A stretch of 64,000 nucleotides of DNA from Sphingobium sp. BYY-5. GTDB taxonomy: Bacteria; Pseudomonadota; Alphaproteobacteria; Sphingomonadales; Sphingomonadaceae. Location: NCBI RefSeq assembly GCF_022758885.1, contig NZ_JALEBH010000001.1:3317501-3381500 (forward strand), written 5' to 3'. Below the pieces are notes generated by a model that was given only the letters and a program-made list of their open reading frames with translations, was not told the DNA's origin and made no database searches. Made by a program: the position numbers and the translations under genes. This document shows, one piece after another, positions 1-64,000 of this stretch. Each line of letters opens with the position of its first letter. Positions within the stretch are counted from its first letter, which is position 1.

Positions 1-1
1 G

Positions 2-538
2 GACATGGGGGTGTCGGGCCAATGGATCGACGGTTTGGCGCGCGATATTGCCGGCCTGTCCGCCAATGGCGCGCAGGGGCGGTTCCAGATCAATGCCGAT
101 CGGCTCGGTCCGATCCAGGTGGATATCCGCCAGGGCGAGGATGGCGCCGATGTCAGCCTGACCGTCGCCACCGAGGCGGCGGAACTGGCGTTGCGGCAGG
201 ACAGCGACCGGCTGAAACTCGACGCCGGCCTGTTGGCGTTGCGGATCGGCGAGGTGAAGGTCGAGCGTGCGGCCCATGTCGCGGAAACCGCGCGGGCCGA
301 TTCGACCGGCAACCAGGCGGGGTCGCAGCAGCAATCCCAGTCTCAGTCCCAGGGCCAATCCGCCGGCTGGCAGGGTCAGGGCATGGGCCAATCGTCCGCC
401 CAGTCGCACATGCAGGGGCGGGGACAGCCGCGCGAAAATATCGCGCTTAACCATAAAGGCGACGGCGATCCGGCCGTTCTTAACCATGAACGGGTTGGCG
501 ATAGCGCCGCCGACACGCGCCGCGCGCGCTATGCGTGA
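2..538 (+). CDS. fliK: Flagellar hook-length control protein FliK, C-terminal part (5' truncated by window edge)
   Basis: FliK is a secreted molecular ruler that switches the flagellar export gate from hook to filament substrates. The visible 178 residues open in a C-terminal hook-length-control domain with the typical LGPIQVDI strand near residue 35, then a Gln/Ser/Gly-rich, presumably disordered tail. The frame is open to the window edge and the piece is much shorter than a whole FliK, so the methionine at base 5 is probably internal. fliL follows 29 bp downstream, as expected in a fliK-L-M-N-O-P-Q-R run. Two TTAACCAT octamers lie inside the last 100 bp. Identification rests on the domain motif plus synteny. 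Confidence 0.82.
   Translation, partial: DMGVSGQWIDGLARDIAGLSANGAQGRFQINADRLGPIQVDIRQGEDGADVSLTVATEAAELALRQDSDRLKLDAGLLALRIGEVKVERAAHVAETARADSTGNQAGSQQQSQSQSQGQSAGWQGQGMGQSSAQSHMQGRGQPRENIALNHKGDGDPAVLNHERVGDSAADTRRARYA
447..487 (+). promoter_or_regulatory. Two CtrA-like TTAACCAT octamers at the end of fliK
   Basis: TTAACCAT occurs at 447-454 and 480-487, 33 bp apart, inside the last codons of fliK and 80-120 bp before fliL. This octamer is the reported CtrA half-site in several alphaproteobacteria, and CtrA controls flagellar genes in this class. A third copy lies before fliO. Function is inferred from sequence and position only. Confidence 0.4.
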
Positions 539-567
539 CTGGGCGCATTTTCCAGGGGACATGAAGC

Positions 568-1173
568 ATGAGCGACGAGCCTAAGGCCAAGAAGAAAAAG
601 GGCGGGAGCATGAAGATGATCCTGCTGCTGGCCGTGGGCCTGGTTGTCGGCAGTGCGAGCGCGGCTGGCGGCCTTTATGCCGCCGGCTTCTTCGGACACA
701 AAACCGAAGGGCCGAAGGAAGACCCCAACAAGCCCGTTCTGGTGCTGGCCGGCGAGAATGCGGAGGAAATCGCCAAGGCGCATGGCGGGGGCGCCGCGCA
801 TCGCGGTGAACCGGGCAAGGGCATCGACCTGCCGACCCCGGCCAATCCGGTGGCCTATCAGGCCACCTATTTCCAGATGCAGGCGCCCTTCACGTCGAAC
901 ATGACCGACACGGACGCCTTCGCCCAGATCTCGATCGCGGTGTCGACCTATTATGACATGCGCGTGATCGAAGCGATCAAGACGCATGAGATGGCGATCC
1001 GCAGCCAGGTGCTGATGATGCTGGCGCAACAGCCTGAGGAAATGCTCTCCACCCCGCAGGGCAAGCAGGTGCTGCAGGGCAAGATCAAGACGATTATCAA
1101 CGATGTTTTGAAGCAGAAGAGCGGCTATGGCGGCATTGATAACGTTTATTTTACCAATTTCGTTATTCAATAG
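568..1173 (+). CDS. fliL: Flagellar basal body-associated protein FliL
   Basis: FliL is an inner-membrane protein that rings the stator and supports torque at the flagellar motor. The 201-residue product has a Lys-rich cytoplasmic head (KAKKKKGG), one membrane helix at about residues 15-37, a Pro/Gly-rich linker, and a C-terminal periplasmic FliL domain with the conserved pattern of a long helix ending in VYFTNFVIQ. The ATG follows an AAGCATGAGC context 29 bp after fliK. fliM begins about 55 bp later. Length and domain order are normal for the family. Confidence 0.93.
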   Translation: MSDEPKAKKKKGGSMKMILLLAVGLVVGSASAAGGLYAAGFFGHKTEGPKEDPNKPVLVLAGENAEEIAKAHGGGAAHRGEPGKGIDLPTPANPVAYQATYFQMQAPFTSNMTDTDAFAQISIAVSTYYDMRVIEAIKTHEMAIRSQVLMMLAQQPEEMLSTPQGKQVLQGKIKTIINDVLKQKSGYGGIDNVYFTNFVIQ

Positions 1174-1227
1174 GGCAGCCTGAAAGGATCGGGATATCCC
1201 CTGATCCGATGCGGGCAGGGGATCAAG

Positions 1228-2112
1228 ATGACCGACGTTCAAACCTTCGCCTTCGGGCGGGGGGAATCGCAGGCGCCCGTGATGCTGTCCGGGCTGGACC
1301 GGCTGGGCGACAAGCTCGGCCGGCGTATCCGCGCCATCATAGAACCGATCGCGGGTGTGCGCCCCCATGTCGAGGGGCAGGAAGCCCGCGTGCTGGACTT
1401 CGGCGCCTGGTCGGCGCAGGTGCCCGCTTTCTGCAGCCTGTCCATCTATCGCCTGCTGCCGCTGAAGGGGCAGATGCTGTTGCGCATGGATGCGACCATG
1501 ATCTCGACCCTGGTGGACTGTTTCTATGGCGGCATCGGCAACCGTCCGCTGCCTGCCCGCGCCGAATTCACGCCCACAGAGGATCGGCTGATCGCGCGGT
1601 TGTGCGATTCGCTGATCGCGCGGCTGGTCGAGACCTGGGATGATGTCCTGCCGCTTGATCCCGGCCTGATCCTGCGTGAAAGCGGCATCGGCTATGCCGC
1701 CGCAGCACAACCCACCGACCAGATGGTTTTGCAGCGCTTCACGATTTCGCTGGTCCGCGATCAGCAATGGTCCATCGATCTGCTGTTCCCTCTGTCCGCA
1801 CTGCGCGCCGTCGAGGGGCTGGTGAGCACGAGGCTGCCGGTTGATGAAGAGCATTGCGATCCGGTCTGGCAGGCGCGCATCGCCCGCCGGATGCGCGACA
1901 TTCGCCTGCCCGCCCGTACCGTGCTGGCGCGTCCCAATCTCTCGCTGGCCGATCTGATGCAGCTCAAGGTCGGCGATGTCATTCCCGTGACGGTCGGCCG
2001 GTCGATGCCGTTGATCGTCGGAAACCGCATCGTCGCCCATGGGACGATCGGCGAACAGGACGGTCGCGCCGCCTTCCAGATTGAAAAGCTTGCACAGGAA
2101 CCCGAACAATGA
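1228..2112 (+). CDS. fliM: Flagellar motor switch protein FliM (short N-terminus)
   Basis: FliM forms the middle of the C-ring, linking FliG to FliN. At 294 residues this copy is shorter than the usual 320-350. It begins almost directly in the middle CheC-like domain and ends in a SpoA/FliN-like domain (residues about 210-290, LKVGDVIPVTVGRSMPLIV). I see no N-terminal EIDAL-type peptide, the segment that normally binds phospho-CheY. An upstream in-frame start cannot supply it, because the gap to fliL is only about 54 bp. The stop overlaps the fliN start by 4 bp (ATGA), indicating coupling. Confidence 0.88.
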   Translation: MTDVQTFAFGRGESQAPVMLSGLDRLGDKLGRRIRAIIEPIAGVRPHVEGQEARVLDFGAWSAQVPAFCSLSIYRLLPLKGQMLLRMDATMISTLVDCFYGGIGNRPLPARAEFTPTEDRLIARLCDSLIARLVETWDDVLPLDPGLILRESGIGYAAAAQPTDQMVLQRFTISLVRDQQWSIDLLFPLSALRAVEGLVSTRLPVDEEHCDPVWQARIARRMRDIRLPARTVLARPNLSLADLMQLKVGDVIPVTVGRSMPLIVGNRIVAHGTIGEQDGRAAFQIEKLAQEPEQ

Positions 2113-2444
2113 ACGAGATGAGCGAAGACCTGCGGACGGAACGCGGCGAAGACCCGGTCAGCCGGATGACGAACAACCGCCAGTTCAAGCTGCTGGCCGA
2201 TATTCCGGTGCGCATGTCGGTGGAAGTCGGCTCCACATCGCTGCGCCTGGCCGAAGTCATGGACCTGGCCGAAGGCAGCATCGTCGAACTGGATCGTCAG
2301 GCCGACGATCTGCTCGACATCATGGTCAACGGCGCGCTGATCGCCAAGGGCGAGGTGGTGACGGTCAACGGCCGGTACGGCATCCGCATCGTCGATATCG
2401 CCGCGACCGAAAATCGGCTGGCCGGCATAGAACGGCGCGGCTGA
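2109..2444 (+). CDS. fliN: Flagellar motor switch protein FliN
   Basis: FliN is the small C-ring protein at the base of the rotor; it also docks export cargo. The 111-residue product has a short charged head and one SpoA domain (about residues 33-105) with the pattern LADIPVRMSVEVG, then VELDRQADDLLDIMVNG, as in FliN. It overlaps fliM by 4 bp and is followed by a 98-bp gap before fliO that carries a TTAACCAT octamer at 2517-2524. Confidence 0.92.
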   Translation: MNEMSEDLRTERGEDPVSRMTNNRQFKLLADIPVRMSVEVGSTSLRLAEVMDLAEGSIVELDRQADDLLDIMVNGALIAKGEVVTVNGRYGIRIVDIAATENRLAGIERRG

Positions 2445-2516
2445 TTGCCGGACGCTGACAGGGGTGCCGATTTAGCGCTTGCCTTCATCGGCGAAACGGC
2501 GAATCGCGGGCGAGTA

Positions 2517-2524
2517 TTAACCAT
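2517..2524 (+). promoter_or_regulatory. CtrA-like TTAACCAT octamer upstream of fliO
   Basis: Third TTAACCAT in the flagellar region, 19 bp before the fliO start. It fits a CtrA half-site controlling fliO and the downstream export genes. Direct evidence is the sequence match only. Confidence 0.35.
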
Positions 2525-2542
2525 GGTCGGGGGCGGCTTTTC

Positions 2543-2806
2543 ATGTTCTGGTATTTCGTCAAACTGTTGATTCTCCTGCCGCTGGTTGGCGGCATGGCCT
2601 TTGGCGCGCTGTGGCTGTGGCGCAAATATCAGCCCGGTATGATGGCGGGGCAGGGGGATCGCTCGCTCAAGCTACTGGAAGCCCTGCCGATGGGCGCCTT
2701 TGGCAAGCTCGCCGTGGTCGAATTCGAAGGCAAGAAAATCCTCGTCGCCGTCACCCGCGGCCGCATCGAAAAGATTGCGGAAGGCGACTCGCTTCGTGTC
2801 CGCTGA
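2543..2806 (+). CDS. fliO: Flagellar biosynthesis protein FliO
   Basis: FliO is a membrane scaffold needed for stable assembly of the FliP ring of the export gate. The 87-residue product has one membrane helix near residues 5-27 followed by a small cytoplasmic domain with the FliO-like pattern [20 protein letters not shown] and [11 protein letters not shown]. It is short but within the family range. It sits directly upstream of fliP, separated by an inverted repeat rather than by the usual tight junction. Confidence 0.85.
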
Positions 2807-2823
2807 GGCCAGCCCAGAATATG

Positions 2824-2909
2824 CCCGTCACCCCGGCGGAAGCCGGGGTCCAGAATGGCGAAGGGCAATGCGAGCCGCCCTGGATTTCGGCTTCCGCCGG
2901 AATGACGGG
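2824..2909. repeat. Interspersed inverted repeat, family A, between fliO and fliP
   Basis: Two facing arms (2824-2851 and 2882-2909) share the core CCCGTCAYYCCGGCGGAAGC on opposite strands, around a spacer of about 30 bp. Related copies lie at 15234-15305 and 57164-57248. It resembles the short dispersed REP-like elements of sphingomonads and can form a long hairpin in the transcript. It occupies most of the fliO-fliP gap. Confidence 0.8.
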
Positions 2910-2927
2910 AAAGAAGGAAGCAGTCGG

Positions 2928-3704
2928 ATGATGCGGGCCGCAATGCTGGTCATTGCCCTGCTGACAATTGCCATCCTTGTCATCCAGCCCGCCCTGGCCC
3001 AGACCGCCCCGCCGCCGGTCGACAATAGCGGCGCGCTGAGCCGCGCCATGGGGCAGATTTCGGGCGATGGCCGCCCGCTATCGCTGTCGCTGCAAATCCT
3101 GATCCTGATGAGCCTGCTGACGGTGTTGCCGTCGCTCGTGCTCATGATGACCAGCTTCACCCGCATCATCATCGTCCTCTCGCTGCTGCGCCAGGCGCTG
3201 GGCCTGCAACAGACCCCGCCCAACCAGGTGCTGGTCGGGCTGGCTCTCTTCCTCTCGCTCTTCGTGATGCGTCCGGCGATCGACACGATCAACGCCCAGG
3301 CCTTCGACCCCTATGGCAAGGGGCAGATCAACATCGAGGAGGCCGTCGGCCGGTCGGGCAAGGTGCTGCACGGTTTCATGACCAAGCAGACGCGCGAAAG
3401 CGATCTCAAGCTCTTCGCCAATCTGGCCGAAGCGCCCGCTTTCCGTACGCCCGAGGACATTCCCTTCTCGATCCTGCTGCCCGCCTTCGTCACCAGCGAA
3501 CTCAAGACCGCGTTCCAGATCGGTTTCATGATCTTCCTGCCCTTCCTCATCATCGATCTGGTCGTGGCGTCGACCCTGATGGCGCTCGGCATGATGATGC
3601 TGTCCCCCACCATCATTTCCATGCCGTTCAAGCTGCTGCTGTTCGTGTTGGTGGACGGATGGGCGCTGACCATGGGGTCACTGGCGGGGTCATTCGCGAC
3701 ATGA
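2928..3704 (+). CDS. fliP: Flagellar type III secretion gate protein FliP
   Basis: FliP forms the pentameric core of the flagellar export gate in the inner membrane. From the ATG at 2928 the product is 258 residues, with a cleavable signal peptide (about residues 1-21, ending PALAQ), a periplasmic loop, then four membrane helices. Family patterns include [20 protein letters not shown] and [10 protein letters not shown]. The frame is open further upstream, but that extension translates the repeat, so 2928 is preferred. A second repeat family separates it from fliQ. Confidence 0.95.
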
Positions 3705-3720
3705 TGCTGCTATGCAATTT

Positions 3721-3818
3721 CCCGTTCGGGCTGAGCTTGTCGAAGCCCTTGGCTGAGCGGAGCGAAGCCGCTTCACTATGTTCAGCGTGGCCCTTCGACT
3801 TCGTTCAGGGCGAACGGG
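3721..3818. repeat. Interspersed inverted repeat, family B, between fliP and fliQ
   Basis: Arms at 3721-3750 and 3791-3818 carry the core CCCGTTCGGGCTGAGCTTG / CGAACGGG on opposite strands. Similar elements lie at 10966-11043 and 40615-40695. The fliQ start codon lies only 7 bp after the repeat, so its ribosome-binding region falls within or beside the right arm. Confidence 0.8.
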
Positions 3819-3824
3819 CATAGT

Positions 3825-4097
3825 ATGGAAAACGCCGATTTCTTCCTGGGTCTGGCCCAGCAGGCGCTGTGGATCACCGCGCTGGCGGCGGCGCCCGTGC
3901 TGATCCCCGCGCTGATCGTGGGTCTGGTTGTCGGCATGGTACAGGCGGCGACCTCGATCAATGAACAGACGTTGAGCTTCATTCCCAAGATCCTGGTCGT
4001 GGGCGGGATGCTGGCGCTGTTCGGCGGGTCGATCATGGTGCTGGTCGCCGATTTCACCCGCGAAATTTTCGAGCGCATCCCGGACTTGTTGCAATGA
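3825..4097 (+). CDS. fliQ: Flagellar export gate protein FliQ
   Basis: FliQ is a two-helix membrane protein of the FliPQR export gate. The 90-residue product has hydrophobic segments at about 16-40 and 50-75 with the conserved loop VQAATSINEQTLSFIPKI. Its length is the family standard. It overlaps fliR by 4 bp (ATGA). Its leader is provided by the family B repeat, which is unusual for a gene whose dosage should match fliP and fliR. Confidence 0.95.
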   Translation: MENADFFLGLAQQALWITALAAAPVLIPALIVGLVVGMVQAATSINEQTLSFIPKILVVGGMLALFGGSIMVLVADFTREIFERIPDLLQ

Positions 4098-4876
4098 TCG
4101 CCCCCGGTTTCGCGGGTGTGGAAACGCAGCTCTGGATCTGGTTGATCGCCATGATCCGGCCCGGCGCGGCCTTCATCGCCGCGCCCGTCTTCGGCGCGCC
4201 TGCGGTGCCGCTTCAGCTTCGCCTGATCCTTGCTCTGGCGCTGGGCCTCGCCGCGCTCAACAGCGTCACCATCCAGTTGCCGCACGATGGCGTCGCCAGT
4301 TTCGAGGGCGTGATGATGGTCATGGGCGAGATACTGGCCGGCCTCGCCATGGGGTTCGCGGTCCAGATCGGCTATGCCGCAGCCTTCGTCGCGGGGGAGA
4401 CGATCGGTAACGCCATGGGCCTCAACTTCGCGGCGATGGTTGACCCTTCATCGGGCCAGTCGACCCAGGTGCTGGGCCAGTTTCTCTCGATCCTCGCGAC
4501 TTTCCTCCTCCTCGGCATGGATGGGCATCTGCTGCTCGTCAGCTTCGTGGTGCAAAGCTATGTCGCCATTCCGCCGGGCGCGGGGATGCTGTCCAACGAC
4601 ACTATCTGGCGCCTCATAGAGTTTGGCGGGTCGCTGATGGGCATGGGCGTCACCGTGGCGCTGCCCGTCGCCTTCGCGCTGGTGCTGGTGCAGATCGTCA
4701 TGGGCATGTTGGCGCGTGCGGCGCCTTCGCTCAACCTGTTCGCGGTCGGTATGCCGGTCGCGATGATGGCGGGGCTGGTGCTGCTTGCCATCGCCGCGCC
4801 GATCATGGCCGAAGGCATGACCGCCGCCCTGAAGGCCGGGCTGGAAGAGGCGCGCCACATCTCGGAGGGGCGCTGA
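4094..4876 (+). CDS. fliR: Flagellar export gate protein FliR
   Basis: FliR is the single-copy subunit completing the FliP5Q4R1 gate. The 260-residue product is almost entirely hydrophobic, with about six helices and family patterns such as RPGAAFIAAPVFG near the N-terminus and GETIGNAMGLNFAAMVDP near residue 100. It overlaps fliQ by 4 bp and ends 1 bp before flhB, consistent with one polycistronic message. Confidence 0.95.
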   Translation: MIAPGFAGVETQLWIWLIAMIRPGAAFIAAPVFGAPAVPLQLRLILALALGLAALNSVTIQLPHDGVASFEGVMMVMGEILAGLAMGFAVQIGYAAAFVAGETIGNAMGLNFAAMVDPSSGQSTQVLGQFLSILATFLLLGMDGHLLLVSFVVQSYVAIPPGAGMLSNDTIWRLIEFGGSLMGMGVTVALPVAFALVLVQIVMGMLARAAPSLNLFAVGMPVAMMAGLVLLAIAAPIMAEGMTAALKAGLEEARHISEGR

Positions 4877-4877
4877 G

Positions 4878-6011
4878 ATGGCGGGCGGTGAGGGCGGCGA
4901 AAAGACCGAAAAGCCGACTCAGAAGAAATTACAGGATGCCGCCAAGAAGGGCGATATCCTTCAGTCCCGCGAACTGGCCACGGCGCTGGTCGTGATGGCG
5001 GGCATCGGCTGCCTTGCCGTCATCGGTCCCGCGCTGATCGACGCGCTGCGCGACATGTTGGTGGAGGCGCTGCGCTTCCGGCGCGATGATATCGTCGATT
5101 TCTCCCCAGCCCAGCGCGGGGCGGCCCTGCTGACGGGCATAGCCCTGCCGGTCGCGGGCGTGATGCTGGCTACCTTCATCGCGGCCATCGCAGCGCCGGC
5201 CCTGCTCGGTTCGCTCGGTTTCCGCCCCGGCGCCTTCGCGCCCAAGCCGGCAAAGCTCAATCCGATGTCGGGTCTCAAGCGCATCTTCGGGATGCAGGGG
5301 CTGATCGAACTGATGAAGTCGATCGCCAAGGTCGGCCTGCTCGGCAGCATCGGCGTCTGGCTGATCTGGGATCGGCTGACCAAGATTACGGGCCTTGGCA
5401 AGGCGGGGATCGCGCAGGCCATCGCCGATGTCGGCAACATCTTCATCTTCACCTGCCTGGTGATGGCGGGCGGGCTGTTCCTGATTGCAGGCATCGACGT
5501 GCCGGCGCAGATGGTGCAGCGCGCCAAGCGGCTGGGTATGACCAAGCAGGAAGTGAAGGACGAGCATAAGGAAAGCGAAGGTTCGCCGGAGCTGAAGGGC
5601 CATATCCGCCGCAAGCAGTTCGAGGTGCTGAGCGGATCGACACGCAAGGCGGTGGCCGAGGCCAGCGTCATCATCACCAACCCGACCCATTTCGCGGTCG
5701 CGCTGCGCTACCGGCCGGGGCAGGACGCCGCGCCCGTGGTGGTGGCGCGCGGTTGCGATGCGATCGCCGCCGCCATCCGCGAACTGGCGGACAGCAATGG
5801 CGTCACCGTCCTTCAATATCCCGATCTAGCCCGCGCCATCTATTTCACCTCACGTGCCGGGCAGATCGTGAACGAGGGGCTATATATGGCGGTCGCGACC
5901 GTGCTCGCTTTCGTCTTCCGCGTCGAAAACCGCATGGCGGGCGAAATGGACCGTCCCTTCATCACCGTGCCCGACGACCTGCGTTTCGACGCCGACGGGC
6001 GGAAGCTGTAG
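4878..6011 (+). CDS. flhB: Flagellar export switch protein FlhB
   Basis: FlhB regulates substrate specificity of the flagellar export gate and is trimmed by self-cleavage at an NPTH motif. The 377-residue product starts with the typical EKTEKPTQKKLQDAAKKG head, has four membrane helices between about residues 30 and 210, and carries NPTHFAVALRY near residue 265, so autocleavage should be intact. It follows fliR by 1 bp. A GT87-like gene starts 9 bp downstream, apparently in the same transcript. Confidence 0.96.
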   Translation: MAGGEGGEKTEKPTQKKLQDAAKKGDILQSRELATALVVMAGIGCLAVIGPALIDALRDMLVEALRFRRDDIVDFSPAQRGAALLTGIALPVAGVMLATFIAAIAAPALLGSLGFRPGAFAPKPAKLNPMSGLKRIFGMQGLIELMKSIAKVGLLGSIGVWLIWDRLTKITGLGKAGIAQAIADVGNIFIFTCLVMAGGLFLIAGIDVPAQMVQRAKRLGMTKQEVKDEHKESEGSPELKGHIRRKQFEVLSGSTRKAVAEASVIITNPTHFAVALRYRPGQDAAPVVVARGCDAIAAAIRELADSNGVTVLQYPDLARAIYFTSRAGQIVNEGLYMAVATVLAFVFRVENRMAGEMDRPFITVPDDLRFDADGRKL

Positions 6012-6019
6012 GCGTCGTC

Positions 6020-7159
6020 ATGGCCGACCGATTGCGCATCCTGTGGATCGGCGCGGGCCTGCTGCTGCTGATTTTCATACCCGCCTATCTTTTCACCGTG
6101 ACGCCGGGCCATGGCATTCCGCGCGATGGCACCTCGCTGGTGGTGGGGCGCGATTTCCTCAATATCTGGATGTACGGCCGCGCCGCGTGGGAGCCGCATC
6201 CCGAAATATACTATGACATGGACAGCTATCTCGCCGCATTGGGGCGAGAGGTCGGGGAGGGCTATCCCGGTCAGCTCTGGTCTTATCCACCCGTCGCGAT
6301 GCTGGTCGCCGCGCCCTTCGGCCTGCTGCCCTATCCGCCGGCGCTCGCGCTCTGGACTTTGTGCGGAACTGTCTGTTTCGCAGTCGCATTTCGTGCCTGG
6401 AGCGGCGAAAAAAGAGGGGTCCTGCTACTGCTGGCCTCGCCTGCCGCGCTGCTCGGCATCATGTCCGGCCAGTTCGCGCTGTTCGCCGCCGCCATCCTCC
6501 TTGCCGTGCTGCGCTGGCGGGAGGAGCGGCCCGTTCTGGCGGGCGCGCTGGCCGGGTTGCTCTTGGTCAAGCCGCAACTCGCCCTGCTCCTGCCCATCCT
6601 CTTCCTCGCCACTCGCAACTGGCGCGCCTTCGCCGCCGCCGCCCTTTCCGGCCTGACGCTGGTCGCGATTGTCGCGTTGCTATGGGGGCCGGACATCTGG
6701 CGCATCTATGTCCAGACCGGCATCGCCAACCAGTCGCTGGTGCTGAGCGATCCCGATCATCTGGCCGGGCCGTTCATGCCGACGCTGTTCATGAACCTGC
6801 GGGTGACCGGCGTGCCAGTCCCGGTGGCGAGCGCTTGCCAGATGGCGCTGGCGCTGCTCGCGGCGATACTGGTCTGGTTGCGTTTCCGCCATCGTCCTGC
6901 GGCGACCGACCTGTCGGCCAATTTTCTCTTCCTTGCCTGTGCCGCATCGGCCACGCCCTATATGCTCTCCTACGATACGCTGGCTTTTGCGAGCATCGGC
7001 GTTTTGCTGCTTGCCGCCGGACAGGGACGCATCGGGCTGCTCCTGGTCTATTTTCTACCGTTGCTTCAACTGGTTGCAGGCATGGCGGGCCTGCCCGGTC
7101 CGGGCCTCATTCCGATCGCGATCGCCTTTTTCCTGGCATCGCGAAAAAATTTCACCTGA
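6020..7159 (+). CDS. GT87/DUF2029-like polytopic membrane protein, possible glycosyltransferase
   Basis: This 379-residue protein has about nine to eleven membrane helices and an early extracytoplasmic loop with acidic and aromatic residues (SLVVGRDFLNIWMYGRAAWE, about residues 36-55). That layout, with LLLVKPQLALLLP later, matches the DUF2029/GT87 group of polyprenyl-phosphate-sugar-dependent GT-C transferases. The start at 6020 was chosen because it follows flhB by 8 bp; the longer frame would run through flhB. Lying between flhB and fliD, it may modify a flagellar or envelope component, but that role is inference. Family assignment is moderately secure; substrate unknown. Confidence 0.65.
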   Translation: MADRLRILWIGAGLLLLIFIPAYLFTVTPGHGIPRDGTSLVVGRDFLNIWMYGRAAWEPHPEIYYDMDSYLAALGREVGEGYPGQLWSYPPVAMLVAAPFGLLPYPPALALWTLCGTVCFAVAFRAWSGEKRGVLLLLASPAALLGIMSGQFALFAAAILLAVLRWREERPVLAGALAGLLLVKPQLALLLPILFLATRNWRAFAAAALSGLTLVAIVALLWGPDIWRIYVQTGIANQSLVLSDPDHLAGPFMPTLFMNLRVTGVPVPVASACQMALALLAAILVWLRFRHRPAATDLSANFLFLACAASATPYMLSYDTLAFASIGVLLLAAGQGRIGLLLVYFLPLLQLVAGMAGLPGPGLIPIAIAFFLASRKNFT

Positions 7160-7164
7160 CGCAT

Positions 7165-7191
7165 TAAACTTTGGTCGTGCTCGTCCGTACT
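7165..7191 (+). promoter_or_regulatory. Sigma-28-like promoter before the 151-aa gene
   Basis: TAAA at 7165-7168, a 15-bp spacer, then TCCGTACT at 7184-7191. This resembles the flagellar sigma factor consensus TAAA-N15-GCCGATAA and is nearly the same as the promoter before fliD. The -10 element ends 33 bp before the gene start. Confidence 0.4.
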
Positions 7192-7224
7192 CTGTTCATT
7201 GGGGGCGCGTGAAGGTGGTGCGTC

Positions 7225-7680
7225 ATGGACGACTATGTATCCCGTACTGAGTTGTCGTCGGTCGACCGCGCGGTCGTTCGCGCGCCATCGCCGGTGTCCG
7301 TTGTGCAGCCGGTGGCGGCAGGCCGCGCCAATGAATCCGCGACACAGGAACGGCGAACCGCCGTCGCCCGGCCTGAACCGTCGAGCGCCAGTCAGGAACT
7401 GGCCAGCGTCGCCGAATATGTCGAAGTTCATGCCCGCATCGCCGAGATATTGGCGGACCTGAACGCAGGCACCACCGATGTCGATGGCGCGGCCGGAGCC
7501 ATCCAGGCGATGATCCCCAAACCGATGGTGCTCGTGCCCCTGCCGCCCGCCAGCAAGGAAGCGGTGGAACATGCCGCCGTGCTGGCCAAGCGGATCGTGG
7601 AGCGGGCGTCCTACGCCCATGTTGCGCAAGGACATCCGTCACGCGGAACGGTGGAGCAGATCGCTTCCTCGAACGGTTGA
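7225..7680 (+). CDS. Unknown 151-aa protein in the flagellar cluster
   Basis: I do not recognise a family. The product has a low-complexity Val/Ala/Pro/Ser-rich head (residues 1-55), then a predicted helical region with VAEYVEVHARIAEILADLNAG, a short IPKPMVLVPLPPASKEAV segment, and a helical tail. There is no signal peptide or membrane segment, so it should be cytoplasmic. A purine-rich GAAGGTGG lies about 9 bp before the ATG. A sigma-28-like promoter upstream and fliD 91 bp downstream suggest a late flagellar function, such as a FlaG-like or regulatory protein, but no FlaG motif is evident. Confidence 0.7.
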   Translation: MDDYVSRTELSSVDRAVVRAPSPVSVVQPVAAGRANESATQERRTAVARPEPSSASQELASVAEYVEVHARIAEILADLNAGTTDVDGAAGAIQAMIPKPMVLVPLPPASKEAVEHAAVLAKRIVERASYAHVAQGHPSRGTVEQIASSNG

Positions 7681-7724
7681 TGCTCGCCCGATTCATCCTG
7701 ATTTTTCAGAGCGAAAATCTTTCC

Positions 7725-7751
7725 TAAAGGTCTTTTCATTAGCGCCGTTCT
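7725..7751 (+). promoter_or_regulatory. Sigma-28-like promoter before fliD
   Basis: TAAA at 7725-7728, exactly 15 bp, then GCCGTTCT at 7744-7751. It matches the first five positions of the consensus -10 GCCGATAA closely. Initiation near 7757 would give a leader of about 15 nt with a GAAAGGA ribosome-binding site before the fliD ATG, typical of a late flagellar gene. Confidence 0.55.
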
Positions 7752-7771
7752 ACCTCTTGAAAGGATGGCCA

Positions 7772-9187
7772 ATGACTTCGGTAGGCAGCAGCATCATATC
7801 CGCGCTCAACGCTGGTTCGGGGATTGATACCAGCGCGCTGGTGTCCAATCTGGTCAAGGCCACCCGTGAGCCGAAGGAAACGGCGATCACCAGCCGCCAG
7901 ACGCTCAACACATCGCGCATTTCGGCCCTGGCTTCGGCGGCCAGTTCGCTCGATACCTTCGCCGATGCGTTGACCGAAGTGCTTTCCGGCACGGCCTATA
8001 CCGGCACGGCTTCCTCCAACGACGCCAGCATCGCGTCCGTCAGCCTGCTGAGCGGAGGCAGTCCGACCGGCCTGCCTGCCCAACTGACCGTCGAGCAGTT
8101 GGCCACCGCGCGCGTGATTTCCTCCGGCGCGACGAGCGGCGCCACCAGCAGCACCGCCATCGGCACAGGCAGCTTCACGATCACATCGGCGTCGGGCGAA
8201 ACCACGACGATCACGATCGATTCGACCAACAACAGCTATGCGGGCCTCGCCTCGGCGATCAATGCGACCAATAGCGGCGTCACCGCACGTGTCGTCACCG
8301 ATGCAACGGGCACGCGCCTGGTGTTCAAGGGCGAAACCGGCGCGGACAATGATTTCAGCATCAGCGTCACGGCTGACGACAGCGGCAGCGTGCTGGCCGG
8401 TCTGGGCTGGGATGGCGCCAACAGTGGCACGATGACCAGCACATCGGCGCCGCAAAATGCCAAGATTACGCTGGACGGCGTCGAATATGAATTTGCCAGC
8501 AACAGCATTGACGGCGCGATTCCCTATCTGCGCATCGACCTGAACAAGGCGGCGCCGGGCACGACCGTCACCCTGTCGATGTCGCAGCCTACGGCGGGGC
8601 TTTCGGATCTGCTCAAGGAATTTGTCGACGCCTACAACACGCTGATGAAGGCGCTCAACACGGCGACCTCGACCGGCACCGACTCCTCGACCGCAGGCGT
8701 GCTGAACGGCGTGTCGGGCGTGCGCGACATGAAACGGCAGTTGGCGGCGATCACCTCGACCCCGCTCAGCGCGACCGGTGCCTACAGGACGCTGGCAGAC
8801 ATTGGCATCACCACCAATCGCGACGGCACGTTGACCCTGGACACGGCCCGGCTCGCGACCGCCATGGAAAATGATCCCGAAGGTGTGACCAACATGGTCA
8901 ATCCGAAGGTATCGACCACGGTCAATCCGGGCCTGTCCACGCTGATGGACACGGTGCGCGACAATATTCAGAAGGATAACGGCCCGCTCAAGCTGGCGCA
9001 GGAACGCTATGCGGCGCTGGCCAAGGATTTCACCAAACAGCTCGAAGATCTGGATGTGAAGATGGCCAGCTATGAGGAGCATCTGACCGGCATCTATTCG
9101 GCGATGGAAACACGGCTCAGCGCGCTCAAGGCAACGCAGAGCTATCTCGAGCAGCAGATCGAGATGTGGAACAATAGCAGCAATTAA
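7772..9187 (+). CDS. fliD: Flagellar filament cap protein FliD
   Basis: FliD forms the cap that folds flagellin at the filament tip. From ATG 7772 the product is 471 residues. It begins with the typical SIISALNAGSGIDTSALVSN terminal coiled region, has Ser/Thr-rich outer domains in the middle, and ends in a heptad-like helix (LEDLDVKMASYEEHL). A longer open frame upstream overlaps the previous gene and is rejected, because the promoter and RBS sit immediately before 7772. fliS follows 18 bp later, the standard fliD-fliS pair. Confidence 0.95.
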   Translation: MTSVGSSIISALNAGSGIDTSALVSNLVKATREPKETAITSRQTLNTSRISALASAASSLDTFADALTEVLSGTAYTGTASSNDASIASVSLLSGGSPTGLPAQLTVEQLATARVISSGATSGATSSTAIGTGSFTITSASGETTTITIDSTNNSYAGLASAINATNSGVTARVVTDATGTRLVFKGETGADNDFSISVTADDSGSVLAGLGWDGANSGTMTSTSAPQNAKITLDGVEYEFASNSIDGAIPYLRIDLNKAAPGTTVTLSMSQPTAGLSDLLKEFVDAYNTLMKALNTATSTGTDSSTAGVLNGVSGVRDMKRQLAAITSTPLSATGAYRTLADIGITTNRDGTLTLDTARLATAMENDPEGVTNMVNPKVSTTVNPGLSTLMDTVRDNIQKDNGPLKLAQERYAALAKDFTKQLEDLDVKMASYEEHLTGIYSAMETRLSALKATQSYLEQQIEMWNNSSN

Positions 9188-9205
9188 TCGGGAACGGATA
9201 AGACG

Positions 9206-9601
9206 ATGTTCTATAATCACGGATATGCGGGCGGCACGGCGGCACGGCGCTATGCGGCCGTCCATTCGGGCAGCCGGACGGAAAGCGCCACGTCGCACGG
9301 GTTGGTCAAGATACTGTTCGACGAGCTGATGCTGGCGATGGACGCGGCGGCGCTGGCCGAACGCAATGGCGATCGGATGAAGGTTTCGGACAAGCAGGCG
9401 CGCGCCATGTCGATCCTCTTCGCGCTCGAATCGAGTCTGGATTTCGACAAGGGCGGCGATGTCGCGGTCGGCCTGGCGCAAATCTATCGTGAGGCGCGCC
9501 GCCTGCTGCTGGTCGGCGCGAAGGAACGCTCGGCTGATCCGGTCGATCAGGCCCGCGCCATCGTTGCGGAAATCGCGGAGGCTTGGAACCAGATCGGCTG
9601 A
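9206..9601 (+). CDS. fliS: Flagellin export chaperone FliS
   Basis: FliS binds the C-terminal helix of flagellin and prevents premature polymerisation. The 131-residue product is helical, with the family pattern HGLVKILFDELMLAMDAAAL near residue 32 and ARAMSILFALESSLDFDKGG near residue 68. It lies 18 bp after fliD. A strong terminator follows at 9680. Confidence 0.92.
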   Translation: MFYNHGYAGGTAARRYAAVHSGSRTESATSHGLVKILFDELMLAMDAAALAERNGDRMKVSDKQARAMSILFALESSLDFDKGGDVAVGLAQIYREARRLLLVGAKERSADPVDQARAIVAEIAEAWNQIG

Positions 9602-9679
9602 CGCCATTTCCCGTCGACTGGCCCCATGCTGCGGGGTTGCACCCCCAACATGGCGTCTGTATAGGCGATGTTCGCAAAG

Positions 9680-9705
9680 GGCGGCCCGGCGGGGGCCGCC
9701 TTTTT
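9680..9705 (+). terminator. Rho-independent terminator after fliD-fliS
   Basis: GGCGGCCC (9680-9687) pairs with GGGCCGCC (9693-9700) across a 5-base loop, followed by TTTTT. It separates the flagellar cluster from argD. Confidence 0.88.
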
Positions 9706-9760
9706 GCGTTCTACCCAATGCGCACAGGACGCGCAGCATCAACCCAGAAAGGGAAGGCCC

Positions 9761-10957
9761 ATGTCGATTACGCCGCTCATGCCCGTTTACCCCCGGTGTG
9801 ATGTCCGTCCGGTGCGAGGGGAGGGCTGCTATCTGATCGGCGAACGCGGCGAGCGCTATCTGGACTTCGCCAGCGGCATCGCGGTCAACCTGCTCGGTCA
9901 CGGTCATCCCAAGCTGGTCAAGACGATTGCCGACCAGGCTGCGACGTTGATGCACGTGTCGAACCTCTACGGTATGCCGCTGGGTGAGAAGTTCGCGCAG
10001 AAGCTGGTCGATAATACATTCGCCGACACGGTTTTCTTCACCAATTCGGGCGCGGAAGCGGTGGAGTGCGCGATCAAGACCGCGCGCCGTTATCATTATG
10101 CCAATGGGCAGGCGCACCGGCACAAGATCATCAGCTTCGACAATGCCTTTCACGGGCGGACGCTGGGGACGATTTCGGCCACCAGCCAGCCCAAGATGCG
10201 CGACGGCTTCGAGCCGCTGCTGCCCGGCTTTACCGTGGTGCCCTTCAACGATCTCGACGCTGCGCTGGCGCAGATTGACGATAACACCGCCGGTTTCCTG
10301 CTGGAGCCGGTGCAGGGCGAAGGCGGCGTGACCCCGGCGACGCAGGCGTTCCTCAAGGGCCTGCGCCAGGCATGCGACGAACATGGCCTGCTGCTGATCC
10401 TGGACGAGGTCCAGTGCGGCTATGCCCGCACCGGCAGCTTCTTCGCCCATGAACAATATGGCGTGACGCCGGATATCATGGCCGTGGCCAAGGGTATCGG
10501 CGCGGGCTTCCCGCTGGGCGCCTGTCTCGCCACCGAGGAAGCAGCCAAGGGCATGGTCTTTGGCACCCATGGCACCACCTATGGCGGCAACCCGCTCGCC
10601 ATGGCAGTGGGCCTGACGGTGATTGAGGAAGTGCTGGCTGACGGTTTCCTGGACCATGTGAAGGCGATGGGCGCGCGCCTGCGCGCCGCGCTGGAGCAGC
10701 TTATCCCCAATCATGACGAGATGTTCGAGGATGTGCGCGGCATGGGCCTGATGCTCGGTGTCAAGCTGAAGGACGGTTATGACGCACGCAGCTTCGTCGG
10801 CCATCTGCGCGACCATCATGGCCTGCTGGCCGTGTCGGCGGGGCAGAATGTGCTGCGCGTCCTGCCGCCCCTCGTCATCGACGAAAGCCACATCGCCGAA
10901 GCCATCGAGAAGATCTCCGCCGGCGCGCGGAGCTTCGCCGAAGCCAAAGCGGCCTGA
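9761..10957 (+). CDS. argD: Acetylornithine/succinyldiaminopimelate aminotransferase ArgD
   Basis: ArgD is a class III PLP aminotransferase that converts N-acetylglutamate semialdehyde to acetylornithine in arginine synthesis and often serves the lysine pathway too. The 398-residue product has TNSGAEAVECAIKTAR near residue 90 (cofactor phosphate), LILDEVQCGYARTG near 210, and VAKGIGAGFPLGA with the Schiff-base lysine near 245. The start at 9761 follows GGGAAGGCCC. The upstream extension in the same frame runs through the terminator and is unlikely. argF follows after a family B repeat. Confidence 0.95.
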   Translation: MSITPLMPVYPRCDVRPVRGEGCYLIGERGERYLDFASGIAVNLLGHGHPKLVKTIADQAATLMHVSNLYGMPLGEKFAQKLVDNTFADTVFFTNSGAEAVECAIKTARRYHYANGQAHRHKIISFDNAFHGRTLGTISATSQPKMRDGFEPLLPGFTVVPFNDLDAALAQIDDNTAGFLLEPVQGEGGVTPATQAFLKGLRQACDEHGLLLILDEVQCGYARTGSFFAHEQYGVTPDIMAVAKGIGAGFPLGACLATEEAAKGMVFGTHGTTYGGNPLAMAVGLTVIEEVLADGFLDHVKAMGARLRAALEQLIPNHDEMFEDVRGMGLMLGVKLKDGYDARSFVGHLRDHHGLLAVSAGQNVLRVLPPLVIDESHIAEAIEKISAGARSFAEAKAA

Positions 10958-10965
10958 ACCAACCT

Positions 10966-11043
10966 CCGTTCGCCCTGAGCCTGTCGAAGGGCCGTTCTTC
11001 TTCAAAAGAATGAGCGGGGCTTCGACAAGCTCAGCCCGAACGG
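10966..11043. repeat. Interspersed inverted repeat, family B, between argD and argF
   Basis: Left arm from 10966 (CCGTTCGCCCTGAGCCTGTC) and right arm ending at 11043 (AGCTCAGCCCGAACGG) face each other around a spacer of about 25 bp. Same family as 3721-3818 and 40615-40695. It fills nearly the whole argD-argF gap and would form a hairpin in the shared transcript. Confidence 0.8.
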
Positions 11044-11059
11044 CTGTGGGGGTAATGAT

Positions 11060-11989
11060 ATGACCAAGCATTTCCTGAATCTCTCCGACGCGGGCGGCGA
11101 CGCTATCGCCGCGATGATCGCCGACGCCATCGACCGGAAGGCAGCGCGCCAGGGCAAGCCCAAGGGATGGGCAGACGCCGACGCGCCGCTCGCCGGCCAT
11201 ACGCTGGCGATGATCTTCGAAAAGAACTCGACCCGCACCCGCGTCAGCTTCGACATGGCGATCCGCCAGCTTGGCGGCACGTCGCTGATCCTGAACGGCG
11301 CGACCAGCCAGCTTGGCCGTGGCGAGACGGTCGCCGACACGGCGCGCGTCCTGTCGCGCATGTGCGACGCCATCATGATCCGCACCGACGATCATGCCAA
11401 GATCGAGGAGATGGCGCATTACGCTACCGTCCCGGTCATCAACGGCCTCACCGACCTGTCGCATCCCTGCCAGATCGTCGCCGATCTGCTGACCGTGGTC
11501 GAACATGGGCTGGCGCTGCCCGGCAGTCAGTGGGCATGGCTGGGCGACGGCAATAATGTTCTCCACTCGATCGTGGAGGCGGCGGGCCTTCTGAAGTTCG
11601 ACGTGCGTATGGGCATTCCCCATGGCTATGATCCCGATCCGTCCTTTGCGACGGAGGCGGAAAGGCTGGGCGCGCGCATCACCCTGACCCGCGATGCGGT
11701 GGCGGCGGTGGCGGGCGCAGATGTCGTCGTCACCGACACCTGGATTTCCATGGGTCAGGCCCATGCCGAGGAAAAGCTCAAGGCGATGATGCCCTATCAG
11801 GTCACGCCCGCGCTGATGGCCGGGGCCAGGGCGGGGGCGAAATTCCTCCATTGCCTGCCCGCCCATCGCGGCGAGGAAGTGGTGGAAGCGGTGATCGACG
11901 GCCCGCAGTCGCTGATCTGGGACGAGGCGGAAAACCGTATCCATGCCCAGAAATCGGTGCTGCTCTGGGCGCTGGGACGGCTCGGTTGA
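11060..11989 (+). CDS. argF: Ornithine carbamoyltransferase ArgF
   Basis: This enzyme joins carbamoyl phosphate and ornithine to give citrulline. The 309-residue product has the carbamoyl-phosphate site STRTRVSFD near residue 56, DLSHPCQ near 133, the ornithine-side DTWISMGQ near 230, and [11 protein letters not shown] near 265. Length and motifs are normal. It is downstream of argD in the same direction; the two catalyse successive parts of arginine synthesis. Confidence 0.96.
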
Positions 11990-12040
11990 GTTTTCGGGTG
12001 GGCTTCCTATCTAGTGGTCCGATTCTGACATTCGATACCG

Positions 12041-12066
12041 CTTGACGCTAGGCGGTCCACCCGCAT
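12041..12066 (+). promoter_or_regulatory. Possible RpoH-type promoter before hslO
   Basis: CTTGAC at 12041-12046 and CCGCAT at 12061-12066 with 14 bp between resemble alphaproteobacterial heat-shock promoters (CTTG, then CCCAT/CYTAT-type -10). Initiation near 12073 would exclude the ATG at 12073 as a start and favours the GTG at 12124. Confidence 0.3.
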
Positions 12067-12123
12067 CGCTGGATGCCTATTCACACCGGTGCGTCCTATG
12101 CGCCGGCCGACCGGAGCTGTTAC

Positions 12124-13026
12124 GTGACTTCTGCCACCTCTATCGACCAGGCCATGGGCTTCACCATCCCCGCCCGCCATGCGCGTGGGCGCCTGGTACG
12201 GCTTGGCCCGGTGCTTGACGATGTGCTTGCCGCCCATGCCTATCCCCCGCCGATCGAGCGGGTGCTTGCGTCTGCCCTGGTGCTGGCGGCGCTGCTGGGC
12301 AGCACGCTCAAGCTGGCGGATGGCCAGCTCACGTTGCAGGCGCAGACCGAAAATGGCGTCGTCAGCCTGCTCGTCGCCGATTATAAGAATGGCGAACTGC
12401 GCGGCTATGCCAAGTTCGACGCCGACCGGCTGGCCGAACTGGGACCGAACCCCTCGCTCTTCGGCCTGTTCGGCAAGGGCTATCTCGCGATCACCTTCGA
12501 CCAGGCGGTGACGGGCGAACGCTATCAGGGCATCGTCCCGCTGGAAGGCGAATCGCTGGCCCATGCGGCCGAACATTATTTCTTCCAATCGGAACAGATA
12601 CCGAGCCTGATCCGCATCGCCACCCGGCATGACGCAGGTGAGGGGTGCTTCGCCGCCGGCCTGATGCTCCAGCATCTGCCCGAAGGCGAGGTGGGACGCG
12701 AGCGGCTGCATGTTCGCCACGATCATCCGGAGTGGGAACATGTGCAGGCGCTGGCGGTCACGCTGACGGACGAGGAGCTGACCGACGCCGGTCTGCCGCT
12801 CACCGACATCGTATGGCGCCTCTTCCATGAAGAGGATGAGGTGCGCGTGACCGAGTCCACGCCGCTGGCCAAGGGGTGCCGGTGCGACATTGACCATATT
12901 CGCGGCGTCATAGGCCGATTTTCGGCGGAGGACCGTGCGGAAATGGCGGACGAGCGGGGTATCATCGGTGTCGATTGCGCATTTTGTTCGCGCATCTTTC
13001 CGCTGGCGGTGGACAGTTTCGCCTGA
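12124..13026 (+). CDS. hslO: Redox-regulated chaperone Hsp33
   Basis: Hsp33 is a holdase activated by oxidation, which releases zinc from four C-terminal cysteines. The 300-residue product has the N-terminal Hsp33 fold and the zinc-switch pairs GCRCDID and DCAFCS near residues 258-260 and 292-295. I chose the GTG at 12124 because GGAG lies 7 bp before it; an ATG at 12073 in the same frame would add 17 unconvincing residues and overlaps the probable promoter. It is convergent with no neighbour and appears monocistronic. Confidence 0.9.
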   Translation: MTSATSIDQAMGFTIPARHARGRLVRLGPVLDDVLAAHAYPPPIERVLASALVLAALLGSTLKLADGQLTLQAQTENGVVSLLVADYKNGELRGYAKFDADRLAELGPNPSLFGLFGKGYLAITFDQAVTGERYQGIVPLEGESLAHAAEHYFFQSEQIPSLIRIATRHDAGEGCFAAGLMLQHLPEGEVGRERLHVRHDHPEWEHVQALAVTLTDEELTDAGLPLTDIVWRLFHEEDEVRVTESTPLAKGCRCDIDHIRGVIGRFSAEDRAEMADERGIIGVDCAFCSRIFPLAVDSFA

Positions 13027-13177
13027 ATGCGAAGGCGTCTGACACGCTAACGGCATTTGTAATTGGGGCAGCCTGACCCGTTCGCGCTATCAAATTGCCG
13101 CATTTATGCGTGATGGAGCATGGGATCGCTCGCGGCGAAGTTGCCGCACACCCTTTTGGCAGGATCGTACAGATATC

Positions 13178-13582
13178 ATGGGCAAGGCAGGACTGCGGGC
13201 GTTGGGCGCTGCGGCAGCATTGATGATGGCGGGTTGGGCCGGCGCGGTGACGATGCCGCAGCTCGCAGCGCTGCGTGGGCTGGAAGCCGGCGAATGGGAA
13301 TTGCGCGGCCGGGGCGAGGGCGCGGAGACGCGGAAGCTGTGCGTCGCCGACTTGCGCCAGTTGCTCCAGGTCCAGCATCCCGGTGCGCTCTGCCCCAGCT
13401 TCGTCGTCAGCGACAGCGCACATGCCGCCAGCGTGACCTACGATTGCGCGGCATCGGGCAATGGCCGCACCGACCTGCGTGTGGAAACCACGCGGCTGAT
13501 CCAGATTCGCTCGCAGGGCGTATCGGGCGGGGCGCCCTTCGCCTTTGCGGTGGAGGGACGGCGCGTCGGCGCCTGTCCTTGA
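13178..13582 (+). CDS. Small secreted protein, DUF3617-like
   Basis: The 134-residue product starts with a signal peptide (about residues 1-23, ending in WAGAV). The mature part has three well-spaced cysteines and begins LRGLEAGEWELRGRG, resembling DUF3617 proteins common in sphingomonads. Function is unknown. The ATG at 13178 was chosen because it opens the signal peptide; the same frame is open further upstream. queC starts 66 bp downstream in the same direction, with only a 17-codon ORF between. Confidence 0.6.
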   Translation: MGKAGLRALGAAAALMMAGWAGAVTMPQLAALRGLEAGEWELRGRGEGAETRKLCVADLRQLLQVQHPGALCPSFVVSDSAHAASVTYDCAASGNGRTDLRVETTRLIQIRSQGVSGGAPFAFAVEGRRVGACP

Positions 13583-13648
13583 CCATGGAGCGGCTGATGC
13601 TTGCCCAGATGCTTGCGCTGTGGCTTTTCGGGGGGTAGCGCGAACGCC

Positions 13649-14341
13649 ATGGTTGCCAATCAAGGAAAATTCGCTGTCGTCCTGCTTTCGGGCGGACTGG
13701 ATTCGATGGTCGCGGGCGGTCTGGCGCGCGAGGCCGGTTATCATGTCCTCGCTTTGTCGATCGACTATAACCAGCGTCACCGGGTCGAGCTGAACGCCGC
13801 CGCGCGCGTCGCCGAATCGCTCAACGCCATTCGGCATATCGTCCTGCCGCTCGACCTCACCGCCTTTGGCGGATCGGCCCTGACCGCCGATATCGCCGTG
13901 CCCAAGGGCGGCGTGGGCAAGGATATTCCGATCACCTATGTCCCCGCGCGCAACACCATCTTCCTGTCGCTGACGCTGGGTCTCGCCGAAGTGGCGGGGG
14001 CGAGCGACATCTTCATCGGCGTCAACGCGCTCGATTATTCGGGCTATCCCGATTGCCGGCCCGAATTCATCGACGCCTTCCAGACGATGGCCACGCTCGC
14101 CACCAAGGCGGGGGTCGAGGGTCATCCGATCCGCATCAAAACGCCGCTGCAATATATGAGCAAGGCCGACATTGCGCGCGAAGCCCATCGGTTGGGGCTG
14201 GATGCCGGGATTAGCTGGTCCTGCTATGATCCGACGCCCGACGGCAAGCATTGCGGCCTGTGCGACAGTTGCCGCCTGCGGTCCAAGGGGTTCGAGGAAG
14301 CGGGCCTGCCCGATCCCACCATCTATGCCGCGCGGCCCTGA
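13649..14341 (+). CDS. queC: 7-cyano-7-deazaguanine synthase QueC
   Basis: QueC converts 7-carboxy-7-deazaguanine to preQ0, the precursor of queuosine in tRNA. The 230-residue product has the PP-loop LLSGGLDSM near residue 12 and the zinc-binding cysteine set [18 protein letters not shown] near residue 190. The start at 13649 places the PP-loop at the normal distance; a longer frame begins at 13601. queE follows 12 bp later, so the two adjacent steps are encoded together. Confidence 0.95.
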
Positions 14342-14353
14342 AAGGCATAGTCG

Positions 14354-15001
14354 ATGACTTATGCGGTCAAGGAAATGTTCCTGACCCTGCAGGGGGAAGG
14401 GGTGCAGGCGGGGCGTCGCGCCGTGTTCCTGCGCTTTGCCGGCTGCAATCTGTGGAGCGGGCGCGAGCAGGACCGGGCGAGCGCCATCTGCCAGTTCTGC
14501 GACACTGACTTCGTCGGAACGGACGGGCTTGGCGGCGGCAAGTTCGCCGATGCCGACGCGCTGGCCGACGCGGCGCTCGCCTTCTGGGGCGAGGACGGCG
14601 CGGGGCGCTATATCGTGCTGACCGGTGGCGAGCCGATGCTTCAGATCGACGATGCGCTGGTCGACGCGCTCCACGCGCGCGGCTTCACCATCGCGATCGA
14701 GAGCAATGGGACGCTGCCCGCCCATCCCGGCATCGACTGGGTCTGCATCAGCCCCAAGGCGGGCAGCGACGTGGTGCAGCGTTCGGGCAACGAACTGAAG
14801 CTGGTCTGGCCGCAGCCGGGCGGCGGGCACAGCCTGGCCGATGTCGACGCCATGTCCGGCTGGGCCTTCGACCATCATCTGGTCCAGCCGTTGGACGATG
14901 CCCATGCCGTCGACAATGCCCGCGCCGCGATCGCGCTGGTCATGGAGCGTCCGCAATGGCGCCTGACGCTGCAGGCGCATAAATATCTGGGATTGCGCTA
15001 G
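14354..15001 (+). CDS. queE: 7-carboxy-7-deazaguanine synthase QueE (radical SAM)
   Basis: QueE converts carboxytetrahydropterin to 7-carboxy-7-deazaguanine using a radical SAM centre. In the 215-residue product the cluster cysteines are spread as AGCNLW, then ICQFCDTDF after a 14-residue insertion, the long-loop variant of QueE rather than CX3CX2C. TGGEPML near residue 95 is the SAM-binding GGEP. It follows queC by 12 bp. The queC-queE pair provides preQ0 for queuosine; no tgt or queF lies nearby. Confidence 0.92.
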   Translation: MTYAVKEMFLTLQGEGVQAGRRAVFLRFAGCNLWSGREQDRASAICQFCDTDFVGTDGLGGGKFADADALADAALAFWGEDGAGRYIVLTGGEPMLQIDDALVDALHARGFTIAIESNGTLPAHPGIDWVCISPKAGSDVVQRSGNELKLVWPQPGGGHSLADVDAMSGWAFDHHLVQPLDDAHAVDNARAAIALVMERPQWRLTLQAHKYLGLR

Positions 15002-15009
15002 GCAAACGC

Positions 15010-15190
15010 GCGACACCGACGCGACAGGCCGAAGTACACAGTGTCGTTAAGCCAAAAAAATGGCCAATTGCGCCTGTAAAACGACAGAAACGCAACAGCG
15101 AGGCGACGGCAACGCGCCCATAACGCGACAGATATGCGCCACGGACGCGCCATCCACGCGACAGTGAGGCGACACCGGCGCGACAGGGGG
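15010..15190. repeat. 11-bp tandem array, consensus GCGACAGNNAC
   Basis: Eleven contiguous 11-bp units run from 15070 to 15190 without a slip (15070, 15081, 15092, 15103, 15114, 15125, 15136, 15147, 15158, 15169, 15180). Two further units start at 15010 and 15021. Positions 2 and 5 (C) are invariant in the contiguous block and position 3 is G in ten of eleven. Eleven is not a multiple of three, and the unit is close to one helical turn, so a protein- or DNA-structural role is more likely than coding. It begins 9 bp after queE. Confidence 0.85.
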
Positions 15191-15233
15191 AGCGGAAATA
15201 ATAGCAGGATGCATTGATGGGAACCCATACCGA

Positions 15234-15305
15234 CCTGTTCCCCGGCGAAGGCCGGGGTCCAGTTCCACGGGCTGAACTGGACCCCGGCCTTCGCCGGGGA
15301 ACAGG
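15234..15305. repeat. Perfect 32-bp inverted repeat (family A)
   Basis: Bases 15234-15265 and 15274-15305 are exact reverse complements around an 8-base loop. The core CCCCGGCGAAGGCCGGGG relates it to the family A elements at 2824 and 57164, but here the arms are perfect. No T-run follows, so it is not a standard terminator. Confidence 0.9.
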
Positions 15306-15554
15306 CAGCCGATTTTAGGGAGTCATTCTCTCTTTGCAACTTGGCATAAGGTGTCGGATGCGGGTTCATCCGACAGGATAGATCAGAGAAAATCCTACAT
15401 TGGAAGGGTTAGGGAGCGCAGCGAGCTTTTGCCTTATCCATCGGAAGAGCGCCACTAACGCGGCGTACCCACCCCCGGCCTTCGACAGAGTCACGTGCCT
15501 CTGTCGAACCTTGAAAGGGAGGGGAGAAAGAGGATCGCTAGCGGACCGGTCGAA
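15306..15554. other. Non-coding remainder of the queE gap: two small hairpins, no gene seen
   Basis: The stretch holds TGTCGGATG/CATCCGACA arms near 15352-15376 and a 10-bp inverted repeat TTCGACAGAG/CTCTGTCGAA at 15481-15508. Short open frames here have no recognisable content. It separates queE from the converging 15555-16256 gene. Confidence 0.55.
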
Positions 15555-16256
15555 TCAGGGCTTCGCGCCGGTCTGTTCGTTCCAGGCCTGGCGGCAGGCG
15601 GGCTGCAATACGCCCTTCTTCCAGCATTTGGGAGCGAAGGAGGGCAGGGCGACGGCATAATCGTAACCGGGCGTGCCGTAAAATTGCTCGCCCGCCAGCA
15701 CCAGCGACTTCTTGATCGACGCCAGCCCGGTGCGACCGACCTCGTTCAATGTGCCGCGATCGGCGAAGATCGCCTGCCGTCCGACTTCGGCGGCTTCCTG
15801 GCAGAAGCCCTTCTGCGCCTGCACGGTCGAATAGCCCGAATAGATGCGGGTATTATACATGTCCGACGCCGACTGGCCGGGCTTGCCCTTGCCCACGGTG
15901 CGCTGGAAATAGCCCAGCAGCGTGGCCTGCGCGGCATCCAGTTCGGCGTCATGATGCGCGATCATCGCGTTGTAATTGCCCACGGTCAGCAGGGTCGGTT
16001 CGAACTGGCACTGCAACGCCGCCACATTGAGCGCGGCGCGCATGTTCCAGGCGAGGCCGGCCTTGACCTCCGCCGCGGTCGCGCCGGGCAGGCCAAGCGC
16101 GGTGGTGGCGGCCTCGTCCGTCAGCGGCGGCGCGCTCATGTCGGGCGGCGACCAGTAGAATTGCGCGGCAGCAGGCTGGGCCGCGAAGGGGGCAGCGACG
16201 GCAATCGCCAGGCTGAGCAGCGCGCGGCGCGACGGCAAACGGACCTTCATCAACAA
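15555..16256 (-). CDS. Secreted protein of unknown function (233 aa)
   Basis: The product has a signal peptide (residues about 1-32, ending AAAQ) and a helical mature region with three cysteines. No family I can name fits. Visible features are YWSPPDMSAPPLTDEA right after the cleavage site and a long Ala/Gly-containing helical body. The initiator could be the first or third residue (MLMK). It is probably periplasmic and monocistronic, facing queE across the repeat-rich gap. Confidence 0.6.
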   Translation of the reverse strand: MLMKVRLPSRRALLSLAIAVAAPFAAQPAAAQFYWSPPDMSAPPLTDEAATTALGLPGATAAEVKAGLAWNMRAALNVAALQCQFEPTLLTVGNYNAMIAHHDAELDAAQATLLGYFQRTVGKGKPGQSASDMYNTRIYSGYSTVQAQKGFCQEAAEVGRQAIFADRGTLNEVGRTGLASIKKSLVLAGEQFYGTPGYDYAVALPSFAPKCWKKGVLQPACRQAWNEQTGAKP

Positions 16257-16355
16257 AACCCCTCAGGCAGGATGCACGCACCGGCGCATCCGATAGCTAT
16301 TATGCGTTACGACTATATCGCCGCTGAACCGGCCCCCCATTGCTAGCGGACGATC

Positions 16356-16652
16356 TTATTGATCGGCAAGTACTTCGTCGTCCTGAGCGGGCGCTTTGTC
16401 GGCAGATTTGGGATTGGCGGGCTTGGCCGGCCTGGCGGCGTCGCTGCCGTTGGACGACGCATTGGCGTCCGGCAGGGCTATGGCGGTGCCTTCGCTCTGC
16501 ACCCCGTCCAGGTCGGTCATGGCATCGGTGGCGGTGCCGTCCACCACCTCCATGTCCTTCATCTGCACGCTGTTGCCGCTCTTGTCACCGCCCCCGCAGG
16601 CGGCAAGAGGCAACAACGCGGCAATACAGATGGTCCTTGCAGTCAACCGCAT
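16356..16652 (-). CDS. Small predicted lipoprotein
   Basis: Ninety-eight residues with a signal peptide and lipobox LAAC at about 16-19, followed by a GGGDKSG linker and an acidic, Ala/Pro/Asp-rich tail without recognisable fold. It should be lipid-anchored in the envelope. Function unknown. It lies 99 bp upstream of the 233-aa secreted gene on the same strand and 61 bp downstream of lipB; whether they share a transcript is unclear. Confidence 0.6.
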   Translation of the reverse strand: MRLTARTICIAALLPLAACGGGDKSGNSVQMKDMEVVDGTATDAMTDLDGVQSEGTAIALPDANASSNGSDAARPAKPANPKSADKAPAQDDEVLADQ

Positions 16653-16713
16653 CCGGGTCTCCTTGAAACGCAGTCAAAGCCCGGCAGCCCCCCGCCCGGC
16701 GAAAGGCGCGACA

Positions 16714-17421
16714 CTAGCCGTCAGACCTGCATTGCTCAAGCCCCGCGCCGCAGCGGGACAAGCGGCTGAGGAAGGCGGGAAAGTGCGCCTTCAATGCCGT
16801 GTCGAGCGCGTGCATCGACGCATTTCCGCCCAATGCGGCGATGCTGGTCACGGGAAATTCGCTGATCCCGCACGGCACGATGCCGCCAAAATGGGACAGG
16901 TCGGGATCGACATTGATCGAAAAGCCGTGGAGCGTCACCCAACGCCGCACCCGGATGCCGAGCGCGCCGATCTTCGCCTCGCGCCCTTGGGGATCGTCGG
17001 TCCAGATGCCGATCCGGCCTTCCGCGCGCCGGGCCGGGACGCCAAGGTCGCCCAGCGCCGCGATCATCCAGCCTTCCAGATGATGGACGAAGTTGCGGAC
17101 ATCCTTGCCCCGTTCGCGCAAGTCGATGTTGAGATAGCCGATCCGCTGCCCCGGCCCATGATAGGTATAACGGCCACCGCGTCCGGCATCATGGACGGGA
17201 AAGCGCGGGTCAAGCAGTTCGGCGGGGGTCGCGCTGGTCCCGGCGGTGTAGAGCGGCGGATGCTCCAGCAGCCAGACCCGTTCCTGCGCCTCGCCCGCGA
17301 AGATGGCGGCGGCGCGCGCCTCCATCTCGGCCAGCGCAGGCGGATAGTCGACCAGCGCATCCTCGACGCGCCATTCGACGGCAGCGGGAAAGGACAGGGA
17401 TTCAGCAGGGGGCGTAGACAT
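16714..17421 (-). CDS. lipB: Octanoyltransferase LipB
   Basis: LipB moves octanoyl from acyl-carrier protein to lipoyl domains, the first step of lipoate attachment. From ATG 17421 the product is 235 residues, with [15 protein letters not shown] near residue 82, catalytic lysine in AKIGALGIR near 150, and the acyl-accepting cysteine in [10 protein letters not shown] near 185. A longer frame begins at 17676 but overlaps the divergent gene's upstream region and has no family similarity there. Confidence 0.93.
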
Positions 17422-17501
17422 GGACGCTTCCTTGACTTGGGGCGGGCGAGCGATCAAGTCTCGGCCCATATTTTCCGGACTATATAGGCAGGCACATAGA
17501 T

Positions 17502-18296
17502 ATGACGACGATGTCGATCGGCAAGGCATGGGAGGAAGCGGTCGCCTTCGTCGCACGGGAGGCATCGCTGCTTTTTCCGGTGGCGTTGCTGTTCGTGGCG
17601 CTGCCCGGCGTAATCCTCCAGGAAATGACCCCGCCCGAACTCCAGGCCTGGTTCGCTCAGCCCAAGGCGGACGCAATTCCCGCCATGCCGCCCGGCTTTG
17701 CCGTGGCGATGCTGTTGACGATCCTGTTGATCTGGTTCGGATCGCTGGCCTTGTTCGCGCTGGCTCTGCGTCCCGGCATCAGTGTGGGGGAAGCCCTGCG
17801 GCTGAGCTTCGCCCGCCTGCCGGTGCTGATCGGCACGGCATTGGTGGTGGTCGGCGCCATTGCCGGCATCTTTGCCGTCGCCTTGTTGTTGGGCGTGATC
17901 TTCTCGCTGGCGTCCAAGCAACTCGCCGCCCTGCTGGGTCTGCTGCTGGGGGTCGGGGCAGTGGGGCTGGTCCTCTACGCCAGCATTCGACTGGTGCTGC
18001 TCAACCCGGTCGTGATCGATGGCCAGACGGGCGTGATGGACTCGCTGCGCCGGGCCTGGGCGTTGACGCGCGGCCATTTTTGGCGACTGTTCGGCTTTCT
18101 CCTGCTCGTGATGCTGCTGTCGACCATCGTCGCGTCGGTGGCGCAGATGATCGTGGGACTGCTCGGCAGCCTGGTCGCCGGCGCGGACGGTGCGCGGATT
18201 GCGGGCGGCATTGCCGGCGCGGCGGTGTCGAGCATCATCCAGGTCTATATGCTGGTGATGCTGGCCCGCCTCTACCGTCAGGCGGTCGCCGTCTGA
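17502..18296 (+). CDS. Integral membrane protein, GPDPase-membrane-domain-like
   Basis: The 264-residue product has about six membrane helices. The segment [20 protein letters not shown] near residue 180 is typical of proteins annotated with the glycerophosphodiester phosphodiesterase membrane domain, a domain without catalytic residues on its own. Specific function is unknown. It diverges from lipB and its last 19 bp overlap the convergent GNAT gene. Confidence 0.65.
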
Positions 18297-18877
18297 TCCA
18301 GTAGCGGCACATGCGGCGCGGCGTCGCGCGGCAGCACGCCCGCCAGGCGCGGATCGGCGAAGGTTTCGATCTCGCGCCCATAGGGGATGAAGCCGGACTT
18401 GATGTAGAAGCCGAGCGCCGCCGGGCTGTCCAACGTGCAGGTATGGACCCAGAAGCGCTCCACCCCCTTGCGCCACGCGAGCGATTTGGCCTGCGCCATC
18501 AGCCAGCGGCCCAGCCCCTTGCCGTTCAATTCGGGCACCAGCCCGAAGAAGCTCAGCTCGCAATCGGGCAGCGCGCGGAAATCCAGTTCCAGCAGGCCCA
18601 CTTCGGTCCCGCGCGGATCGGTGACGGCATAGACCTCCACCGCCGGGTCGTGGAGGATCGCCGCCAGCTCCGAATCGGGCATCACCAGCCGGGAAAACCA
18701 GAGCCAGGGTGCGCCCACCCGGCGGAACAGCAGGCGATAGGCGTCCAGGTCCGGCGTCTTCCATGGCGTCAGCCGCAACGGCGCGGGCGGGATCGGTGCG
18801 GGCTTCGGCCGGTCGCGCATCTCCAGATGCGTGACGATCGTTGCGACCATGCCCGGCTCGATCGACGTCAGCGCCAT
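18278..18877 (-). CDS. GNAT-family N-acetyltransferase
   Basis: A 199-residue GNAT acyltransferase. The acetyl-CoA binding motif A is seen as GLVPELNGKGLGRWLMAQA near residues 130-148, followed by a C-terminal strand ending FYIKSGFIPYGREI, typical of the fold. Substrate cannot be told. It begins 4 bp after the hemF stop, so it is likely the last gene of trmL-hemF-GNAT. Its 3' end overlaps the convergent membrane-protein gene. Confidence 0.85.
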   Translation of the reverse strand: MALTSIEPGMVATIVTHLEMRDRPKPAPIPPAPLRLTPWKTPDLDAYRLLFRRVGAPWLWFSRLVMPDSELAAILHDPAVEVYAVTDPRGTEVGLLELDFRALPDCELSFFGLVPELNGKGLGRWLMAQAKSLAWRKGVERFWVHTCTLDSPAALGFYIKSGFIPYGREIETFADPRLAGVLPRDAAPHVPLLDQTATA

Positions 18878-18881
18878 CGTT

Positions 18882-19766
18882 TCAGCTCCAGCTTGCCATC
18901 GGCGGCAGGCTCATCAGGATGGCGTCGATATTGCCGCCGGTCTTGAGGCCGAACAGCGTGCCGCGGTCATGCACCAGGTTGAATTCGGCGTAGCGGCCGC
19001 GCCATTCCAGCATGGTGCGATAGTCGCCTTCGGTCCAGGCATCGCTCATGCGCCGCCGCACGATCGGCGGGAAGGCGGCGAGGAAGGCGTCGCCGACCGC
19101 GCGCGTGAAAGCGAAATGCGCGTCGAACGCGGCATCGTCGGGGCATTCGAGATGGTCGTAGAAGATGCCGCCGACGCCGCGATGAACGCCGCGATGGGGG
19201 ATGAAGAAATAATCGTCCGCCCATTTGCTGAAGCGCGGATAATGATCCGGATCATGCCCGTCGCACGCCGCCTTCAATATGGCGTGGAAATGCGCCGTAT
19301 CCTCTTCGCGCGGCAAAGGCGGGTTAAGGTCCGCGCCGCCGCCGAACCAGCTTTTGGTCGTCACCAGATAGCGGGTGTTCATATGGACGGCGGGAACATG
19401 CGGATTGGCCATATGGGCGACCAGGCTGATGCCGGTGGCGAAGAAGGCGGGGTTGTCGGCTGCGCCATGGATGGTCTGGGCGAAGCCGGACGCCAGCTCA
19501 CCACCCACGGTCGAGACGTTGACGCCGACCTTCTCAAATATCTTGCCCTTCATGACGCCACGCACGCCGCCGCCCCCTTCGCCGGGCGCCTGCCCCTCCG
19601 CCTCGCGGTCCCAGGCGATGAAGTCGAAGCGGGCGTCGCCCCCGGCTTCGCGCTCGATCGCCTCGAACTCGGCGCAGATTCGGTCACGCAGCGATTCGAA
19701 CCAGGCGCGTGCCGCCTGCTGGCGCGCGTCGAGCGTGAAAGGGACCGTGGGAATCGGATTCGTCAT
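18882..19766 (-). CDS. hemF: Coproporphyrinogen III oxidase, oxygen-dependent
   Basis: HemF oxidatively decarboxylates coproporphyrinogen III to protoporphyrinogen IX in haem synthesis. The 294-residue product carries HMNTRYL and GGGADLNPP near residues 120-140, YFFIPHRGVHRGVGGIFYDH near 190, and GRYAEFNLVHDRGT near 260, all typical. The ATG at 19766 overlaps the trmL stop by 4 bp (ATGA), which fixes this start over the longer open frame. Translation is probably coupled to trmL. Confidence 0.95.
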   Translation of the reverse strand: MTNPIPTVPFTLDARQQAARAWFESLRDRICAEFEAIEREAGGDARFDFIAWDREAEGQAPGEGGGGVRGVMKGKIFEKVGVNVSTVGGELASGFAQTIHGAADNPAFFATGISLVAHMANPHVPAVHMNTRYLVTTKSWFGGGADLNPPLPREEDTAHFHAILKAACDGHDPDHYPRFSKWADDYFFIPHRGVHRGVGGIFYDHLECPDDAAFDAHFAFTRAVGDAFLAAFPPIVRRRMSDAWTEGDYRTMLEWRGRYAEFNLVHDRGTLFGLKTGGNIDAILMSLPPMASWS

Positions 19767-20221
19767 TCGGGGAACCTTCCGGTCTGGCGCAGGGCTTCGG
19801 CGACGGCGATGCCCGTGGAAACGGCGACATTCAAGGACCGGAAACCCGGCGCCATCGGTATACGGATGCGAATATCGGCCAGATCGCGCACATCGTCGGG
19901 TACGCCCGCGCTTTCCGACCCCATCAGCAATACATCGTCCTCGCGAAATTCTACCTCCGGCAACCGCTGCGATGCATGGGCGCTCATCAGCAGCAGACGG
20001 CGGCCTTCGGCCCGGCGCGCCGCGTCGAAGGCGGCGAAATTGACATGACGGGCGACGTCGGCCGCCTCGCCATAATCCATCGCCGCCCGCTTCAAGCGCG
20101 CGTCGGAAAAGGCGAATCCGGTGGGCATGATGATGTCGACAGGCACCGAGAAACAGGCGGCCAGGCGCAGGATTGCGCCGACATTGCCCGCAATTTCGGG
20201 TTGATAAAGGGCGATACGCAT
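19763..20221 (-). CDS. trmL: tRNA (cytidine/uridine-34 2'-O)-methyltransferase TrmL
   Basis: TrmL is a SPOUT-fold methyltransferase acting on the wobble base of tRNA-Leu. The 152-residue product starts RIALYQPEIAGNVGAILRLA and has the SAM-knot pattern LMGSESAGVPDDV near residue 103 and RIPMAPGFRSLNVAVSTGIA near residue 123, as in the family. It is first in the operon and overlaps hemF by 4 bp. Confidence 0.92.
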   Translation of the reverse strand: MRIALYQPEIAGNVGAILRLAACFSVPVDIIMPTGFAFSDARLKRAAMDYGEAADVARHVNFAAFDAARRAEGRRLLLMSAHASQRLPEVEFREDDVLLMGSESAGVPDDVRDLADIRIRIPMAPGFRSLNVAVSTGIAVAEALRQTGRFPE

Positions 20222-20427
20222 GGGGCAGCGCCATAATGCATCCGGAGCATTTGCAATAGGCTAGGCAATATTGCGACTGGCAAAGACGGCGCAGTCCGGT
20301 TATCAACCCCTCCGAGCACGCCGGGGGGAAGGCGGGATCAGCTTAGGCTGGCAACCCAAATCCCTGATAATCAGGGCCGTTAACGGCATCCCGGTGTGGC
20401 AGGGAAGTCTTGCAAGGGTAGAGGTGC
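20222..20427. other. Divergent promoter region between trmL and petA
   Basis: About 200 bp separates the divergent trmL and petA starts and must contain both promoters. It holds a small hairpin CCCTGA-TAA-TCAGGG at 20362-20376, followed at once by the palindrome GCCGTTAACGGC. I see no clear known operator. Confidence 0.5.
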
Positions 20428-20994
20428 ATGGCGAGCGTTGAGCATTCTGACGGCCAAGGTTTATCGGGCGGAGAAGGGGTACGCCGCCGCGATTTCATAA
20501 ATGTCGCTGCGGTTAGCTTCGCAGGAGTCGGCGCTGTCGTCGCTGTTCTGCCGTTGATCGACCAGATGAACCCCAGCGCCGATGTGCTGGCGCTTGCCTC
20601 GACGGAAGTGGACATCTCGGCGATCCAGCCGGGGCAGGCGATCAAGACCACTTTCCGGTCGCAGCCGCTGTTCGTGCGGCAATTGACCCCCAAGGAAATC
20701 GCCGAAGCCGACAAGGTCGATCCTTCCACCCTGCGCGATCCGCAGACGCTGGAGGAGCGCACCGTCGACGGGAAGAAGCAATGGCTGGTGACGATGGGTG
20801 TCTGCACCCATCTGGGCTGCGTGCCGCTGGGCGCGGGCGAGGGCGAAAATCGCGGTGAATATGGCGGCTATTTCTGCCCCTGCCATGGTTCGTCCTACGA
20901 CACCGCCGCGCGCATCCGCAAAGGCCCCGCGCCCAAGAACCTGGAAGTGCCGAAGTTCAGCTTCACTTCCGACACCGCCATTCTCGTAGGCTGA
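20428..20994 (+). CDS. petA: Ubiquinol-cytochrome c reductase Rieske iron-sulfur subunit
   Basis: The Rieske subunit takes electrons from ubiquinol in the bc1 complex. The 188-residue product has a twin-arginine type head (GGEGVRRRDFINVAAVSF, about residues 13-30) serving as membrane anchor, and the 2Fe-2S ligands in CTHLGCVPLG and CPCHGSSYD near residues 130-155. It heads petA-petB-petC, with 11-bp and 13-bp gaps, a typical alphaproteobacterial order. Confidence 0.96.
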   Translation: MASVEHSDGQGLSGGEGVRRRDFINVAAVSFAGVGAVVAVLPLIDQMNPSADVLALASTEVDISAIQPGQAIKTTFRSQPLFVRQLTPKEIAEADKVDPSTLRDPQTLEERTVDGKKQWLVTMGVCTHLGCVPLGAGEGENRGEYGGYFCPCHGSSYDTAARIRKGPAPKNLEVPKFSFTSDTAILVG

Positions 20995-21005
20995 GGTAAG
21001 AAACC

Positions 21006-22298
21006 ATGAGCTTTCCCTGGGCTGAGCATTATGCCCCGAAGCATCCCCTGATGCAGTGGGTCGACGAGAAGCTGCCACTGCCGCGTCTCGTCTACAACGC
21101 CATCGGTGCGGGCTATCCCGTCCCGCGCAACCTGAACTATTTCTGGAATTTCGGCGTTCTCGCCGGCCTGGCGCTGGTGATCCAGATCGTCACCGGCGTC
21201 ATCATGGCGATGCATTATGGCGCCAATGACCTGGTCGCGTTCAGCACCGTCGAACAGACGATGCGCGACGTGAATGCCGGCTGGCTGATGCGTTACGCGC
21301 ACGCCAACGGCGCCAGCTTCTTCTTCATCGTCGTCTATCTCCACATCTTCCGCGGCCTCTATTTCGGCTCCTACAAGGCGCCCCGTGAAATGGTGTGGCT
21401 GCTGGGCCTCGTCATCTTCCTGCTCATGATGGCGACCGCCTTCATGGGCTATGTCCTTCCCTGGGGGCAGATGTCCTACTGGGGTGCAAAGGTCATTACC
21501 GGCCTGTTCGGCGCGATTCCCGTGGTAGGCGAGCCGGTCCAGACCTGGCTGCTGGGCGGCTTCGCCCCCGGCAACGCCTCGCTCAACCGCTTCTTCTCGC
21601 TGCACTTCTTGCTGCCCTTCGTGATCGCGGGGGTCATCATCCTGCATATCTGGGCGCTGCATATTCCGGGTTCCTCGAACCCGACCGGCGTGGAAGTGAA
21701 GGGGCCGCAGGACACCGTTCCGTTCCACCCCTATTATACCGCGAAGGACGGTTTCGGCGTTGGCGTCTTCCTGATTCTGTTCGCGATCATGCTGTTCTTC
21801 GCGCCCAACTATCTGGGCCATCCGGACAATTATATCGAAGCGAACCCGCTTTCGACGCCCGCGCATATCGTACCCGAATGGTATTTCTGGCCCTTCTACG
21901 CGATCCTGCGCGCCTTCACGGTCGACTTCTTCTTCGTGCCGGCCAAGCTGCTGGGCGTGCTGGCGATGTTCGCGTCGATCCTGCTGCTCTTCTTCCTGCC
22001 CTGGCTCGACACGTCGCCGGTGCGGTCGGGCAGCTATAGGCCGACCTTCAAGAAGTTCTTCTGGATCCTCGTCATCGACGTCGCGGTCCTGGGCTATTGT
22101 GGCGGCGCGCCGGCGGCGGAACCCTATGTGATGATCAGTCAGGTGGCTGCGGCTTATTATTTCGCGCACTTCCTCATCGTCCTGCCGCTGATCTCGCGCT
22201 TCGAAAAACCGCTGCCGCTACCCGGCTCGATCACCGAGGCGGTGCTGGCGAAATATGGCAAGACCGACGGCGAAACCGCCGCAGTCCCGGCCGAATAA
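21006..22298 (+). CDS. petB: Cytochrome b subunit of the bc1 complex
   Basis: Cytochrome b carries both haem b groups and the quinone sites. The 430-residue protein has eight or more membrane helices, paired haem histidines ([11 protein letters not shown] and [10 protein letters not shown]; later [15 protein letters not shown]), and the Qo-site [14 protein letters not shown] near residue 295. It is unfused to c1, which is encoded separately by the next gene. Confidence 0.97.
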
Positions 22299-22311
22299 GG
22301 GGTAGACAGAT

Positions 22312-23160
22312 ATGGTTCGCATCGGCGCATTTCTCGTCGGCCTCTTCTTCGCGGGCTGGCTTTTCATCTCCTTCCTCGTGGGCGCATATTCCTACGTCAC
22401 CGATCCGCCCGCCAAGACGGTGGAGCATGAATTCCATCGCGATCCCAAGCATGTGTCCTTCTCCTTCGACGGACCCTTCGGCAAATATGACCAGCAGCAG
22501 CTCCAGCGCGGTTTCCAGGTGTTCAAGGAAGTCTGCTCGGCCTGCCACAGCCTGAAGTTCGTCGCGTTCCGCGATCTGGAAGCGCTGGGCTATAATGAGG
22601 CGGAGGTGAAGGCGATCGCCAAGCAGTGGGCGATCAAGACCCCCGACGTCGATCCCGCCACCGGCGAGGCATCGAGCCGCGATCCGGTTCCGGCCGATCA
22701 TTTCCCCAAGCCCTTCGCGAACAATGTCGCGGCGGCGGCGGCGAACAACAATGCGATCCCGCCGGACCTGTCGCTGATGACCAAGGCGCGCCACCATGGC
22801 CCGGCCTATGTCTATTCGCTGCTGACGGGGTTCCAGGCGCAGCCGGCTGAACTGCTCAAGGAGTTCCCGGACGCCAAGACGCCGGAGGGGCTGCACTACA
22901 ACCCCTATTTCGCCAACCTGAACCTGGCCATGGCGCCGCCGCTGACGGCCGAGGGCCAAGTGACCTATGGCGACGGCACCAAGCCGACGGTGGACCAGAT
23001 GGCGCAGGACGTATCGGCCTTCCTGGCCTGGACGGCGGAACCGAAGCTGGAAAACCGCCACGCGGCGGGTCTGGGAACGGTCATCTTCCTGCTGATCGCG
23101 ACGGCGCTGGCCTATCTGTCCTATCAGAATATCTGGGCGGACAAGAAAAAGGCCGCCTGA
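22312..23160 (+). CDS. petC: Cytochrome c1 subunit of the bc1 complex
   Basis: Cytochrome c1 passes electrons from the Rieske protein to soluble or membrane cytochrome c. The 282-residue product has an N-terminal membrane segment or signal, the haem site CSACHSLKF near residue 76, and a C-terminal anchor helix (GTVIFLLIATALAYLSY) ending in a Lys-rich tail. It closes the operon, followed by a terminator. Confidence 0.96.
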   Translation: MVRIGAFLVGLFFAGWLFISFLVGAYSYVTDPPAKTVEHEFHRDPKHVSFSFDGPFGKYDQQQLQRGFQVFKEVCSACHSLKFVAFRDLEALGYNEAEVKAIAKQWAIKTPDVDPATGEASSRDPVPADHFPKPFANNVAAAAANNNAIPPDLSLMTKARHHGPAYVYSLLTGFQAQPAELLKEFPDAKTPEGLHYNPYFANLNLAMAPPLTAEGQVTYGDGTKPTVDQMAQDVSAFLAWTAEPKLENRHAAGLGTVIFLLIATALAYLSYQNIWADKKKAA

Positions 23161-23185
23161 CGGCCGGATGAACGGGAAAAAGAAG

Positions 23186-23217
23186 GGGCGCGGTTTCTTG
23201 AGGGGACCGCGCCCTTT
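23186..23217 (+). terminator. Terminator after petABC
   Basis: GGGCGCGGT (23186-23194) pairs perfectly with ACCGCGCCC (23206-23214) around an 11-base loop, followed by a short TTTCTC run. Only three Ts, so efficiency is uncertain, but it lies exactly between petC and apt. Confidence 0.7.
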
Positions 23218-23232
23218 CTCTATGGAGGCCCC

Positions 23233-23769
23233 ATGAGCATCGACAGCCTGACGGCCCTCATCCGCCCCATCCCCGATTTTCCCAAGCCGGGCATCATGTT
23301 CCGGGACGTGACGACCCTGCTCGCCGATGGCCCCGGCTTTGCCGAACTGGTCGACCGGCTGACCAATGTCGCCCGGCCGCTCGATCCCGACCTGATCGTC
23401 GGTATCGAGGCGCGGGGCTTCATCCTGGGCGCGGCGCTGGCCGCGGCGCTGGGCAAGGGCTTCGTGCCGGTGCGCAAGAAGGGCAAGCTGCCGGGCAAGA
23501 CGGTCGGCATCGACTATGTGCTGGAATATGGCACCGACCGGCTGGAACTGCATGAAGGGCAGGTGCCGCAAGGCGCGCGCGTCATCCTGGTCGACGACCT
23601 GATCGCCACTGGCGGCACCGCGCTCGCCGCCGCGCAACTGCTGCGCGAACAGGGCGCGAGCGTGCTGATGGCGCTCTTTGCCGTCGATCTGCCAGATCTG
23701 GGCGGCAAGGCCGCGCTGGAGGCCGACGGCGTCGCCGCGCAGGCGCTGATCGCCTTCGAGGGCGAATAG
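23233..23769 (+). CDS. apt: Adenine phosphoribosyltransferase
   Basis: Apt salvages adenine to AMP using PRPP. The 178-residue protein has the family head [20 protein letters not shown], the [13 protein letters not shown] segment, and the PRPP loop [17 protein letters not shown] near residue 118. Length is standard. Its position after the bc1 operon does not suggest a functional link. Confidence 0.96.
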
Positions 23770-23823
23770 GCGCAGGCACGCTTCGGCGCGATCATATTGC
23801 CGGGAAACGGGCATGAGGAAGAT

Positions 23824-24906
23824 ATGGCCATAGCGATCAGCCGACCGATCCCCGCCTTGCGCACGGCCGCGCTGGCGCTTCTTTTGCTGGCGTCAGGTTG
23901 TGCCACGCCGTTGCCGTTGCGCTCCATGGCGTGCGGAGATGCCGTGCCGCCGACCATTGTCCCCGCTGCGGACGGGCAGATGGCCACCACGACCCTGTCG
24001 GTGCTGACCTATAATATCGAGGGATTGGGCTGGCCCGCCCGATCCGGGCGGGAACCGTCGTTGCGCGCCATCGGCGACCGGATCGCGGCCCTGCGCGCCG
24101 AGGGACGGGCGCCCGACGTCATCTTGTTCCAGGAAATGTTCAGTGGCGCGGCGAAGAAGGCGGTGGCTGCCACGGGCTATCCGGCCATTGTCACCGGCCC
24201 GCGTCGCACGACCAGGGCCAAGGGCGCGACCAAGGATGCCTTACCCGGCAAGTCCAGGTTCAAGCGCGGCGAACTCGGCCTGCACCTGACCGGCAGCGGC
24301 CTTGCCATCGCGTCACGCTATCCGATCGTCCATGTCGACATGCACGCCTATGGCCGCCGCTCCTGCGCCGGGAGGGATTGCCTCGCCAACAAGGGGATTG
24401 TTCTGGCGCGGTTGACCATTCCCGGCGTGCCGACGCCGATCGACATCTACGACACGCACATGAACAGCCGTGGGGCATCCCGTGCGCCGGCCCCCCGCAA
24501 TCTCGCCGCGCATGATCGTCAATCACTGGAGGCGTCGGCCTTCATCAACCGCACGCATGACGATGCCTATCCCGTGATTTTCGGGGGCGATTTCAACATG
24601 CGCCATTCCGAACCGCGATGGGAGAATTTCTCCCGCTACCAGTCGCTCAAGCTGGTGCATCGTGTCTGTGCCGACCCTGCTTCAGGTTGCGATGTGCATA
24701 TGTCCTGGGATGGCGACGAACCCTGGATGGATACGCAGGATCTGCAATTTTTCTGGCCGGGCGATCGGGTGTCGATCCGCCCGATTCGGGTTGAGGCGAT
24801 GTTCGACGGCGGCCCCAGCGGTCCCGAACTGTCCGATCATGACGCTTTTCTGGTCACTTACCAACTGTCCTGGCGCCGGACGGAGGCTGAGCAAAGCGGC
24901 TGCTGA
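23824..24906 (+). CDS. Endonuclease/exonuclease/phosphatase-family lipoprotein
   Basis: A 360-residue protein with a lipobox-type signal (LLASGC at about 21-26) and an exonuclease III-like/phosphodiesterase fold. Catalytic patterns seen are LTYNIEG near 62, ILFQEMF near 101, FGGDFNMR near 257, and LSDHDAFLV near 340. The anchored envelope location suggests an extracytoplasmic phosphodiesterase, perhaps on lipid or nucleotide phosphoesters, rather than DNA repair. The ATG at 23824 is preferred because it opens the signal peptide. Confidence 0.8.
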   Translation: MAIAISRPIPALRTAALALLLLASGCATPLPLRSMACGDAVPPTIVPAADGQMATTTLSVLTYNIEGLGWPARSGREPSLRAIGDRIAALRAEGRAPDVILFQEMFSGAAKKAVAATGYPAIVTGPRRTTRAKGATKDALPGKSRFKRGELGLHLTGSGLAIASRYPIVHVDMHAYGRRSCAGRDCLANKGIVLARLTIPGVPTPIDIYDTHMNSRGASRAPAPRNLAAHDRQSLEASAFINRTHDDAYPVIFGGDFNMRHSEPRWENFSRYQSLKLVHRVCADPASGCDVHMSWDGDEPWMDTQDLQFFWPGDRVSIRPIRVEAMFDGGPSGPELSDHDAFLVTYQLSWRRTEAEQSGC

Positions 24907-24909
24907 CAA

Positions 24910-25536
24910 TCAGGCCGCGCGCGCCAGTGCATCCGGCAGCAGGTCGACCGCCGCCGCCAGCCGCTCGTCGAGCAGGCCCAGCAATGCCATCCAGTCATTG
25001 ATATGGTCGAGTTCGCCCGGTCCGTCCGACACGCCGCGCAGCCCCATCAGCGGCACGCCGAATCGCGCGCAGGCCCGCGCCACGGCGAAGGTTTCCATGT
25101 CGACCATGTCGGCATCGATTGCGGCATATTCCTCGCCGCCCACGATATTCGCACCGGTGGACAGTCGGGCGAGGGGCAGGGAAAGCGGGGTTGCCAACGG
25201 CAGGTCGATCGGATGATCGACGAAGGGCGTCACACCCTTGGTAAAACCCAGGCGCGACGCATCCATGTCGCGCCAGGACACGCTGGCGACCTGGAAAATA
25301 TCCCCCAGGGAACAGGTGCGCGATCCCGCCGACCCCAGGCAGACGGCGAGGTCGGGCAGCGCCTTCTCCCGCGCCAGATCATGCAGCGCCATGCCGGTGG
25401 CGAGCGCGGCTTCGACCGGACCGACCCCGGTCAGCAAAGGGGAAAAGCGGGCGCGCAGATGCGGCCCATATTCCGCCTCCACCGCCATCACGAACAGCAC
25501 GCGCCGCGTGCCGATGATTTCGCAAGCCACCGTCAT
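24910..25536 (-). CDS. MTA/SAH nucleosidase-like phosphorylase-family protein
   Basis: A 208-residue member of the purine nucleoside phosphorylase fold. FVMAVEAEYGPHL opens the domain, the VCLGSAGSRTCSLGDIFQV segment matches the GSAG region, and ADMVDMETFAVARACARFG near 140 is the MTA/SAH nucleosidase ribose-binding motif. GVSDGPGELD provides the catalytic aspartate. ATG 25536 was chosen as the first that leads straight into the domain; the frame opens at 25581. It may cleave methylthioadenosine or a related nucleoside. Convergent with the lipoprotein gene. Confidence 0.75.
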   Translation of the reverse strand: MTVACEIIGTRRVLFVMAVEAEYGPHLRARFSPLLTGVGPVEAALATGMALHDLAREKALPDLAVCLGSAGSRTCSLGDIFQVASVSWRDMDASRLGFTKGVTPFVDHPIDLPLATPLSLPLARLSTGANIVGGEEYAAIDADMVDMETFAVARACARFGVPLMGLRGVSDGPGELDHINDWMALLGLLDERLAAAVDLLPDALARAA

Positions 25537-25637
25537 TTCCCGCCTCTCGTCCGCATTGCCCGTTTGTAATGTTCGGGACACTCCCGTGACATCCGCGCGC
25601 GCTATAGTCGATAGCTTGTTCGTTTCGTGAGTTGACC

Positions 25638-25805
25638 ATGCGTGCGCCTGTTCCGATTCCTCGCCCTATCCGCTCCACCGACGAAGAGGGGATTACCGCT
25701 GCCGACATCGAGGCCTGGGCCAAGGTCGAACGCGCCCTGTCGTACAAGCGCGAGGCGTGCCGCAACTTTCGGCCCGCCACGAGCATGAGGAAAGCCACCA
25801 GATAA
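25638..25805 (+). CDS. Small ORF, 55 aa, unknown
   Basis: An ATG at 25638 opens 55 codons giving a basic protein with the helical stretch GITAADIEAWAKVERALSYK. The sequence has coding-like composition and lies divergently to the nucleosidase gene, about 100 bp away, before a converging TetR gene. No family is recognised. The ribosome-binding site is weak, so translation is uncertain. Confidence 0.45.
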   Translation: MRAPVPIPRPIRSTDEEGITAADIEAWAKVERALSYKREACRNFRPATSMRKATR

Positions 25806-25862
25806 TCTGTGGATCGTCAGCGGCCCCGTTGACCAGTCGCACATTGATCCTGGGAGGCAGGC

Positions 25863-26435
25863 CTATTCCGGGGCGGACATCCGGTTGATCCCGGCATCGA
25901 TCCATGCCCGCGTCTGTTCCAGTATCTCGTCTGAAAATTCGCGGTCATCGACGGCGCGGGCAAGGATGATCGCGCCCACCATCGCTGCCCAGCTTCCGAT
26001 CGCTGCGCGGCGCTTGTCTACCATCGTCGATTCAGGGAGCGCCTCGCTGATCCGGTCGATCTGCGACCTGAAGCCTTCAGACATAGCCAAACGGGCCTCC
26101 GCAGTCTGGTGACGGACATCGGCGGCCAGGCCCGCCGTTGGGCAACCATTGGCCGCATCGTCGCGATGGCCCGGCGAAAGATAGGCGTCGAGATAGGCAC
26201 GAAAATCGCTTCCACCCTCCGCATTACTGGTAAGAGCATGGGCAACGCTATGCGCAATCAGATCGTCCTTTGAGCTGAAATGGCCATAGAAGCCGCCATG
26301 CGTGAGGCCTGCCGCCTTCATGACTTCGGCGACGCCGACCGCATCAAAGCCCTTTTCCCGAAACAGGCGGCCGGCCGCATCCAGTATCCGCCGCCGGTTC
26401 TGGCCCATTTGCTCCCGACTGACTCTCATTTTCAA
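25863..26435 (-). CDS. TetR-family transcriptional regulator
   Basis: A 190-residue TetR protein. The N-terminal helix-turn-helix is seen in GVAEVMKAAGLTHGGFYGHF (about residues 34-53), followed by the SSKDDLIAHSVAHAL helix; the C-terminal ligand domain resembles the TetR_C group seen in regulators of SDR and oxidoreductase genes. It diverges from the SDR gene, and two palindromes lie in the 104-bp gap, consistent with control of both genes. Confidence 0.9.
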   Translation of the reverse strand: MKMRVSREQMGQNRRRILDAAGRLFREKGFDAVGVAEVMKAAGLTHGGFYGHFSSKDDLIAHSVAHALTSNAEGGSDFRAYLDAYLSPGHRDDAANGCPTAGLAADVRHQTAEARLAMSEGFRSQIDRISEALPESTMVDKRRAAIGSWAAMVGAIILARAVDDREFSDEILEQTRAWIDAGINRMSAPE

Positions 26436-26463
26436 AATTCTCCGCAGGCGCCGTTGAAATTAG

Positions 26464-26507
26464 ATGACAGCTATCATATTTGATGGCAATCATGATGATC
26501 ATCATGA
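26464..26507. promoter_or_regulatory. Two palindromes in the tetR-SDR gap, candidate TetR operators
   Basis: An imperfect 14-bp palindrome ATGACAGCTATCAT lies at 26464-26477 and a perfect 18-bp palindrome TCATGATGATCATCATGA at 26490-26507. They are the only strong palindromes between the divergent genes. Centre-to-centre distance is 28 bp. Sites of this kind are typical for TetR autoregulation. Confidence 0.5.
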
Positions 26508-26539
26508 ATATAGGTTTCATTAGAGAAGAGAGCAACGCC

Positions 26540-27328
26540 ATGACCGATATTCCGTCCGTCCTCATTACCGGCGCTTCCACTGGCATCGGTGCCAGCTATG
26601 CCGAACGTTTCGCCCGCCGTGGGCACGACCTGGTGCTGGTCGCCCGCGATGCGGCACGGATGGAAGCCCTGGCTACCCGACTGCGGCAGGAAAGCGAGGT
26701 GACTGTCGATATCATTCAGGCCGACCTCACTAAGCCCCAGGAACTGGCAGCGGTGGAGACCCGCCTGCGTGACGACCGTCGCATCGGAATCCTCGTCAAC
26801 AATGCCGGGGCAGCCAAGAGCGGCGATTTCGTCGATCAGGCGGCCGATGATGTCGCGAATATCATCGCGCTCAATACGACCGCGCTGGTGCGCCTGGCGA
26901 GCGCCGTGGCGCCGCGCCTTGTGGAGGCTGGTGAAGGGGCGATCATCAATATCGCTTCGGTCGTGGGGCTGGTGCCGGAGTTCGGCCAGACGGTCTATGG
27001 CGCGACCAAGGCGTTCGTCCTGTATTTTTCCCAGAGTCTCGGCCTCGAACTCGCATCGAAAGGCGTTTATGTTCAGGCGGTCCTGCCGGCGGCGACCCGT
27101 ACCGAAATCTGGGAACGGGCGGGGGTCGACGTCAACACCATTCCCGGCTTGATGGACGTGAACGAGTTGGTGGACGCTGCGCTGGTCGGATTCGACCGCC
27201 GGGAAGCCGTAACCATCCCTCCACTCCCGGATGCCGGACAGTGGGATGCCTATCAGGCCGCGCGGCAAACCATGATTCCGGGCTTCGGCCAGGCCCATGC
27301 CGCAGAACGGTATCGGATAGCGCGCTGA
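26540..27328 (+). CDS. Short-chain dehydrogenase/reductase (SDR)
   Basis: A 262-residue classical SDR. TGASTGIGASYAERFARRGH near residue 10 is the cofactor glycine motif, VNNAGAAKSG near residue 86 and the catalytic pair in YGATKAF near residue 153 are intact. Substrate unknown. The ATG at 26540 was chosen over the frame-open start at 26480, which would translate the palindromic operator. Divergent from tetR; the MDR gene follows 106 bp downstream. Confidence 0.9.
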   Translation: MTDIPSVLITGASTGIGASYAERFARRGHDLVLVARDAARMEALATRLRQESEVTVDIIQADLTKPQELAAVETRLRDDRRIGILVNNAGAAKSGDFVDQAADDVANIIALNTTALVRLASAVAPRLVEAGEGAIINIASVVGLVPEFGQTVYGATKAFVLYFSQSLGLELASKGVYVQAVLPAATRTEIWERAGVDVNTIPGLMDVNELVDAALVGFDRREAVTIPPLPDAGQWDAYQAARQTMIPGFGQAHAAERYRIAR

Positions 27329-27335
27329 ACCCAAT

Positions 27336-27367
27336 CATGGGGGCCGCGCGTCTATGCGGCCCCCATG
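27336..27367 (+). terminator. Perfect 12-bp stem after the SDR gene
   Basis: CATGGGGGCCGC (27336-27347) and GCGGCCCCCATG (27356-27367) are perfect complements around an 8-base loop. There is no T-run, so it may be a weak or factor-dependent terminator, or only a processing hairpin. Confidence 0.5.
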
Positions 27368-27434
27368 GTCATGAAGTGACCGCGGCAACCGTTCGGTTAG
27401 AGGTTGGCGTCGGCATGAGATCGGAGACATCATC

Positions 27435-28436
27435 ATGAAGGCCTTCATCCTCGACCACTATAAGAAAAAGGGGCCCCTGCGTTTCGGTGACATGTCGGAA
27501 CCGGAAGTCGGGGATGACGACGTCCTGGTCCAGGTCCACGCGGCCGGACTCAATCTTCTGGATTCCAAGATTCGCGACGGAGAGTTCAAGCCCATCCTGC
27601 CATACCGTCCACCCTTCATTCTGGGGCACGACATGGCTGGAACGGTCATCCGGGTCGGATCGAATGTCCGGCGCTTCAAGCTGGGCGATGAAATCTATGC
27701 CCGGCCGCGCGATGGTCGGATCGGGACATTTGCGCAACTGATCGCGGTGAATGAGGCCGATGTGGCGCTCAAGCCCAGCAACCTTTCCATGGAGGAAGCC
27801 GCATCGATCCCGCTGGTGGCGCTCACCGCCTGGCAAGTGCTGGTAGAGGCGGCCGCGCTGAAGAAAGGGCAGAAGATTCTCATCCACGCCGGCTCCGGAG
27901 GGGTGGGTAGCTTTGCCATCCAGTTGGCGAAGCATCTTGGCGCAACGGTCGCCACGACGACGAGTACGGCCAATATCGAACTGGTCAAAAGCCTCGGCGC
28001 GGATGTCATTATCGACTATAAGAAACAGGACTTTGAGACGCTTTTGACCGGCTATGATGTTGTCCTCAACAGCCTGGATGGCGACACGCTCCAGAAATCT
28101 CTGAACATACTCAAACCGGGCGGCAAGCTGATTTCCATCTCTGGCCCGCCCGATCCCGATTTCGCCAGGGAGCAGGGATTGAACTGGTTCCTGCGCCAGC
28201 TCCTGCGGCTGTTGAGCCTAAAGATTCGACGCAAGGCCAGGCGCCATCGCGTCACCTATGCGTTCCTGTTCATGCGCGCCAATGGCGATCAGTTGAGCAA
28301 GATCGCGACGCTTATCGAAGACGGGATCATTCGCCCCGTCATGGATAAGATCTTTCCCTTCGCCGCGGTTAACGAGGCTTTGGCCTATATCGAAACCGGA
28401 CGATCCAGGGGCAAGGTCGTCGTCAAGATGCGATGA
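27435..28436 (+). CDS. NADP-dependent zinc-independent alcohol dehydrogenase/quinone oxidoreductase (MDR)
   Basis: A 333-residue medium-chain reductase. The N-terminal GroES-like domain includes LGHDMAGTVIRVGSNVRRFK, and the cofactor domain has HAGSGGVGSFAIQLAKHLGA near residue 153. No structural zinc cysteines are present, placing it with quinone-oxidoreductase-type enzymes. It lies downstream of the SDR gene and probably belongs to the same TetR-controlled redox response. Confidence 0.88.
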   Translation: MKAFILDHYKKKGPLRFGDMSEPEVGDDDVLVQVHAAGLNLLDSKIRDGEFKPILPYRPPFILGHDMAGTVIRVGSNVRRFKLGDEIYARPRDGRIGTFAQLIAVNEADVALKPSNLSMEEAASIPLVALTAWQVLVEAAALKKGQKILIHAGSGGVGSFAIQLAKHLGATVATTTSTANIELVKSLGADVIIDYKKQDFETLLTGYDVVLNSLDGDTLQKSLNILKPGGKLISISGPPDPDFAREQGLNWFLRQLLRLLSLKIRRKARRHRVTYAFLFMRANGDQLSKIATLIEDGIIRPVMDKIFPFAAVNEALAYIETGRSRGKVVVKMR

Positions 28437-28502
28437 CGGGGCTGCTTCAGGCGGCGAACCGGCAGGGGATGGCCATGCCCGAACGGGAATCCCCTGCGCG
28501 CA

Positions 28503-30584
28503 TCAGGGCGCCGCATCATCCTGGATGATGGCGACATCCCAGGGCGCAAGATCAATCTGCTGTCCGCGCGCGATCTTACGCGCGCTGAGCAATTCCGTCC
28601 CGTCGCCGGTCGCCGAAATATGCTGCGGCGTGGCGGAATAGTTGAGAAGATAGTGGACCTGACGCCCATCCTTCAGCGTGCCGCCGCGCACGATGATCGG
28701 GAAGCGGACGCCGGGCATGGCCGGTGTGACGCCCGCCCTTTCAACCTCGGCTGCGACGATCTTCTCGACCAGCGCGTCGCTTGGCATGAAACCGATATAG
28801 CTGACCTCGCCCTTGCCCCAGGCGTTGCGGGTCATCGCGGCGTGAGCGGGCCATGATGGGTGTTTGTAGCGCGCGACGACCTTGGCCGTCGTCGGCGTCA
28901 GCATCTCCATCCACCAGCGTGCCTTATTGTCCTCATTGCCCACGTTGAACGGGTCTCCCTCCAGCGTGACACCCTCCGGAATGGTGAACTGCTGGTAGGT
29001 GACGCCCGCCGCCTCGGCGATCGCGCCGGGCTGGCTCGCATAGCGGACCTTGGTATTCTCGTCCGAAAAGCCGCTCTTGAACGTGTAGAGCAAGTGGCCG
29101 CCGCGCTTGGCGAAATCGTTGAGCTTCGCGATCTCCGCGTCGCTCGCCGCATAGAGCGCCGGCACGACGATCAGCTTATAGTCGTCCAGCTTCATGGTGG
29201 AGTCGGGCGACAGGATGTCGACCTCCACGTTCATCCGGTACAGCGCGTCGTAGAATGGGCGCAGCACCTGATTATAATCGATGCCGTTTGGCTTGAACGA
29301 GTCAAACGCGCTGAGCGCGGTGTTGCTGACATAGATTGCGACGCGATTATGCTTCGTCATGCCGGCCAGTTTCGGGCCAAGCCGCTTTATATCCGCGCCA
29401 ACCGTCTGCGCTTCGGCATGGACCGCGTTCGGCTTATAGTCCTGCGACAATAGCCCGCGCCAATAGGTCTCTATGGCGTTCGCGGTGGTCGCCCAGTGCC
29501 AATATGCCACCATCTGCGCGCCGGAGGCGAGGTGGCTGAACGCCTGCAACCGCAATTGGCGCGGATAGGGTGTCCATTGTGGAAACCCCTGCGCCTCTGT
29601 TTCCAGCACCAGATAATTCTGGCCATTTCGCATCGATCGCGCAACGTCACCGCCGAAAGCGATCTCTGCGCCGGTCAGCTTGTCCTGGCTGGGGTGATAG
29701 ATGTCGATCCCGGCAATATCCAGCGGGCGGGCGGCCTTCCAATGGTCCACCTCAGGCTGGATGCCGAAGCTGTATCCTTTCCAGGCGAGATCGAAATTCT
29801 GGGTCAGGAACTGGCCCGGTCGTGCATGGGCGCGAACGATTTCTGCCTGCCAGTTCAGAAAATCGGTGACGAGGCTGCGTTGGAACGCGGCAAAGGCATT
29901 GGACAGGCTGGCATTGATCGATCCGTTGGCGGACGGGAAATCCTCCCACCGGTTGATGCGGTTGCTCCAGTAATCGAGACCATATGCCTTGTTCATCGCA
30001 TCCAGGGTCGGCCACTTCCTTTTCATGGATGCGACGAAAGCGGCCTGCACATTGGCGCCGCTGGTGTCATACGCCTTCGTTTCGTTGTCGAGCTGGTAGC
30101 CTATGACAGCCGGATGATCCTTCACATGATCGATCAGCGCGACAATCACGCGCTCGGCGGCGGCGCGATAATCGGGATCGGTGATGTCCATATTCTGGCG
30201 CCGGCCATATTCGGCCCGCCCCTGCGGTGTGACGACCAGGACGTTGGGATGCTGGCGCGCAAGCCAGGTAGGCACCGCGTAGGTCGGCGTGCCGACGATC
30301 ACCTTGATGCCCTGCCGGTGCATTGCGGCCAGCATCCGGTCGACATGACTGAAGTCGAATATGCCCGGCTGGCGTTCCAGCGTGCCCCAGGTCGACTCCG
30401 CGATCCGCACCACGGTAATGCCCGCATCCTTCATTAACCGGGCATCCTCGTCCACGCGATCGACAGGCGTATATTCGTCGTAATAGGCGACGCCATAGAG
30501 GATGGTGTCCGGCATTTGCGCCTGTAGCGCGGGCGATGCCGATAGAAGGATGGATGTTCCCAGAACCCCTAAAACCCAACGCAT
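28503..30584 (-). CDS. Secreted GH42-type beta-galactosidase
   Basis: A 693-residue glycoside hydrolase with a signal peptide (about residues 1-22, ending ALQAQ). The catalytic barrel begins GVAYYDEYTP; GYQLDNETKAY near residue 161 supplies the acid/base Glu and VLETEAQGFPQW near residue 325 the nucleophile, both GH42 patterns. A trimerisation and C-terminal domain follow. It would act in the periplasm or outside on beta-galactosides. It stands alone between convergent and divergent neighbours. Confidence 0.88.
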   Translation of the reverse strand: MRWVLGVLGTSILLSASPALQAQMPDTILYGVAYYDEYTPVDRVDEDARLMKDAGITVVRIAESTWGTLERQPGIFDFSHVDRMLAAMHRQGIKVIVGTPTYAVPTWLARQHPNVLVVTPQGRAEYGRRQNMDITDPDYRAAAERVIVALIDHVKDHPAVIGYQLDNETKAYDTSGANVQAAFVASMKRKWPTLDAMNKAYGLDYWSNRINRWEDFPSANGSINASLSNAFAAFQRSLVTDFLNWQAEIVRAHARPGQFLTQNFDLAWKGYSFGIQPEVDHWKAARPLDIAGIDIYHPSQDKLTGAEIAFGGDVARSMRNGQNYLVLETEAQGFPQWTPYPRQLRLQAFSHLASGAQMVAYWHWATTANAIETYWRGLLSQDYKPNAVHAEAQTVGADIKRLGPKLAGMTKHNRVAIYVSNTALSAFDSFKPNGIDYNQVLRPFYDALYRMNVEVDILSPDSTMKLDDYKLIVVPALYAASDAEIAKLNDFAKRGGHLLYTFKSGFSDENTKVRYASQPGAIAEAAGVTYQQFTIPEGVTLEGDPFNVGNEDNKARWWMEMLTPTTAKVVARYKHPSWPAHAAMTRNAWGKGEVSYIGFMPSDALVEKIVAAEVERAGVTPAMPGVRFPIIVRGGTLKDGRQVHYLLNYSATPQHISATGDGTELLSARKIARGQQIDLAPWDVAIIQDDAAP

Positions 30585-30707
30585 GATCGCCCCTCCCTTT
30601 TGTCGGAGTATATCGGCGCAATATCATGCCGCAACCGGCAAATGCCGCACTGGCCGTTATCGTTGCGCTGGGCCTTCATGGAAAGGGATGTCGAAGAGTG
30701 CCTCCAT

Positions 30708-31547
30708 CTATCCGCCACATCCTCCGCATCCGCCACACCCGCCGCCGCTGCATCCTCCGCCACCTCCATTGTCGGAGTGACCGCTGTTGGTCCGCATCAG
30801 ATGAAAGTCGTTCCAGCCGGAGCCGACGAGTACCATAGTGCCGAACAGCGCAACCGCGAGCACGGCTTCATCGGCAGTGGGCGCGCGCTGGAGACGTTCG
30901 GCACGCGCCTGCGCCTCCTCGATCGCGGTAATGCCGCTCCACGTCCTCGGTTCGCGCATGAACCAGCGCATGAGCGTGAAGATGATGGTGGCGATCAGCA
31001 ATATGGTCAGGAAGCCGGTCGGATGGTCGAGCGCGGTGCCATAGCGCCAGCGCGATATGCCGAATGTGAGCAGCAGCAGATAGGGCAGCGTCTGGCACAG
31101 GCGGACCAGCATAGCCCGTCTTTCGTCCATCAGCAGTCCGGCGGCGACGAGCCCGCGCCGCAGCGCGTCCACATGCGAATGGAGCGCATTCTCGACCGCG
31201 GACCATTGGATGGGGGAGGGTAGCGCGAGTATGCTTGCCTCCGCTCCGCTACGCCGCATGTCGCGTCGCACGATCTCGATCTGGCGGTCGTCGGTCAGCG
31301 CAAGCAGTCGTGCCGACAGGAGCCGGGTAACGATCAGATCGAAAACGCGGCCGGGACCGCCGGAGAGAAAGGCGGCCTGCTCATTATCAATCGCGCCGGC
31401 TTCGCTGCCACGCGCGCGAAGATAGCGGGGAATGGCAAATCCCAGACGAATGACGATGCAGAGAAGTATGATATACAGGGTGAGGAACTGGCCACCGGTC
31501 CACTCATCATGATCGAAGATTCTCATGACCCAAGGTTCCTCTACCAT
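30708..31547 (-). CDS. TIGR04222-type membrane protein with Cys/Gly-rich C-terminus
   Basis: The 279-residue product has two to four membrane helices (one near residues 17-38, a cluster around 150-195, another near 235-250), and ends in a low-complexity tail of Gly with spaced Cys (GGGGGCSGGGCGGCGG). This architecture matches the TIGR04222 group, whose function is unknown. Its start overlaps the end of the upstream gene by 7 bp, so the two form an operon. The Cys/Gly tail could bind metal or be modified, but nothing in the window shows that. Confidence 0.75.
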   Translation of the reverse strand: MVEEPWVMRIFDHDEWTGGQFLTLYIILLCIVIRLGFAIPRYLRARGSEAGAIDNEQAAFLSGGPGRVFDLIVTRLLSARLLALTDDRQIEIVRRDMRRSGAEASILALPSPIQWSAVENALHSHVDALRRGLVAAGLLMDERRAMLVRLCQTLPYLLLLTFGISRWRYGTALDHPTGFLTILLIATIIFTLMRWFMREPRTWSGITAIEEAQARAERLQRAPTADEAVLAVALFGTMVLVGSGWNDFHLMRTNSGHSDNGGGGGCSGGGCGGCGGCGG

Positions 31548-32110
31548 ATGATAAAGTGAAGCATGGCAATCAGCGCCGTGGCAATGAGAATTGCCCGCAG
31601 CGTGGAGCGTGAAACCACCATTCCGTCGCGTGGATGGACGCGCCGTGATCGGGGATCGTCGATCAGTCGTCGTCCGGCGCCCGGCCAGAGATCAATGGGA
31701 GGCGACGCGCCAAAGACCCGCTCATAATATTGCAGCGTCCTGGCATATTGTTCGAAGAAGCGTGACCGTTCGACATCCCCCCCGGCGGTCGGCCCATGGT
31801 GCAGTGGTCGACCGAGAACATCGGGGCAGAAACGTTCCCAATAGTCGCGGCTGTAAGTCAGATGGAGATGCCAAGCCTGATCGACCGCGTCGGACGGAGT
31901 GAGTTCGCAATCGCTCGTCACCGCTAGAAAGCAGAAACGGCGATATTCCTCGAACACGCGCAGCGCTTGTGTTTCGCTCCAGCCATTTTCGCGGGCGAGC
32001 CGTTGTACGAAGGAGAGGCGGGTATTTTCAGGACCAACGACATAGGAAGACAGCGCGCACCACACCGGATGATTGGGGTAGATGGCGGCTTCATGATCCT
32101 GTGCACGCAT
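31541..32110 (-). CDS. Glycine-rich-domain-containing-protein-like (GRDP/DUF1399-type) protein
   Basis: A 189-residue protein with the conserved pattern VDQAWHLHLTYSRDYWERFC near residue 79, matching the glycine-rich domain-containing protein family, plus one C-terminal membrane helix. The Trp/His-rich core is the family signature; biochemical function is unknown in bacteria. It overlaps the TIGR04222 gene by 7 bp and is first in the operon. The pairing of these two families suggests joint action at the membrane. Confidence 0.75.
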   Translation of the reverse strand: MRAQDHEAAIYPNHPVWCALSSYVVGPENTRLSFVQRLARENGWSETQALRVFEEYRRFCFLAVTSDCELTPSDAVDQAWHLHLTYSRDYWERFCPDVLGRPLHHGPTAGGDVERSRFFEQYARTLQYYERVFGASPPIDLWPGAGRRLIDDPRSRRVHPRDGMVVSRSTLRAILIATALIAMLHFIIW

Positions 32111-32217
32111 CGGATATGAAGAATATCATGGACTTGAAGGCAGGCAAGCGGTTTCGCCTAGCGCACCGGGAGCATGTCACTGGAAGGAGGGCTGCAATTA
32201 TCCCTCTCCGAGCATAG

Positions 32218-32253
32218 AAAAGCCCGGCGAGGTCATCGACCTGCCGGGCTTTT
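32218..32253. terminator. Bidirectional terminator next to tRNA-Val
   Basis: AAAAGCCCGGC (32218-32228) pairs with GCCGGGCTTTT (32243-32253), and the inner AGGTC/GACCT extends the stem around an ATC loop. On the minus strand it ends the tRNA transcript with a TTTT run. The plus strand also ends in TTTT. Confidence 0.85.
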
Positions 32254-32256
32254 CCA

Positions 32257-32331
32257 TGGTGGGCGTGGCAAGGATTGAACTTGCGACCCCTGCGATGTCA
32301 ACACAGTGCTCTACCACTGAGCTACACGCCC
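32257..32331 (-). tRNA. tRNA-Val, anticodon GAC
   Basis: The minus strand folds into a full cloverleaf: acceptor GGGCGTG pairs with CACGCCC; D arm GCTC/GAGC; anticodon stem CTGTG/CGCAG (with one mismatch or wobble) and loop TTGACAT giving GAC (bases 32297-32299); T arm with GTTCAATCC. The encoded CCA is at 32257-32259. A terminator follows immediately. GAC reads GUC/GUU valine codons. Confidence 0.95.
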
Positions 32332-32475
32332 GCCGTGGAGGGGGCCAATAGCGGGGGGTAGCACAGCGCGCAAGCGGGAAATTGCGTCGGGCCAACATTC
32401 TTCCGGCCAACATTCTGCTGGACAGGGTTGGGGCCGCCCATATGGTGCGGCGCAGACAGGGGGACGCCCAGATAT

Positions 32476-33807
32476 ATGCTGCCATCGCCATCCTCGCCGC
32501 TCCAGATAGCGCCGCGGCTGCCTTTCTACCGACAGCTTTATGTCCAGGTGCTGGTCGCGATCGCGCTTGGCGTGCTGATCGGCCATGTCTGGCCCGATGC
32601 GGGCAAGCAGTTGAAGCCGCTCGGCGAAGCGTTCATCAAGCTGGTGAAGATGGTCATCGCTCCGGTCATCTTCCTGACCATCGTCACCGGCATTGCGGGG
32701 ATGAAGGAACTGGGCGCGATCGGTCGGGTGGCGGCCAAGGCGTTCGCCTATTTCCTGACCTTCTCGACCCTCGCCCTCATCGTCGGCCTGATCGTCGCCA
32801 ATGTCGTGCAGCCGGGCGCGGGCCTGAATATCGATCCAGCGACGCTCGATGCCGGCAAGGTCGCCGACTATGCCCATCAGGCGCATGAAACGACGCTCAC
32901 CGGCTTCCTGATGGGCATCATCCCCTCGACCATGGTTTCGGCGGTGGCGGATGGCAACATATTGCAGGTGCTGTTCGTGGCGATCCTGTTCGGTATCGCG
33001 CTGACCATGATTGGGGACAAGGCCGATCCGTTGATGCGCGTGCTCGAATCCGCCAGCCATGCGGTGTTCAAGCTGGTTGCCCTGCTGATGAAGGCGGCGC
33101 CGATCGGCGCTTTCGGGGCCATGGCCTTCACCATCGGCGAATATGGCGTCGGCACGCTCGCCAATCTCGCCGGGCTGGTGGCGACCTTCTACCTCACTTC
33201 CTTATTGTTCGTGCTGGGGGTGCTGGGCGCGGTCGGCTGGCTGGTGGGGTTCAACATCCTCCACCTCATCCGCTATCTGAAGGCTGAGTTGCTGCTGGTG
33301 CTCGGCACCTCCTCTTCGGAAGCGGCGCTGCCCAGCCTGATCGAGAAGATGGAGCGCGCCGGCTGCCGCAAGTCGGTGGTCGGGCTTGTGGTGCCGACGG
33401 GCTACAGCTTCAACCTCGACGGCACCAACATCTATATGACGCTGGCGGCTCTGTTCATCGCCCAGGCGTGCAATGTGCATATCAGCCTGGAGCATCAGAT
33501 ATTGCTGCTGCTGGTGGCGATGATCTCGTCCAAGGGGGCGGCCGGCGTCACCGGTGCGGGCTTCATCACGCTGGCGGCTACGCTGTCGATCGTGCCGTCG
33601 GTGCCGGTCGCGGGCATGACCCTGATCCTGGGCGTCGACCGCTTCATGAGTGAATGCCGCAGCCTCACCAACTTCATCGGCAATGCGGTGGCGACGGTGG
33701 TGGTGTCGGTGTGGGAAAAGGGGCTGGACCGCGAACGCTTCAACGCAGCCATGGCCGGCCTGCCGCTCGACCCCACGCCAGACATGCAGGAAGTCGTTCC
33801 GGGCTGA
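32476..33807 (+). CDS. dctA: C4-dicarboxylate transporter DctA
   Basis: DctA is a proton/sodium-coupled importer of succinate, fumarate and malate in the inner membrane. The 443-residue product has about eight helices plus re-entrant loops, with [17 protein letters not shown] near residue 55, [14 protein letters not shown] near 278 (serine-rich loop), and [21 protein letters not shown] near 318. ATG 32476 follows a purine tract; the open frame begins at 32428. It ends 3 bp before the convergent cpdR. Confidence 0.92.
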
Positions 33808-33810
33808 GCC

Positions 33811-34188
33811 TCAATTGAGGCCCGACACGCTCTGGCTGTCGAACATCCGCTCGACCTCCAGCACCAGGTCGCGCAGGTGGAAGGGCTTGGACAGCACCTT
33901 GGCCTGTGGCACGGCCTTGCCGGCCTTCAGCGTCACGGCGGCAAAGCCGGTGATGAACATGATCCGCATATCGGGCGCGACCTGCGCGGCATGTTGCGCC
34001 AGTTCGATGCCGTCCATTTCCGGCATGACGATGTCGGTCAGCAACAGGTCGAACCGGTCACTGTTGATATGGGGCAGCGCCTCCAACCCGGTGGCGGCCG
34101 AAACCACCTCATAACCCGACTTTTCCAGTGCGCGGGCAAGATAGGTCCGCATACTTTCATCATCTTCTGCCAACAATATGCGAATCAT
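33811..34188 (-). CDS. cpdR: CpdR-like single-domain response regulator
   Basis: CpdR is a receiver-only protein that, when unphosphorylated, directs ClpXP to the cell pole for CtrA degradation in alphaproteobacteria. The 125-residue product has the receiver phosphorylation site LLLTDIVMPEMDG (Asp near residue 52), acidic pocket AEDDESM, and conserved lysine in VLSKPFH. High similarity to CpdR is in MRIMFITGFAAVTLKAG. No output domain is present. This links to the CtrA octamers found in the flagellar genes. Confidence 0.85.
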   Translation of the reverse strand: MIRILLAEDDESMRTYLARALEKSGYEVVSAATGLEALPHINSDRFDLLLTDIVMPEMDGIELAQHAAQVAPDMRIMFITGFAAVTLKAGKAVPQAKVLSKPFHLRDLVLEVERMFDSQSVSGLN

Positions 34189-34297
34189 CGCCCCGTTTTC
34201 GTCCTATCGTCTGGTCGCGCGCCTCCCACCCCTCTGGCTGGCGCGATGTCCGCTTATATGCGACAAGGTGTAAATATTATCCATCCGGGGAACCACA

Positions 34298-35218
34298 TTG
34301 GACGCGCCGGTGAAAGGAACCGCATTGGACGACGGCGCGCCGCATCCTCCTGTTTCTACGAACGGCTTTTTCGACCTGCACGGGCCAGCGACGCCCAGCC
34401 GCCCCGTCATAGTGTCGGTGCCCCATGCCGGGCGCGATTATCCGGCAGACCTTCTGGCGCAGGCGCGGGTACGGCCGGAAATCCTGCAACGGCTGGAAGA
34501 TCGCTGGGCTGACCTGCTCGTTCAGCCGCTGATCGCGCGTGGCTTCACCGTGCTGGTCGCGCGGGCGGCGCGGGCGATGATTGATCTCAACCGGCATGAG
34601 CGGGAAGTGGACCCGGTGATGCTGCGCGACGTGCCGCATGGCGCCGCCCTGCACAGCAGCGCGAAGCTGCGCGGCGGCCTGGGCCTGTTGCCGCGCCGTC
34701 TGCCCGGTGCGCAAGAATTATGGCGCGGGCCGTTGTCCTGGGCTGAGGTGCAGCGGCGGATCGACCAGGTCCATCGCCCCTATCATGCCATGCTGGCCCA
34801 ATTGATGAAGGCGGCGCACGACGCCTATGGCCATGCCATCCTGGTCGACCTGCACAGTATGCCGCCGCTGTCGCCCCCGGCGCCGGGTCGCCGCGCGCCG
34901 GGCATGGTGCTGGGCGACCGGTTCGGCCGCAGCGCATCCAGCCGGCTGATGGCGCTCATCGCCGACATGGCCGAGGCGCATGGCGTGGCGACGGCGCAAA
35001 ATCACCCCTATGCGGGCGATTATCTGCTGGAGCGGCATGGTCGTCCAGGGCGCGGGATGCACGCGATTCAGGTCGAAATCGACCGTACCCTCTATCTCGA
35101 CGTGACGCTCGATCGGCCGGGACCGGGGATTGAGCGGATGCGTGGACTAGTGACCGACATTGCTGAGGCGCTGGCGCGGGAACTGCCGCGTGAGGAATAT
35201 GCGCTGGCCGCTGAATAG
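34298..35218 (+). CDS. N-formylglutamate amidohydrolase-family protein
   Basis: The 306-residue product matches the N-formylglutamate amidohydrolase/HutG-type family: SVPHAGRDYPADLL near residue 42, MIDLNRHEREVDP near 94, GHAILVDLHSMPP near 180, and ATAQNHPYAGDYLLERHGRP near 235. It likely hydrolyses an N-formyl or related amino-acid amide as part of histidine or other degradation; no hut gene is adjacent, so substrate is uncertain. The initiator may be the GTG/ATG choices in the first 10 codons. Confidence 0.85.
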   Translation: MDAPVKGTALDDGAPHPPVSTNGFFDLHGPATPSRPVIVSVPHAGRDYPADLLAQARVRPEILQRLEDRWADLLVQPLIARGFTVLVARAARAMIDLNRHEREVDPVMLRDVPHGAALHSSAKLRGGLGLLPRRLPGAQELWRGPLSWAEVQRRIDQVHRPYHAMLAQLMKAAHDAYGHAILVDLHSMPPLSPPAPGRRAPGMVLGDRFGRSASSRLMALIADMAEAHGVATAQNHPYAGDYLLERHGRPGRGMHAIQVEIDRTLYLDVTLDRPGPGIERMRGLVTDIAEALARELPREEYALAAE

Positions 35219-35220
35219 GC

Positions 35221-37107
35221 CTAACCGCCGCGCTGCATCACGAGGCGCGCGCCAGCAACGCTCAGATGATGCGAATCGAAATAGAGCGGCTTGCCGTCCC
35301 GCTCGATCGCACAATGACGGGTGTCGCAGAGGGCCGCTATCGGATCGATATAATCCACGCCGCGCGCCTGCCATGCGGTGAAGAGTTTGCGCAGATGGCG
35401 GGTGCGTTCTTCGACCGTGGCGCGATCGACGCCCGTCGCCCCAGCGAGGCGACCCGCACAGGCAAGGTGGGCCAGGCGGCGCGGCACGTCGAAGGGCTGG
35501 GGCGGTACGGGGCCGATGATCGTGACGGCCCGGCCCTCTGCCCGCAGCGCTTTTATGCTGTGGTCGAGCTTCGCGACGAAGGCCGGATCATCGAAATCGC
35601 CATTGGCCCAAAAGGCGGCCAGATAGACGCGCTTTATATGCGGGTTCGCGCGAATCGCCGCGAAGATGGCGCGGTTGGCGGCGGCGCAGCGGGCATCCTT
35701 TGCCATATAGTCCAGCACGGGCGGACAACTGGACGCGGTGCGCTGGATGAGGGAGCGGCCCTGCGCGCGCGCCTGCTGGCCCAGCGCATAGGCCAGTTCC
35801 ACGCCATGGCTGTCACCCCAGAGCAGCGCGTCGGGCGGTGTCGCCGCGCCCAGCACGCAGGGCTGCATCCCGCGCACGAAGCTGTCGTGACAACGCCCAC
35901 GCTTCGGGCTGACATCGTCGCGCCCGGCGATCTGCGCGAGCACCGCCGGGGAGAAACGTGACGACCAGGGACCAGTGGTAAACAGCGCCAGCGACAGGGC
36001 GCACAAGGTCGCCATGGCTGCGGCGGTAAAGCCGAAGATCCGGCGCGTTGGCATGTGGCGCGGATTGCGGAAAGGCCGTTCTACGAAACGCCAGGACAGG
36101 AAGGCGGCCAGAAACGCGCCGCCGATCACCATGATCCGTATCCATCCCGACAGCGGCAGGTCGGTTGCATATTCGGTGAAGACGATCAGCGGCCAGTGCC
36201 AGAGATAGAGGGAGTAAGAGAGGAGGCCCACGCCCACCAGCGGCGGCAGGGCAAGCAGCCGCTCCATGCTGGTGCCCGGTGCGCCATGCAGCAGGGCGGC
36301 TGCACCCGCCACCGGCAACAGCGCCGCGACGCCGGGGAACAGGGTGCTGCGATCATAGGTGAAGACCGCGAACGCAATGGCGGAAACGCCCGCCCAGGCA
36401 ATCCCCTCACGCAACCAGTGCGCTCGCACCACGGGTACTGCGCCCAGCGCCAACAGCGCGCCGGCGAATAATTCCCAGGCGCGGGCGGGCAGCAGATAGA
36501 AGGCGAAACCGGTCGCATCGCGCTGCATCGCGACGCAGAGCGCCAGCGATCCCGCCGCTATCGTCGCGACCACCGCCGTCCGCCAGCGCTGTGCGAAGCG
36601 CGCCAGCAGCATCAGCAGGATGGGGAAGTCGATATAATATTGCTCCTCGACTGCCAGCGACCAGCTATGGAGCAGTGGTTTCACGTCCGCGCCGCCCGCG
36701 AAATAGCCGGTGTCGGCAAAGAACCAGAGGTTGGAGACGAAGAAGGTGGCGGCCAGCGCCGATTTCGGCACGCCTTCCAGATCGCCCGGCAGATAGAGCC
36801 AGGCGGCCGCGCCCAGCACCGCCAGCATCATCAGCGTCAATGCAGGCAGGATGCGGCGGAAGCGTCGTTCATAGAAATGCACGAGCGAGAAGCGCTTTTC
36901 ATTGACCTCGCGCGCGATGATCCCTGTGATGAGGAAGCCGGAAATGACGAAGAAGATGTCGACACCGACATAGCCGCCCGAAAAGCCCGGTACATGGGCG
37001 TGGAACAGCAGCACCGGCAGGATGGCGAGCGCGCGCAGGCCGTCAATGTCGCGGCGATAGCGAATCGCGGCGCCTAACCCCGTCTGTCCAGATGCCGGTC
37101 CGTGCAT
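35221..37107 (-). CDS. Acyltransferase 3 with C-terminal SGNH domain (OatA-type)
   Basis: A 628-residue membrane protein with about ten helices. RYRRDIDGLRALAILPVLLFH near residue 17, the family histidine, and FVISGFLITG are typical of acyltransferase family 3; the last 230 residues form an SGNH/GDSL-like domain with LLWGDSHGVELAY near residue 430 and DSHHLSVAGA at the end. Proteins of this type O-acetylate exopolysaccharide, O-antigen or peptidoglycan; which applies here is unknown. Its promoter must lie in the RNA-rich region after 37107. Confidence 0.85.
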   Translation of the reverse strand: MHGPASGQTGLGAAIRYRRDIDGLRALAILPVLLFHAHVPGFSGGYVGVDIFFVISGFLITGIIAREVNEKRFSLVHFYERRFRRILPALTLMMLAVLGAAAWLYLPGDLEGVPKSALAATFFVSNLWFFADTGYFAGGADVKPLLHSWSLAVEEQYYIDFPILLMLLARFAQRWRTAVVATIAAGSLALCVAMQRDATGFAFYLLPARAWELFAGALLALGAVPVVRAHWLREGIAWAGVSAIAFAVFTYDRSTLFPGVAALLPVAGAAALLHGAPGTSMERLLALPPLVGVGLLSYSLYLWHWPLIVFTEYATDLPLSGWIRIMVIGGAFLAAFLSWRFVERPFRNPRHMPTRRIFGFTAAAMATLCALSLALFTTGPWSSRFSPAVLAQIAGRDDVSPKRGRCHDSFVRGMQPCVLGAATPPDALLWGDSHGVELAYALGQQARAQGRSLIQRTASSCPPVLDYMAKDARCAAANRAIFAAIRANPHIKRVYLAAFWANGDFDDPAFVAKLDHSIKALRAEGRAVTIIGPVPPQPFDVPRRLAHLACAGRLAGATGVDRATVEERTRHLRKLFTAWQARGVDYIDPIAALCDTRHCAIERDGKPLYFDSHHLSVAGARLVMQRGG

Positions 37108-37159
37108 CCGGCGGGTTTAGGGCCAAAGCCCTGACAATCCCTTTATGGGCATCGTTCCG

Positions 37160-37297
37160 CTTGCGGTTGCATTCCATGCAACTGCTGTTTTTCCCTTCGC
37201 ATTTGCGAAGGTGCCGGCCGGTTGGCAAAGGAGGTGTGCCTTTCAGGCATCCTCTCCTAAAAACTTTCAGGCTGGTCTTCGGACCGGCCTTTTTTTT
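37160..37297 (+). ncRNA. Candidate small RNA 1: four hairpins ending in UUCG terminator
   Basis: Successive stems: GTTGCAT/ATGCAAC (37166-37182), CCTTCGC/GCGAAGG (37194-37211), a GGAGGTGTGCC/GGCATCCTCT stem (37230-37255) that hides an AAAGGAGGTG sequence, and a terminator (37270-37297). No convincing coding frame of the right style fills the stretch. Promoter is not evident. Possible alternatives are a leader of a lost gene or a terminator-only region. Confidence 0.4.
37270..37297 (+). terminator. Strong terminator with TTCG loop and 8-T run
   Basis: GGCTGGTC (37270-37277) pairs with GACCGGCC (37282-37289) through a TTCG tetraloop, then TTTTTTTT (37290-37297). Only plus-strand transcription is served; no plus-strand protein gene precedes it within 1.8 kb. 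Confidence 0.9.
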
Positions 37298-37339
37298 GTC
37301 GCATCGCTGCGCTAGAGGGGCGTTGCTGATGCCGCGCCA

Positions 37340-37434
37340 ATAATAGTTTCTTGGAGAGGATGCCGCCGGCAAAACCGGCAGGGCGAGGCATGGTTGGGGG
37401 ATTGAGCGCGGTCTTCGCGCTCTCCCCCATTTTT
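37340..37434 (+). ncRNA. Candidate small RNA 2, directly downstream of candidate 1
   Basis: A nested hairpin (ATGCC 37360-37364 with GGCAT 37387-37391, inner GCCGG/CCGGC 37365-37379) is followed by a terminator at 37396-37434. GGAGAGGATGCC at 37353-37364 is the exact reverse complement of GGCATCCTCTCC in candidate 1 (37246-37257), so the two RNAs could pair over 12 bp. No coding frame fits. An AATAAT near 37339 could be a -10 element. Confidence 0.35.
37396..37434 (+). terminator. Terminator of candidate RNA 2
   Basis: GGGGGA (37396-37401) with TCCCCC (37423-37428) and GAGCGCG (37404-37410) with CGCGCTC (37416-37422) form a long stem with a 5-base loop, then ATTTTTC. The T-run is only on the plus strand, so it does not serve the minus-strand regulator gene. 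Confidence 0.85.
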
Positions 37435-37450
37435 CTGCATATCTGATCGA

Positions 37451-38860
37451 TCATCCGTCGGCAAAGCCGAAGGGCGCGCGCGTCCGGCGATAATCGTCGG
37501 GCAGCATTTCGCGCCCGATCGGCGGGGCGGAACGCGCCATGCACTGGGCGCGGTGACACAGGCGACACGTGACACCGATCGGCGCCGGCTCCACTGGCAG
37601 CGTGTCCTGCGTATAGATGAGCTTGTGCGCATGCTCCGCCGCGCAGCACAGCGCGACGGCGCGCTCCACCCTGGGCGCCCCCCATCCGCCGCCGCCCGCC
37701 GTCACCGTCCGCGCGATCGAGAAGAAGCGCTGGTCGTCGGGCAGTTCCAGCCATTGCGTCACTACCTCGCGCGGGGTTTCGAACACGCGATGCACCGACC
37801 AGAGCGGGCAGGAGCCGCCATGACGGGCGAAGGGAAAGCCCGCGCCGTCCAGCCGCTTGGACACATTGCCCGCCGGATCGACCCGCAGGAAGAAGAAAGG
37901 CACCCGTTCCTGCCCCGGCTTCTGGAGCGTCGTCAGCCGGTGGGCGGTCTGCTCGAAACTCGTGCCGAACTGGCGGGCGAGCGCCTCCACATCATAGCGC
38001 CGTGCCTCGACCGCTTTTGCAAAGGGCGTGTAGGGCATCAGGATCGCCGCCGCGCCATAGTTGGCCAGAGCACGGCGGGCGAGGCGGCGGCCGCTCTCGC
38101 TGTTGAACTGCCCGTCCTTGAGCAGCGCGTCGAAACTCTTGCGCATTTCCAGATAGGCGATCTGGAGCGCGAGCTGAAATTGTGCGCTGGCCCCGTCCAG
38201 TGCGTCGTCCAGCAGCACGGCGTCGCGATGCCGGTCGAACCGCCGCATCGACCCGGCCATCACATCCGAAGGCAACCGTCGCACCCGCAGATTGTGGCGC
38301 GCCTTGAGCCAGGCCGTCAGGCCGCCCTCGGCCTCCGCCTCGGTCGCCAGCCTCTCCGCCGCGTCGTCCAGCACCGGAAAGCTGTTGCGCCGCGCGGCCA
38401 GGAAACGGCGCGATTCCGCCACGGGATCGGCCACATCTTCCACAGGCTCCAGCCCCGCGCCGCGATCCGCCCCCCGATCGGCCAGGGCCAGATGCTCCTC
38501 GCGATAGCTGGTGTAGAGCCGCAGGAGCGCTTCGGTGATGCCCGGATAATTGACCGCCACGTCACCGGTCGCGAGCGTGGGCAGGTCGATATCGGCGAAC
38601 ATCGGGTCTTTCAGTACCGCCTGTAATCGCGCGGTCTGCTCCGCGCCGCCGTCACCCGCTACCTCCGCCATGTCCAGCCTGTAGGTGCGCGCCAGCCGCA
38701 ACAGCATGTCGGCGGTCAGCGGCCGCTGGTTGCGCTCCAGCAGCGCGACATAGCTGGGCGAAATCTCCAGGTCGGCCGCCATGTCCGCCTGCGTCAGGCC
38801 CAGATCGCGCCGCAGTCTGCGCAGGCGCGGACCCATGTAAACCGGGCGATCCTTGGTCAT
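37451..38860 (-). CDS. Short-chain fatty acyl-CoA regulator, ScfR/RamB type (XRE + IrrE-like)
   Basis: The 469-residue protein has an XRE helix-turn-helix at residues 10-65 (LGLTQADMAADLEISPSYVA), a central ImmA/IrrE-like region whose expected HExxH is degenerate (QLALQIAYLEM), and a C-terminal cysteine-containing domain (CRLCHRAQC). This matches ScfR/RamB regulators that control isocitrate lyase and acyl-CoA metabolism. It is divergent from aceA, the expected target. Repeats in the shared gap probably form the operator. Confidence 0.85.
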   Translation of the reverse strand: MTKDRPVYMGPRLRRLRRDLGLTQADMAADLEISPSYVALLERNQRPLTADMLLRLARTYRLDMAEVAGDGGAEQTARLQAVLKDPMFADIDLPTLATGDVAVNYPGITEALLRLYTSYREEHLALADRGADRGAGLEPVEDVADPVAESRRFLAARRNSFPVLDDAAERLATEAEAEGGLTAWLKARHNLRVRRLPSDVMAGSMRRFDRHRDAVLLDDALDGASAQFQLALQIAYLEMRKSFDALLKDGQFNSESGRRLARRALANYGAAAILMPYTPFAKAVEARRYDVEALARQFGTSFEQTAHRLTTLQKPGQERVPFFFLRVDPAGNVSKRLDGAGFPFARHGGSCPLWSVHRVFETPREVVTQWLELPDDQRFFSIARTVTAGGGGWGAPRVERAVALCCAAEHAHKLIYTQDTLPVEPAPIGVTCRLCHRAQCMARSAPPIGREMLPDDYRRTRAPFGFADG

Positions 38861-38882
38861 CGACTCCGTTCCCTTGTATAAG

Positions 38883-38913
38883 CTTTACAACTTTACATCA
38901 GATTTTTGTAAAG
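38883..38913. promoter_or_regulatory. CTTTACA repeats in the scfR-aceA gap, candidate operator
   Basis: CTTTACA occurs twice directly (38883-38889 and 38891-38897), and TGTAAAG (38907-38913) is its inverted copy. The repeats lie 22 bp before the regulator start codon and 90 bp before aceA, suited to autoregulation and control of the glyoxylate shunt. Confidence 0.5.
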
Positions 38914-39001
38914 ATCGACAACTGGACTTTGACGGGGCTGCGCAATTGCAGATCTCCTGTCTATTTCGCTGTCCATTCCCGCTCACCCGAAGGATGGACA
39001 G

Positions 39002-40594
39002 ATGACCTATCAAAGTGAAATCGCGAAGGCCGATACGCTGATCGGCGGCCAGGCCAACTGGGACGGCATTGCGCCGGAATCCGTCGCGAGGATGCGGGTG
39101 CAGAACCGTTTCCACACCGGCCTCGACATTGCACGCTACACCGCGAAGATCATGCGCGCCGACATGGTCGCCTATGATGCCGATCCGGCCAATTACACCC
39201 AGTCGCTGGGCTGCTGGCACGGCTTCATCGGCCAGCAGAAGATGATTTCCATCAAGAAGCATTTCGGCACGACCAAGGGGCGCTACCTCTATCTGTCCGG
39301 CTGGATGGTCGCCGCGCTGCGCAGCGAATTTGGTCCGCTGCCCGACCAGTCGATGCATGAAAAGACCAGCGTTCCCGCGCTGATCGAGGAGCTTTACACT
39401 TTCCTGCGCCAAGCTGACGCCCGCGAACTGGGTGGCCTGTTCCGCGACCTCGACAAGGCGCGCGAAGAAGGAGATGAGGTCAAGGCGGCGAAGCTGCAAC
39501 AGCAGATCGACGGCTTCGAAACCCATGTGGTTCCGATCGTCGCCGACATCGACGCGGGCTTCGGCAATGCGGAGGCGACCTATCTCCTCGCCAGGAAGTT
39601 CATCGAGGCGGGCGCCTGCTGCATCCAGATCGAAAACCAGGTTTCGGACGAAAAGCAGTGCGGCCACCAGGACGGCAAGGTCACGGTGCCGCATGAGGAC
39701 TTCCTCGCGAAGATCCGCGCGGTGCGCTACGCCTTCCTCGAACTGGGCGTCGATGACGGCGTGATCGTCGCGCGCACCGATTCGCTGGGCGCGGGCCTGA
39801 CCAAGCAGATCGCCTATACCCGTGAGGCTGGCGACATTGGCGACCTCTATAATGGCTTCCTCGATTGCGAGCCGGTTGATCCGGCCGCGATCGGCCATGG
39901 CGACGTCCTCATCAGCCGCGACGGGCAGCTATTGAAGCCCAAGCGCTTGGCCAGCAACCTTTACCAGTTCCGCGCTGGCACCGGTGAGGATCGCTGTGTC
40001 CTCGACTGTGTCACCGCGCTTCAGAATGGCGCCGACCTGCTGTGGATCGAGACGGAAAAGCCGCATATCGGCCAGATCGGCGGCATGGTCAGCCGTATCC
40101 GCGAGGTGATCCCCAACGCCAAGCTGGTCTACAATAATTCGCCCAGCTTCAACTGGACGCTGAACTTCCGCCAGCAGGTGTTCGACGCCTGGGAGAAGGA
40201 AGGGCGCGACGTCACCGCCTATGACCGGGCGAAGCTGATGAGCGTGGATTATGACGCCACCGATCTTGGCATCGAAGCCGATGAGCGCATCCGCACCTTC
40301 CAGAAGGACGCGGCGCGCCAAGCGGGCATCTTCCACCACCTCATCACCCTGCCGACCTATCACACGGCGGCGCTCAGCACCGACAATCTCGCCAGGGAAT
40401 ATTTCGGCGAGGCCGGAATGCTGGGGTACGTCAAGGGCGTGCAGCGTCAGGAAATCCGTCAGGGCATCGCCTGCGTGCGGCATCAGAACATGGCCGGCTC
40501 CGACATCGGCGACGATCATAAGGACTATTTCGCCGGCGAAGCCGCGCTGAAGGCTGGCGGCACGCACAACACGATGAATCAGTTTGCGGCCTGA
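39002..40594 (+). CDS. aceA: Isocitrate lyase
   Basis: Isocitrate lyase splits isocitrate to glyoxylate and succinate, allowing growth on acetate and fatty acids. At 530 residues it belongs to the long isocitrate-lyase class, like the Pseudomonas enzyme. The catalytic loop reads DEKQCGHQDGKV near residue 215 (KQCGH in place of the common KKCGH), and NNSPSFNWTLNF is near residue 380. Upstream is the divergent ScfR-type regulator. Its 3' flank has a family B repeat and a structured tract. Confidence 0.95.
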   Translation: MTYQSEIAKADTLIGGQANWDGIAPESVARMRVQNRFHTGLDIARYTAKIMRADMVAYDADPANYTQSLGCWHGFIGQQKMISIKKHFGTTKGRYLYLSGWMVAALRSEFGPLPDQSMHEKTSVPALIEELYTFLRQADARELGGLFRDLDKAREEGDEVKAAKLQQQIDGFETHVVPIVADIDAGFGNAEATYLLARKFIEAGACCIQIENQVSDEKQCGHQDGKVTVPHEDFLAKIRAVRYAFLELGVDDGVIVARTDSLGAGLTKQIAYTREAGDIGDLYNGFLDCEPVDPAAIGHGDVLISRDGQLLKPKRLASNLYQFRAGTGEDRCVLDCVTALQNGADLLWIETEKPHIGQIGGMVSRIREVIPNAKLVYNNSPSFNWTLNFRQQVFDAWEKEGRDVTAYDRAKLMSVDYDATDLGIEADERIRTFQKDAARQAGIFHHLITLPTYHTAALSTDNLAREYFGEAGMLGYVKGVQRQEIRQGIACVRHQNMAGSDIGDDHKDYFAGEAALKAGGTHNTMNQFAA

Positions 40595-40614
40595 TCCAGG
40601 CCGTGCCTTCTCAA

Positions 40615-40695
40615 CCCGTTCGGGCTGAGCTTGTCGAAGCCCTCTCCTTTCCTGAAGGAGAAGGAATGCCCTTCGACAGGCCCAGGGCGAACGGG
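40615..40695. repeat. Interspersed inverted repeat, family B, after aceA
   Basis: Left arm CCCGTTCGGGCTGAGCTTG from 40615 and right arm ending CAGGGCGAACGGG at 40695, facing each other around a CTCCTTTCCTGAAGGAG hairpin loop. Same family as 3721-3818 and 10966-11043. Confidence 0.82.
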
Positions 40696-40697
40696 GT

Positions 40698-40923
40698 TTA
40701 GGCCCGGATAGCCTGGCAGTGGGCAGGTTGCCGGATAGTCCATCTCCCCGGCGATATCCCGATGCGCGACGGGGAGATGGGTTCCGCATCCGTAACAAGC
40801 GTGGAAGACTGACGTTTCGCGGCCGGGGCCGTGAGGACAGCCAGTTCGCGGGGACTTCGACACTCCTCTCGCGATTTGGGTGGAAGGAACTGGACGGCCC
40901 GGTGCATAGCCGGGCCGTTTTTT
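40698..40923 (+). ncRNA. Structured tract after aceA: candidate RNA or long 3' UTR
   Basis: The tract contains a strong CATCTCCCC/GGGGAGATG hairpin (40741-40770 region), then CCAGTTC (40841-40847) pairing with GAACTGG (40887-40893). The following ACGGCCCGG (40894-40902) can pair with CCGGGCCGT (40910-40918, the terminator) or with upstream CCGGGGCCGT (40823-40832). This gives two exclusive folds ending in a terminator, a pattern seen in regulatory leaders, but the next gene is on the opposite strand. No coding frame is convincing. Confidence 0.35.
40894..40923 (+). terminator. Terminator ending the aceA 3' region
   Basis: ACGGCCCGG (40894-40902) pairs with CCGGGCCGT (40910-40918) across a 7-base loop, then TTTTTT. 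Plus-strand orientation only. Confidence 0.9.
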
Positions 40924-40941
40924 CACTGTACTTAGCAAGGT

Positions 40942-42750
40942 TTATGCAATCCCCGCCCGCTGCCGCACGGCCTGTTTCAGGATATCCAGCGGCATCGCGC
41001 CCAGCGTCAGCACCTCATGGAATTGCTTGAGGTCGAACCTGTCGCCCTGCGCCTTCTTCGCTTCCTCGCGCAGGTCGTTCCACACGGTATGGCCGATCTT
41101 GTAGCTGCATGCCTGACCCGGCCAGACGGTGTAGCGGTCGATCTCGCCCTGGCTGCGGCCGCGCGCGATGCCAGTGGTGGCGATCAGGTAATCGGTCGCC
41201 TTCTCGCGGCTCCAGCGCTTGGCGTGCATCCCGCTGTCGACCACCAGCCGGGTGGCGCGGAACAGCAGCGATTGCAGATAGCCGACCCGGCCCAGCGGAT
41301 CGCCCGCATACATGCCCATCTCGTCGGCAAGCTGTTCGGAATAGAGCGCCCAGCCTTCCGAATAGCCGCTGTAGAAGCCGCGCCGCCGGATCATCGGGAT
41401 GGAATCGGATTCCAGTGCGACCGACACCTGAAGATGATGGCCCGGCACCGCTTCATGATGGGTCAGCGTGGCGAGGCCGAATTTCGGCCGGTCGAACGTG
41501 TCGCGCAGGTTGATGAAGTAGATGGCCGGCCGTGACCCGTCGAGCGAGGCGTTCTGATAATAGCCGCCCGGCGCGCCCGCCTGGATCGTCACCGGCACGC
41601 GGCGCACCTCGACCGGCGCCTTGGGCACGGTGTTGAAGGCTTCGCCAAGGCGCTTCTGCATCGCGATGATCTGGCTGTTCAGTTGCGCCAGCAGCGCCTC
41701 GCGGCCCGGATCGGTGTTGGGATAAAGCTGGTCGGGCCGCTTGTTGAGCGCCACCAGCCTGTCGCCGACCGTCCCCTGGCTCATCCCTTCCCCTTTTAGG
41801 ATCGCGTCGATCCGGCCGCTGATCTCCGCCACCTGATCCAGGCCAAGCTGGTGAATCTCGTCGCCGGTCAGGCGTGTGGTGGTCGCGGCTTCGGCGGCAG
41901 CGGCGTAGAAAGCCTCGCCGTCGGGCAGGCGCCAGCAGCCCGCATCATGCACCGCCTTCGCCCGCAACTGCTGCACCAGCGCGCGCTGGCGGTCGATGGC
42001 GGGGAAGATCTTCTCCGTGACGATCTGTTCCGCCTGGGTCGCGCGTTCGGGCGGCAGGCCAGCGGCGGCCAGCTTCCTGGCGAAGGAGGCGACCAGCACG
42101 GTCTGCACCGCCGGCTGGTCGCGCAGCGCTGCCTGCATCTTCATCACCGTGTCGAGAATATAATCCGGCGCGAACACGCCCCTGGCCGCGTCCGCCTTCT
42201 GCCGGTCCAGTTCGCCATCCATGGCGACGGAGAAGGCTTCGAGGCGGGAGAGATAGGCGTCGGCGTCCGCCGCATCCTTCACCCGATGTTGCGAATCGAG
42301 GAAGTCGGGCACTTCGCGATAGCTGCCGGTGAGCTGCGAGAGGATATAGGGCGCGAACCGCCCGGCCGTCTCGCCATAGCCGAAGCGCTCGCCACCGACC
42401 GCGCGATCGAGCTGATAGGCGACGACATCATAGTCGAGCTGGCTCGCGGCACTGAGTGTCGTGCGGTCGACGCTTGCCAATTGCTTCGCCTGCGCCTTGG
42501 TCCGGGCCAGGTCGCGCGCTGCGCCAGCGGCGCTGGTATCGGAGAGCTTGCCTCGCAATGCCGCTCGTGCACCGGTGTCCAGGCCGAGGCGCGTCGCGCT
42601 TTCGGGCGAATCTTCCAGCCGCTCGTAGAAGAAGCCGTCCAGCATCGTCCGGAAACGCGCATCTGTCTCGCTGGCCTGGGCAAAGGCGCGTGGCGTGGCG
42701 GCGGCGATGGCTGTGGCGCCACTGGTGGCAAGAAATTGGCGTCGGTTCAC
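40942..42750 (-). CDS. DUF885-family secreted protein, zinc-peptidase-like
   Basis: From the GTG at 42750 the product is 602 residues, beginning with a twin-arginine-like export signal (VNRRQFLATSGATAIAAATP). The DUF885 signature HHEAVPGHHLQ near residue 435 resembles a gluzincin-type HExxH site, so it is probably a periplasmic metallopeptidase. The longer ATG start at 42825 would bury the signal after 25 basic residues and is less likely. It converges on the aceA region and diverges from the GST gene. Confidence 0.82.
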   Translation of the reverse strand: MNRRQFLATSGATAIAAATPRAFAQASETDARFRTMLDGFFYERLEDSPESATRLGLDTGARAALRGKLSDTSAAGAARDLARTKAQAKQLASVDRTTLSAASQLDYDVVAYQLDRAVGGERFGYGETAGRFAPYILSQLTGSYREVPDFLDSQHRVKDAADADAYLSRLEAFSVAMDGELDRQKADAARGVFAPDYILDTVMKMQAALRDQPAVQTVLVASFARKLAAAGLPPERATQAEQIVTEKIFPAIDRQRALVQQLRAKAVHDAGCWRLPDGEAFYAAAAEAATTTRLTGDEIHQLGLDQVAEISGRIDAILKGEGMSQGTVGDRLVALNKRPDQLYPNTDPGREALLAQLNSQIIAMQKRLGEAFNTVPKAPVEVRRVPVTIQAGAPGGYYQNASLDGSRPAIYFINLRDTFDRPKFGLATLTHHEAVPGHHLQVSVALESDSIPMIRRRGFYSGYSEGWALYSEQLADEMGMYAGDPLGRVGYLQSLLFRATRLVVDSGMHAKRWSREKATDYLIATTGIARGRSQGEIDRYTVWPGQACSYKIGHTVWNDLREEAKKAQGDRFDLKQFHEVLTLGAMPLDILKQAVRQRAGIA

Positions 42751-42973
42751 GACAGATGCTCCATGGATCGGGGAAGGGCGGCAAGGGAATGCCGCCCGCG
42801 ATGCGCCCTTGTGCCGCGATGACAAAGGCTTGGCTAGAGTCAGGGGAAATGTTCTCCCGCTTTCGCAGACGTACGGTGCGCTTATAAGCCCAGCTTGTCA
42901 GCATCGTGGATCGTTGCGGCTATATCGCCGTTACCCGATGCGATATTGCGCGGGCACCTTGCACGGGGAAGGA

Positions 42974-43666
42974 ATGCCGATGTCCTATACGCTCATCACC
43001 GCCAATCGAAACTATAGCAGTTGGTCGTTGCGCCCCTGGGTGCTGATGAAGGCGCTGGGCATTGCGTTCGACGATCGGATCGAACCCTTCGCGTCCGCCA
43101 CCAACTATGCCGCGTTCCGCAGCTTTTCGCCCACCGGGCAGGTGCCGGCGCTGGTCGATGGAGACCGCACCGTCTGGGATTCGCTCGGCATCATCCTCTA
43201 TCTTGCCGACCGCCACGCGGGAGTCTGGCCGGCCGATGAGGCTGCGCGCGCCTTCGCCCAATGCGCGGCCGCCGAAATGCACAGCGGCTTTTCCGCGTTG
43301 CGCAACGACTGCACCATGAACGTCGGTGTCCGTGTCGATCTGCATTTGCCGTCGCCTGCGCTCAACAGGGATATCGCCCGTTTGCGCGAATTGTGGGAGC
43401 AGGGGCTGGAGCGCTTCGGCGGTCCCTTCCTGGCCGGCAAGGATTTCACGGCCCTCGACGCTTTCTATGCGCCCGTCGCCTTCCGCGTGCGCACCTATGG
43501 ACTGGACGTCGGCCCGGTCGCTCGCGCTTGGGTCGATCATATGCTGGCCCATCCCGCCATGCGGCAGTGGGAGGAGGAGGCTCTGGCCGAAACCTGGCGC
43601 GAGGAAAGTCATGAAGCGGAGATCAGTGCGGCGGGTCATATCCTCGAAGATTATCGCGCAGTGTAA
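42974..43666 (+). CDS. Glutathione S-transferase family protein
   Basis: A 230-residue GST. The thioredoxin-like N-domain reads TANRNYSSWSLRPWVLMKAL with the FSPTGQVPALVDGDRTVWDS strand-loop (cis-Pro and glutathione-gamma-Glu Asp-Ser) near residue 60; a helical C-domain follows. Typical of beta/maleylacetoacetate-isomerase-like or YfcF-type GSTs; substrate unknown. ATG 42974 is preceded by GGGGAAGGA. The frame is open further upstream without family similarity. Confidence 0.9.
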   Translation: MPMSYTLITANRNYSSWSLRPWVLMKALGIAFDDRIEPFASATNYAAFRSFSPTGQVPALVDGDRTVWDSLGIILYLADRHAGVWPADEAARAFAQCAAAEMHSGFSALRNDCTMNVGVRVDLHLPSPALNRDIARLRELWEQGLERFGGPFLAGKDFTALDAFYAPVAFRVRTYGLDVGPVARAWVDHMLAHPAMRQWEEEALAETWREESHEAEISAAGHILEDYRAV

Positions 43667-43746
43667 GATTCTTGCCTGACAGATAGGAAAAACAGCCGAT
43701 TTCGGTCGCTCACCCCCTTTTCCCCCGGCCATTACGGGTCTAGGGG

Positions 43747-45207
43747 GTGAACACTATGGTTAAGTCTCGCACCCTCTACGAAAAAATCTGGGACGCACAC
43801 GTTGTCGAGCGTCGTCCCGACGGCACCTGCCTCATCTATATCGATCGCCACCTTGTCCATGAGGTGACGAGTCCGCAGGCGTTTGAGGGGCTTCGTCTCG
43901 CCGGACGGAAGGTGCGCCGTCCCGATCTCACCCTTGCGGTGCCGGACCATAATCTGCCCACCACCCCGCGCCGCGATGCGCAGGGGCAGCGCATTCCCAT
44001 CGCCGATCCGGAAAGCGCGCAGCAGCTTGCCGCGCTGGAACGGAATGCGCCTGAATTTGGCGTCCGCCTGATCGGCGACGCCGATGTGGAGCAGGGCATC
44101 GTCCATGTCGTCGGTCCGGAACAGGGGTTCACGCTTCCTGGCGCCACGCTGGTCTGCGGCGACAGCCACACCAGCTCACATGGCGCGCTGGGCGCGCTGG
44201 CCTTCGGCATCGGCACGAGCGAGGTCGAACATGTGCTCGCCACCCAGACGCTGCTGCTCAAGCAGTCGAAGACCATGGCCGTGGTGGTCGATGGTGAACT
44301 GGCGCCGGGCGTCACGCCCAAGGATGTGGCGCTGGCGATCTGCGGCCGTATCGGCACGGCGGGCGGCACCGGCTATGTTATGGAATATCGCGGCTCCGTC
44401 TTCCGCGACATGTCGATCGAGGGTCGCCTGACCGTCGCCAACATGTCGATCGAGGCGGGCGCGCGATCGGGCCTGTTCGCGCCTGACGAAAAGACCTTTG
44501 CCTATCTCAAGGGCCGCCCGATGGCGCCCAAGGACGCGGATTGGGATGCTGCGGTCGCCTGGTGGCGGACGCTGCACACCGACGAAGGGGCTATGTTCGA
44601 CAAGACCGTGGTCATCGATGCTGCCGACATCGTGCCCAACGTCACCTGGGGCACCAGCCCGGAGGATGTGGTCCCCGTGACCGGCGTGGTGCCCGATCCC
44701 CACAGCTTCGCCGATCCTTCCAAGCAGGCCGCGGCGCAGAAGTCGCTCGACTATATGGGCCTGACCGCCGGTCAGCGGATGGAGGATGTCGCGATCGAGC
44801 ATGTCTTCATCGGCAGTTGCACCAACAGCCGGATCGAGGATCTGCGTGCCGCCGCTGCCCTGCTGAAAGGACGTCATATCGCGGCGGGCATCAAACATGC
44901 CATGGTCGTGCCCGGTTCCGGCCTGGTCAAGCGCCAGGCGGAGGCGGAAGGGCTGGACCGCATCTTCCTCGACGCCGGTTTCGAATGGCGTGAGCCGGGT
45001 TGTTCGGCCTGCCTGGGCATGAATCCGGACAAGGTGCCCGCGGGCGAGCGCTGCGCATCGACGAGCAACCGTAATTTCATGGGCCGCCAGGGACCGGGAT
45101 CGCGCACCCATCTGGTGTCGCCTGCCATGGCGGCGGCGGCGGCCATCACCGGTCGCCTGACCGATGTTCGCGCGATGTTGAATAACAAAGAGGGGATAGG
45201 CGCATGA
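43747..45207 (+). CDS. leuC: 3-isopropylmalate dehydratase large subunit
   Basis: LeuC carries the 4Fe-4S cluster that isomerises 2- and 3-isopropylmalate in leucine synthesis. The 486-residue product has [12 protein letters not shown] at the N-terminus, [21 protein letters not shown] near 138, and the cluster cysteines in [13 protein letters not shown] near 360 and [11 protein letters not shown] near 420. The start is GTG 43747 or ATG 43756; the residues are nearly the same. A 37-aa ORF overlaps its stop and then leuD, so leuC-ORF-leuD appear translationally coupled. Confidence 0.96.
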
Positions 45208-45317
45208 AGAAGATTTTCTGGCTGCTGACGCTGGGCGCGCTGGCAAGTGCGGCGATGGCCGCAACCCTGGGCCGTGCCGAAGACACGCCGGCGGCCGAGA
45301 TGAAGAAGGTTCATTGA
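45204..45317 (+). CDS. 37-aa exported peptide ORF between leuC and leuD
   Basis: ATG 45204 overlaps the leuC stop (ATGA) and its TGA at 45315-45317 overlaps the leuD ATG (TGATG). The product [20 protein letters not shown] plus a short tail has a clear signal-peptide pattern and AMAA cleavage site, leaving about 17 mature residues (charged, ending EMKKVH). Both junctions are coupled, so it is translated if the operon is. No family is recognised. Function unknown; it may also act only as a translational bridge. Confidence 0.7.
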
Positions 45318-45922
45318 TGGAGCAACTGACGACCGTTGACGGCAGGGCCTATCCGTTCGGGATGAAGAATGTCGACACCGACATCGTCATCCCGGCCCAT
45401 TGGCTCAAGACGATTTCGCGCAACGGCCTGGGCAGGGGCGCGTTCGAGGTGCTGCGCAAGGAACCGGGCAATGTCTTCGATGATCCCGCCTATGCCGGCA
45501 GTCCCATCCTGATCGCGGGCGACAATTTCGGCTGCGGTTCCAGCCGCGAACATGCCGCCTGGGCGCTTGGCGACCTGGGCATCAAGGTGGTGATCGCACC
45601 CAGCTTCTCCGACATCTTCTCAGGCAACGCCTTCAAGAACGGCATATTGACCGTGGTGCTGCCGCAGGAAGCCGTGGACCGGTTGCTGGAGGTCGCGAAG
45701 ACGGATCCGATCCATATCGATCTGGAGGCGCAAACCGTCACCACCCAGTTCCAGGACCGCTTCCGGTTCGAGATTGATCCCTTTCGCAAACACTGCCTGC
45801 TGGGCGGTCTGGACGAAATCGGCCTGACCCTGGGCGAAGTCGATGTGATCGACAGCTATGAAGCGAAAGTGGCGCAGGAACGCCCCTGGATCGTCCCTGC
45901 CCCCGTGCTCGGCGTTGCGTAA
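45317..45922 (+). CDS. leuD: 3-isopropylmalate dehydratase small subunit
   Basis: LeuD provides the swivelling domain that completes the isomerase active site with LeuC. The 201-residue product has [20 protein letters not shown] near residue 15, [17 protein letters not shown] near residue 70, and the C-terminal [20 protein letters not shown] segment, all family signatures. The ATG at 45317 overlaps the 37-aa ORF stop; a TTG at 45314 is an alternative. Confidence 0.95.
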
Positions 45923-45979
45923 TGGCGCGCGACTACCTATCAATTAGTACAGATACAGTTTTCACAAGGTTTTAGACGC

Positions 45980-46303
45980 ATGACCACCTTCGACGATCGC
46001 GAACGGGCGTTCGAAAATATGTTCGCGCACGATCAGGAAATGCAGTTCCGTATCCAGGCCCGGCGCAACCGGCTGCTTGGGGAATGGGCTGCGGCGAAGA
46101 TGGGCCTGACCCCGGAAGAGACCGACGCCTATGCCAAGGCGGTTGTGCAGGCCGATTTCGAGGAAGCGGGCGATGAGGATGTCATCCGCAAGCTGCTGGG
46201 CGATATGACGTCGGCGGGGATCGATATCGATGAAGCCGGCGTGCGCATCGCGCTGGATGAACAGGCTGTGGTCGCCCGCCGCATGTTCATCGAAGCGCAG
46301 TAA
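45980..46303 (+). CDS. ATP synthase inhibitor subunit zeta (DUF1476)
   Basis: A 107-residue helical protein, starting with the family pattern FDDRERAFENMFAHDQEMQFRI, matching DUF1476. In alphaproteobacteria this protein is the zeta subunit that blocks F1-ATPase hydrolysis through its N-terminal helix. The body has ARRNRLLGEWAAAKMGL near residue 27, also typical. It lies between leuD and bolA; this is not an ATP synthase operon. Confidence 0.9.
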   Translation: MTTFDDRERAFENMFAHDQEMQFRIQARRNRLLGEWAAAKMGLTPEETDAYAKAVVQADFEEAGDEDVIRKLLGDMTSAGIDIDEAGVRIALDEQAVVARRMFIEAQ

Positions 46304-46317
46304 GGGACGCTCTTCCC

Positions 46318-46551
46318 ATGCCGATGGCCGCTGATGAGATTGCGGATATGATCCGGGCCGCCTTTCCCGATGCGGAGGTCGAGATCACCGACCTTGCCGG
46401 GGACGGCGACCATTATGCCGCGCGCGTGGTGTCGGAAAGTTTCCGGGGCATGACGCGCGTCGCGCAGCAGCGGGCCGTCTATGCCGCGCTTGGCGGGCGC
46501 ATGGGGGGCGTGCTCCATGCCTTGCAACTCACCACCGCCGTTCCCAACTAA
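46318..46551 (+). CDS. BolA-family protein
   Basis: A 77-residue BolA/IbaG-like protein. FPDAEVEITDLAGDGDHYAA and VAQQRAVYAALGGRMGG are the family core, with the conserved HALQLTT end. It carries the variable H/C loop region used with CGFS glutaredoxins in iron-sulfur transfer. It follows the zeta gene by 14 bp and precedes grxD by 60 bp; bolA next to a monothiol glutaredoxin is a recurrent pairing. Confidence 0.9.
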   Translation: MPMAADEIADMIRAAFPDAEVEITDLAGDGDHYAARVVSESFRGMTRVAQQRAVYAALGGRMGGVLHALQLTTAVPN

Positions 46552-46611
46552 CGGGCCGGCAGATTTTCGTGCCCGTGGCTACGGGACACCAGACAGGAAT
46601 GGATTTTTCGC

Positions 46612-46944
46612 ATGACCGACGCCGTGCAGCAGCGGATTGCCGAGATCGTCAACGGCAATGACGTGGTGCTCTTCATGAAGGGCACGCCGCTTTTCCCCCA
46701 ATGCGGTTTTTCAAGCCGCGCCATCGCGATCCTTGAGCATTTGGGCGTTGCCTATGACACGGTCGACGTGCTGCAGGATCAGGAGGTCCGCCAGGGCATC
46801 AAGACCTATTCCGATTGGCCGACCATTCCCCAGCTTTATGTGAAGGGTGAATTTGTCGGCGGCAGCGACATCATGATGGAAATGTATGAAGCTGGCGAAC
46901 TGCACCAGCTCATGACCGACAATGGCGTCGCCGCCGCGAACTGA
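46612..46944 (+). CDS. grxD: Monothiol glutaredoxin (CGFS type)
   Basis: The 110-residue product has the CGFS site in GTPLFPQCGFSSRAIAIL near residue 32 and the cis-Pro/glutathione site WPTIPQLYVKGEFVGGSDI near residue 70. CGFS glutaredoxins bind and deliver 2Fe-2S clusters with BolA partners. It ends the leu-zeta-bolA-grxD stretch, followed by a bidirectional terminator. Confidence 0.95.
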   Translation: MTDAVQQRIAEIVNGNDVVLFMKGTPLFPQCGFSSRAIAILEHLGVAYDTVDVLQDQEVRQGIKTYSDWPTIPQLYVKGEFVGGSDIMMEMYEAGELHQLMTDNGVAAAN

Positions 46945-46968
46945 CCCGCCTTCGATTGCAATAAAAAG

Positions 46969-46996
46969 GCGGCTCGTAATACGGGCCGCTTTTTTT
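46969..46996. terminator. Bidirectional terminator between grxD and lptA
   Basis: GCGGCTCGT (46969-46977) pairs with ACGGGCCGC (46981-46989) with one G-T pair and a 3-base loop. A 7-T run follows on the plus strand and a run of five As precedes it, giving Ts on the minus strand, so it can end both the grxD and the lptCA transcripts. Confidence 0.9.
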
Positions 46997-47029
46997 ATGG
47001 ATTGAGCAGGTGAAGCCGTTCGCTTCCGG

Positions 47030-47596
47030 TCAATTCTTTCGCTGCGGCACGGTGAAGGTGCCCGACACGCGCCCACCGGAACTGGTCGAGGTGCCATTGC
47101 CGCCGGTGGACCGGCCGTCAACGGTCGATCGTCCGCTGTTGAGGTCCATGACCAGCCGGCCGCCGGTCAGCCGGTTCGATCCCTGGGTCAGCGTGACATT
47201 GCCCAACATGGTGATGAGCTTGGCATTCAGGTCGTAGATGGCGACATTGCCCCGCGCGGTTTGGTCCGCCTTGACGATGACGACATTGCCGGATGCATCA
47301 ATACGGTCGATCTCGATCCCGCCGGGACCATTGTTGCTGGCCGGGTTGCTGTTCGGCTGGTTGTGATAGGCGACGGTCATGCGCGCGGCGTTCAGGGTCA
47401 TGCCCGCCTGCGTCACCTCGACATTGCCGGACACGACCACACGATCGGCGCGATCCTGTACTTCGATGCGATCGGCGGTGAAGTTGACCGGGGCGTTGCT
47501 GTCATGATTCTTGAAGACCTGCGCACCCGCCCCGGCGATCATCACGCCGGCGGTGCCCAGGAATCCGATCGGCAGCAGCAGAAGAGTGCGTTTCAT
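47030..47596 (-). CDS. lptA: Periplasmic lipopolysaccharide-transport protein LptA
   Basis: LptA links the inner-membrane LptC to the outer-membrane LptD as a periplasmic bridge. The 188-residue product has a signal peptide (about residues 1-26, ending AGAQV) and an OstA/LptA beta-jellyroll with FTADRIEVQDRADRVVVSGNV near residue 39 and LNAARMTVAYHNQP near 68. It overlaps lptC by one base (TGATG). No lptB follows; the terminator and convergent grxD come next, unlike the common lptC-lptA-lptB order. Confidence 0.88.
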   Translation of the reverse strand: MKRTLLLLPIGFLGTAGVMIAGAGAQVFKNHDSNAPVNFTADRIEVQDRADRVVVSGNVEVTQAGMTLNAARMTVAYHNQPNSNPASNNGPGGIEIDRIDASGNVVIVKADQTARGNVAIYDLNAKLITMLGNVTLTQGSNRLTGGRLVMDLNSGRSTVDGRSTGGNGTSTSSGGRVSGTFTVPQRKN

Positions 47597-48243
47597 CAGT
47601 TCTGCCCTTTGAGGCCATTTTGTTCGATGCGCAAGCGGGCGCGACCGTTCAGCGTCACGGTGCGTGCGCCCATGTCCGCTTCCAGATGATCGGCGCTGAA
47701 CGTGCCGATCGGGATTCGCCCGTCGACCCGGCCCGCGCTTTGCATCCGGCGCGTGGTGAGGTCGATGCCCACATCGCGCGTGGTCAGGCGATAGCCTCCC
47801 GCCGCCTGGAACTGGACCGGCCCATCGATCGCGACGCGCTCGCTTTCCATATTATATCGCCCCTTTTGCGCGGTCAGCACGGCTGGCCCGTCCGACAATA
47901 ATATGCGGGCGGACATGTCGTTCAAGTTGACGATCGGTTCGCGGGAGCTTTTCTGGACCGCTGATCCCGCGCGTAGCGAAAAGGGCTGCCCCTTGCTGTC
48001 CTCGCCGCGATAGAGCGCCTCGGTCACGCGCATCCGTTCGCTCGCGACATCGACCTTGTTCTTGTCGAGCACGAAGCTGACCTTGTCGCCGCCGGTGAAG
48101 GGGGCCGTCGCCAGTAGCGCCGCCAGCACGCCGACCGCGACCGGCAGCCAGTTCTTGAGCAGCTTGACCAGGCGGTCATGGCTGCCGCCCGGCCGCGCCC
48201 AGTGGCGGCGCACGTCGCGTTGATGATCGGCCTTGACGGACAT
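47596..48243 (-). CDS. lptC: LPS-export component LptC
   Basis: LptC is an inner-membrane-anchored partner of the LptBFG transporter, passing lipid to LptA. The 215-residue product has a single membrane helix near residues 33-48 (WLPVAVGVLAALLATAP) and a periplasmic LptC-like fold with FVLDKNKVDVASERMRV and NLNDMSARILLSDG. Sphingomonads carry glycosphingolipid in place of LPS, so this system may export those; that is an inference. rnd lies 19 bp upstream, lptA overlaps downstream. Confidence 0.85.
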   Translation of the reverse strand: MSVKADHQRDVRRHWARPGGSHDRLVKLLKNWLPVAVGVLAALLATAPFTGGDKVSFVLDKNKVDVASERMRVTEALYRGEDSKGQPFSLRAGSAVQKSSREPIVNLNDMSARILLSDGPAVLTAQKGRYNMESERVAIDGPVQFQAAGGYRLTTRDVGIDLTTRRMQSAGRVDGRIPIGTFSADHLEADMGARTVTLNGRARLRIEQNGLKGQN

Positions 48244-48262
48244 GGCGACGTTGGTTGCTCCC

Positions 48263-48880
48263 TTACATATGCGCGAAAATGTCGATCTCCGGCCAGCCGG
48301 CCAGATCGAGTTGGGCGCGGTGCGGCAGGAAATCGAAACAGGCCTGGGCCAATTCCATCCGGCCTTCGCGAATCAGACGCTTGTCCAGTTCCGCCTTCAA
48401 CTGGTGCAGGTAACGCACGTCCGATGCGGCATAATCTTTCTGCGCATCCGACAGGACGGGACTGCCCCAGTCGCTCGACTGCTGCTGCTTGCTGATATCC
48501 TGGCCCAGCAATTCGCGGACCAGTTCCTTCAGACCATGCCGGTCGGTATAGGTGCGGACCAGGCGCGAGGCGATCTTGGTGCAATAGACAGGGGCGGCCA
48601 CGACGCCGAGATAATGCCGGATCGCGGCAATGTCGAACCGGCCGAAATGATAAAGTTTCAGCCGCTCCGGATCAGCCAGCACGGCGCGCAGGTTGGGCGC
48701 GGCATAATCGCTGCCGGGATTGAAGCGCACCAGATGCTCGTCACCCTTGCCATCGCTGATCTGGACGACGCAGAGGCGGTCGCGCGGGGTGATGAGGCCC
48801 ATGGTCTCGGTGTCGACGGCGATCGGGCCGGGGGCAAGCACGCCGGCAGGCAGATCTTCTTCATGGAAATAGACGGTCAT
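48263..48880 (-). CDS. rnd: Ribonuclease D-like 3'-5' exonuclease
   Basis: A 205-residue DEDD-family exonuclease made of the catalytic domain only, without the HRDC domains of E. coli RNase D. The motifs are PIAVDTETMGL (ExoI), HFGRFDIAAI (ExoII) and YAASDVRYLHQL (ExoIII). It probably trims tRNA or other structured RNA 3' ends. ATG 48880 places the motif at the usual distance; the frame opens at 48916. This rnd-lptC-lptA order is typical of alphaproteobacteria. Confidence 0.9.
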   Translation of the reverse strand: MTVYFHEEDLPAGVLAPGPIAVDTETMGLITPRDRLCVVQISDGKGDEHLVRFNPGSDYAAPNLRAVLADPERLKLYHFGRFDIAAIRHYLGVVAAPVYCTKIASRLVRTYTDRHGLKELVRELLGQDISKQQQSSDWGSPVLSDAQKDYAASDVRYLHQLKAELDKRLIREGRMELAQACFDFLPHRAQLDLAGWPEIDIFAHM

Positions 48881-49095
48881 GCCATCCCCTCTATGGCGAA
48901 ACTGGCCGCACCGCAATCAAGGCCTTATGATAGTGTTGCGGCACGGCAGTCCGCCCTGAAAGTGAGATGAGCTGCGCGGATATTCGCTATTTTGCAGCCG
49001 CGGAACGGAACGGGATCGCAACAGTGAAAATCATTCGCGCTGTCCTGAAAAGTTGATATAGTGATTCCCAAACCGCGCCTTTGCGGTGGATTCTG

Positions 49096-49115
49096 CATGT
49101 CATTCGCCCGACATG
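49096..49115 (+). promoter_or_regulatory. Hairpin in the long leader of the cold-shock gene
   Basis: CATGTC (49096-49101) pairs with GACATG (49110-49115) within a leader of more than 100 nt; a TATAGT-like -10 lies near 49060. Long, folded leaders are common in cold-shock genes, where they control translation by temperature. Only the stem is seen directly. Confidence 0.35.
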
Positions 49116-49160
49116 TTTGTCCGATTTGTCTTGGGGCGAAGCGAAAGTGACTAACAGGGC

Positions 49161-49991
49161 ATGAGTTTTGATAGAGGTCGCCGCGGCGGGCGCGGCAAGG
49201 ACAAGCGCGACGGTTTCGGCGACGACAATTTCTACGATCAGGGCAGCCGCGGTGGCTTCGGTGGTGATCGTGGTGGCTTCGGCGGCGGTTTCGGCGGCGG
49301 TGGTGATCGCTTCGGCGGCGGCGGCGGCGGCGCAGGCGGTGGTGGTGGTTTTGGCGGCGGCGCAGGCCGCGGCGGCTTCGGCGGTGGTGCCGGTGCTGGC
49401 GGTGGTTTCGGCGGCGGTGGTCGCGGGATGCCTGCCCAGGTTGTCGGCGAAGGCAAGGGCGTCGTCAAATTCTTCAACGGCCAGAAGGGTTTCGGCTTCA
49501 TCGTTCGCGACGATGGCGGTGAGGACGTGTTCGTCCATATCAGCGCTGTTGAGCAGGCGGGTCTGACCGGCCTGGCCGAAGGTCAGCCGCTCGGCTTCAC
49601 CCTGGTCGATCGTGGCGGCAAGGTGTCGGCCACCGATCTGGTGATTGACGGGGAACCGCTCCCGGTCACGGAGCGTGCGCCTCGTGAACCGCGTGCTGCT
49701 GGTCCTGGTGGCTTTGGTGGTGATCGTGGCGGCTTCGGCGGTGGCGATCGTGGACCGCAGCGTCAGTTGACCGGTGAACGCGCCAGCGGCACCGTGAAGT
49801 TCTTCAATGCGATGAAGGGCTTCGGCTTCATCCAGCGCGATGATGGCCAGCCTGACGCCTTCGTGCACATCAGTGCCGTTGAGCGTGCTGGCATGGCTGC
49901 GCTGAACGAAGGCGATCGGCTCGACTTCGAGCTGGAAGTCGATCGTCGTGGCAAATATGCTGCGGTGAATCTCCAGTCGAAGGCTGAGTAA
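49161..49991 (+). CDS. Double cold-shock-domain protein with Gly-rich N-terminus
   Basis: The 276-residue product starts with an 85-residue Gly/Phe/Arg-rich low-complexity head (RGG and FGGG repeats), then a cold-shock domain (GVVKFFNGQKGFGFIVRDDG near residue 100), a second Gly-rich linker with GGFGGDRGG repeats, and a second cold-shock domain (GTVKFFNAMKGFGFIQRDDG near residue 212). Both domains have intact RNP1/RNP2 aromatics, so it should bind single-stranded nucleic acid. The RGG-like head is unusual among bacterial cold-shock proteins. A terminator follows. Confidence 0.9.
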   Translation: MSFDRGRRGGRGKDKRDGFGDDNFYDQGSRGGFGGDRGGFGGGFGGGGDRFGGGGGGAGGGGGFGGGAGRGGFGGGAGAGGGFGGGGRGMPAQVVGEGKGVVKFFNGQKGFGFIVRDDGGEDVFVHISAVEQAGLTGLAEGQPLGFTLVDRGGKVSATDLVIDGEPLPVTERAPREPRAAGPGGFGGDRGGFGGGDRGPQRQLTGERASGTVKFFNAMKGFGFIQRDDGQPDAFVHISAVERAGMAALNEGDRLDFELEVDRRGKYAAVNLQSKAE

Positions 49992-50038
49992 GGCGCGGCT
50001 ATAGAATCATCCCTGTTATGGGGAGAGGATTAGGAAAA

Positions 50039-50066
50039 GGGGTCGTCCATTGGACGGCCCCTTTTT
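50039..50066 (+). terminator. Terminator after the cold-shock gene
   Basis: GGGGTCGTCC (50039-50048) pairs with GGACGGCCCC (50052-50061) through a 3-base loop (one G-T pair), followed by TTTTTC. Confidence 0.9.
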
Positions 50067-50181
50067 CTTGCGCGGTCAATGCCGCAGAAGCGCTGCTGAA
50101 GCCCGTGTTATAGTGTGGAGGTCGCCTGCGGAGACCGGCCTCCGCCAGCGGCTGAAGGCTTCACGATATTCCGCTATTGAC

Positions 50182-50212
50182 TACATTCGTAATCGATGCG
50201 ACTACATCTGTG
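50182..50212. promoter_or_regulatory. Two BlaI/MecI-like operator sites upstream of blaI
   Basis: TACATTCGTA (50182-50191) and TACATCTGTG (50203-50212) each resemble the TACA-NN-TGTA half-pair bound by BlaI/MecI repressors. They are 21 bp apart start to start, two helical turns, 31-60 bp before the GTG start of the repressor, as expected for autoregulation. Confidence 0.45.
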
Positions 50213-50242
50213 GTTGTAACCGGACGAATCGGGTCAAGGCAA

Positions 50243-50611
50243 GTGAGCGAGAAGATCAGCGAAGCGGAACTGGTGGTGATGGAGGCGCTGTGGGAACAGG
50301 CGCCGCAGACCGCCAACGATGTGGCTGATCGCGTTGCGGCGGAACGCGAATGGAGCCTGCAGACGGTCAAGACCCTGTTGTCGCGGCTGATGGCCAAGGA
50401 TGTCATCGCCGCCGACCAGGATGGCCGCCGTTTTCTCTACCGGCCGCTGGTCGTGCGCGACGATTATGTCGCCAGCGAATCCGGGCGGCTGGTGAACCGG
50501 TTGTTCGGCGGCCGAGTGTCGCCGCTGGTCGCGCAGTTGGTGCAGCAGGATCAGTTGACGGCGGATGATATCGCTGAGCTTGAGGAAATCCTGAAAGGGT
50601 TGAGATCATGA
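50243..50611 (+). CDS. BlaI/MecI/CopY-family repressor
   Basis: A 122-residue winged-helix regulator. ISEAELVVMEALWEQAPQTA and WSLQTVKTLLSRLMAKDVIA are the family DNA-binding core, followed by the dimerisation helix pair with LVQQDQLTADDIAELEEIL. The GTG at 50243 leads directly into the domain; the frame opens at 50177. It overlaps the M56 gene by 4 bp (ATGA), forming the classic blaI-blaR1 pair. Confidence 0.9.
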   Translation: MSEKISEAELVVMEALWEQAPQTANDVADRVAAEREWSLQTVKTLLSRLMAKDVIAADQDGRRFLYRPLVVRDDYVASESGRLVNRLFGGRVSPLVAQLVQQDQLTADDIAELEEILKGLRS

Positions 50612-52152
50612 GCGTCTGGCTGGCCGAAACTCTGATCGCCACCACCTTGCTGATGGCGCTGGTCATGATGTTGCGACGGCCGGTGGCGCGCTGGCTGGGG
50701 GCAGGGGCGGCCTATATGCTCTGGGCGCTGCCGCTGGCGCGGATGTTGATGCCGTCGCTGCCCGACGATCTGGCCGATCCGTCACCGCTGCATCTCGCGG
50801 TCGATCAGGCCGGATTGCCGGCGATATTGACGGACGCGCCTGCCGGCGCTGCGGTTGCCGCCGCGCCCGGCCTGCCCTGGCTGGAGATTGTGATCGCGGT
50901 CTGGCTCGCCGGGCTGGTGGTGTTCATCGCGGTGCAGATGGTGGGTTATGTCCGTTTTCGTCGCCACATATTGGCGGGTGCGACCCTGATCGGTGAAGAA
51001 GGCCGCATCCGCATCGTCACCAGCTCGCAGGCTTCCGGGCCGCTCGCTTTCGGTATTTTCCGGCCCTATATCGTGCTGCCTGCCGATTTCGCCTTAAGCT
51101 ATGACTTGCAGGAACAGGACATGGCGATCGCCCATGAACGGGCGCATCATGAGCGGCGCGACTTGGCCGCGAATATGATCGCGTTGCTGTTGCTGGCCAT
51201 CCACTGGTGCAATCCCGTCGCCTGGATCGCCTATCGTGCCTACCGCGCCGACCAGGAAACCGCCTGCGATGCGCGCGTCCTTGCCCTCTATGGCAGCGAC
51301 CAGGCCCATGCCTATGGCCGCGCCATCCTGAAAGCCGCCAGCGGACGGCAGTTCGCCGGCGCTTGCCATCTCACACGTCTCGCCACGCTCAAAGGGAGGC
51401 TGAAAATGTTGTCGAATCACGAAACGTCATTGCACCGCATCAGTTGGGGCATGGCGGCGGTCGCACTGGTCACTGCCACAGGTCTGGCCCTCACTGCGTC
51501 GGGCAGCCGCGCCGCGCAGCAGATGGCGGCGATCACCGAAAAGGTGGAAAGCGCCGACTTGGCCCGCCTGACCGGTCTGGTTGCCCGTCCGGCCCAGGCC
51601 AATGCTCCGGCTGCGGTAGCCGTGGCTGCTGTCCCTGAGCCGGCGGCACCGACTGAACCGGCAGCCCGCCGCCATGCAGAACCGTGGCCGCATCCTGAAC
51701 CCCTGGCGCCGATTCCGCCAGTTGCGCCCGCCGCTGACATGGTTGCGCCCATCCCGCCGATACCATCGGTGACGGTCCGTAGCGGAAAGGGTGGAATCAC
51801 GGTCACGCATGCCGATGGCCGGGTCGAAACCCACCGTATCCCCACGGACGCTGAAATCGCTCGGATGGTGCCCGTTGTTGATGTCCGCGAAGGATGCGAC
51901 GGCAATGACATCACCAGCCACCGCGAGACGGTGGACGCTAATGGTCGCCGCTATATCCGCGTACGCATCTGCCAGAGCGCGATTGAGAGGCAGGCCCGGC
52001 AGGCAGAAAGAGCAGGCCAGATGACCGGGCGCAAGAACCTGATTGCGGCCCGGATGCGGATCGCCGAAGCCCGTATGCCTGAAAGAGCGCGGGCTGACGC
52101 GCTACGCGATATCGATGACGAAATCGCCGACCTTGACCATCAGAATGACTAG
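50608..52152 (+). CDS. M56-family metalloprotease (BlaR1-like)
   Basis: The 514-residue membrane protein has four N-terminal helices and the zinc site HERAHHERRDLAAN near residue 175, then HWCNPVAW, as in the BlaR1/MecR1 peptidase. Unlike BlaR1, there is no C-terminal penicillin-binding sensor; instead a helix near residue 285 leads to a Pro/Ala-rich periplasmic region and a charged tail. The signal sensed is unknown. It overlaps blaI by 4 bp and would relieve BlaI repression; no beta-lactamase is adjacent. Confidence 0.85.
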   Translation: MSVWLAETLIATTLLMALVMMLRRPVARWLGAGAAYMLWALPLARMLMPSLPDDLADPSPLHLAVDQAGLPAILTDAPAGAAVAAAPGLPWLEIVIAVWLAGLVVFIAVQMVGYVRFRRHILAGATLIGEEGRIRIVTSSQASGPLAFGIFRPYIVLPADFALSYDLQEQDMAIAHERAHHERRDLAANMIALLLLAIHWCNPVAWIAYRAYRADQETACDARVLALYGSDQAHAYGRAILKAASGRQFAGACHLTRLATLKGRLKMLSNHETSLHRISWGMAAVALVTATGLALTASGSRAAQQMAAITEKVESADLARLTGLVARPAQANAPAAVAVAAVPEPAAPTEPAARRHAEPWPHPEPLAPIPPVAPAADMVAPIPPIPSVTVRSGKGGITVTHADGRVETHRIPTDAEIARMVPVVDVREGCDGNDITSHRETVDANGRRYIRVRICQSAIERQARQAERAGQMTGRKNLIAARMRIAEARMPERARADALRDIDDEIADLDHQND

Positions 52153-52200
52153 GGCGGATCGATATTCGGGTTAAAGCAGAAGCCTTGGCCTCATTTCCAA

Positions 52201-52229
52201 CGTCATGCCGGACCTGACCCGGCATGACG
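52201..52229. repeat. Short inverted repeat downstream of the M56 gene
   Basis: CGTCATGCCGG (52201-52211) and CCGGCATGACG (52219-52229) form an 11-bp stem with a 7-base loop. It resembles a single arm pair of REP-type elements but differs from families A and B. The rest of the 52153-52421 gap shows only a Pro-free GGGGGCTG/CAGCCCCC hairpin near 52385-52412 and no gene. Confidence 0.6.
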
Positions 52230-52421
52230 GCTTAGGAAGCGCCTAAAACCGTGAATGTCGATCTGGCCTAGATATCGAGGCTGGTGAGGCGGTTCATTCG
52301 TTCGGTCCGCAGGTCGGTCGATTGGGTGAGCATCGATGCCGCAGCAACGCGCCGGTCAGTGCGTAGGGTGACTACGCAACGAGCCGGGGGCTGAGCCTAA
52401 CAGGTCCAGCCCCCATACTCA

Positions 52422-53792
52422 TCACGCCGCGGCGCGGCGTTCTTTCAGTTCTTCGTTGAGCATTTCGGCCAGCAGGAAAGCCAGCTCCAGGCTCTGCGCC
52501 GCGTTCAGGCGCGGATCGCAATGGGTGTGGTAACGGTCGGCCAGACCTTCGTCGGTGATGGCGATGGCGCCGCCCGTGCATTCGGTGACGTTCTGGCCGG
52601 TCATTTCGGCATGAATGCCGCCGCCAAAGCTGCCTTCAGCGCGGTGAACGGCGAAGAAGCCGCGCACTTCGGCCAAGATGCGGTCGAAGGGACGGGTCTT
52701 GTAGCCGTTCGCCGCCTTGATGACGTTGCCGTGCATCGGGTCGCAGGACCAGACGACCGGATGGCCTTCGCGCAGCACCGCGCGCACCAGCTTGGGCAGG
52801 CCGGCCTCGATCTTGTCATGGCCGTAGCGGGTGATGAGCGTGATGCGGCCCGCCTCGCGCGCGGGGTTCAATATGTCGAGCAGGCGCAGCAGCGCGTCCG
52901 GCTCCAGGCTGGGGCCGCATTTCATCCCGATCGGATTGCCGATGCCGCGCAGATATTCGACATGGGCCGACCCCTCGAAGCGGGTGCGGTCGCCGATCCA
53001 CAGCATGTGCGCGGACGTGTCATACCAGTCGCCGGTCAGGCTGTCCTGACGGGTCAGCGCCTGTTCGAACGGCAGCAGCAGCGCTTCATGGCTGGTGTAG
53101 AAGCTGGTGCCGCCAAGCTGGGGCACGGTTTCCGCCGACAGGCCGCAGGCACGCATGAAGTCGAGCGCCTGACCGATCTGGTCGGCCATCGCCTCGAACT
53201 TCGTGGCCCAGGGGCTGCGGCCCATGAAATCCAGCATCCAGCCATGTACCCGTTCCAGGCTGGCATAGCCGCCGGTCGAGAAGGCGCGCACCAGGTTCAG
53301 CGTCGCCGCCGACTGATTATAGGCACGGACCATGCGTTCCGGGTCCGGCTCGCGCGATTCGGGGGTGAAGGCGATGTCGTTGACATTGTCGCCGCGATAG
53401 CTGGGCAGTTCGACCCCGCCGATCGTCTCGGTATCGGCCGAGCGCGGCTTGGCGAACTGGCCCGCCATGCGGCCAACCTTCACCACCGGCAGCTTCGACG
53501 CGAAGGTCAGGACGACCGCCATCTGGAGCAGCACGCGGAAAGTGTCGCGGATATTGTTCGGGTGGAACTCCGCGAAACTTTCGGCGCAGTCGCCACCTTG
53601 CAACAGGAAGGCTTCGCCACTGACGACCTTGGCCAGGTCCGTTTTCAGGTTGCGCGCCTCGCCCGCAAAGACGAGCGGCGGAAACTGGCCAAGCTGGGCC
53701 TCTACCGAGGCAAGCGCCTCTGCGTCCCGATAAAAGGGCATCTGGATGCCCTTATGCTCCCGCCAGCTTTCCGGCGTCCACTTCGCCGCCAC
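52422..53792 (-). CDS. Class II 3-deoxy-7-phosphoheptulonate (DAHP) synthase
   Basis: This enzyme condenses PEP and erythrose-4-phosphate, opening the shikimate pathway. The 456-residue product is of the plant-like class II, with [13 protein letters not shown] near residue 62, [13 protein letters not shown] near 105, and the metal/substrate segments [20 protein letters not shown] and [14 protein letters not shown] near 335. No regulatory ACT domain. Its product feeds chorismate, which pabB/pabC in this window then use. Confidence 0.95.
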
Positions 53793-53930
53793 GTCGAGTC
53801 TCCTTCGCTCAAATAAAATAGGGGCCGCACCTACGATGACGCAGGCTTCAAGGCAAGTTTATAGCGGTTTCCCTGCCGCGCCGCGCAATGATTTGTCCCG
53901 ATCAGGATGATCGGTCCAATCACTTTCCAC

Positions 53931-54308
53931 CTATTTCTGGCAGGGATGGCGGTCGTTCAAGGCCACACTGACTAGGACGGAGGCGGGCGCCTTGCGCTGG
54001 TCGGGCCAGCGTTCGAGATAGGCGACGACGGTGTGCCGCGCCTCGTCCGCGCTCATCCGGTCGGGCCAGCAGACCGGGCGGCCGCGGCCGATGAAGGCGT
54101 CCTTGCGGATGCCATCGACCACGCCGACGATGTAGGCGGTGCAGGCGAGCGCATATTCGGGTGCCTTGTTGCGGCACTTCGCCAGCAGGCTGGTGCCGGT
54201 TTCGAACATGAAGGCGCCCGATCCGGCGGCCGGAGCGGTTGGCGTCGCAGGGGAGGGCGCTGCGGCGAGGCTGGCTGCCGCCAACGCGATCGGAAGCGCG
54301 CGCATCAA
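53931..54308 (-). CDS. Rap1a/Tai-like secreted immunity-family protein
   Basis: The 125-residue product has a signal peptide (about residues 1-17), an Ala/Pro linker, and a Rap1a/Tai-type domain with paired cysteines: FMFETGTSLLAKCRNK, YALACTAYIVGVVDG, RPVCWPDRMSADEARHTVVA and NDRHPCQK. The family includes periplasmic immunity proteins to type VI amidase effectors, but no effector or secretion gene lies here, so its role may be different. It is followed on the same strand, further downstream, by the DAHP synthase gene. Confidence 0.75.
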   Translation of the reverse strand: MMRALPIALAAASLAAAPSPATPTAPAAGSGAFMFETGTSLLAKCRNKAPEYALACTAYIVGVVDGIRKDAFIGRGRPVCWPDRMSADEARHTVVAYLERWPDQRKAPASVLVSVALNDRHPCQK

Positions 54309-54425
54309 ATATCGTCCTGTTCGCTGATGGTTGTGGCTCGCCCGTAACCAGGCGATGCTGAACCGCGCCTGTCAGGTGTCGAAGCCATAACCTTTCCCGC
54401 CGTGACGGGCCAGTGCCTGTCGTGG

Positions 54426-55682
54426 TTAATCCTTTCGCTTCGCCGCAAAGTCGAAGGTCACGGCCACCTGCGGGGTCAGCCCCTTGCTGCTGTCGCCATT
54501 GCCCACGCCAAAGGCGCTGCGGGTGACGGTGGCGCTGCCCGATACCCTGCGGGTCGCGTCCTTGCCGGACAGGGTGAAGCGGATCGTCTGCGGCTTCGAC
54601 ACGCCCTTCACGGTCAGCGTGCCGCTGGCGCGGTAGCGACTGGGGCCGGTCGATTCCGCGCCCTTGGCGACGAAGGTCGCGGTCGGGTGCGCGGCGGCGC
54701 CGAAAAATTCGTCGCCCGGCAGCATCCCGTCCTTATAGGCGTCGCCTACGCTGGCCGAGGCGATGTCGATCGTCACCTTGATATCGGCGCTGGCGGGATG
54801 GTCGGGATCCATGACGATCTGCGCGGTCCATTTGGAAAAGCTGCCGCTGATTGTTTCGCCGTCATTGCCGACCGAAAAGCCGATGCGGCCGCCGGGTTGA
54901 ACGGTCCAGGCGGGTGGCGGGCCGGCGGGCGCCGGGGCGGCGGCGGCCGTTTCGGTCGCGTTGGCGGCGGCATTGTCGGCAGGGGCGGCCGCATTGGCCG
55001 CTGCTACCTGCGCTTCGGTGACATTGGTCGCTTCCGCTCCATTGTCCGGCTCTTCGATGACGGGCGCCGGGGCGGGCGCGGCCTGCGGGGTGGGCAGGAT
55101 GGCGCGGCCAGCGGCAAAGCCGACCAGGAGCAACGCCGGCAGCGCCAGCAGTAGCGTTGTCGAGCGGCCCGGCACCATGCGCCAGATCAGGCCGTCGCGC
55201 ATCAGCAGATGGTGGCGCAGCGCACCCGCGACATGGAGCAGGAAGAGCGCGACGCCTATCAGGGCGAGCAGGCCATGGCCATTTTCGGCGAACGCATGGC
55301 TGCTGGCGGGCAGGGGCAGATGGGGGAGGGGCAGGACGCCGAAGATCAGGGTCGGCACCTTGACCTTCGCGGTGGAGACCAAGGCCCAGCCGCTGAGCGG
55401 TGCGCCCAACATGAAGATGTAGAGGCCGACATGCACGCCCGAAGCCAATGCGCCCTGCCAACCGCCTTCCAGCTTGGCGGGACGGGGTTTCCAGTAGCGC
55501 ACGGCGATGCGGGCCAGGGTCAGTGTGAGAATGGTGATGCCGACTGACTTATGCAGTTGATATAGATTAAAGCCGCGCGCGCCCAGGCCCTCAAGCGCCC
55601 AGCCGACAGCGAGTTGGAAGGCGAGCAGGGCGGCGATCGCCCAGTGCAGGGTGATGGCGACAAGGCTGTAGCGCTGCGGCAT
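54426..55682 (-). CDS. Cytochrome b561-YceI fusion protein
   Basis: A 418-residue two-part protein. Residues 1-190 form a cytochrome b561 domain with four helices and haem histidines (TLHWAIAALLAFQLAVG, QLHKSVGIT, VALFLLHVAGALRHH). After an Ala/Pro/Asn-rich linker, residues 235-418 form a YceI-type lipid-binding barrel (GGRIGFSVGNDGETISGSFSK, PGDEFFGAAAHPTATFVAKG). Such fusions couple quinol oxidation to a periplasmic lipid or quinone carrier, but the physiological role is unclear. It stands alone between ENPP and the Rap1a-like gene. Confidence 0.85.
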   Translation of the reverse strand: MPQRYSLVAITLHWAIAALLAFQLAVGWALEGLGARGFNLYQLHKSVGITILTLTLARIAVRYWKPRPAKLEGGWQGALASGVHVGLYIFMLGAPLSGWALVSTAKVKVPTLIFGVLPLPHLPLPASSHAFAENGHGLLALIGVALFLLHVAGALRHHLLMRDGLIWRMVPGRSTTLLLALPALLLVGFAAGRAILPTPQAAPAPAPVIEEPDNGAEATNVTEAQVAAANAAAPADNAAANATETAAAAPAPAGPPPAWTVQPGGRIGFSVGNDGETISGSFSKWTAQIVMDPDHPASADIKVTIDIASASVGDAYKDGMLPGDEFFGAAAHPTATFVAKGAESTGPSRYRASGTLTVKGVSKPQTIRFTLSGKDATRRVSGSATVTRSAFGVGNGDSSKGLTPQVAVTFDFAAKRKD

Positions 55683-55768
55683 GGATGGTCCCCGGATGAA
55701 CAGGCCGCAAAACTATGACGGGTGCGTGGCCAAGTCCATCGCGGCGCGCGGAAACGATGCGTTGCGCG

Positions 55769-57115
55769 TCAGTGCCCAAGGTCGAGCGGCGGCTTTTCCG
55801 CATCGGGCAGCTCTGCGCCCATGATGCGGGCGAGCGTGGGCGCGATGGCGCGCATGTCGACCTGGCCCAGATCCTTGCCTGCCGTCACGCCCTTGCCCAT
55901 CAGCAGCAGCGTGGCGCGCAGATTGGCCGGGCCGGGGAAATAGCCGTGCATCCCCTTGACCGGGCTGGGCGCGACGACCGGTGCGGCGGGACCGCGATAG
56001 ATGTCGGTGACGAAGCCGGGCTTGAGGTTGACCGTGAAGGTCGCCTGCGGGTTGCCGCCCATGGCTGTTACCTCTGCCCTGTCGGCGACCCGTTCGATAC
56101 CGTTGGCGGGATTGGCGGCCAGCCGGTCGAGCAGCGCCTTCACCCGCGCGGCGAGCGCGGCATCGTCCGGGCGGGCGAGCATGATCGCGGCCGATCCGCC
56201 GGAAATCCAGGGCATGGCGAGCCAGGAGGCGACCTTACCATCCTTGCTCAAGGTGATGAGGCCGGCGTCGATGAAAGGGCGGTAGAGGTTGAGCGCGGTG
56301 TGGACCGCTTCGAACCCATGGTCGCTGACCAGCGCGATCACCGCATCGGGATGCGCCTTCGTCTCGGCCGCGATCAGGTCGCCGACGATCGCGTCGATCT
56401 TTTCCAGCACCGCGCGGGCGCTGGGCGTGTCCGGGCCTTTCTCATGCTGCTCATGGTCGAGCGCGGTTAGGTAGACGGTCAGGAATTGCGGCTGGTGCGC
56501 GGCGATCAGGGCGGTGGCGAAGCGGCCGCGCAACTGGTCGCCGGGCAGGCTTTCGTCGATGCCCATCGCATAGGGCTGACCGACCTTCGCCTCCAGCTCG
56601 GCCTTAAGGCCGGGCGTCGCCAGCGCGTCGAGCAGCTTGGCGTCGTCGGGATGGCCGGTGCGCCAGATTTGCGGCAGGTTCCAGGTCACGCCCTTCGCCG
56701 CGACACTGACCGGCCAGTGGATATTGCCGGTGGACAGGCCCGCCTTGCTCGCGGCTTCCCACAGGGTCGGCACCTTGATGTCCTGCGCATACCAATACCA
56801 GCCGCCCTGATTGATGCCGGTGGGATCGAAGCTGTTATTGGCGACGATGCCGTGCCGGGCGGGCGCGGCGCCGGTCATCAGGGTCGTGTGGCTGGGATAG
56901 GTGAGCGTCGGCAGCACGCCGGTCACGCCCGTGGCATGGGCGCCGTCCTTCGGGAGGCGGCGCAGATTGGGGATGGAAAGGCCGCGCTTGTCCGCCTCCA
57001 GCACGTCGCCGGGACGCAGCCCGTCGATCGAGATGAGGAGGACGGGTTCGGCCTGCGCCGCGCCGGGGAGCAGGGCGGCAAGGACGGAGGTGAGAAGCGG
57101 GGCTTTCATCATCAT
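55769..57115 (-). CDS. Nucleotide pyrophosphatase/phosphodiesterase (ENPP family), secreted
   Basis: A 448-residue alkaline-phosphatase-superfamily enzyme with a signal peptide (about residues 1-22). The metal ligand Asp is in LISIDGLRPGD, the catalytic Thr in YPSHTTLMTG, and further ligands in HEQHEKGPDT and ALVSDHGFEAVH, the ENPP/NPP layout. It should cleave nucleotide or lipid phosphodiesters in the periplasm. It lies 146 bp downstream of the TonB receptor on the same strand, separated by a family A repeat, suggesting a joint uptake and processing role. Confidence 0.88.
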   Translation of the reverse strand: MMMKAPLLTSVLAALLPGAAQAEPVLLISIDGLRPGDVLEADKRGLSIPNLRRLPKDGAHATGVTGVLPTLTYPSHTTLMTGAAPARHGIVANNSFDPTGINQGGWYWYAQDIKVPTLWEAASKAGLSTGNIHWPVSVAAKGVTWNLPQIWRTGHPDDAKLLDALATPGLKAELEAKVGQPYAMGIDESLPGDQLRGRFATALIAAHQPQFLTVYLTALDHEQHEKGPDTPSARAVLEKIDAIVGDLIAAETKAHPDAVIALVSDHGFEAVHTALNLYRPFIDAGLITLSKDGKVASWLAMPWISGGSAAIMLARPDDAALAARVKALLDRLAANPANGIERVADRAEVTAMGGNPQATFTVNLKPGFVTDIYRGPAAPVVAPSPVKGMHGYFPGPANLRATLLLMGKGVTAGKDLGQVDMRAIAPTLARIMGAELPDAEKPPLDLGH

Positions 57116-57163
57116 GATCGGTTCATTTCATGTCTTGGGCTGCGTTAAATCACAGCAGCAATG

Positions 57164-57248
57164 CCCGTCATTCCGGCGAAGGCCGGAATCCAGGGCGGCA
57201 ACCACAGCCTATGCGGTCCTGGTCCCCGGCTTCCGCCGGGGTGACGGG
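57164..57248. repeat. Interspersed inverted repeat, family A, between TonB receptor and ENPP
   Basis: Left arm CCCGTCATTCCGGCGAAGGC from 57164, right arm GGCTTCCGCCGGGGTGACGGG ending at 57248 (written here with its core only: CCGCCGGGGTGACGGG), facing around about 25 bp. Same family as 2824-2909 and 15234-15305. It may lower expression of the ENPP gene relative to the receptor. Confidence 0.8.
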
Positions 57249-57260
57249 ATAGCGGTTCCG

Positions 57261-59573
57261 TCAGAAACCAGCCTTCAGCGTGGCGAAGAATTGCTGCGGC
57301 GCGCCGACCAGCAAGGTCTGGGCATCGCCGCTATTGCCGAAGCCGCCCGAACCGATAGTGCCGACATAGCGTTTGTCGAACAGGTTGGTGACGTTGAGCT
57401 GGATTTCCATCTTGTCGGTGAAACGATAACCGATCGAGGCGTCCACGAGCACCCGGCCGGGAACCGAGGCGTCGTTGGTGTAGCTGTAATAGCGGCGAGA
57501 CATATAGTTGACACCGACGCGGGCGAAGCGCTGGCCATCGTCATAGTTGAACTCGCCGCGCGCCATATGCTTGGGGCTGTCGACCACGGTCTTGTCCTTG
57601 ATCGCCGCGACCAGCGTGCCGTCGCCATTCACGACATCGTCGCGATAGGTGGCGTCGGTATAGCTGTAGCTGGCGTAAAGGCCGAAACCGCCGCCCAGTT
57701 TCAGATCGCCCGCCGCCTCGACGCCGACCGCGCGCACGCCGCCGACATTTTGCAGCGCCGACGGGTTACCCTGGATCGCCGATCCTACCTGCACGGCCAG
57801 CAGGCGATTGTGGAAGTTGACGAGATAGGCGCCAATCGTGCCGTTGAAGATGGGGGTGTTGTAGCGCAGGCCCAGTTCGAATGTGTCCGATGTTTCGGGT
57901 TTCAGATCATTCTTGATGGCGTCGAAGCCGGCTTGGTTGGTCGAGAAGGGACCGGTGGTGGTGGCGCTGGCGAAGGCGCGCGTCACCTGGGTGAAGCCGC
58001 CGAATATTTCCGCTTCGGGGCTGAGTTCGACCGCGAAGCCGGCGTGCGGCTGGAACCAGTCTTCGACCTTGATCTTGCCTTCCGGGAAGGTCGACGACAC
58101 GACCGCTTCGGCCTTGTTCTTGACGCTGAACCCCTTCCAGCCAAGGTTGATCGTCACTAGCCCCAAGTCGATCTTGTCCTGGACATGATATTGGAAGGTG
58201 TCGGTGGTGAAGTCGAATTCCCACTGGGTGGCGAAGGGATCCTTCGGATAGTCGCGGAACGACAGGCCCGGATCGGTGCGGCTCGCGAAGGCATAAAAGC
58301 GGCGGGCCTGGTTGAACTTGTTATTCTCATACCAGGCGCCGACGCTCAGATTCTGGATGCCCAGCGTATAGTCGAGGCTACCGAACACGCCGATCCGGTC
58401 CATGCTATATTCGGTGGTGCGCACCGACATCGGCACGCCATTGGGACTGGGGACATAGGGGGTCGCCCACAGGCCCATGCCCTTGTTATTGTGATAATAG
58501 CCCTTGATCTTGAAGGTCGCCTTCTCCCCCAGCGGGGTAGTGAGGCCGATCGCGCCCAGCCAGTCCTTGCGCAGGCCCGCCGCATCATAATAGGCGTCGT
58601 CCGCGCTGGTGACATTGCCGGGATAGGTCTGGCCCGTGGCAACCTTCGCGCCGCTATAGTCATAGAGGCCATCGGGGAAAGGTGAACCGCCGCTGTTGCT
58701 GATCCGGTCGACGTCGTTCAGGCGGCTGGCATAGTCGATCGCGCGGGCATAGTCGGGGAAAGTGTTGTCCCAGCTCCAGCCCAGGCGACGGATCATCGAC
58801 ATGGACATGTCCTGATAATCCTGCTCGCGGCGATCCGAATAGCTGAGCCAGCCGTCGACCACCGCGTCGCCCACGGGGATCACGACCTTGGCGTTGCCCA
58901 TATGCTGGTCCTGCGTGCCCTGGCCCTTATATTTGTTGGTCGAGCCATAGCCGTAGGACACATAGCCGCGAATCCCGTCCCGGCTGCCCAGCGCCAGCCG
59001 GGCGAAGGCGCGCCAGGTCTCGTCGCTGCCATAGGTGAGATTGCCCTGCGCGCCGAGCGAACCGCCGCTCAGATAATCGGCCGGGTCGGCGGAGAAGGTT
59101 TCGACCGTGCCGCCCAGATTGCCCGTCGCCTGGGTGCCGAGCGAGCCGGCGCCCTGGGATACGCGCACGCTGCCGATATTCTCGCTGCTGATGGCGCGGG
59201 TGATGTGCAGACCGTTATGGTTGCCATAGCTCATGTCGCCCAGCGGAATGCCGTCGAAGGTGAAGCCGAGCTGGTTCTGGTTGAAGCTGCGGATGGTGAC
59301 GCGCTGCGACCATTCATAATTGCCGAACGGGTCGGCCGACTGGAAATTGACGCTGGGCAGTTTTTCGATCGCTTTCAGCGCGTTGGTGCCGGGCGTCAGG
59401 GTGACGATGTCGCGCTTGGTGATTTCCTGCACCTGGCGGGTTTCGCCCCGGCCGAAGACGATGATCTCCGTGCTGTCGGCAGGCGCGTCGGCTGCCGGCG
59501 GTGCGTCCTGGGCGAAGGCGGGCGCGGCGGCCAGCATGGTGGATGCGAGCAATAGGGCGTTGATCGGACGCAT
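57261..59573 (-). CDS. TonB-dependent outer-membrane receptor
   Basis: The 770-residue product has a signal peptide (about residues 1-21, ending AFAQD), a possible TonB box EIIVFGRG near residue 37, a plug domain with GTNALKAIEKLPSVNFQSAD and GAGSLGTQATGNLGGTVE, and a 22-strand barrel ending in the terminal Phe (FFATLKAGF). It imports a large or chelated substrate; which one is not evident. Fur-like hexamers in the promoter suggest iron control. ENPP lies downstream on the same strand. Confidence 0.93.
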   Translation of the reverse strand: MRPINALLLASTMLAAAPAFAQDAPPAADAPADSTEIIVFGRGETRQVQEITKRDIVTLTPGTNALKAIEKLPSVNFQSADPFGNYEWSQRVTIRSFNQNQLGFTFDGIPLGDMSYGNHNGLHITRAISSENIGSVRVSQGAGSLGTQATGNLGGTVETFSADPADYLSGGSLGAQGNLTYGSDETWRAFARLALGSRDGIRGYVSYGYGSTNKYKGQGTQDQHMGNAKVVIPVGDAVVDGWLSYSDRREQDYQDMSMSMIRRLGWSWDNTFPDYARAIDYASRLNDVDRISNSGGSPFPDGLYDYSGAKVATGQTYPGNVTSADDAYYDAAGLRKDWLGAIGLTTPLGEKATFKIKGYYHNNKGMGLWATPYVPSPNGVPMSVRTTEYSMDRIGVFGSLDYTLGIQNLSVGAWYENNKFNQARRFYAFASRTDPGLSFRDYPKDPFATQWEFDFTTDTFQYHVQDKIDLGLVTINLGWKGFSVKNKAEAVVSSTFPEGKIKVEDWFQPHAGFAVELSPEAEIFGGFTQVTRAFASATTTGPFSTNQAGFDAIKNDLKPETSDTFELGLRYNTPIFNGTIGAYLVNFHNRLLAVQVGSAIQGNPSALQNVGGVRAVGVEAAGDLKLGGGFGLYASYSYTDATYRDDVVNGDGTLVAAIKDKTVVDSPKHMARGEFNYDDGQRFARVGVNYMSRRYYSYTNDASVPGRVLVDASIGYRFTDKMEIQLNVTNLFDKRYVGTIGSGGFGNSGDAQTLLVGAPQQFFATLKAGF

Positions 59574-59675
59574 GGTGAAATCCCCCTTGGAACCCTGAGT
59601 GATGATTGGTTCGGCGGGGGCTTAGGCGCGTGATGTTGCACTGCGGTGTGAGCATCTTGACGGATCGGCGACGCT

Positions 59676-59698
59676 ATTATGACATTATCATTATTATC
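59676..59698. promoter_or_regulatory. Fur-like ATTATC hexamers upstream of the TonB receptor
   Basis: ATTATG at 59676, ATTATC at 59684 and ATTATC at 59693 (GATAAT on the receptor strand) give three hexamers at 8-9 bp spacing, resembling an imperfect Fur box. The receptor start is about 100 bp away. The surrounding stretch is the most AT-rich in the neighbourhood. Confidence 0.4.
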
Positions 59699-59827
59699 GG
59701 TGCGATGACCGGCATCTTTCCCATTGTGTCAAAAAGGTCGCAGTCTTGCCATTTTCATCGGCGCGATTGCATCACTGCTCCTGACGGCTATGGCAATGGT
59801 ACAGAAAATCCGAAGGGAAAGCAGGAT

Positions 59828-60265
59828 ATGGCCAAACCCGAAGCCTGGCGGTTCAGCCCCGAAGCCTACCGCTTCGTTACCAGTATCGACACCCGGTTCC
59901 AGGATCTCGATACTATGGGCCACATCAACAATGTGGCCATATCGGGCATCTTTGAAACCGCGCGCATCCGCTTTCATCATCATCTGGGCCGCCATCCGCA
60001 GGAACAGGGCGTGCGCTGGCTGGTGGCCAATGTGAACCTCAACTTCATCGAGGAGTCGCACTTTCCCTATCCCTTTGAGGTTCATTGCGCGATCGGCCAT
60101 ATCGGTCGCACGAGCTGGACGATCAGTTCGGCGGGTTTTCAGAAGGGGGTTTGCGTTGCCACCTGCGACACCACCGTCGTGACCCATGGCGCCGAGGGGC
60201 GTCGCAGCATCGACGATACGCTACGGGAGGCGATGGAGCTGAATTTCCTGCGCCAGCCGGAATAA
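59828..60265 (+). CDS. Hotdog-fold acyl-CoA thioesterase
   Basis: A 145-residue 4-hydroxybenzoyl-CoA-thioesterase-like protein. RFQDLDTMGHINNVAISGIFE near residue 23 has the catalytic Asp-x-x-x-H-x-N arrangement, and the second half gives the hotdog strands. It hydrolyses acyl-CoA of unknown chain type. ATG 59828 follows AAAGCAGGAT; the frame opens at 59606 but adds no family residues. It is convergent with the DUF983 gene, 3 bp apart. Confidence 0.85.
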   Translation: MAKPEAWRFSPEAYRFVTSIDTRFQDLDTMGHINNVAISGIFETARIRFHHHLGRHPQEQGVRWLVANVNLNFIEESHFPYPFEVHCAIGHIGRTSWTISSAGFQKGVCVATCDTTVVTHGAEGRRSIDDTLREAMELNFLRQPE

Positions 60266-60268
60266 CGC

Positions 60269-60640
60269 CTATCGGAAGCCGGCCATCCGCCGGCTCCACT
60301 GGAAGGCGATGACGCCGCCCTTGACCGGTTGGATCATCGCCACCGCCAGCAGGATGGCAAGGCCGGGCCAGATCACCGCCTGCCAGCCGATCGGAATGGC
60401 GAAGGCGGCATTCACCTCGATCATCAAGGGCACCAGAATATGCCCCAAGAGCAGAATCACGATATAGGAGGGGAAATCATCCGCCTGATGCGCGTCCAGG
60501 TGGAGGCCGCAGGCCGTGCAGGTCGGCGCGGCTTTCAGGAAGCGGGCGAACAGACGTCCCTTACCGCAGGCCGGACAGCGGCCGCGCAACCCCTGGGCGA
60601 TCGCCGGGCCGATCGGACGGTCTGGAGCGGGATCATGCAT
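60269..60640 (-). CDS. DUF983-family membrane protein with zinc ribbon
   Basis: The 123-residue product begins PAIAQGLRGRCPACGKGRLF and has a second cysteine pair TCTACGLHL near residue 40, forming a zinc ribbon, then two membrane helices. This is the DUF983 family, of unknown function. ATG 60640 was chosen over the longer frame from 60784, which has no family similarity. It diverges from pabB, with about 116 bp between. Confidence 0.85.
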   Translation of the reverse strand: MHDPAPDRPIGPAIAQGLRGRCPACGKGRLFARFLKAAPTCTACGLHLDAHQADDFPSYIVILLLGHILVPLMIEVNAAFAIPIGWQAVIWPGLAILLAVAMIQPVKGGVIAFQWSRRMAGFR

Positions 60641-60756
60641 CCTTCCGCCGTTAGGGGCATGGCGTGGCCCGTGCAACAGAGCATCGTTGCCCAATGCCCC
60701 TCTGCCCACCCTTCCGCCCGCCCTTTCGCTCTGTGCAAAGCCTGTTAAGAAGCGCC

Positions 60757-61926
60757 ATGCGTCTCCCCGGTCCCGACGAGCCATTCTGCCTGTTCGACGA
60801 TGCGCGCCTGATCGGGGCGGCGCCGGCGCGGCTCTATCGCGATCCTGTCGCGATCATCGCGGCGCATAGCATGGCGGAGGTGCAGCCCGCGCTCGACCGG
60901 ATTGTGGAAGCGCGCGAGGAAGGGCTGCATGTCGCGGGCTATATCAGTTATGAGGCGGGGCTTGCGCTGGAGGACCGGCTTGCTCCCATCGCGCGGAAGC
61001 GGGATGAGGCGCGCACACCCTTGCTCTGGTTTGGTTTGTTCGAAGGGGCACGGCTGATCGCGTCCGACGCGCTGCCTGGCCTGCTGCCCGATCCGGGCCG
61101 CGCGCGCGTGGGACCGCTGTGTCCGCTGGTGGACGAGGCCGCCTATCGCGCCGCCTTCGCCCAGGTGCAGGATTATATCCGCGCCGGCGACATCTATCAG
61201 GTCAATCTGACTTTCCCTTGCGAGGTCGCGGTCGAAGGCGATCTGATGGCGCTCTATGCCGCGATCCGGCCGCGCGCGGCGGCGGGCTATGGCGGTGTCA
61301 TCCGGGACGGGGAACGGACGATCCTTTCCTTCTCGCCCGAACTTTTCTTCACCCAGGTGCGTGGCCAGCTCACGGCGCGTCCGATGAAGGGCACGGCGGT
61401 TCGGGGAGGCGATGCGGACGAGGATGCCGCCAATGCCCGCTGGCTGGAAGCGGACGCCAAGCAACGGGCCGAGAATCTGATGATCGTCGACCTGTTGCGC
61501 AATGACCTGTCGCGCGTGTCGCAGGCGGGCAGCGTGACCGTGCCCGACCTGTTCAAGGTGGAGAGCTATCCGACCGTCCATCAACTCGTGTCCACCGTGC
61601 GCGCGCGGGTGTTGCCCGGCCTGTCCCCGGTCGACGTGCTGCGCGTGCTCTTTCCCTGCGGGTCGATTACCGGCGCGCCCAAGGTGCGGGCGATGGAGAT
61701 CATTGATGCGGTCGAACCGCAAGCTCGTGGCGTCTATACCGGGGCCATGGGCTGGATCGATCCGGAGGGCGACGCTGCGTTCAATGTTGCCATTCGCACT
61801 CTTTGCGTCGAAGAAGGTAGTGAAGTCGGTCGGTTAGGTCTTGGATCGGGTATCGTCGCGGATTCGGAAGGACATTCCGAATGGGCGGAATGCCTGGCCA
61901 AGGGGCGCTTTCTTTCACCGGCTTGA
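60757..61926 (+). CDS. pabB: Aminodeoxychorismate synthase component I
   Basis: PabB adds ammonia to chorismate to make 4-amino-4-deoxychorismate for folate. The 389-residue product has ISYEAGLALEDRL near residue 62, DIYQVNLTFPCEV near 143, TARPMKGTAVRGGD near 206, and the conserved RVLFPCGSITGAPKVRAMEI near 295, all in the chorismate-binding domain. No fused PabC domain; pabC is the next gene. ATG 60757 excludes the upstream open frame. The glutamine-amidotransferase partner pabA is not in the window. Confidence 0.92.
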   Translation: MRLPGPDEPFCLFDDARLIGAAPARLYRDPVAIIAAHSMAEVQPALDRIVEAREEGLHVAGYISYEAGLALEDRLAPIARKRDEARTPLLWFGLFEGARLIASDALPGLLPDPGRARVGPLCPLVDEAAYRAAFAQVQDYIRAGDIYQVNLTFPCEVAVEGDLMALYAAIRPRAAAGYGGVIRDGERTILSFSPELFFTQVRGQLTARPMKGTAVRGGDADEDAANARWLEADAKQRAENLMIVDLLRNDLSRVSQAGSVTVPDLFKVESYPTVHQLVSTVRARVLPGLSPVDVLRVLFPCGSITGAPKVRAMEIIDAVEPQARGVYTGAMGWIDPEGDAAFNVAIRTLCVEEGSEVGRLGLGSGIVADSEGHSEWAECLAKGRFLSPA

Positions 61927-61959
61927 CGGAATGACGCGCAGGGGTTTGAAATAATTCCA

Positions 61960-62583
61960 ATGTCTTTGACTGATGGTCGGTTCGACCTGCTCGAAACCAT
62001 GGCCTTCGATCCGCACGAGGGGATCAGGCTGCTTGAGCTGCATCTGGCGCGGCTGAAGGCCAGCGCCGATAGAATGGGCTTCGCCTTCGATCGTCATGCC
62101 GTGCGCAACGAACTTCAGGCCGCGACCTTCCGCCTGCGCGAGGCGAGCCGGGTGCGGTTGCTGGTGTCGCGCGGCGGGGCGCTGGCGATCGAGGTGCGCG
62201 ACCATCAGAGCTGGCCGCCGGGGATCGTTCCGGTCGCCGTCGTGCCGCGCAACGCGCCCGCCGACGACCTGCGGTTGGCACACAAGACCACGGACCGGGC
62301 ACTCTATCGAGATGCTCTCCGGCGGGGCGGCACCTACGAGGTGCTGATGACCGACGCGGCGGGCTATCTGACCGAAGGCAGTTTTTCGACCCTGTTCGTC
62401 GAGCGGGGCGACAAGCTGGTGACGCCGCCGCTGTCGCGCGGGCTGTTGCCGGGCATATTGCGGCAGAGCCTGATGGACATGGGGGAAGCGGTCGAGGGAG
62501 ATCTGCGCCCCTACGACCTGGAACGGGGCTTCTTCATCGGCAACGCCGCGCGCGGCATGGTCGCCGCGACACTGGCGCGATAG
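61960..62583 (+). CDS. pabC: Aminodeoxychorismate lyase-type class IV aminotransferase
   Basis: A 207-residue PLP-fold type IV protein. LAHKTTDRALYRDALRRGG near residue 108 and VLMTDAAGYLTEGSFSTLFV near 128 are the class IV patterns; the catalytic lysine lies in the first. Directly downstream of pabB (33 bp), it probably releases pyruvate from aminodeoxychorismate to give p-aminobenzoate. The enzyme is shorter than the E. coli PabC (269), as is common for fused-derived forms. Confidence 0.82.
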   Translation: MSLTDGRFDLLETMAFDPHEGIRLLELHLARLKASADRMGFAFDRHAVRNELQAATFRLREASRVRLLVSRGGALAIEVRDHQSWPPGIVPVAVVPRNAPADDLRLAHKTTDRALYRDALRRGGTYEVLMTDAAGYLTEGSFSTLFVERGDKLVTPPLSRGLLPGILRQSLMDMGEAVEGDLRPYDLERGFFIGNAARGMVAATLAR

Positions 62584-62710
62584 CAGGCCTATCCTGCCGT
62601 AAAGCCATTAACGCTCATCTGGCCGGTTGCCCCTGCGTCCGTTGCGCACTAAGGGACGCCGCGTCCGCTTTTATTGCGGGCCTTGGGGATTTTTCAGAGA
62701 GTTTATTGCC

Positions 62711-63913
62711 ATGAGCCAGACTTCCGCTGCCCTCGGTCGCATCCAGCCGTCCGCCACGCTCGCTATGAGCGCCCGCGTGAACGCGCTCAAAGCCGAAGGC
62801 GTGGACGTTATTGGCCTGTCGGCCGGCGAGCCGGACTTCGATACGCCCGATTTCGTGAAAGAGGCGGGCATTGAGGCCATTCGCAAGAATCTGACGCGCT
62901 ACACCGACGTGGACGGTACTGCCGACGTCAAGGAAGCGGTCGTCTTCAAGTTCAAGCGCGACAATGGCCTAGTCTACAAGCGTAGCCAGATCACCGTAAA
63001 TTCGGGCGGTAAGCACACCCTGTTTAACGCGCTGGTCGCCACCGTCGATGCAGGCGACGAGGTTATCATCCCGGCGCCTTATTGGGTCAGCTATCCCGAC
63101 ATCGTGAACTTTGCGGGCGGTAAGCCGGTTTTTATCGAAGGTCCGGCGAGTCAGGGTTACAAGATCACCGCCGCGCAGCTTGAGGCGGCGATCACCCCGC
63201 GCACCAAATGGGTGATGCTGAATTCGCCGTCCAACCCGTCCGGCGCAGCCTATTCGGCGGATGAACTGAAGGCGCTGGCCGATGTGCTGCTGCGCCATCC
63301 CCATGTGCTGGTGATGACCGACGACATGTATGAGCATGTCTGGTACGCCGCGACGCCCTTCGCGACCATCGCGCAGGTCTGCCCGGAGCTGTATGACCGC
63401 ACGCTGACGGTCAATGGCTGCTCCAAGGCCTTCTCCATGACCGGCTGGCGCATCGGTTTTGCCGGCGGCCCGGAATGGATCATCAAGGCGATGAGCAAGC
63501 TCCAGTCGCAGTCGACCAGCAATCCCTGCTCGATCAGCCAGGCCGCTGCCGTCGCCGCACTGACCGGCCCGCAGGACTTCCTGGAAGAACGCAACGCCGT
63601 GTTCCGCAAGCGTCGCGACATGGTGGTGGCCATGCTGAACGACGCGCCGGGCCTCGACTGTCCGACGCCCGAAGGCGCCTTCTACGTCTATCCCGACGCC
63701 AGCGGCGTGATCGGCAAGGTGACGCTCAAAGGGCAAGTGATCGACAGTGACGAGGCGTTGATCGGCTACTTCCTGGACGAAGCTAAGGTGGCGGCCGTCC
63801 ATGGCGCCGCCTTCGGCCTGTCCCCGGCCTTCCGTATCAGCTACGCGACCTCAGATGAGGTGCTCAAGAAGGCCTGCACCCGCATTCAGGAGGCGTGTGC
63901 GGCGTTGAGGTGA
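62711..63913 (+). CDS. Aspartate aminotransferase (class I, PLP-dependent)
   Basis: A 400-residue class I aminotransferase. GLSAGEPDFDTPDFVKEAG near residue 34, MLNSPSNPSGAAYSADEL near 176, and NGCSKAFSMTGWRIGFAGG with the PLP lysine near 238 are the AspC/AatA (Ib subgroup) signatures. It exchanges amino groups between aspartate or prephenate and 2-oxoacids. ATG 62711 follows AGAGAGTTT; the upstream frame is non-coding. A terminator follows. Confidence 0.92.
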   Translation: MSQTSAALGRIQPSATLAMSARVNALKAEGVDVIGLSAGEPDFDTPDFVKEAGIEAIRKNLTRYTDVDGTADVKEAVVFKFKRDNGLVYKRSQITVNSGGKHTLFNALVATVDAGDEVIIPAPYWVSYPDIVNFAGGKPVFIEGPASQGYKITAAQLEAAITPRTKWVMLNSPSNPSGAAYSADELKALADVLLRHPHVLVMTDDMYEHVWYAATPFATIAQVCPELYDRTLTVNGCSKAFSMTGWRIGFAGGPEWIIKAMSKLQSQSTSNPCSISQAAAVAALTGPQDFLEERNAVFRKRRDMVVAMLNDAPGLDCPTPEGAFYVYPDASGVIGKVTLKGQVIDSDEALIGYFLDEAKVAAVHGAAFGLSPAFRISYATSDEVLKKACTRIQEACAALR

Positions 63914-63961
63914 AGCGTCCTCCCCAGCACGGAGGGGACGCCAGCATTGCCAGCGGTCAGG

Positions 63962-63989
63962 AAAACCGGCGCATTAGCGCCGGTTTTTC
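63962..63989 (+). terminator. Terminator after the aspartate aminotransferase
   Basis: AAAACCGGCGC (63962-63972) pairs perfectly with GCGCCGGTTTT (63977-63987) through an ATTA loop, with a TTTTT run inside and after the stem. Confidence 0.92.
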
Positions 63990-64000
63990 CGTTCTGTAAA

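Follow-up and report, generated by a model that had tools for sequence, protein, structure and literature searches.

The window analysed here, a 64,000-nucleotide stretch of Sphingobium sp. BYY-5 DNA, carries an array of eleven direct 11-bp units behind queE. The array is part of a dispersed intergenic element and not a feature of queE. With a probability of roughly 0.6, we read it as a rigid lattice of DNA sites for a linked short helix-turn-helix (HTH) protein related to the DNA-binding domain of the terminase small subunit (TerS). Sequence comparisons show an 11-bp lattice, a preferred phase relative to a conserved core, spread over the genome and over three genera, tight linkage to the HTH gene, and a gain of the copy after queE in this lineage.

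The existence of the array is confirmed. An earlier note on this DNA had counted eleven contiguous units of exactly 11 bp from 15070 to 15190, and the count is borne out (unit starts 15070, 15081 ... 15180), as is the invariant C at unit positions 2 and 5, present in 11 of 11 units. The remaining motif positions vary in three units (ACGAC, GCAAC and GCGCC type). The consensus of the units at 15070..15190 (+) is GCG[AC]C[AG]NNNNN. Self-identity in the array region is 0.595 at lag 11, versus 0.161 at lag 10 and 0.173 at lag 12, and the window's 30 top lag-11 places listed all fall within this region. Eight GCG[AC]C motifs occur in one run at lag 11 in the 64-kb window. When the window was shuffled with dinucleotides preserved (n = 200, lags 7-19), the longest run was 2 in 137 shuffles, 3 in 62 and 4 in one; the array is therefore real and far beyond chance, since a run of eight is absent from 200 shuffles whose maximum is 4. 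Tandem Repeats Finder did not report the array at score 30, presumably because its units are too diverged.

The array is flanked by other parts that the earlier note had overlooked, namely a core, a block and a palindrome. The parts of the window copy are as follows.

15010..15031 (+): two array-type units (GCGACACCGAC, GCGACAGGCCG) upstream of the core, from the sequence
15029..15048 (+): conserved core, window form CCGAAGTACACAGTGTCGTT, consensus CCGAAGTTCACAnnGTCGnnGGG, from a profile of 37 non-orthologous copies
15049..15069 (+): AT-richer spacer from core to array, from the sequence
15070..15190 (+): array of 11 direct 11-bp units, from lag-11 self-identity and the unit listing
15234..15305 (no strand assigned): REP-like palindrome between array and block, from sequence, fold and separate repeat matches in relatives
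15364..15407 (-): conserved block of CAGGATAGAYCAGARRAAATCCTACATTGGAAG type, reading leftwards, from copies in the genome and the profile
14998..15369 (-): open frame of 123 aa, running from a conserved ATG through palindrome and array, from the ORF list and translation

The profile was built from 40 non-orthologous representatives, of which three that had no recognised core were dropped. It gives the order of the element as zero to two in-phase units, core, AT-richer spacer, array, G-rich stretch and block, with a core of the form CCGAAGTTCACAnnGTCG and a block of the form CATC....CAGGATAGAYCAGARRAAATCCTACATTGGAAG. The units at 15010 and 15021 had been noted as outliers. They are present, but both belong to the element: array-type motifs in the 37 copies are concentrated at positions -11/-10 relative to the core (22 hits) and at -22/-21 (14 hits).

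The palindrome is a different matter. The sequence at about 15235-15304 has dozens or more separate matches in two relatives (G147 and G159), among the matches listed; it is a high-copy repeat of its own in relatives, separate from the element, and sits inserted inside the window copy. The REP/BIME repeats and their RAYT genes resemble the element in being short, intergenic and present in many copies, with a linked gene in few. The gene linked to REP/BIME encodes a Y1 transposase, the RAYT. The element is unlike them in having an HTH gene as its partner and an 11-bp direct array with conserved ends in place of the 20-40-bp palindromic unit of REPs, the palindrome at 15234-15305 being separate. 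Another short intergenic inverted repeat (TTCGCCCTGAGCCTGTCGAAGGG...) lies at 10960-11049 and has several to many copies in four of four relatives searched. The window also holds an Rfam suhB/mmgR small RNA at 37231-37304 (+), with 45.9 bits.

The element is widely dispersed in this genome. A pattern of three GCGACA motifs at 11-bp steps, with up to two mismatches, gave 39 hits, and the reversed-pattern control gave none; these hits correspond to 17 array loci and one lone hit near C1:1.86 Mb that has neither core nor block. Flanks common to the copies became apparent when they were read side by side, and the block occurs at 17 places in this genome (reversed-pattern control, 0). The union of the array and block searches amounts to about 21 loci, on both large replicons. 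Two near-identical copies (L035 and L036, C1 2.316 and 2.326 Mb) lie in inverted orientation about 10 kb apart, and flank matches in two relatives (G162, G144) suggest that the segment between them is inverted.

The block is present in 37 of 94 Sphingobium genomes (control, 0), with the present genome highest (17) among the matches listed, counts that take in the leaders of the HTH genes themselves. In the family sample it was found in 7 of 298 genomes, two in Sphingobium and five in four other genera, and the array pattern with one mismatch was found in 2 of 119 family genomes, this genome being one of the two. An exact scan of named genomes yielded 42 stretches, 38 from Sphingobium and four from metagenome-assembled records. 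The plasmid collection gave two matches, both to large Sphingobium replicons, and the phage collection gave none. Copies were fetched in two rounds, 60 and then 20 regions, three of which were already among the 60. In several copies from two genomes (L127-L150; G147, G159) the array begins with GCGCTCGCRAR-like units at the same 11-bp step before the usual units follow; these represent a lineage-specific unit type. Searches for literature on 11-bp or intergenic repeats in sphingomonads, on orphan terminases with dispersed repeats and on the Sphingobium terminase small subunit returned no title or abstract describing the element, within a coverage that leaves most subscription journals outside.

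The spacing of the units is rigid. Of the 77 copies first fetched, seven that lacked a recognised core were dropped, and motif spacing was counted in the remaining 70 elements with a pattern, GCGHC or GTCAC, that was picked after the array had been seen. Among 2,322 motif pairs no more than 130 bp apart, 1,651 were separated by multiples of 11 and only 18 by such a multiple plus or minus 1; the flanks of the same copies were flat. Off-lattice pairs numbered 653 of 2,322, mostly at 5, 6 and 9 modulo 11, and no neighbouring motifs were 10 or 12 bp apart. Units take the form R-C-GCG-H-C-R or R-G-GTC-A-C-R, with GCG units mostly after AC or GC and GTC units mostly after GG or AG. The rows are asymmetric between strands: in 546 motif-picked units, column 3 is G at 0.78 and C at 0.17, and column 10 is A at 0.51 and T at 0.04.

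The array also keeps a helical relationship to the core. In 36 non-orthologous copies the distance from core to array was 35-39 bp in 7 copies, 46-51 in 14, 58-61 in 7, 69-72 in 3 and longer in 5. The phase of the array relative to the core took only values 2-7 of 11 (6 of the 11 values), with a mode of 3 (15/36) and a Rayleigh nR2 of 14.1, a statistic that is not an independent-sample test because the copies share descent. Phase relative to the block was much looser (R 0.25). This rigidity across a variable spacer points to double-stranded DNA as the form in which the array acts.

Comparison of orthologous copies (24 pairs, 204 units) gave identities of 0.97, 0.85, 0.80 and 0.92 at unit positions 1, 2, 3 and 5, and of 0.46-0.70 at positions 6-11; for random unit pairs the corresponding values were 0.98, 0.65, 0.61 and 0.89, and 0.29-0.47. 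Orthologous units were aligned so that their variable positions matched best, and the units were chosen by motif. From the orthologous and random identities it follows that positions 1 and 5 are fixed everywhere and that each place in the array retains its unit type (GCG or GTC). The proposal that the array consists of phased DNA-binding sites under selection is thus supported at the level of sequence: the spacing hardly slips, motif positions outlast variable ones, and the phase relative to the core is kept. The earlier note had proposed to look for conserved spacing in related genomes, and spacing is indeed conserved there, but at loci other than queE.

Two explanations that do not involve the linked protein bear on these patterns. 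In one of them the block would be a promoter and the array would act in the transcript, either as a lattice for a single-strand-binding protein or as a structured RNA. Transcription across the array is plausible, since in full copies a gene begins at the block and gene-less ones keep the ATG. None of 200 shuffles of a palindrome-free copy folds as well as its minus strand (z -2.7). That folding is nonetheless modest (plus strand z -1.6), and the strong folding of the window copy (z -8.5) includes the long stem of the palindrome. Rfam covariance models found no match over the array at gathering scores. On all these grounds the earlier suggestion of a structured RNA array is unsupported. An RNA would not need helical phase to be kept across the spacer between core and array, and neither the lack of neighbouring motifs 10 or 12 bp apart nor the lack of a conserved frame from the ATG fits it. 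We regard an RNA element as very improbable.

The array might instead be a strong gyrase site, in which phased bendability wraps the DNA round GyrA. The E. coli gyrase motif spans 130 bp, over which GC content has a period of 10.75 bp, and intergenic gyrase sites include the BIMEs (PMC6379681). Like the strong sites of Mu (SGS) and BIME-2, the element has helical periodicity over more than 100 bp and is intergenic. The gyrase motif, however, is symmetric and degenerate in GC percent, whereas the base identity of the array is fixed and strand-asymmetric, and in sequence the array does not conform to a symmetric 130-bp motif of GC-percent periodicity about a cleavage centre. The array lies on one side of the core only and follows a specific gene, and the element is tied to one gene family. 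To this explanation we assign scarcely any likelihood.

The reading that we prefer, a DNA lattice for a linked HTH protein, draws on the gene found within full copies. On the strand opposite to the array the block ends 5 bp ahead of an ATG, and at several loci this ATG opens a gene for a short HTH protein of about 90-110 aa. The gene in a full copy sits between block and array, on the opposite strand, as at C1:1961431-1961730 in this genome. Where a copy is complete, the block is a candidate leader or promoter for its HTH gene.

A search with the HTH protein at E 1e-15 gave 75 matches in 39 of 94 Sphingobium genomes. The protein was present in 28 of 30 genomes with two or more copies of the block, versus 11 of 64 genomes with none or one (Fisher p 8e-13, a value confounded by phylogeny). 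In the family, relatives were found in 33 of 397 genomes at E 1e-14. Each of the first 30 loci from the genus had two or more in-phase units directly 3' of the gene, and a core was present at 29.

To compare gene types, the first 66 loci were sorted by protein length, with "short" taken as up to 125 aa and L228 counted by its truncated frame. At least three units lay just 3' of the gene at 32 of 34 short HTH loci; among the 32 longer TerS-like loci there were none with three, and five had two. Since the first 30 loci were each genome's best match, the other 44 from the genus were fetched as well, the 75 matches being made up of the 30 listed first, one from the family search and these 44. At least three units were present at 37 of the 43 short genes added (opposite-strand control, 5/43) and were lacking at the single longer one. 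Pooled, at least three in-phase units stand 3' of the gene at 69 of the 77 loci with a short HTH gene and at none of the 33 with a longer TerS-like gene (Fisher p 8e-21). At the second HTH gene of this genome (L417) there are seven units. With up to six mismatches allowed, the block leads 39 of the 77 short genes and one of the 33 longer ones, and the tie between array and gene is therefore closer than that between block and gene.

The short HTH gene and the array occur together in three genera, Sphingobium, g91 (G334, G398) and g72 (G231). The g91 genome G334 also has two gene-less copies, in which array unit and block are as in the Sphingobium element and the core is its own. Some loci depart from the common arrangement. 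One short HTH gene (L451, G188) has six in-phase units on its own strand and not on the opposite one. At L209, L210 and L213 (G385, G361) the block leads longer TerS-like genes of 260-369 aa; the L213 gene (L262) had no visible array next to it. In a further genus, g51, the block lies upstream of a different gene at L211 and L212 (G050, G318; the product begins MAISFQIIREG... in L211, by eye), suggesting that it may be a promoter or operator that serves more than one gene.

Copies that lack the gene often retain traces of its start. The ATG stands 5 bp from the block in 71 of 85 gene-less copies and in 11 of 12 copies with a TerS-like gene, the twelfth being at 4 bp; the gene-less set includes the two g51 copies that precede a different gene. 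Among the 71 that keep the ATG, 44 have D, E or N as codon 2 and 46 have Q or P as codon 3, mirroring the starts of the HTH proteins (MDQ, MEQ, MEP). In the window copy the ATG (15369-15367, -) is likewise 5 bp behind the block, and its frame resembles the HTH gene in the first codons only (MNPHPTP); we read this frame as a gene-less remnant and not as a gene. In other gene-less copies the frame from the ATG ends anywhere, after 9-298 aa, where 298 is the limit of the stretch translated. Gene-less copies, the window copy among them, look like deletion derivatives of the HTH-bearing form.

A link to queE is not supported. Array, core and block are found behind queE at none of 29 other queE loci (30 loci listed, of 93 genomes with a match). 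Four relatives are collinear with this genome over 20 kb at queE; in them the distance from queE to the convergent gene is 236, 95, 13 and 7 bp, versus 551 bp here. The queE copy is young and was gained in this lineage, the gain being seen in this genome only. Other copies are old, in that the same upstream gene bears the element in several species. For 12 of the 17 copies of this genome, the upstream flank is common to a relative's fetched copy; both flanks are common for only one (L032). For six copies, the genes downstream were looked for in six relatives, and the matches found lay at least 4 kb from the element copies listed. The closeness of the element to its upstream gene could alone produce this upstream bias in flank sharing.

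A gain of this kind, together with the ATG distance and HTH-like codons kept by gene-less copies, would also be expected of a non-autonomous mobile element, in which core and block would be the ends, the array a subterminal site for a mobilising enzyme, and gene-less copies its deletion derivatives. We consider this quite unlikely. Movement is not frequent, as several copies are at the same upstream gene in several species. No terminal inverted repeats were seen when the ends were compared by eye. In 37 copies no clear target-site duplication was found, as longest-word counts did not exceed a shifted-pairing control; the sole exception was one 4-base offset pair (5/37 copies versus at most 4), and this pair is not at the ends of the element. 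No catalytic domain was matched in the HTH protein. Mobility would furthermore leave the upkeep of the lattice at old copies unexplained.

The N-terminal HTH of the protein is of the TerS type. All 26 of the proteins scanned match PHROG 4044 (terminase small subunit; best E 4.9e-10). Pfam Terminase_2 is found in 13 of the 26 at E 0.01 and is under the family cut-off in the member shown. A structure model of the monomer (pLDDT 74) has the HTH and one long helix at 65-82, with middling fold matches. No terminase core domain was recognised in the protein. Its relatives were absent from 50,697 phage records and from plasmid records, and none was confirmed in IMG/VR. The nearest neighbours, one per side, at 10 HTH loci comprise 19 proteins; 12 match Pfam (for example UDG, glutaredoxin, IF-1 and MetH), none of them phage families, and the other seven match nothing at E 1e-5. 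Because these neighbours revealed neither a phage or prophage setting nor a large terminase, we do not file the element as a member of the TerS-pac class.

The geometry of TerS is nonetheless suggestive. In TerS rings, neighbouring HTHs lie about one turn of B-DNA apart (PMC4737164), and rings of 8-11 subunits have been proposed to wrap about 100 bp (PMC6854486). The element resembles TerS and its pac site in the type of HTH and in having repeats beside the protein's own gene, and its 10-12 or so units of one turn each would fit the modelled number of HTHs and length of DNA well. It differs in that the array is 3' of the gene, base-specific and scattered in about 20 copies, and in lacking the core domain and phage neighbours. 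The binding of SF6 TerS domains shows little specificity, and the wrapping model is a matter of dispute (PMC4737164); given these facts and the base-specific array, wrapping is something that we infer, and we hold the lattice claim with moderate confidence.

Direct 11-bp repeats are also known from partition systems. In plasmid R1, ParR requires a minimum of two 11-bp repeats, and its assembly on parC seeds a solenoid; a work cited in the same source mentions ten direct repeats of R1 parC in its title (PMC9426499). The element might similarly be centromere-like, with a ParR-type or other small protein bound head to tail to tether or partition chromosomes, and the HTH gene doing a separate job. 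The similarity to parC lies in a rigid lattice of about ten direct 11-bp repeats, and the presence of copies on both large replicons is compatible with it. Unlike parC, the element is chromosomal and dispersed in many copies in either orientation, and its partner is an HTH and not a ribbon-helix-helix protein. An adjacent parM and parR were not found: at 69 of the 77 loci described above the gene next to the array is the short HTH gene, and no ParM family occurs among the 19 neighbours scanned. A genome-wide ParM search (PF06406) was silent in the controls too, so that its silence is uninformative. A centromere-like role is decidedly improbable.

If the array is a lattice for the HTH protein, the protein made from full copies would bind every unit on one face of the DNA. 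Some 10-12 subunits side by side might then bend or wrap about 110-130 bp, and the protein would act on about 20 intergenic sites besides the one at its own gene. Its role for the cell is the least certain step: it could anchor the nucleoid, serve autoregulation, or help a helper phage or gene-transfer agent to select DNA. A bolder version, which we think unlikely though deserving of mention, is a phage-free chromosomal system resembling TerS-pac, in which a short orphan TerS-like protein on 10-12 phased sites would form a nucleosome-like particle by wrapping 110-130 bp, both at its own gene and at some 20 intergenic stations; the stations would be nucleoid anchors, or packaging entry points for a helper phage or gene-transfer agent.

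From sequence alone, the analysis connects a family of non-coding repeats with a candidate protein, which makes the function of the family directly testable. Should the HTH protein bind the lattice, the array would be a natural, base-specific row of TerS-type HTHs on phased DNA, a geometry whose place in phage packaging is disputed. Were the stations to serve packaging or nucleoid architecture, they would show how a phage DNA-selection protein has turned chromosomal.
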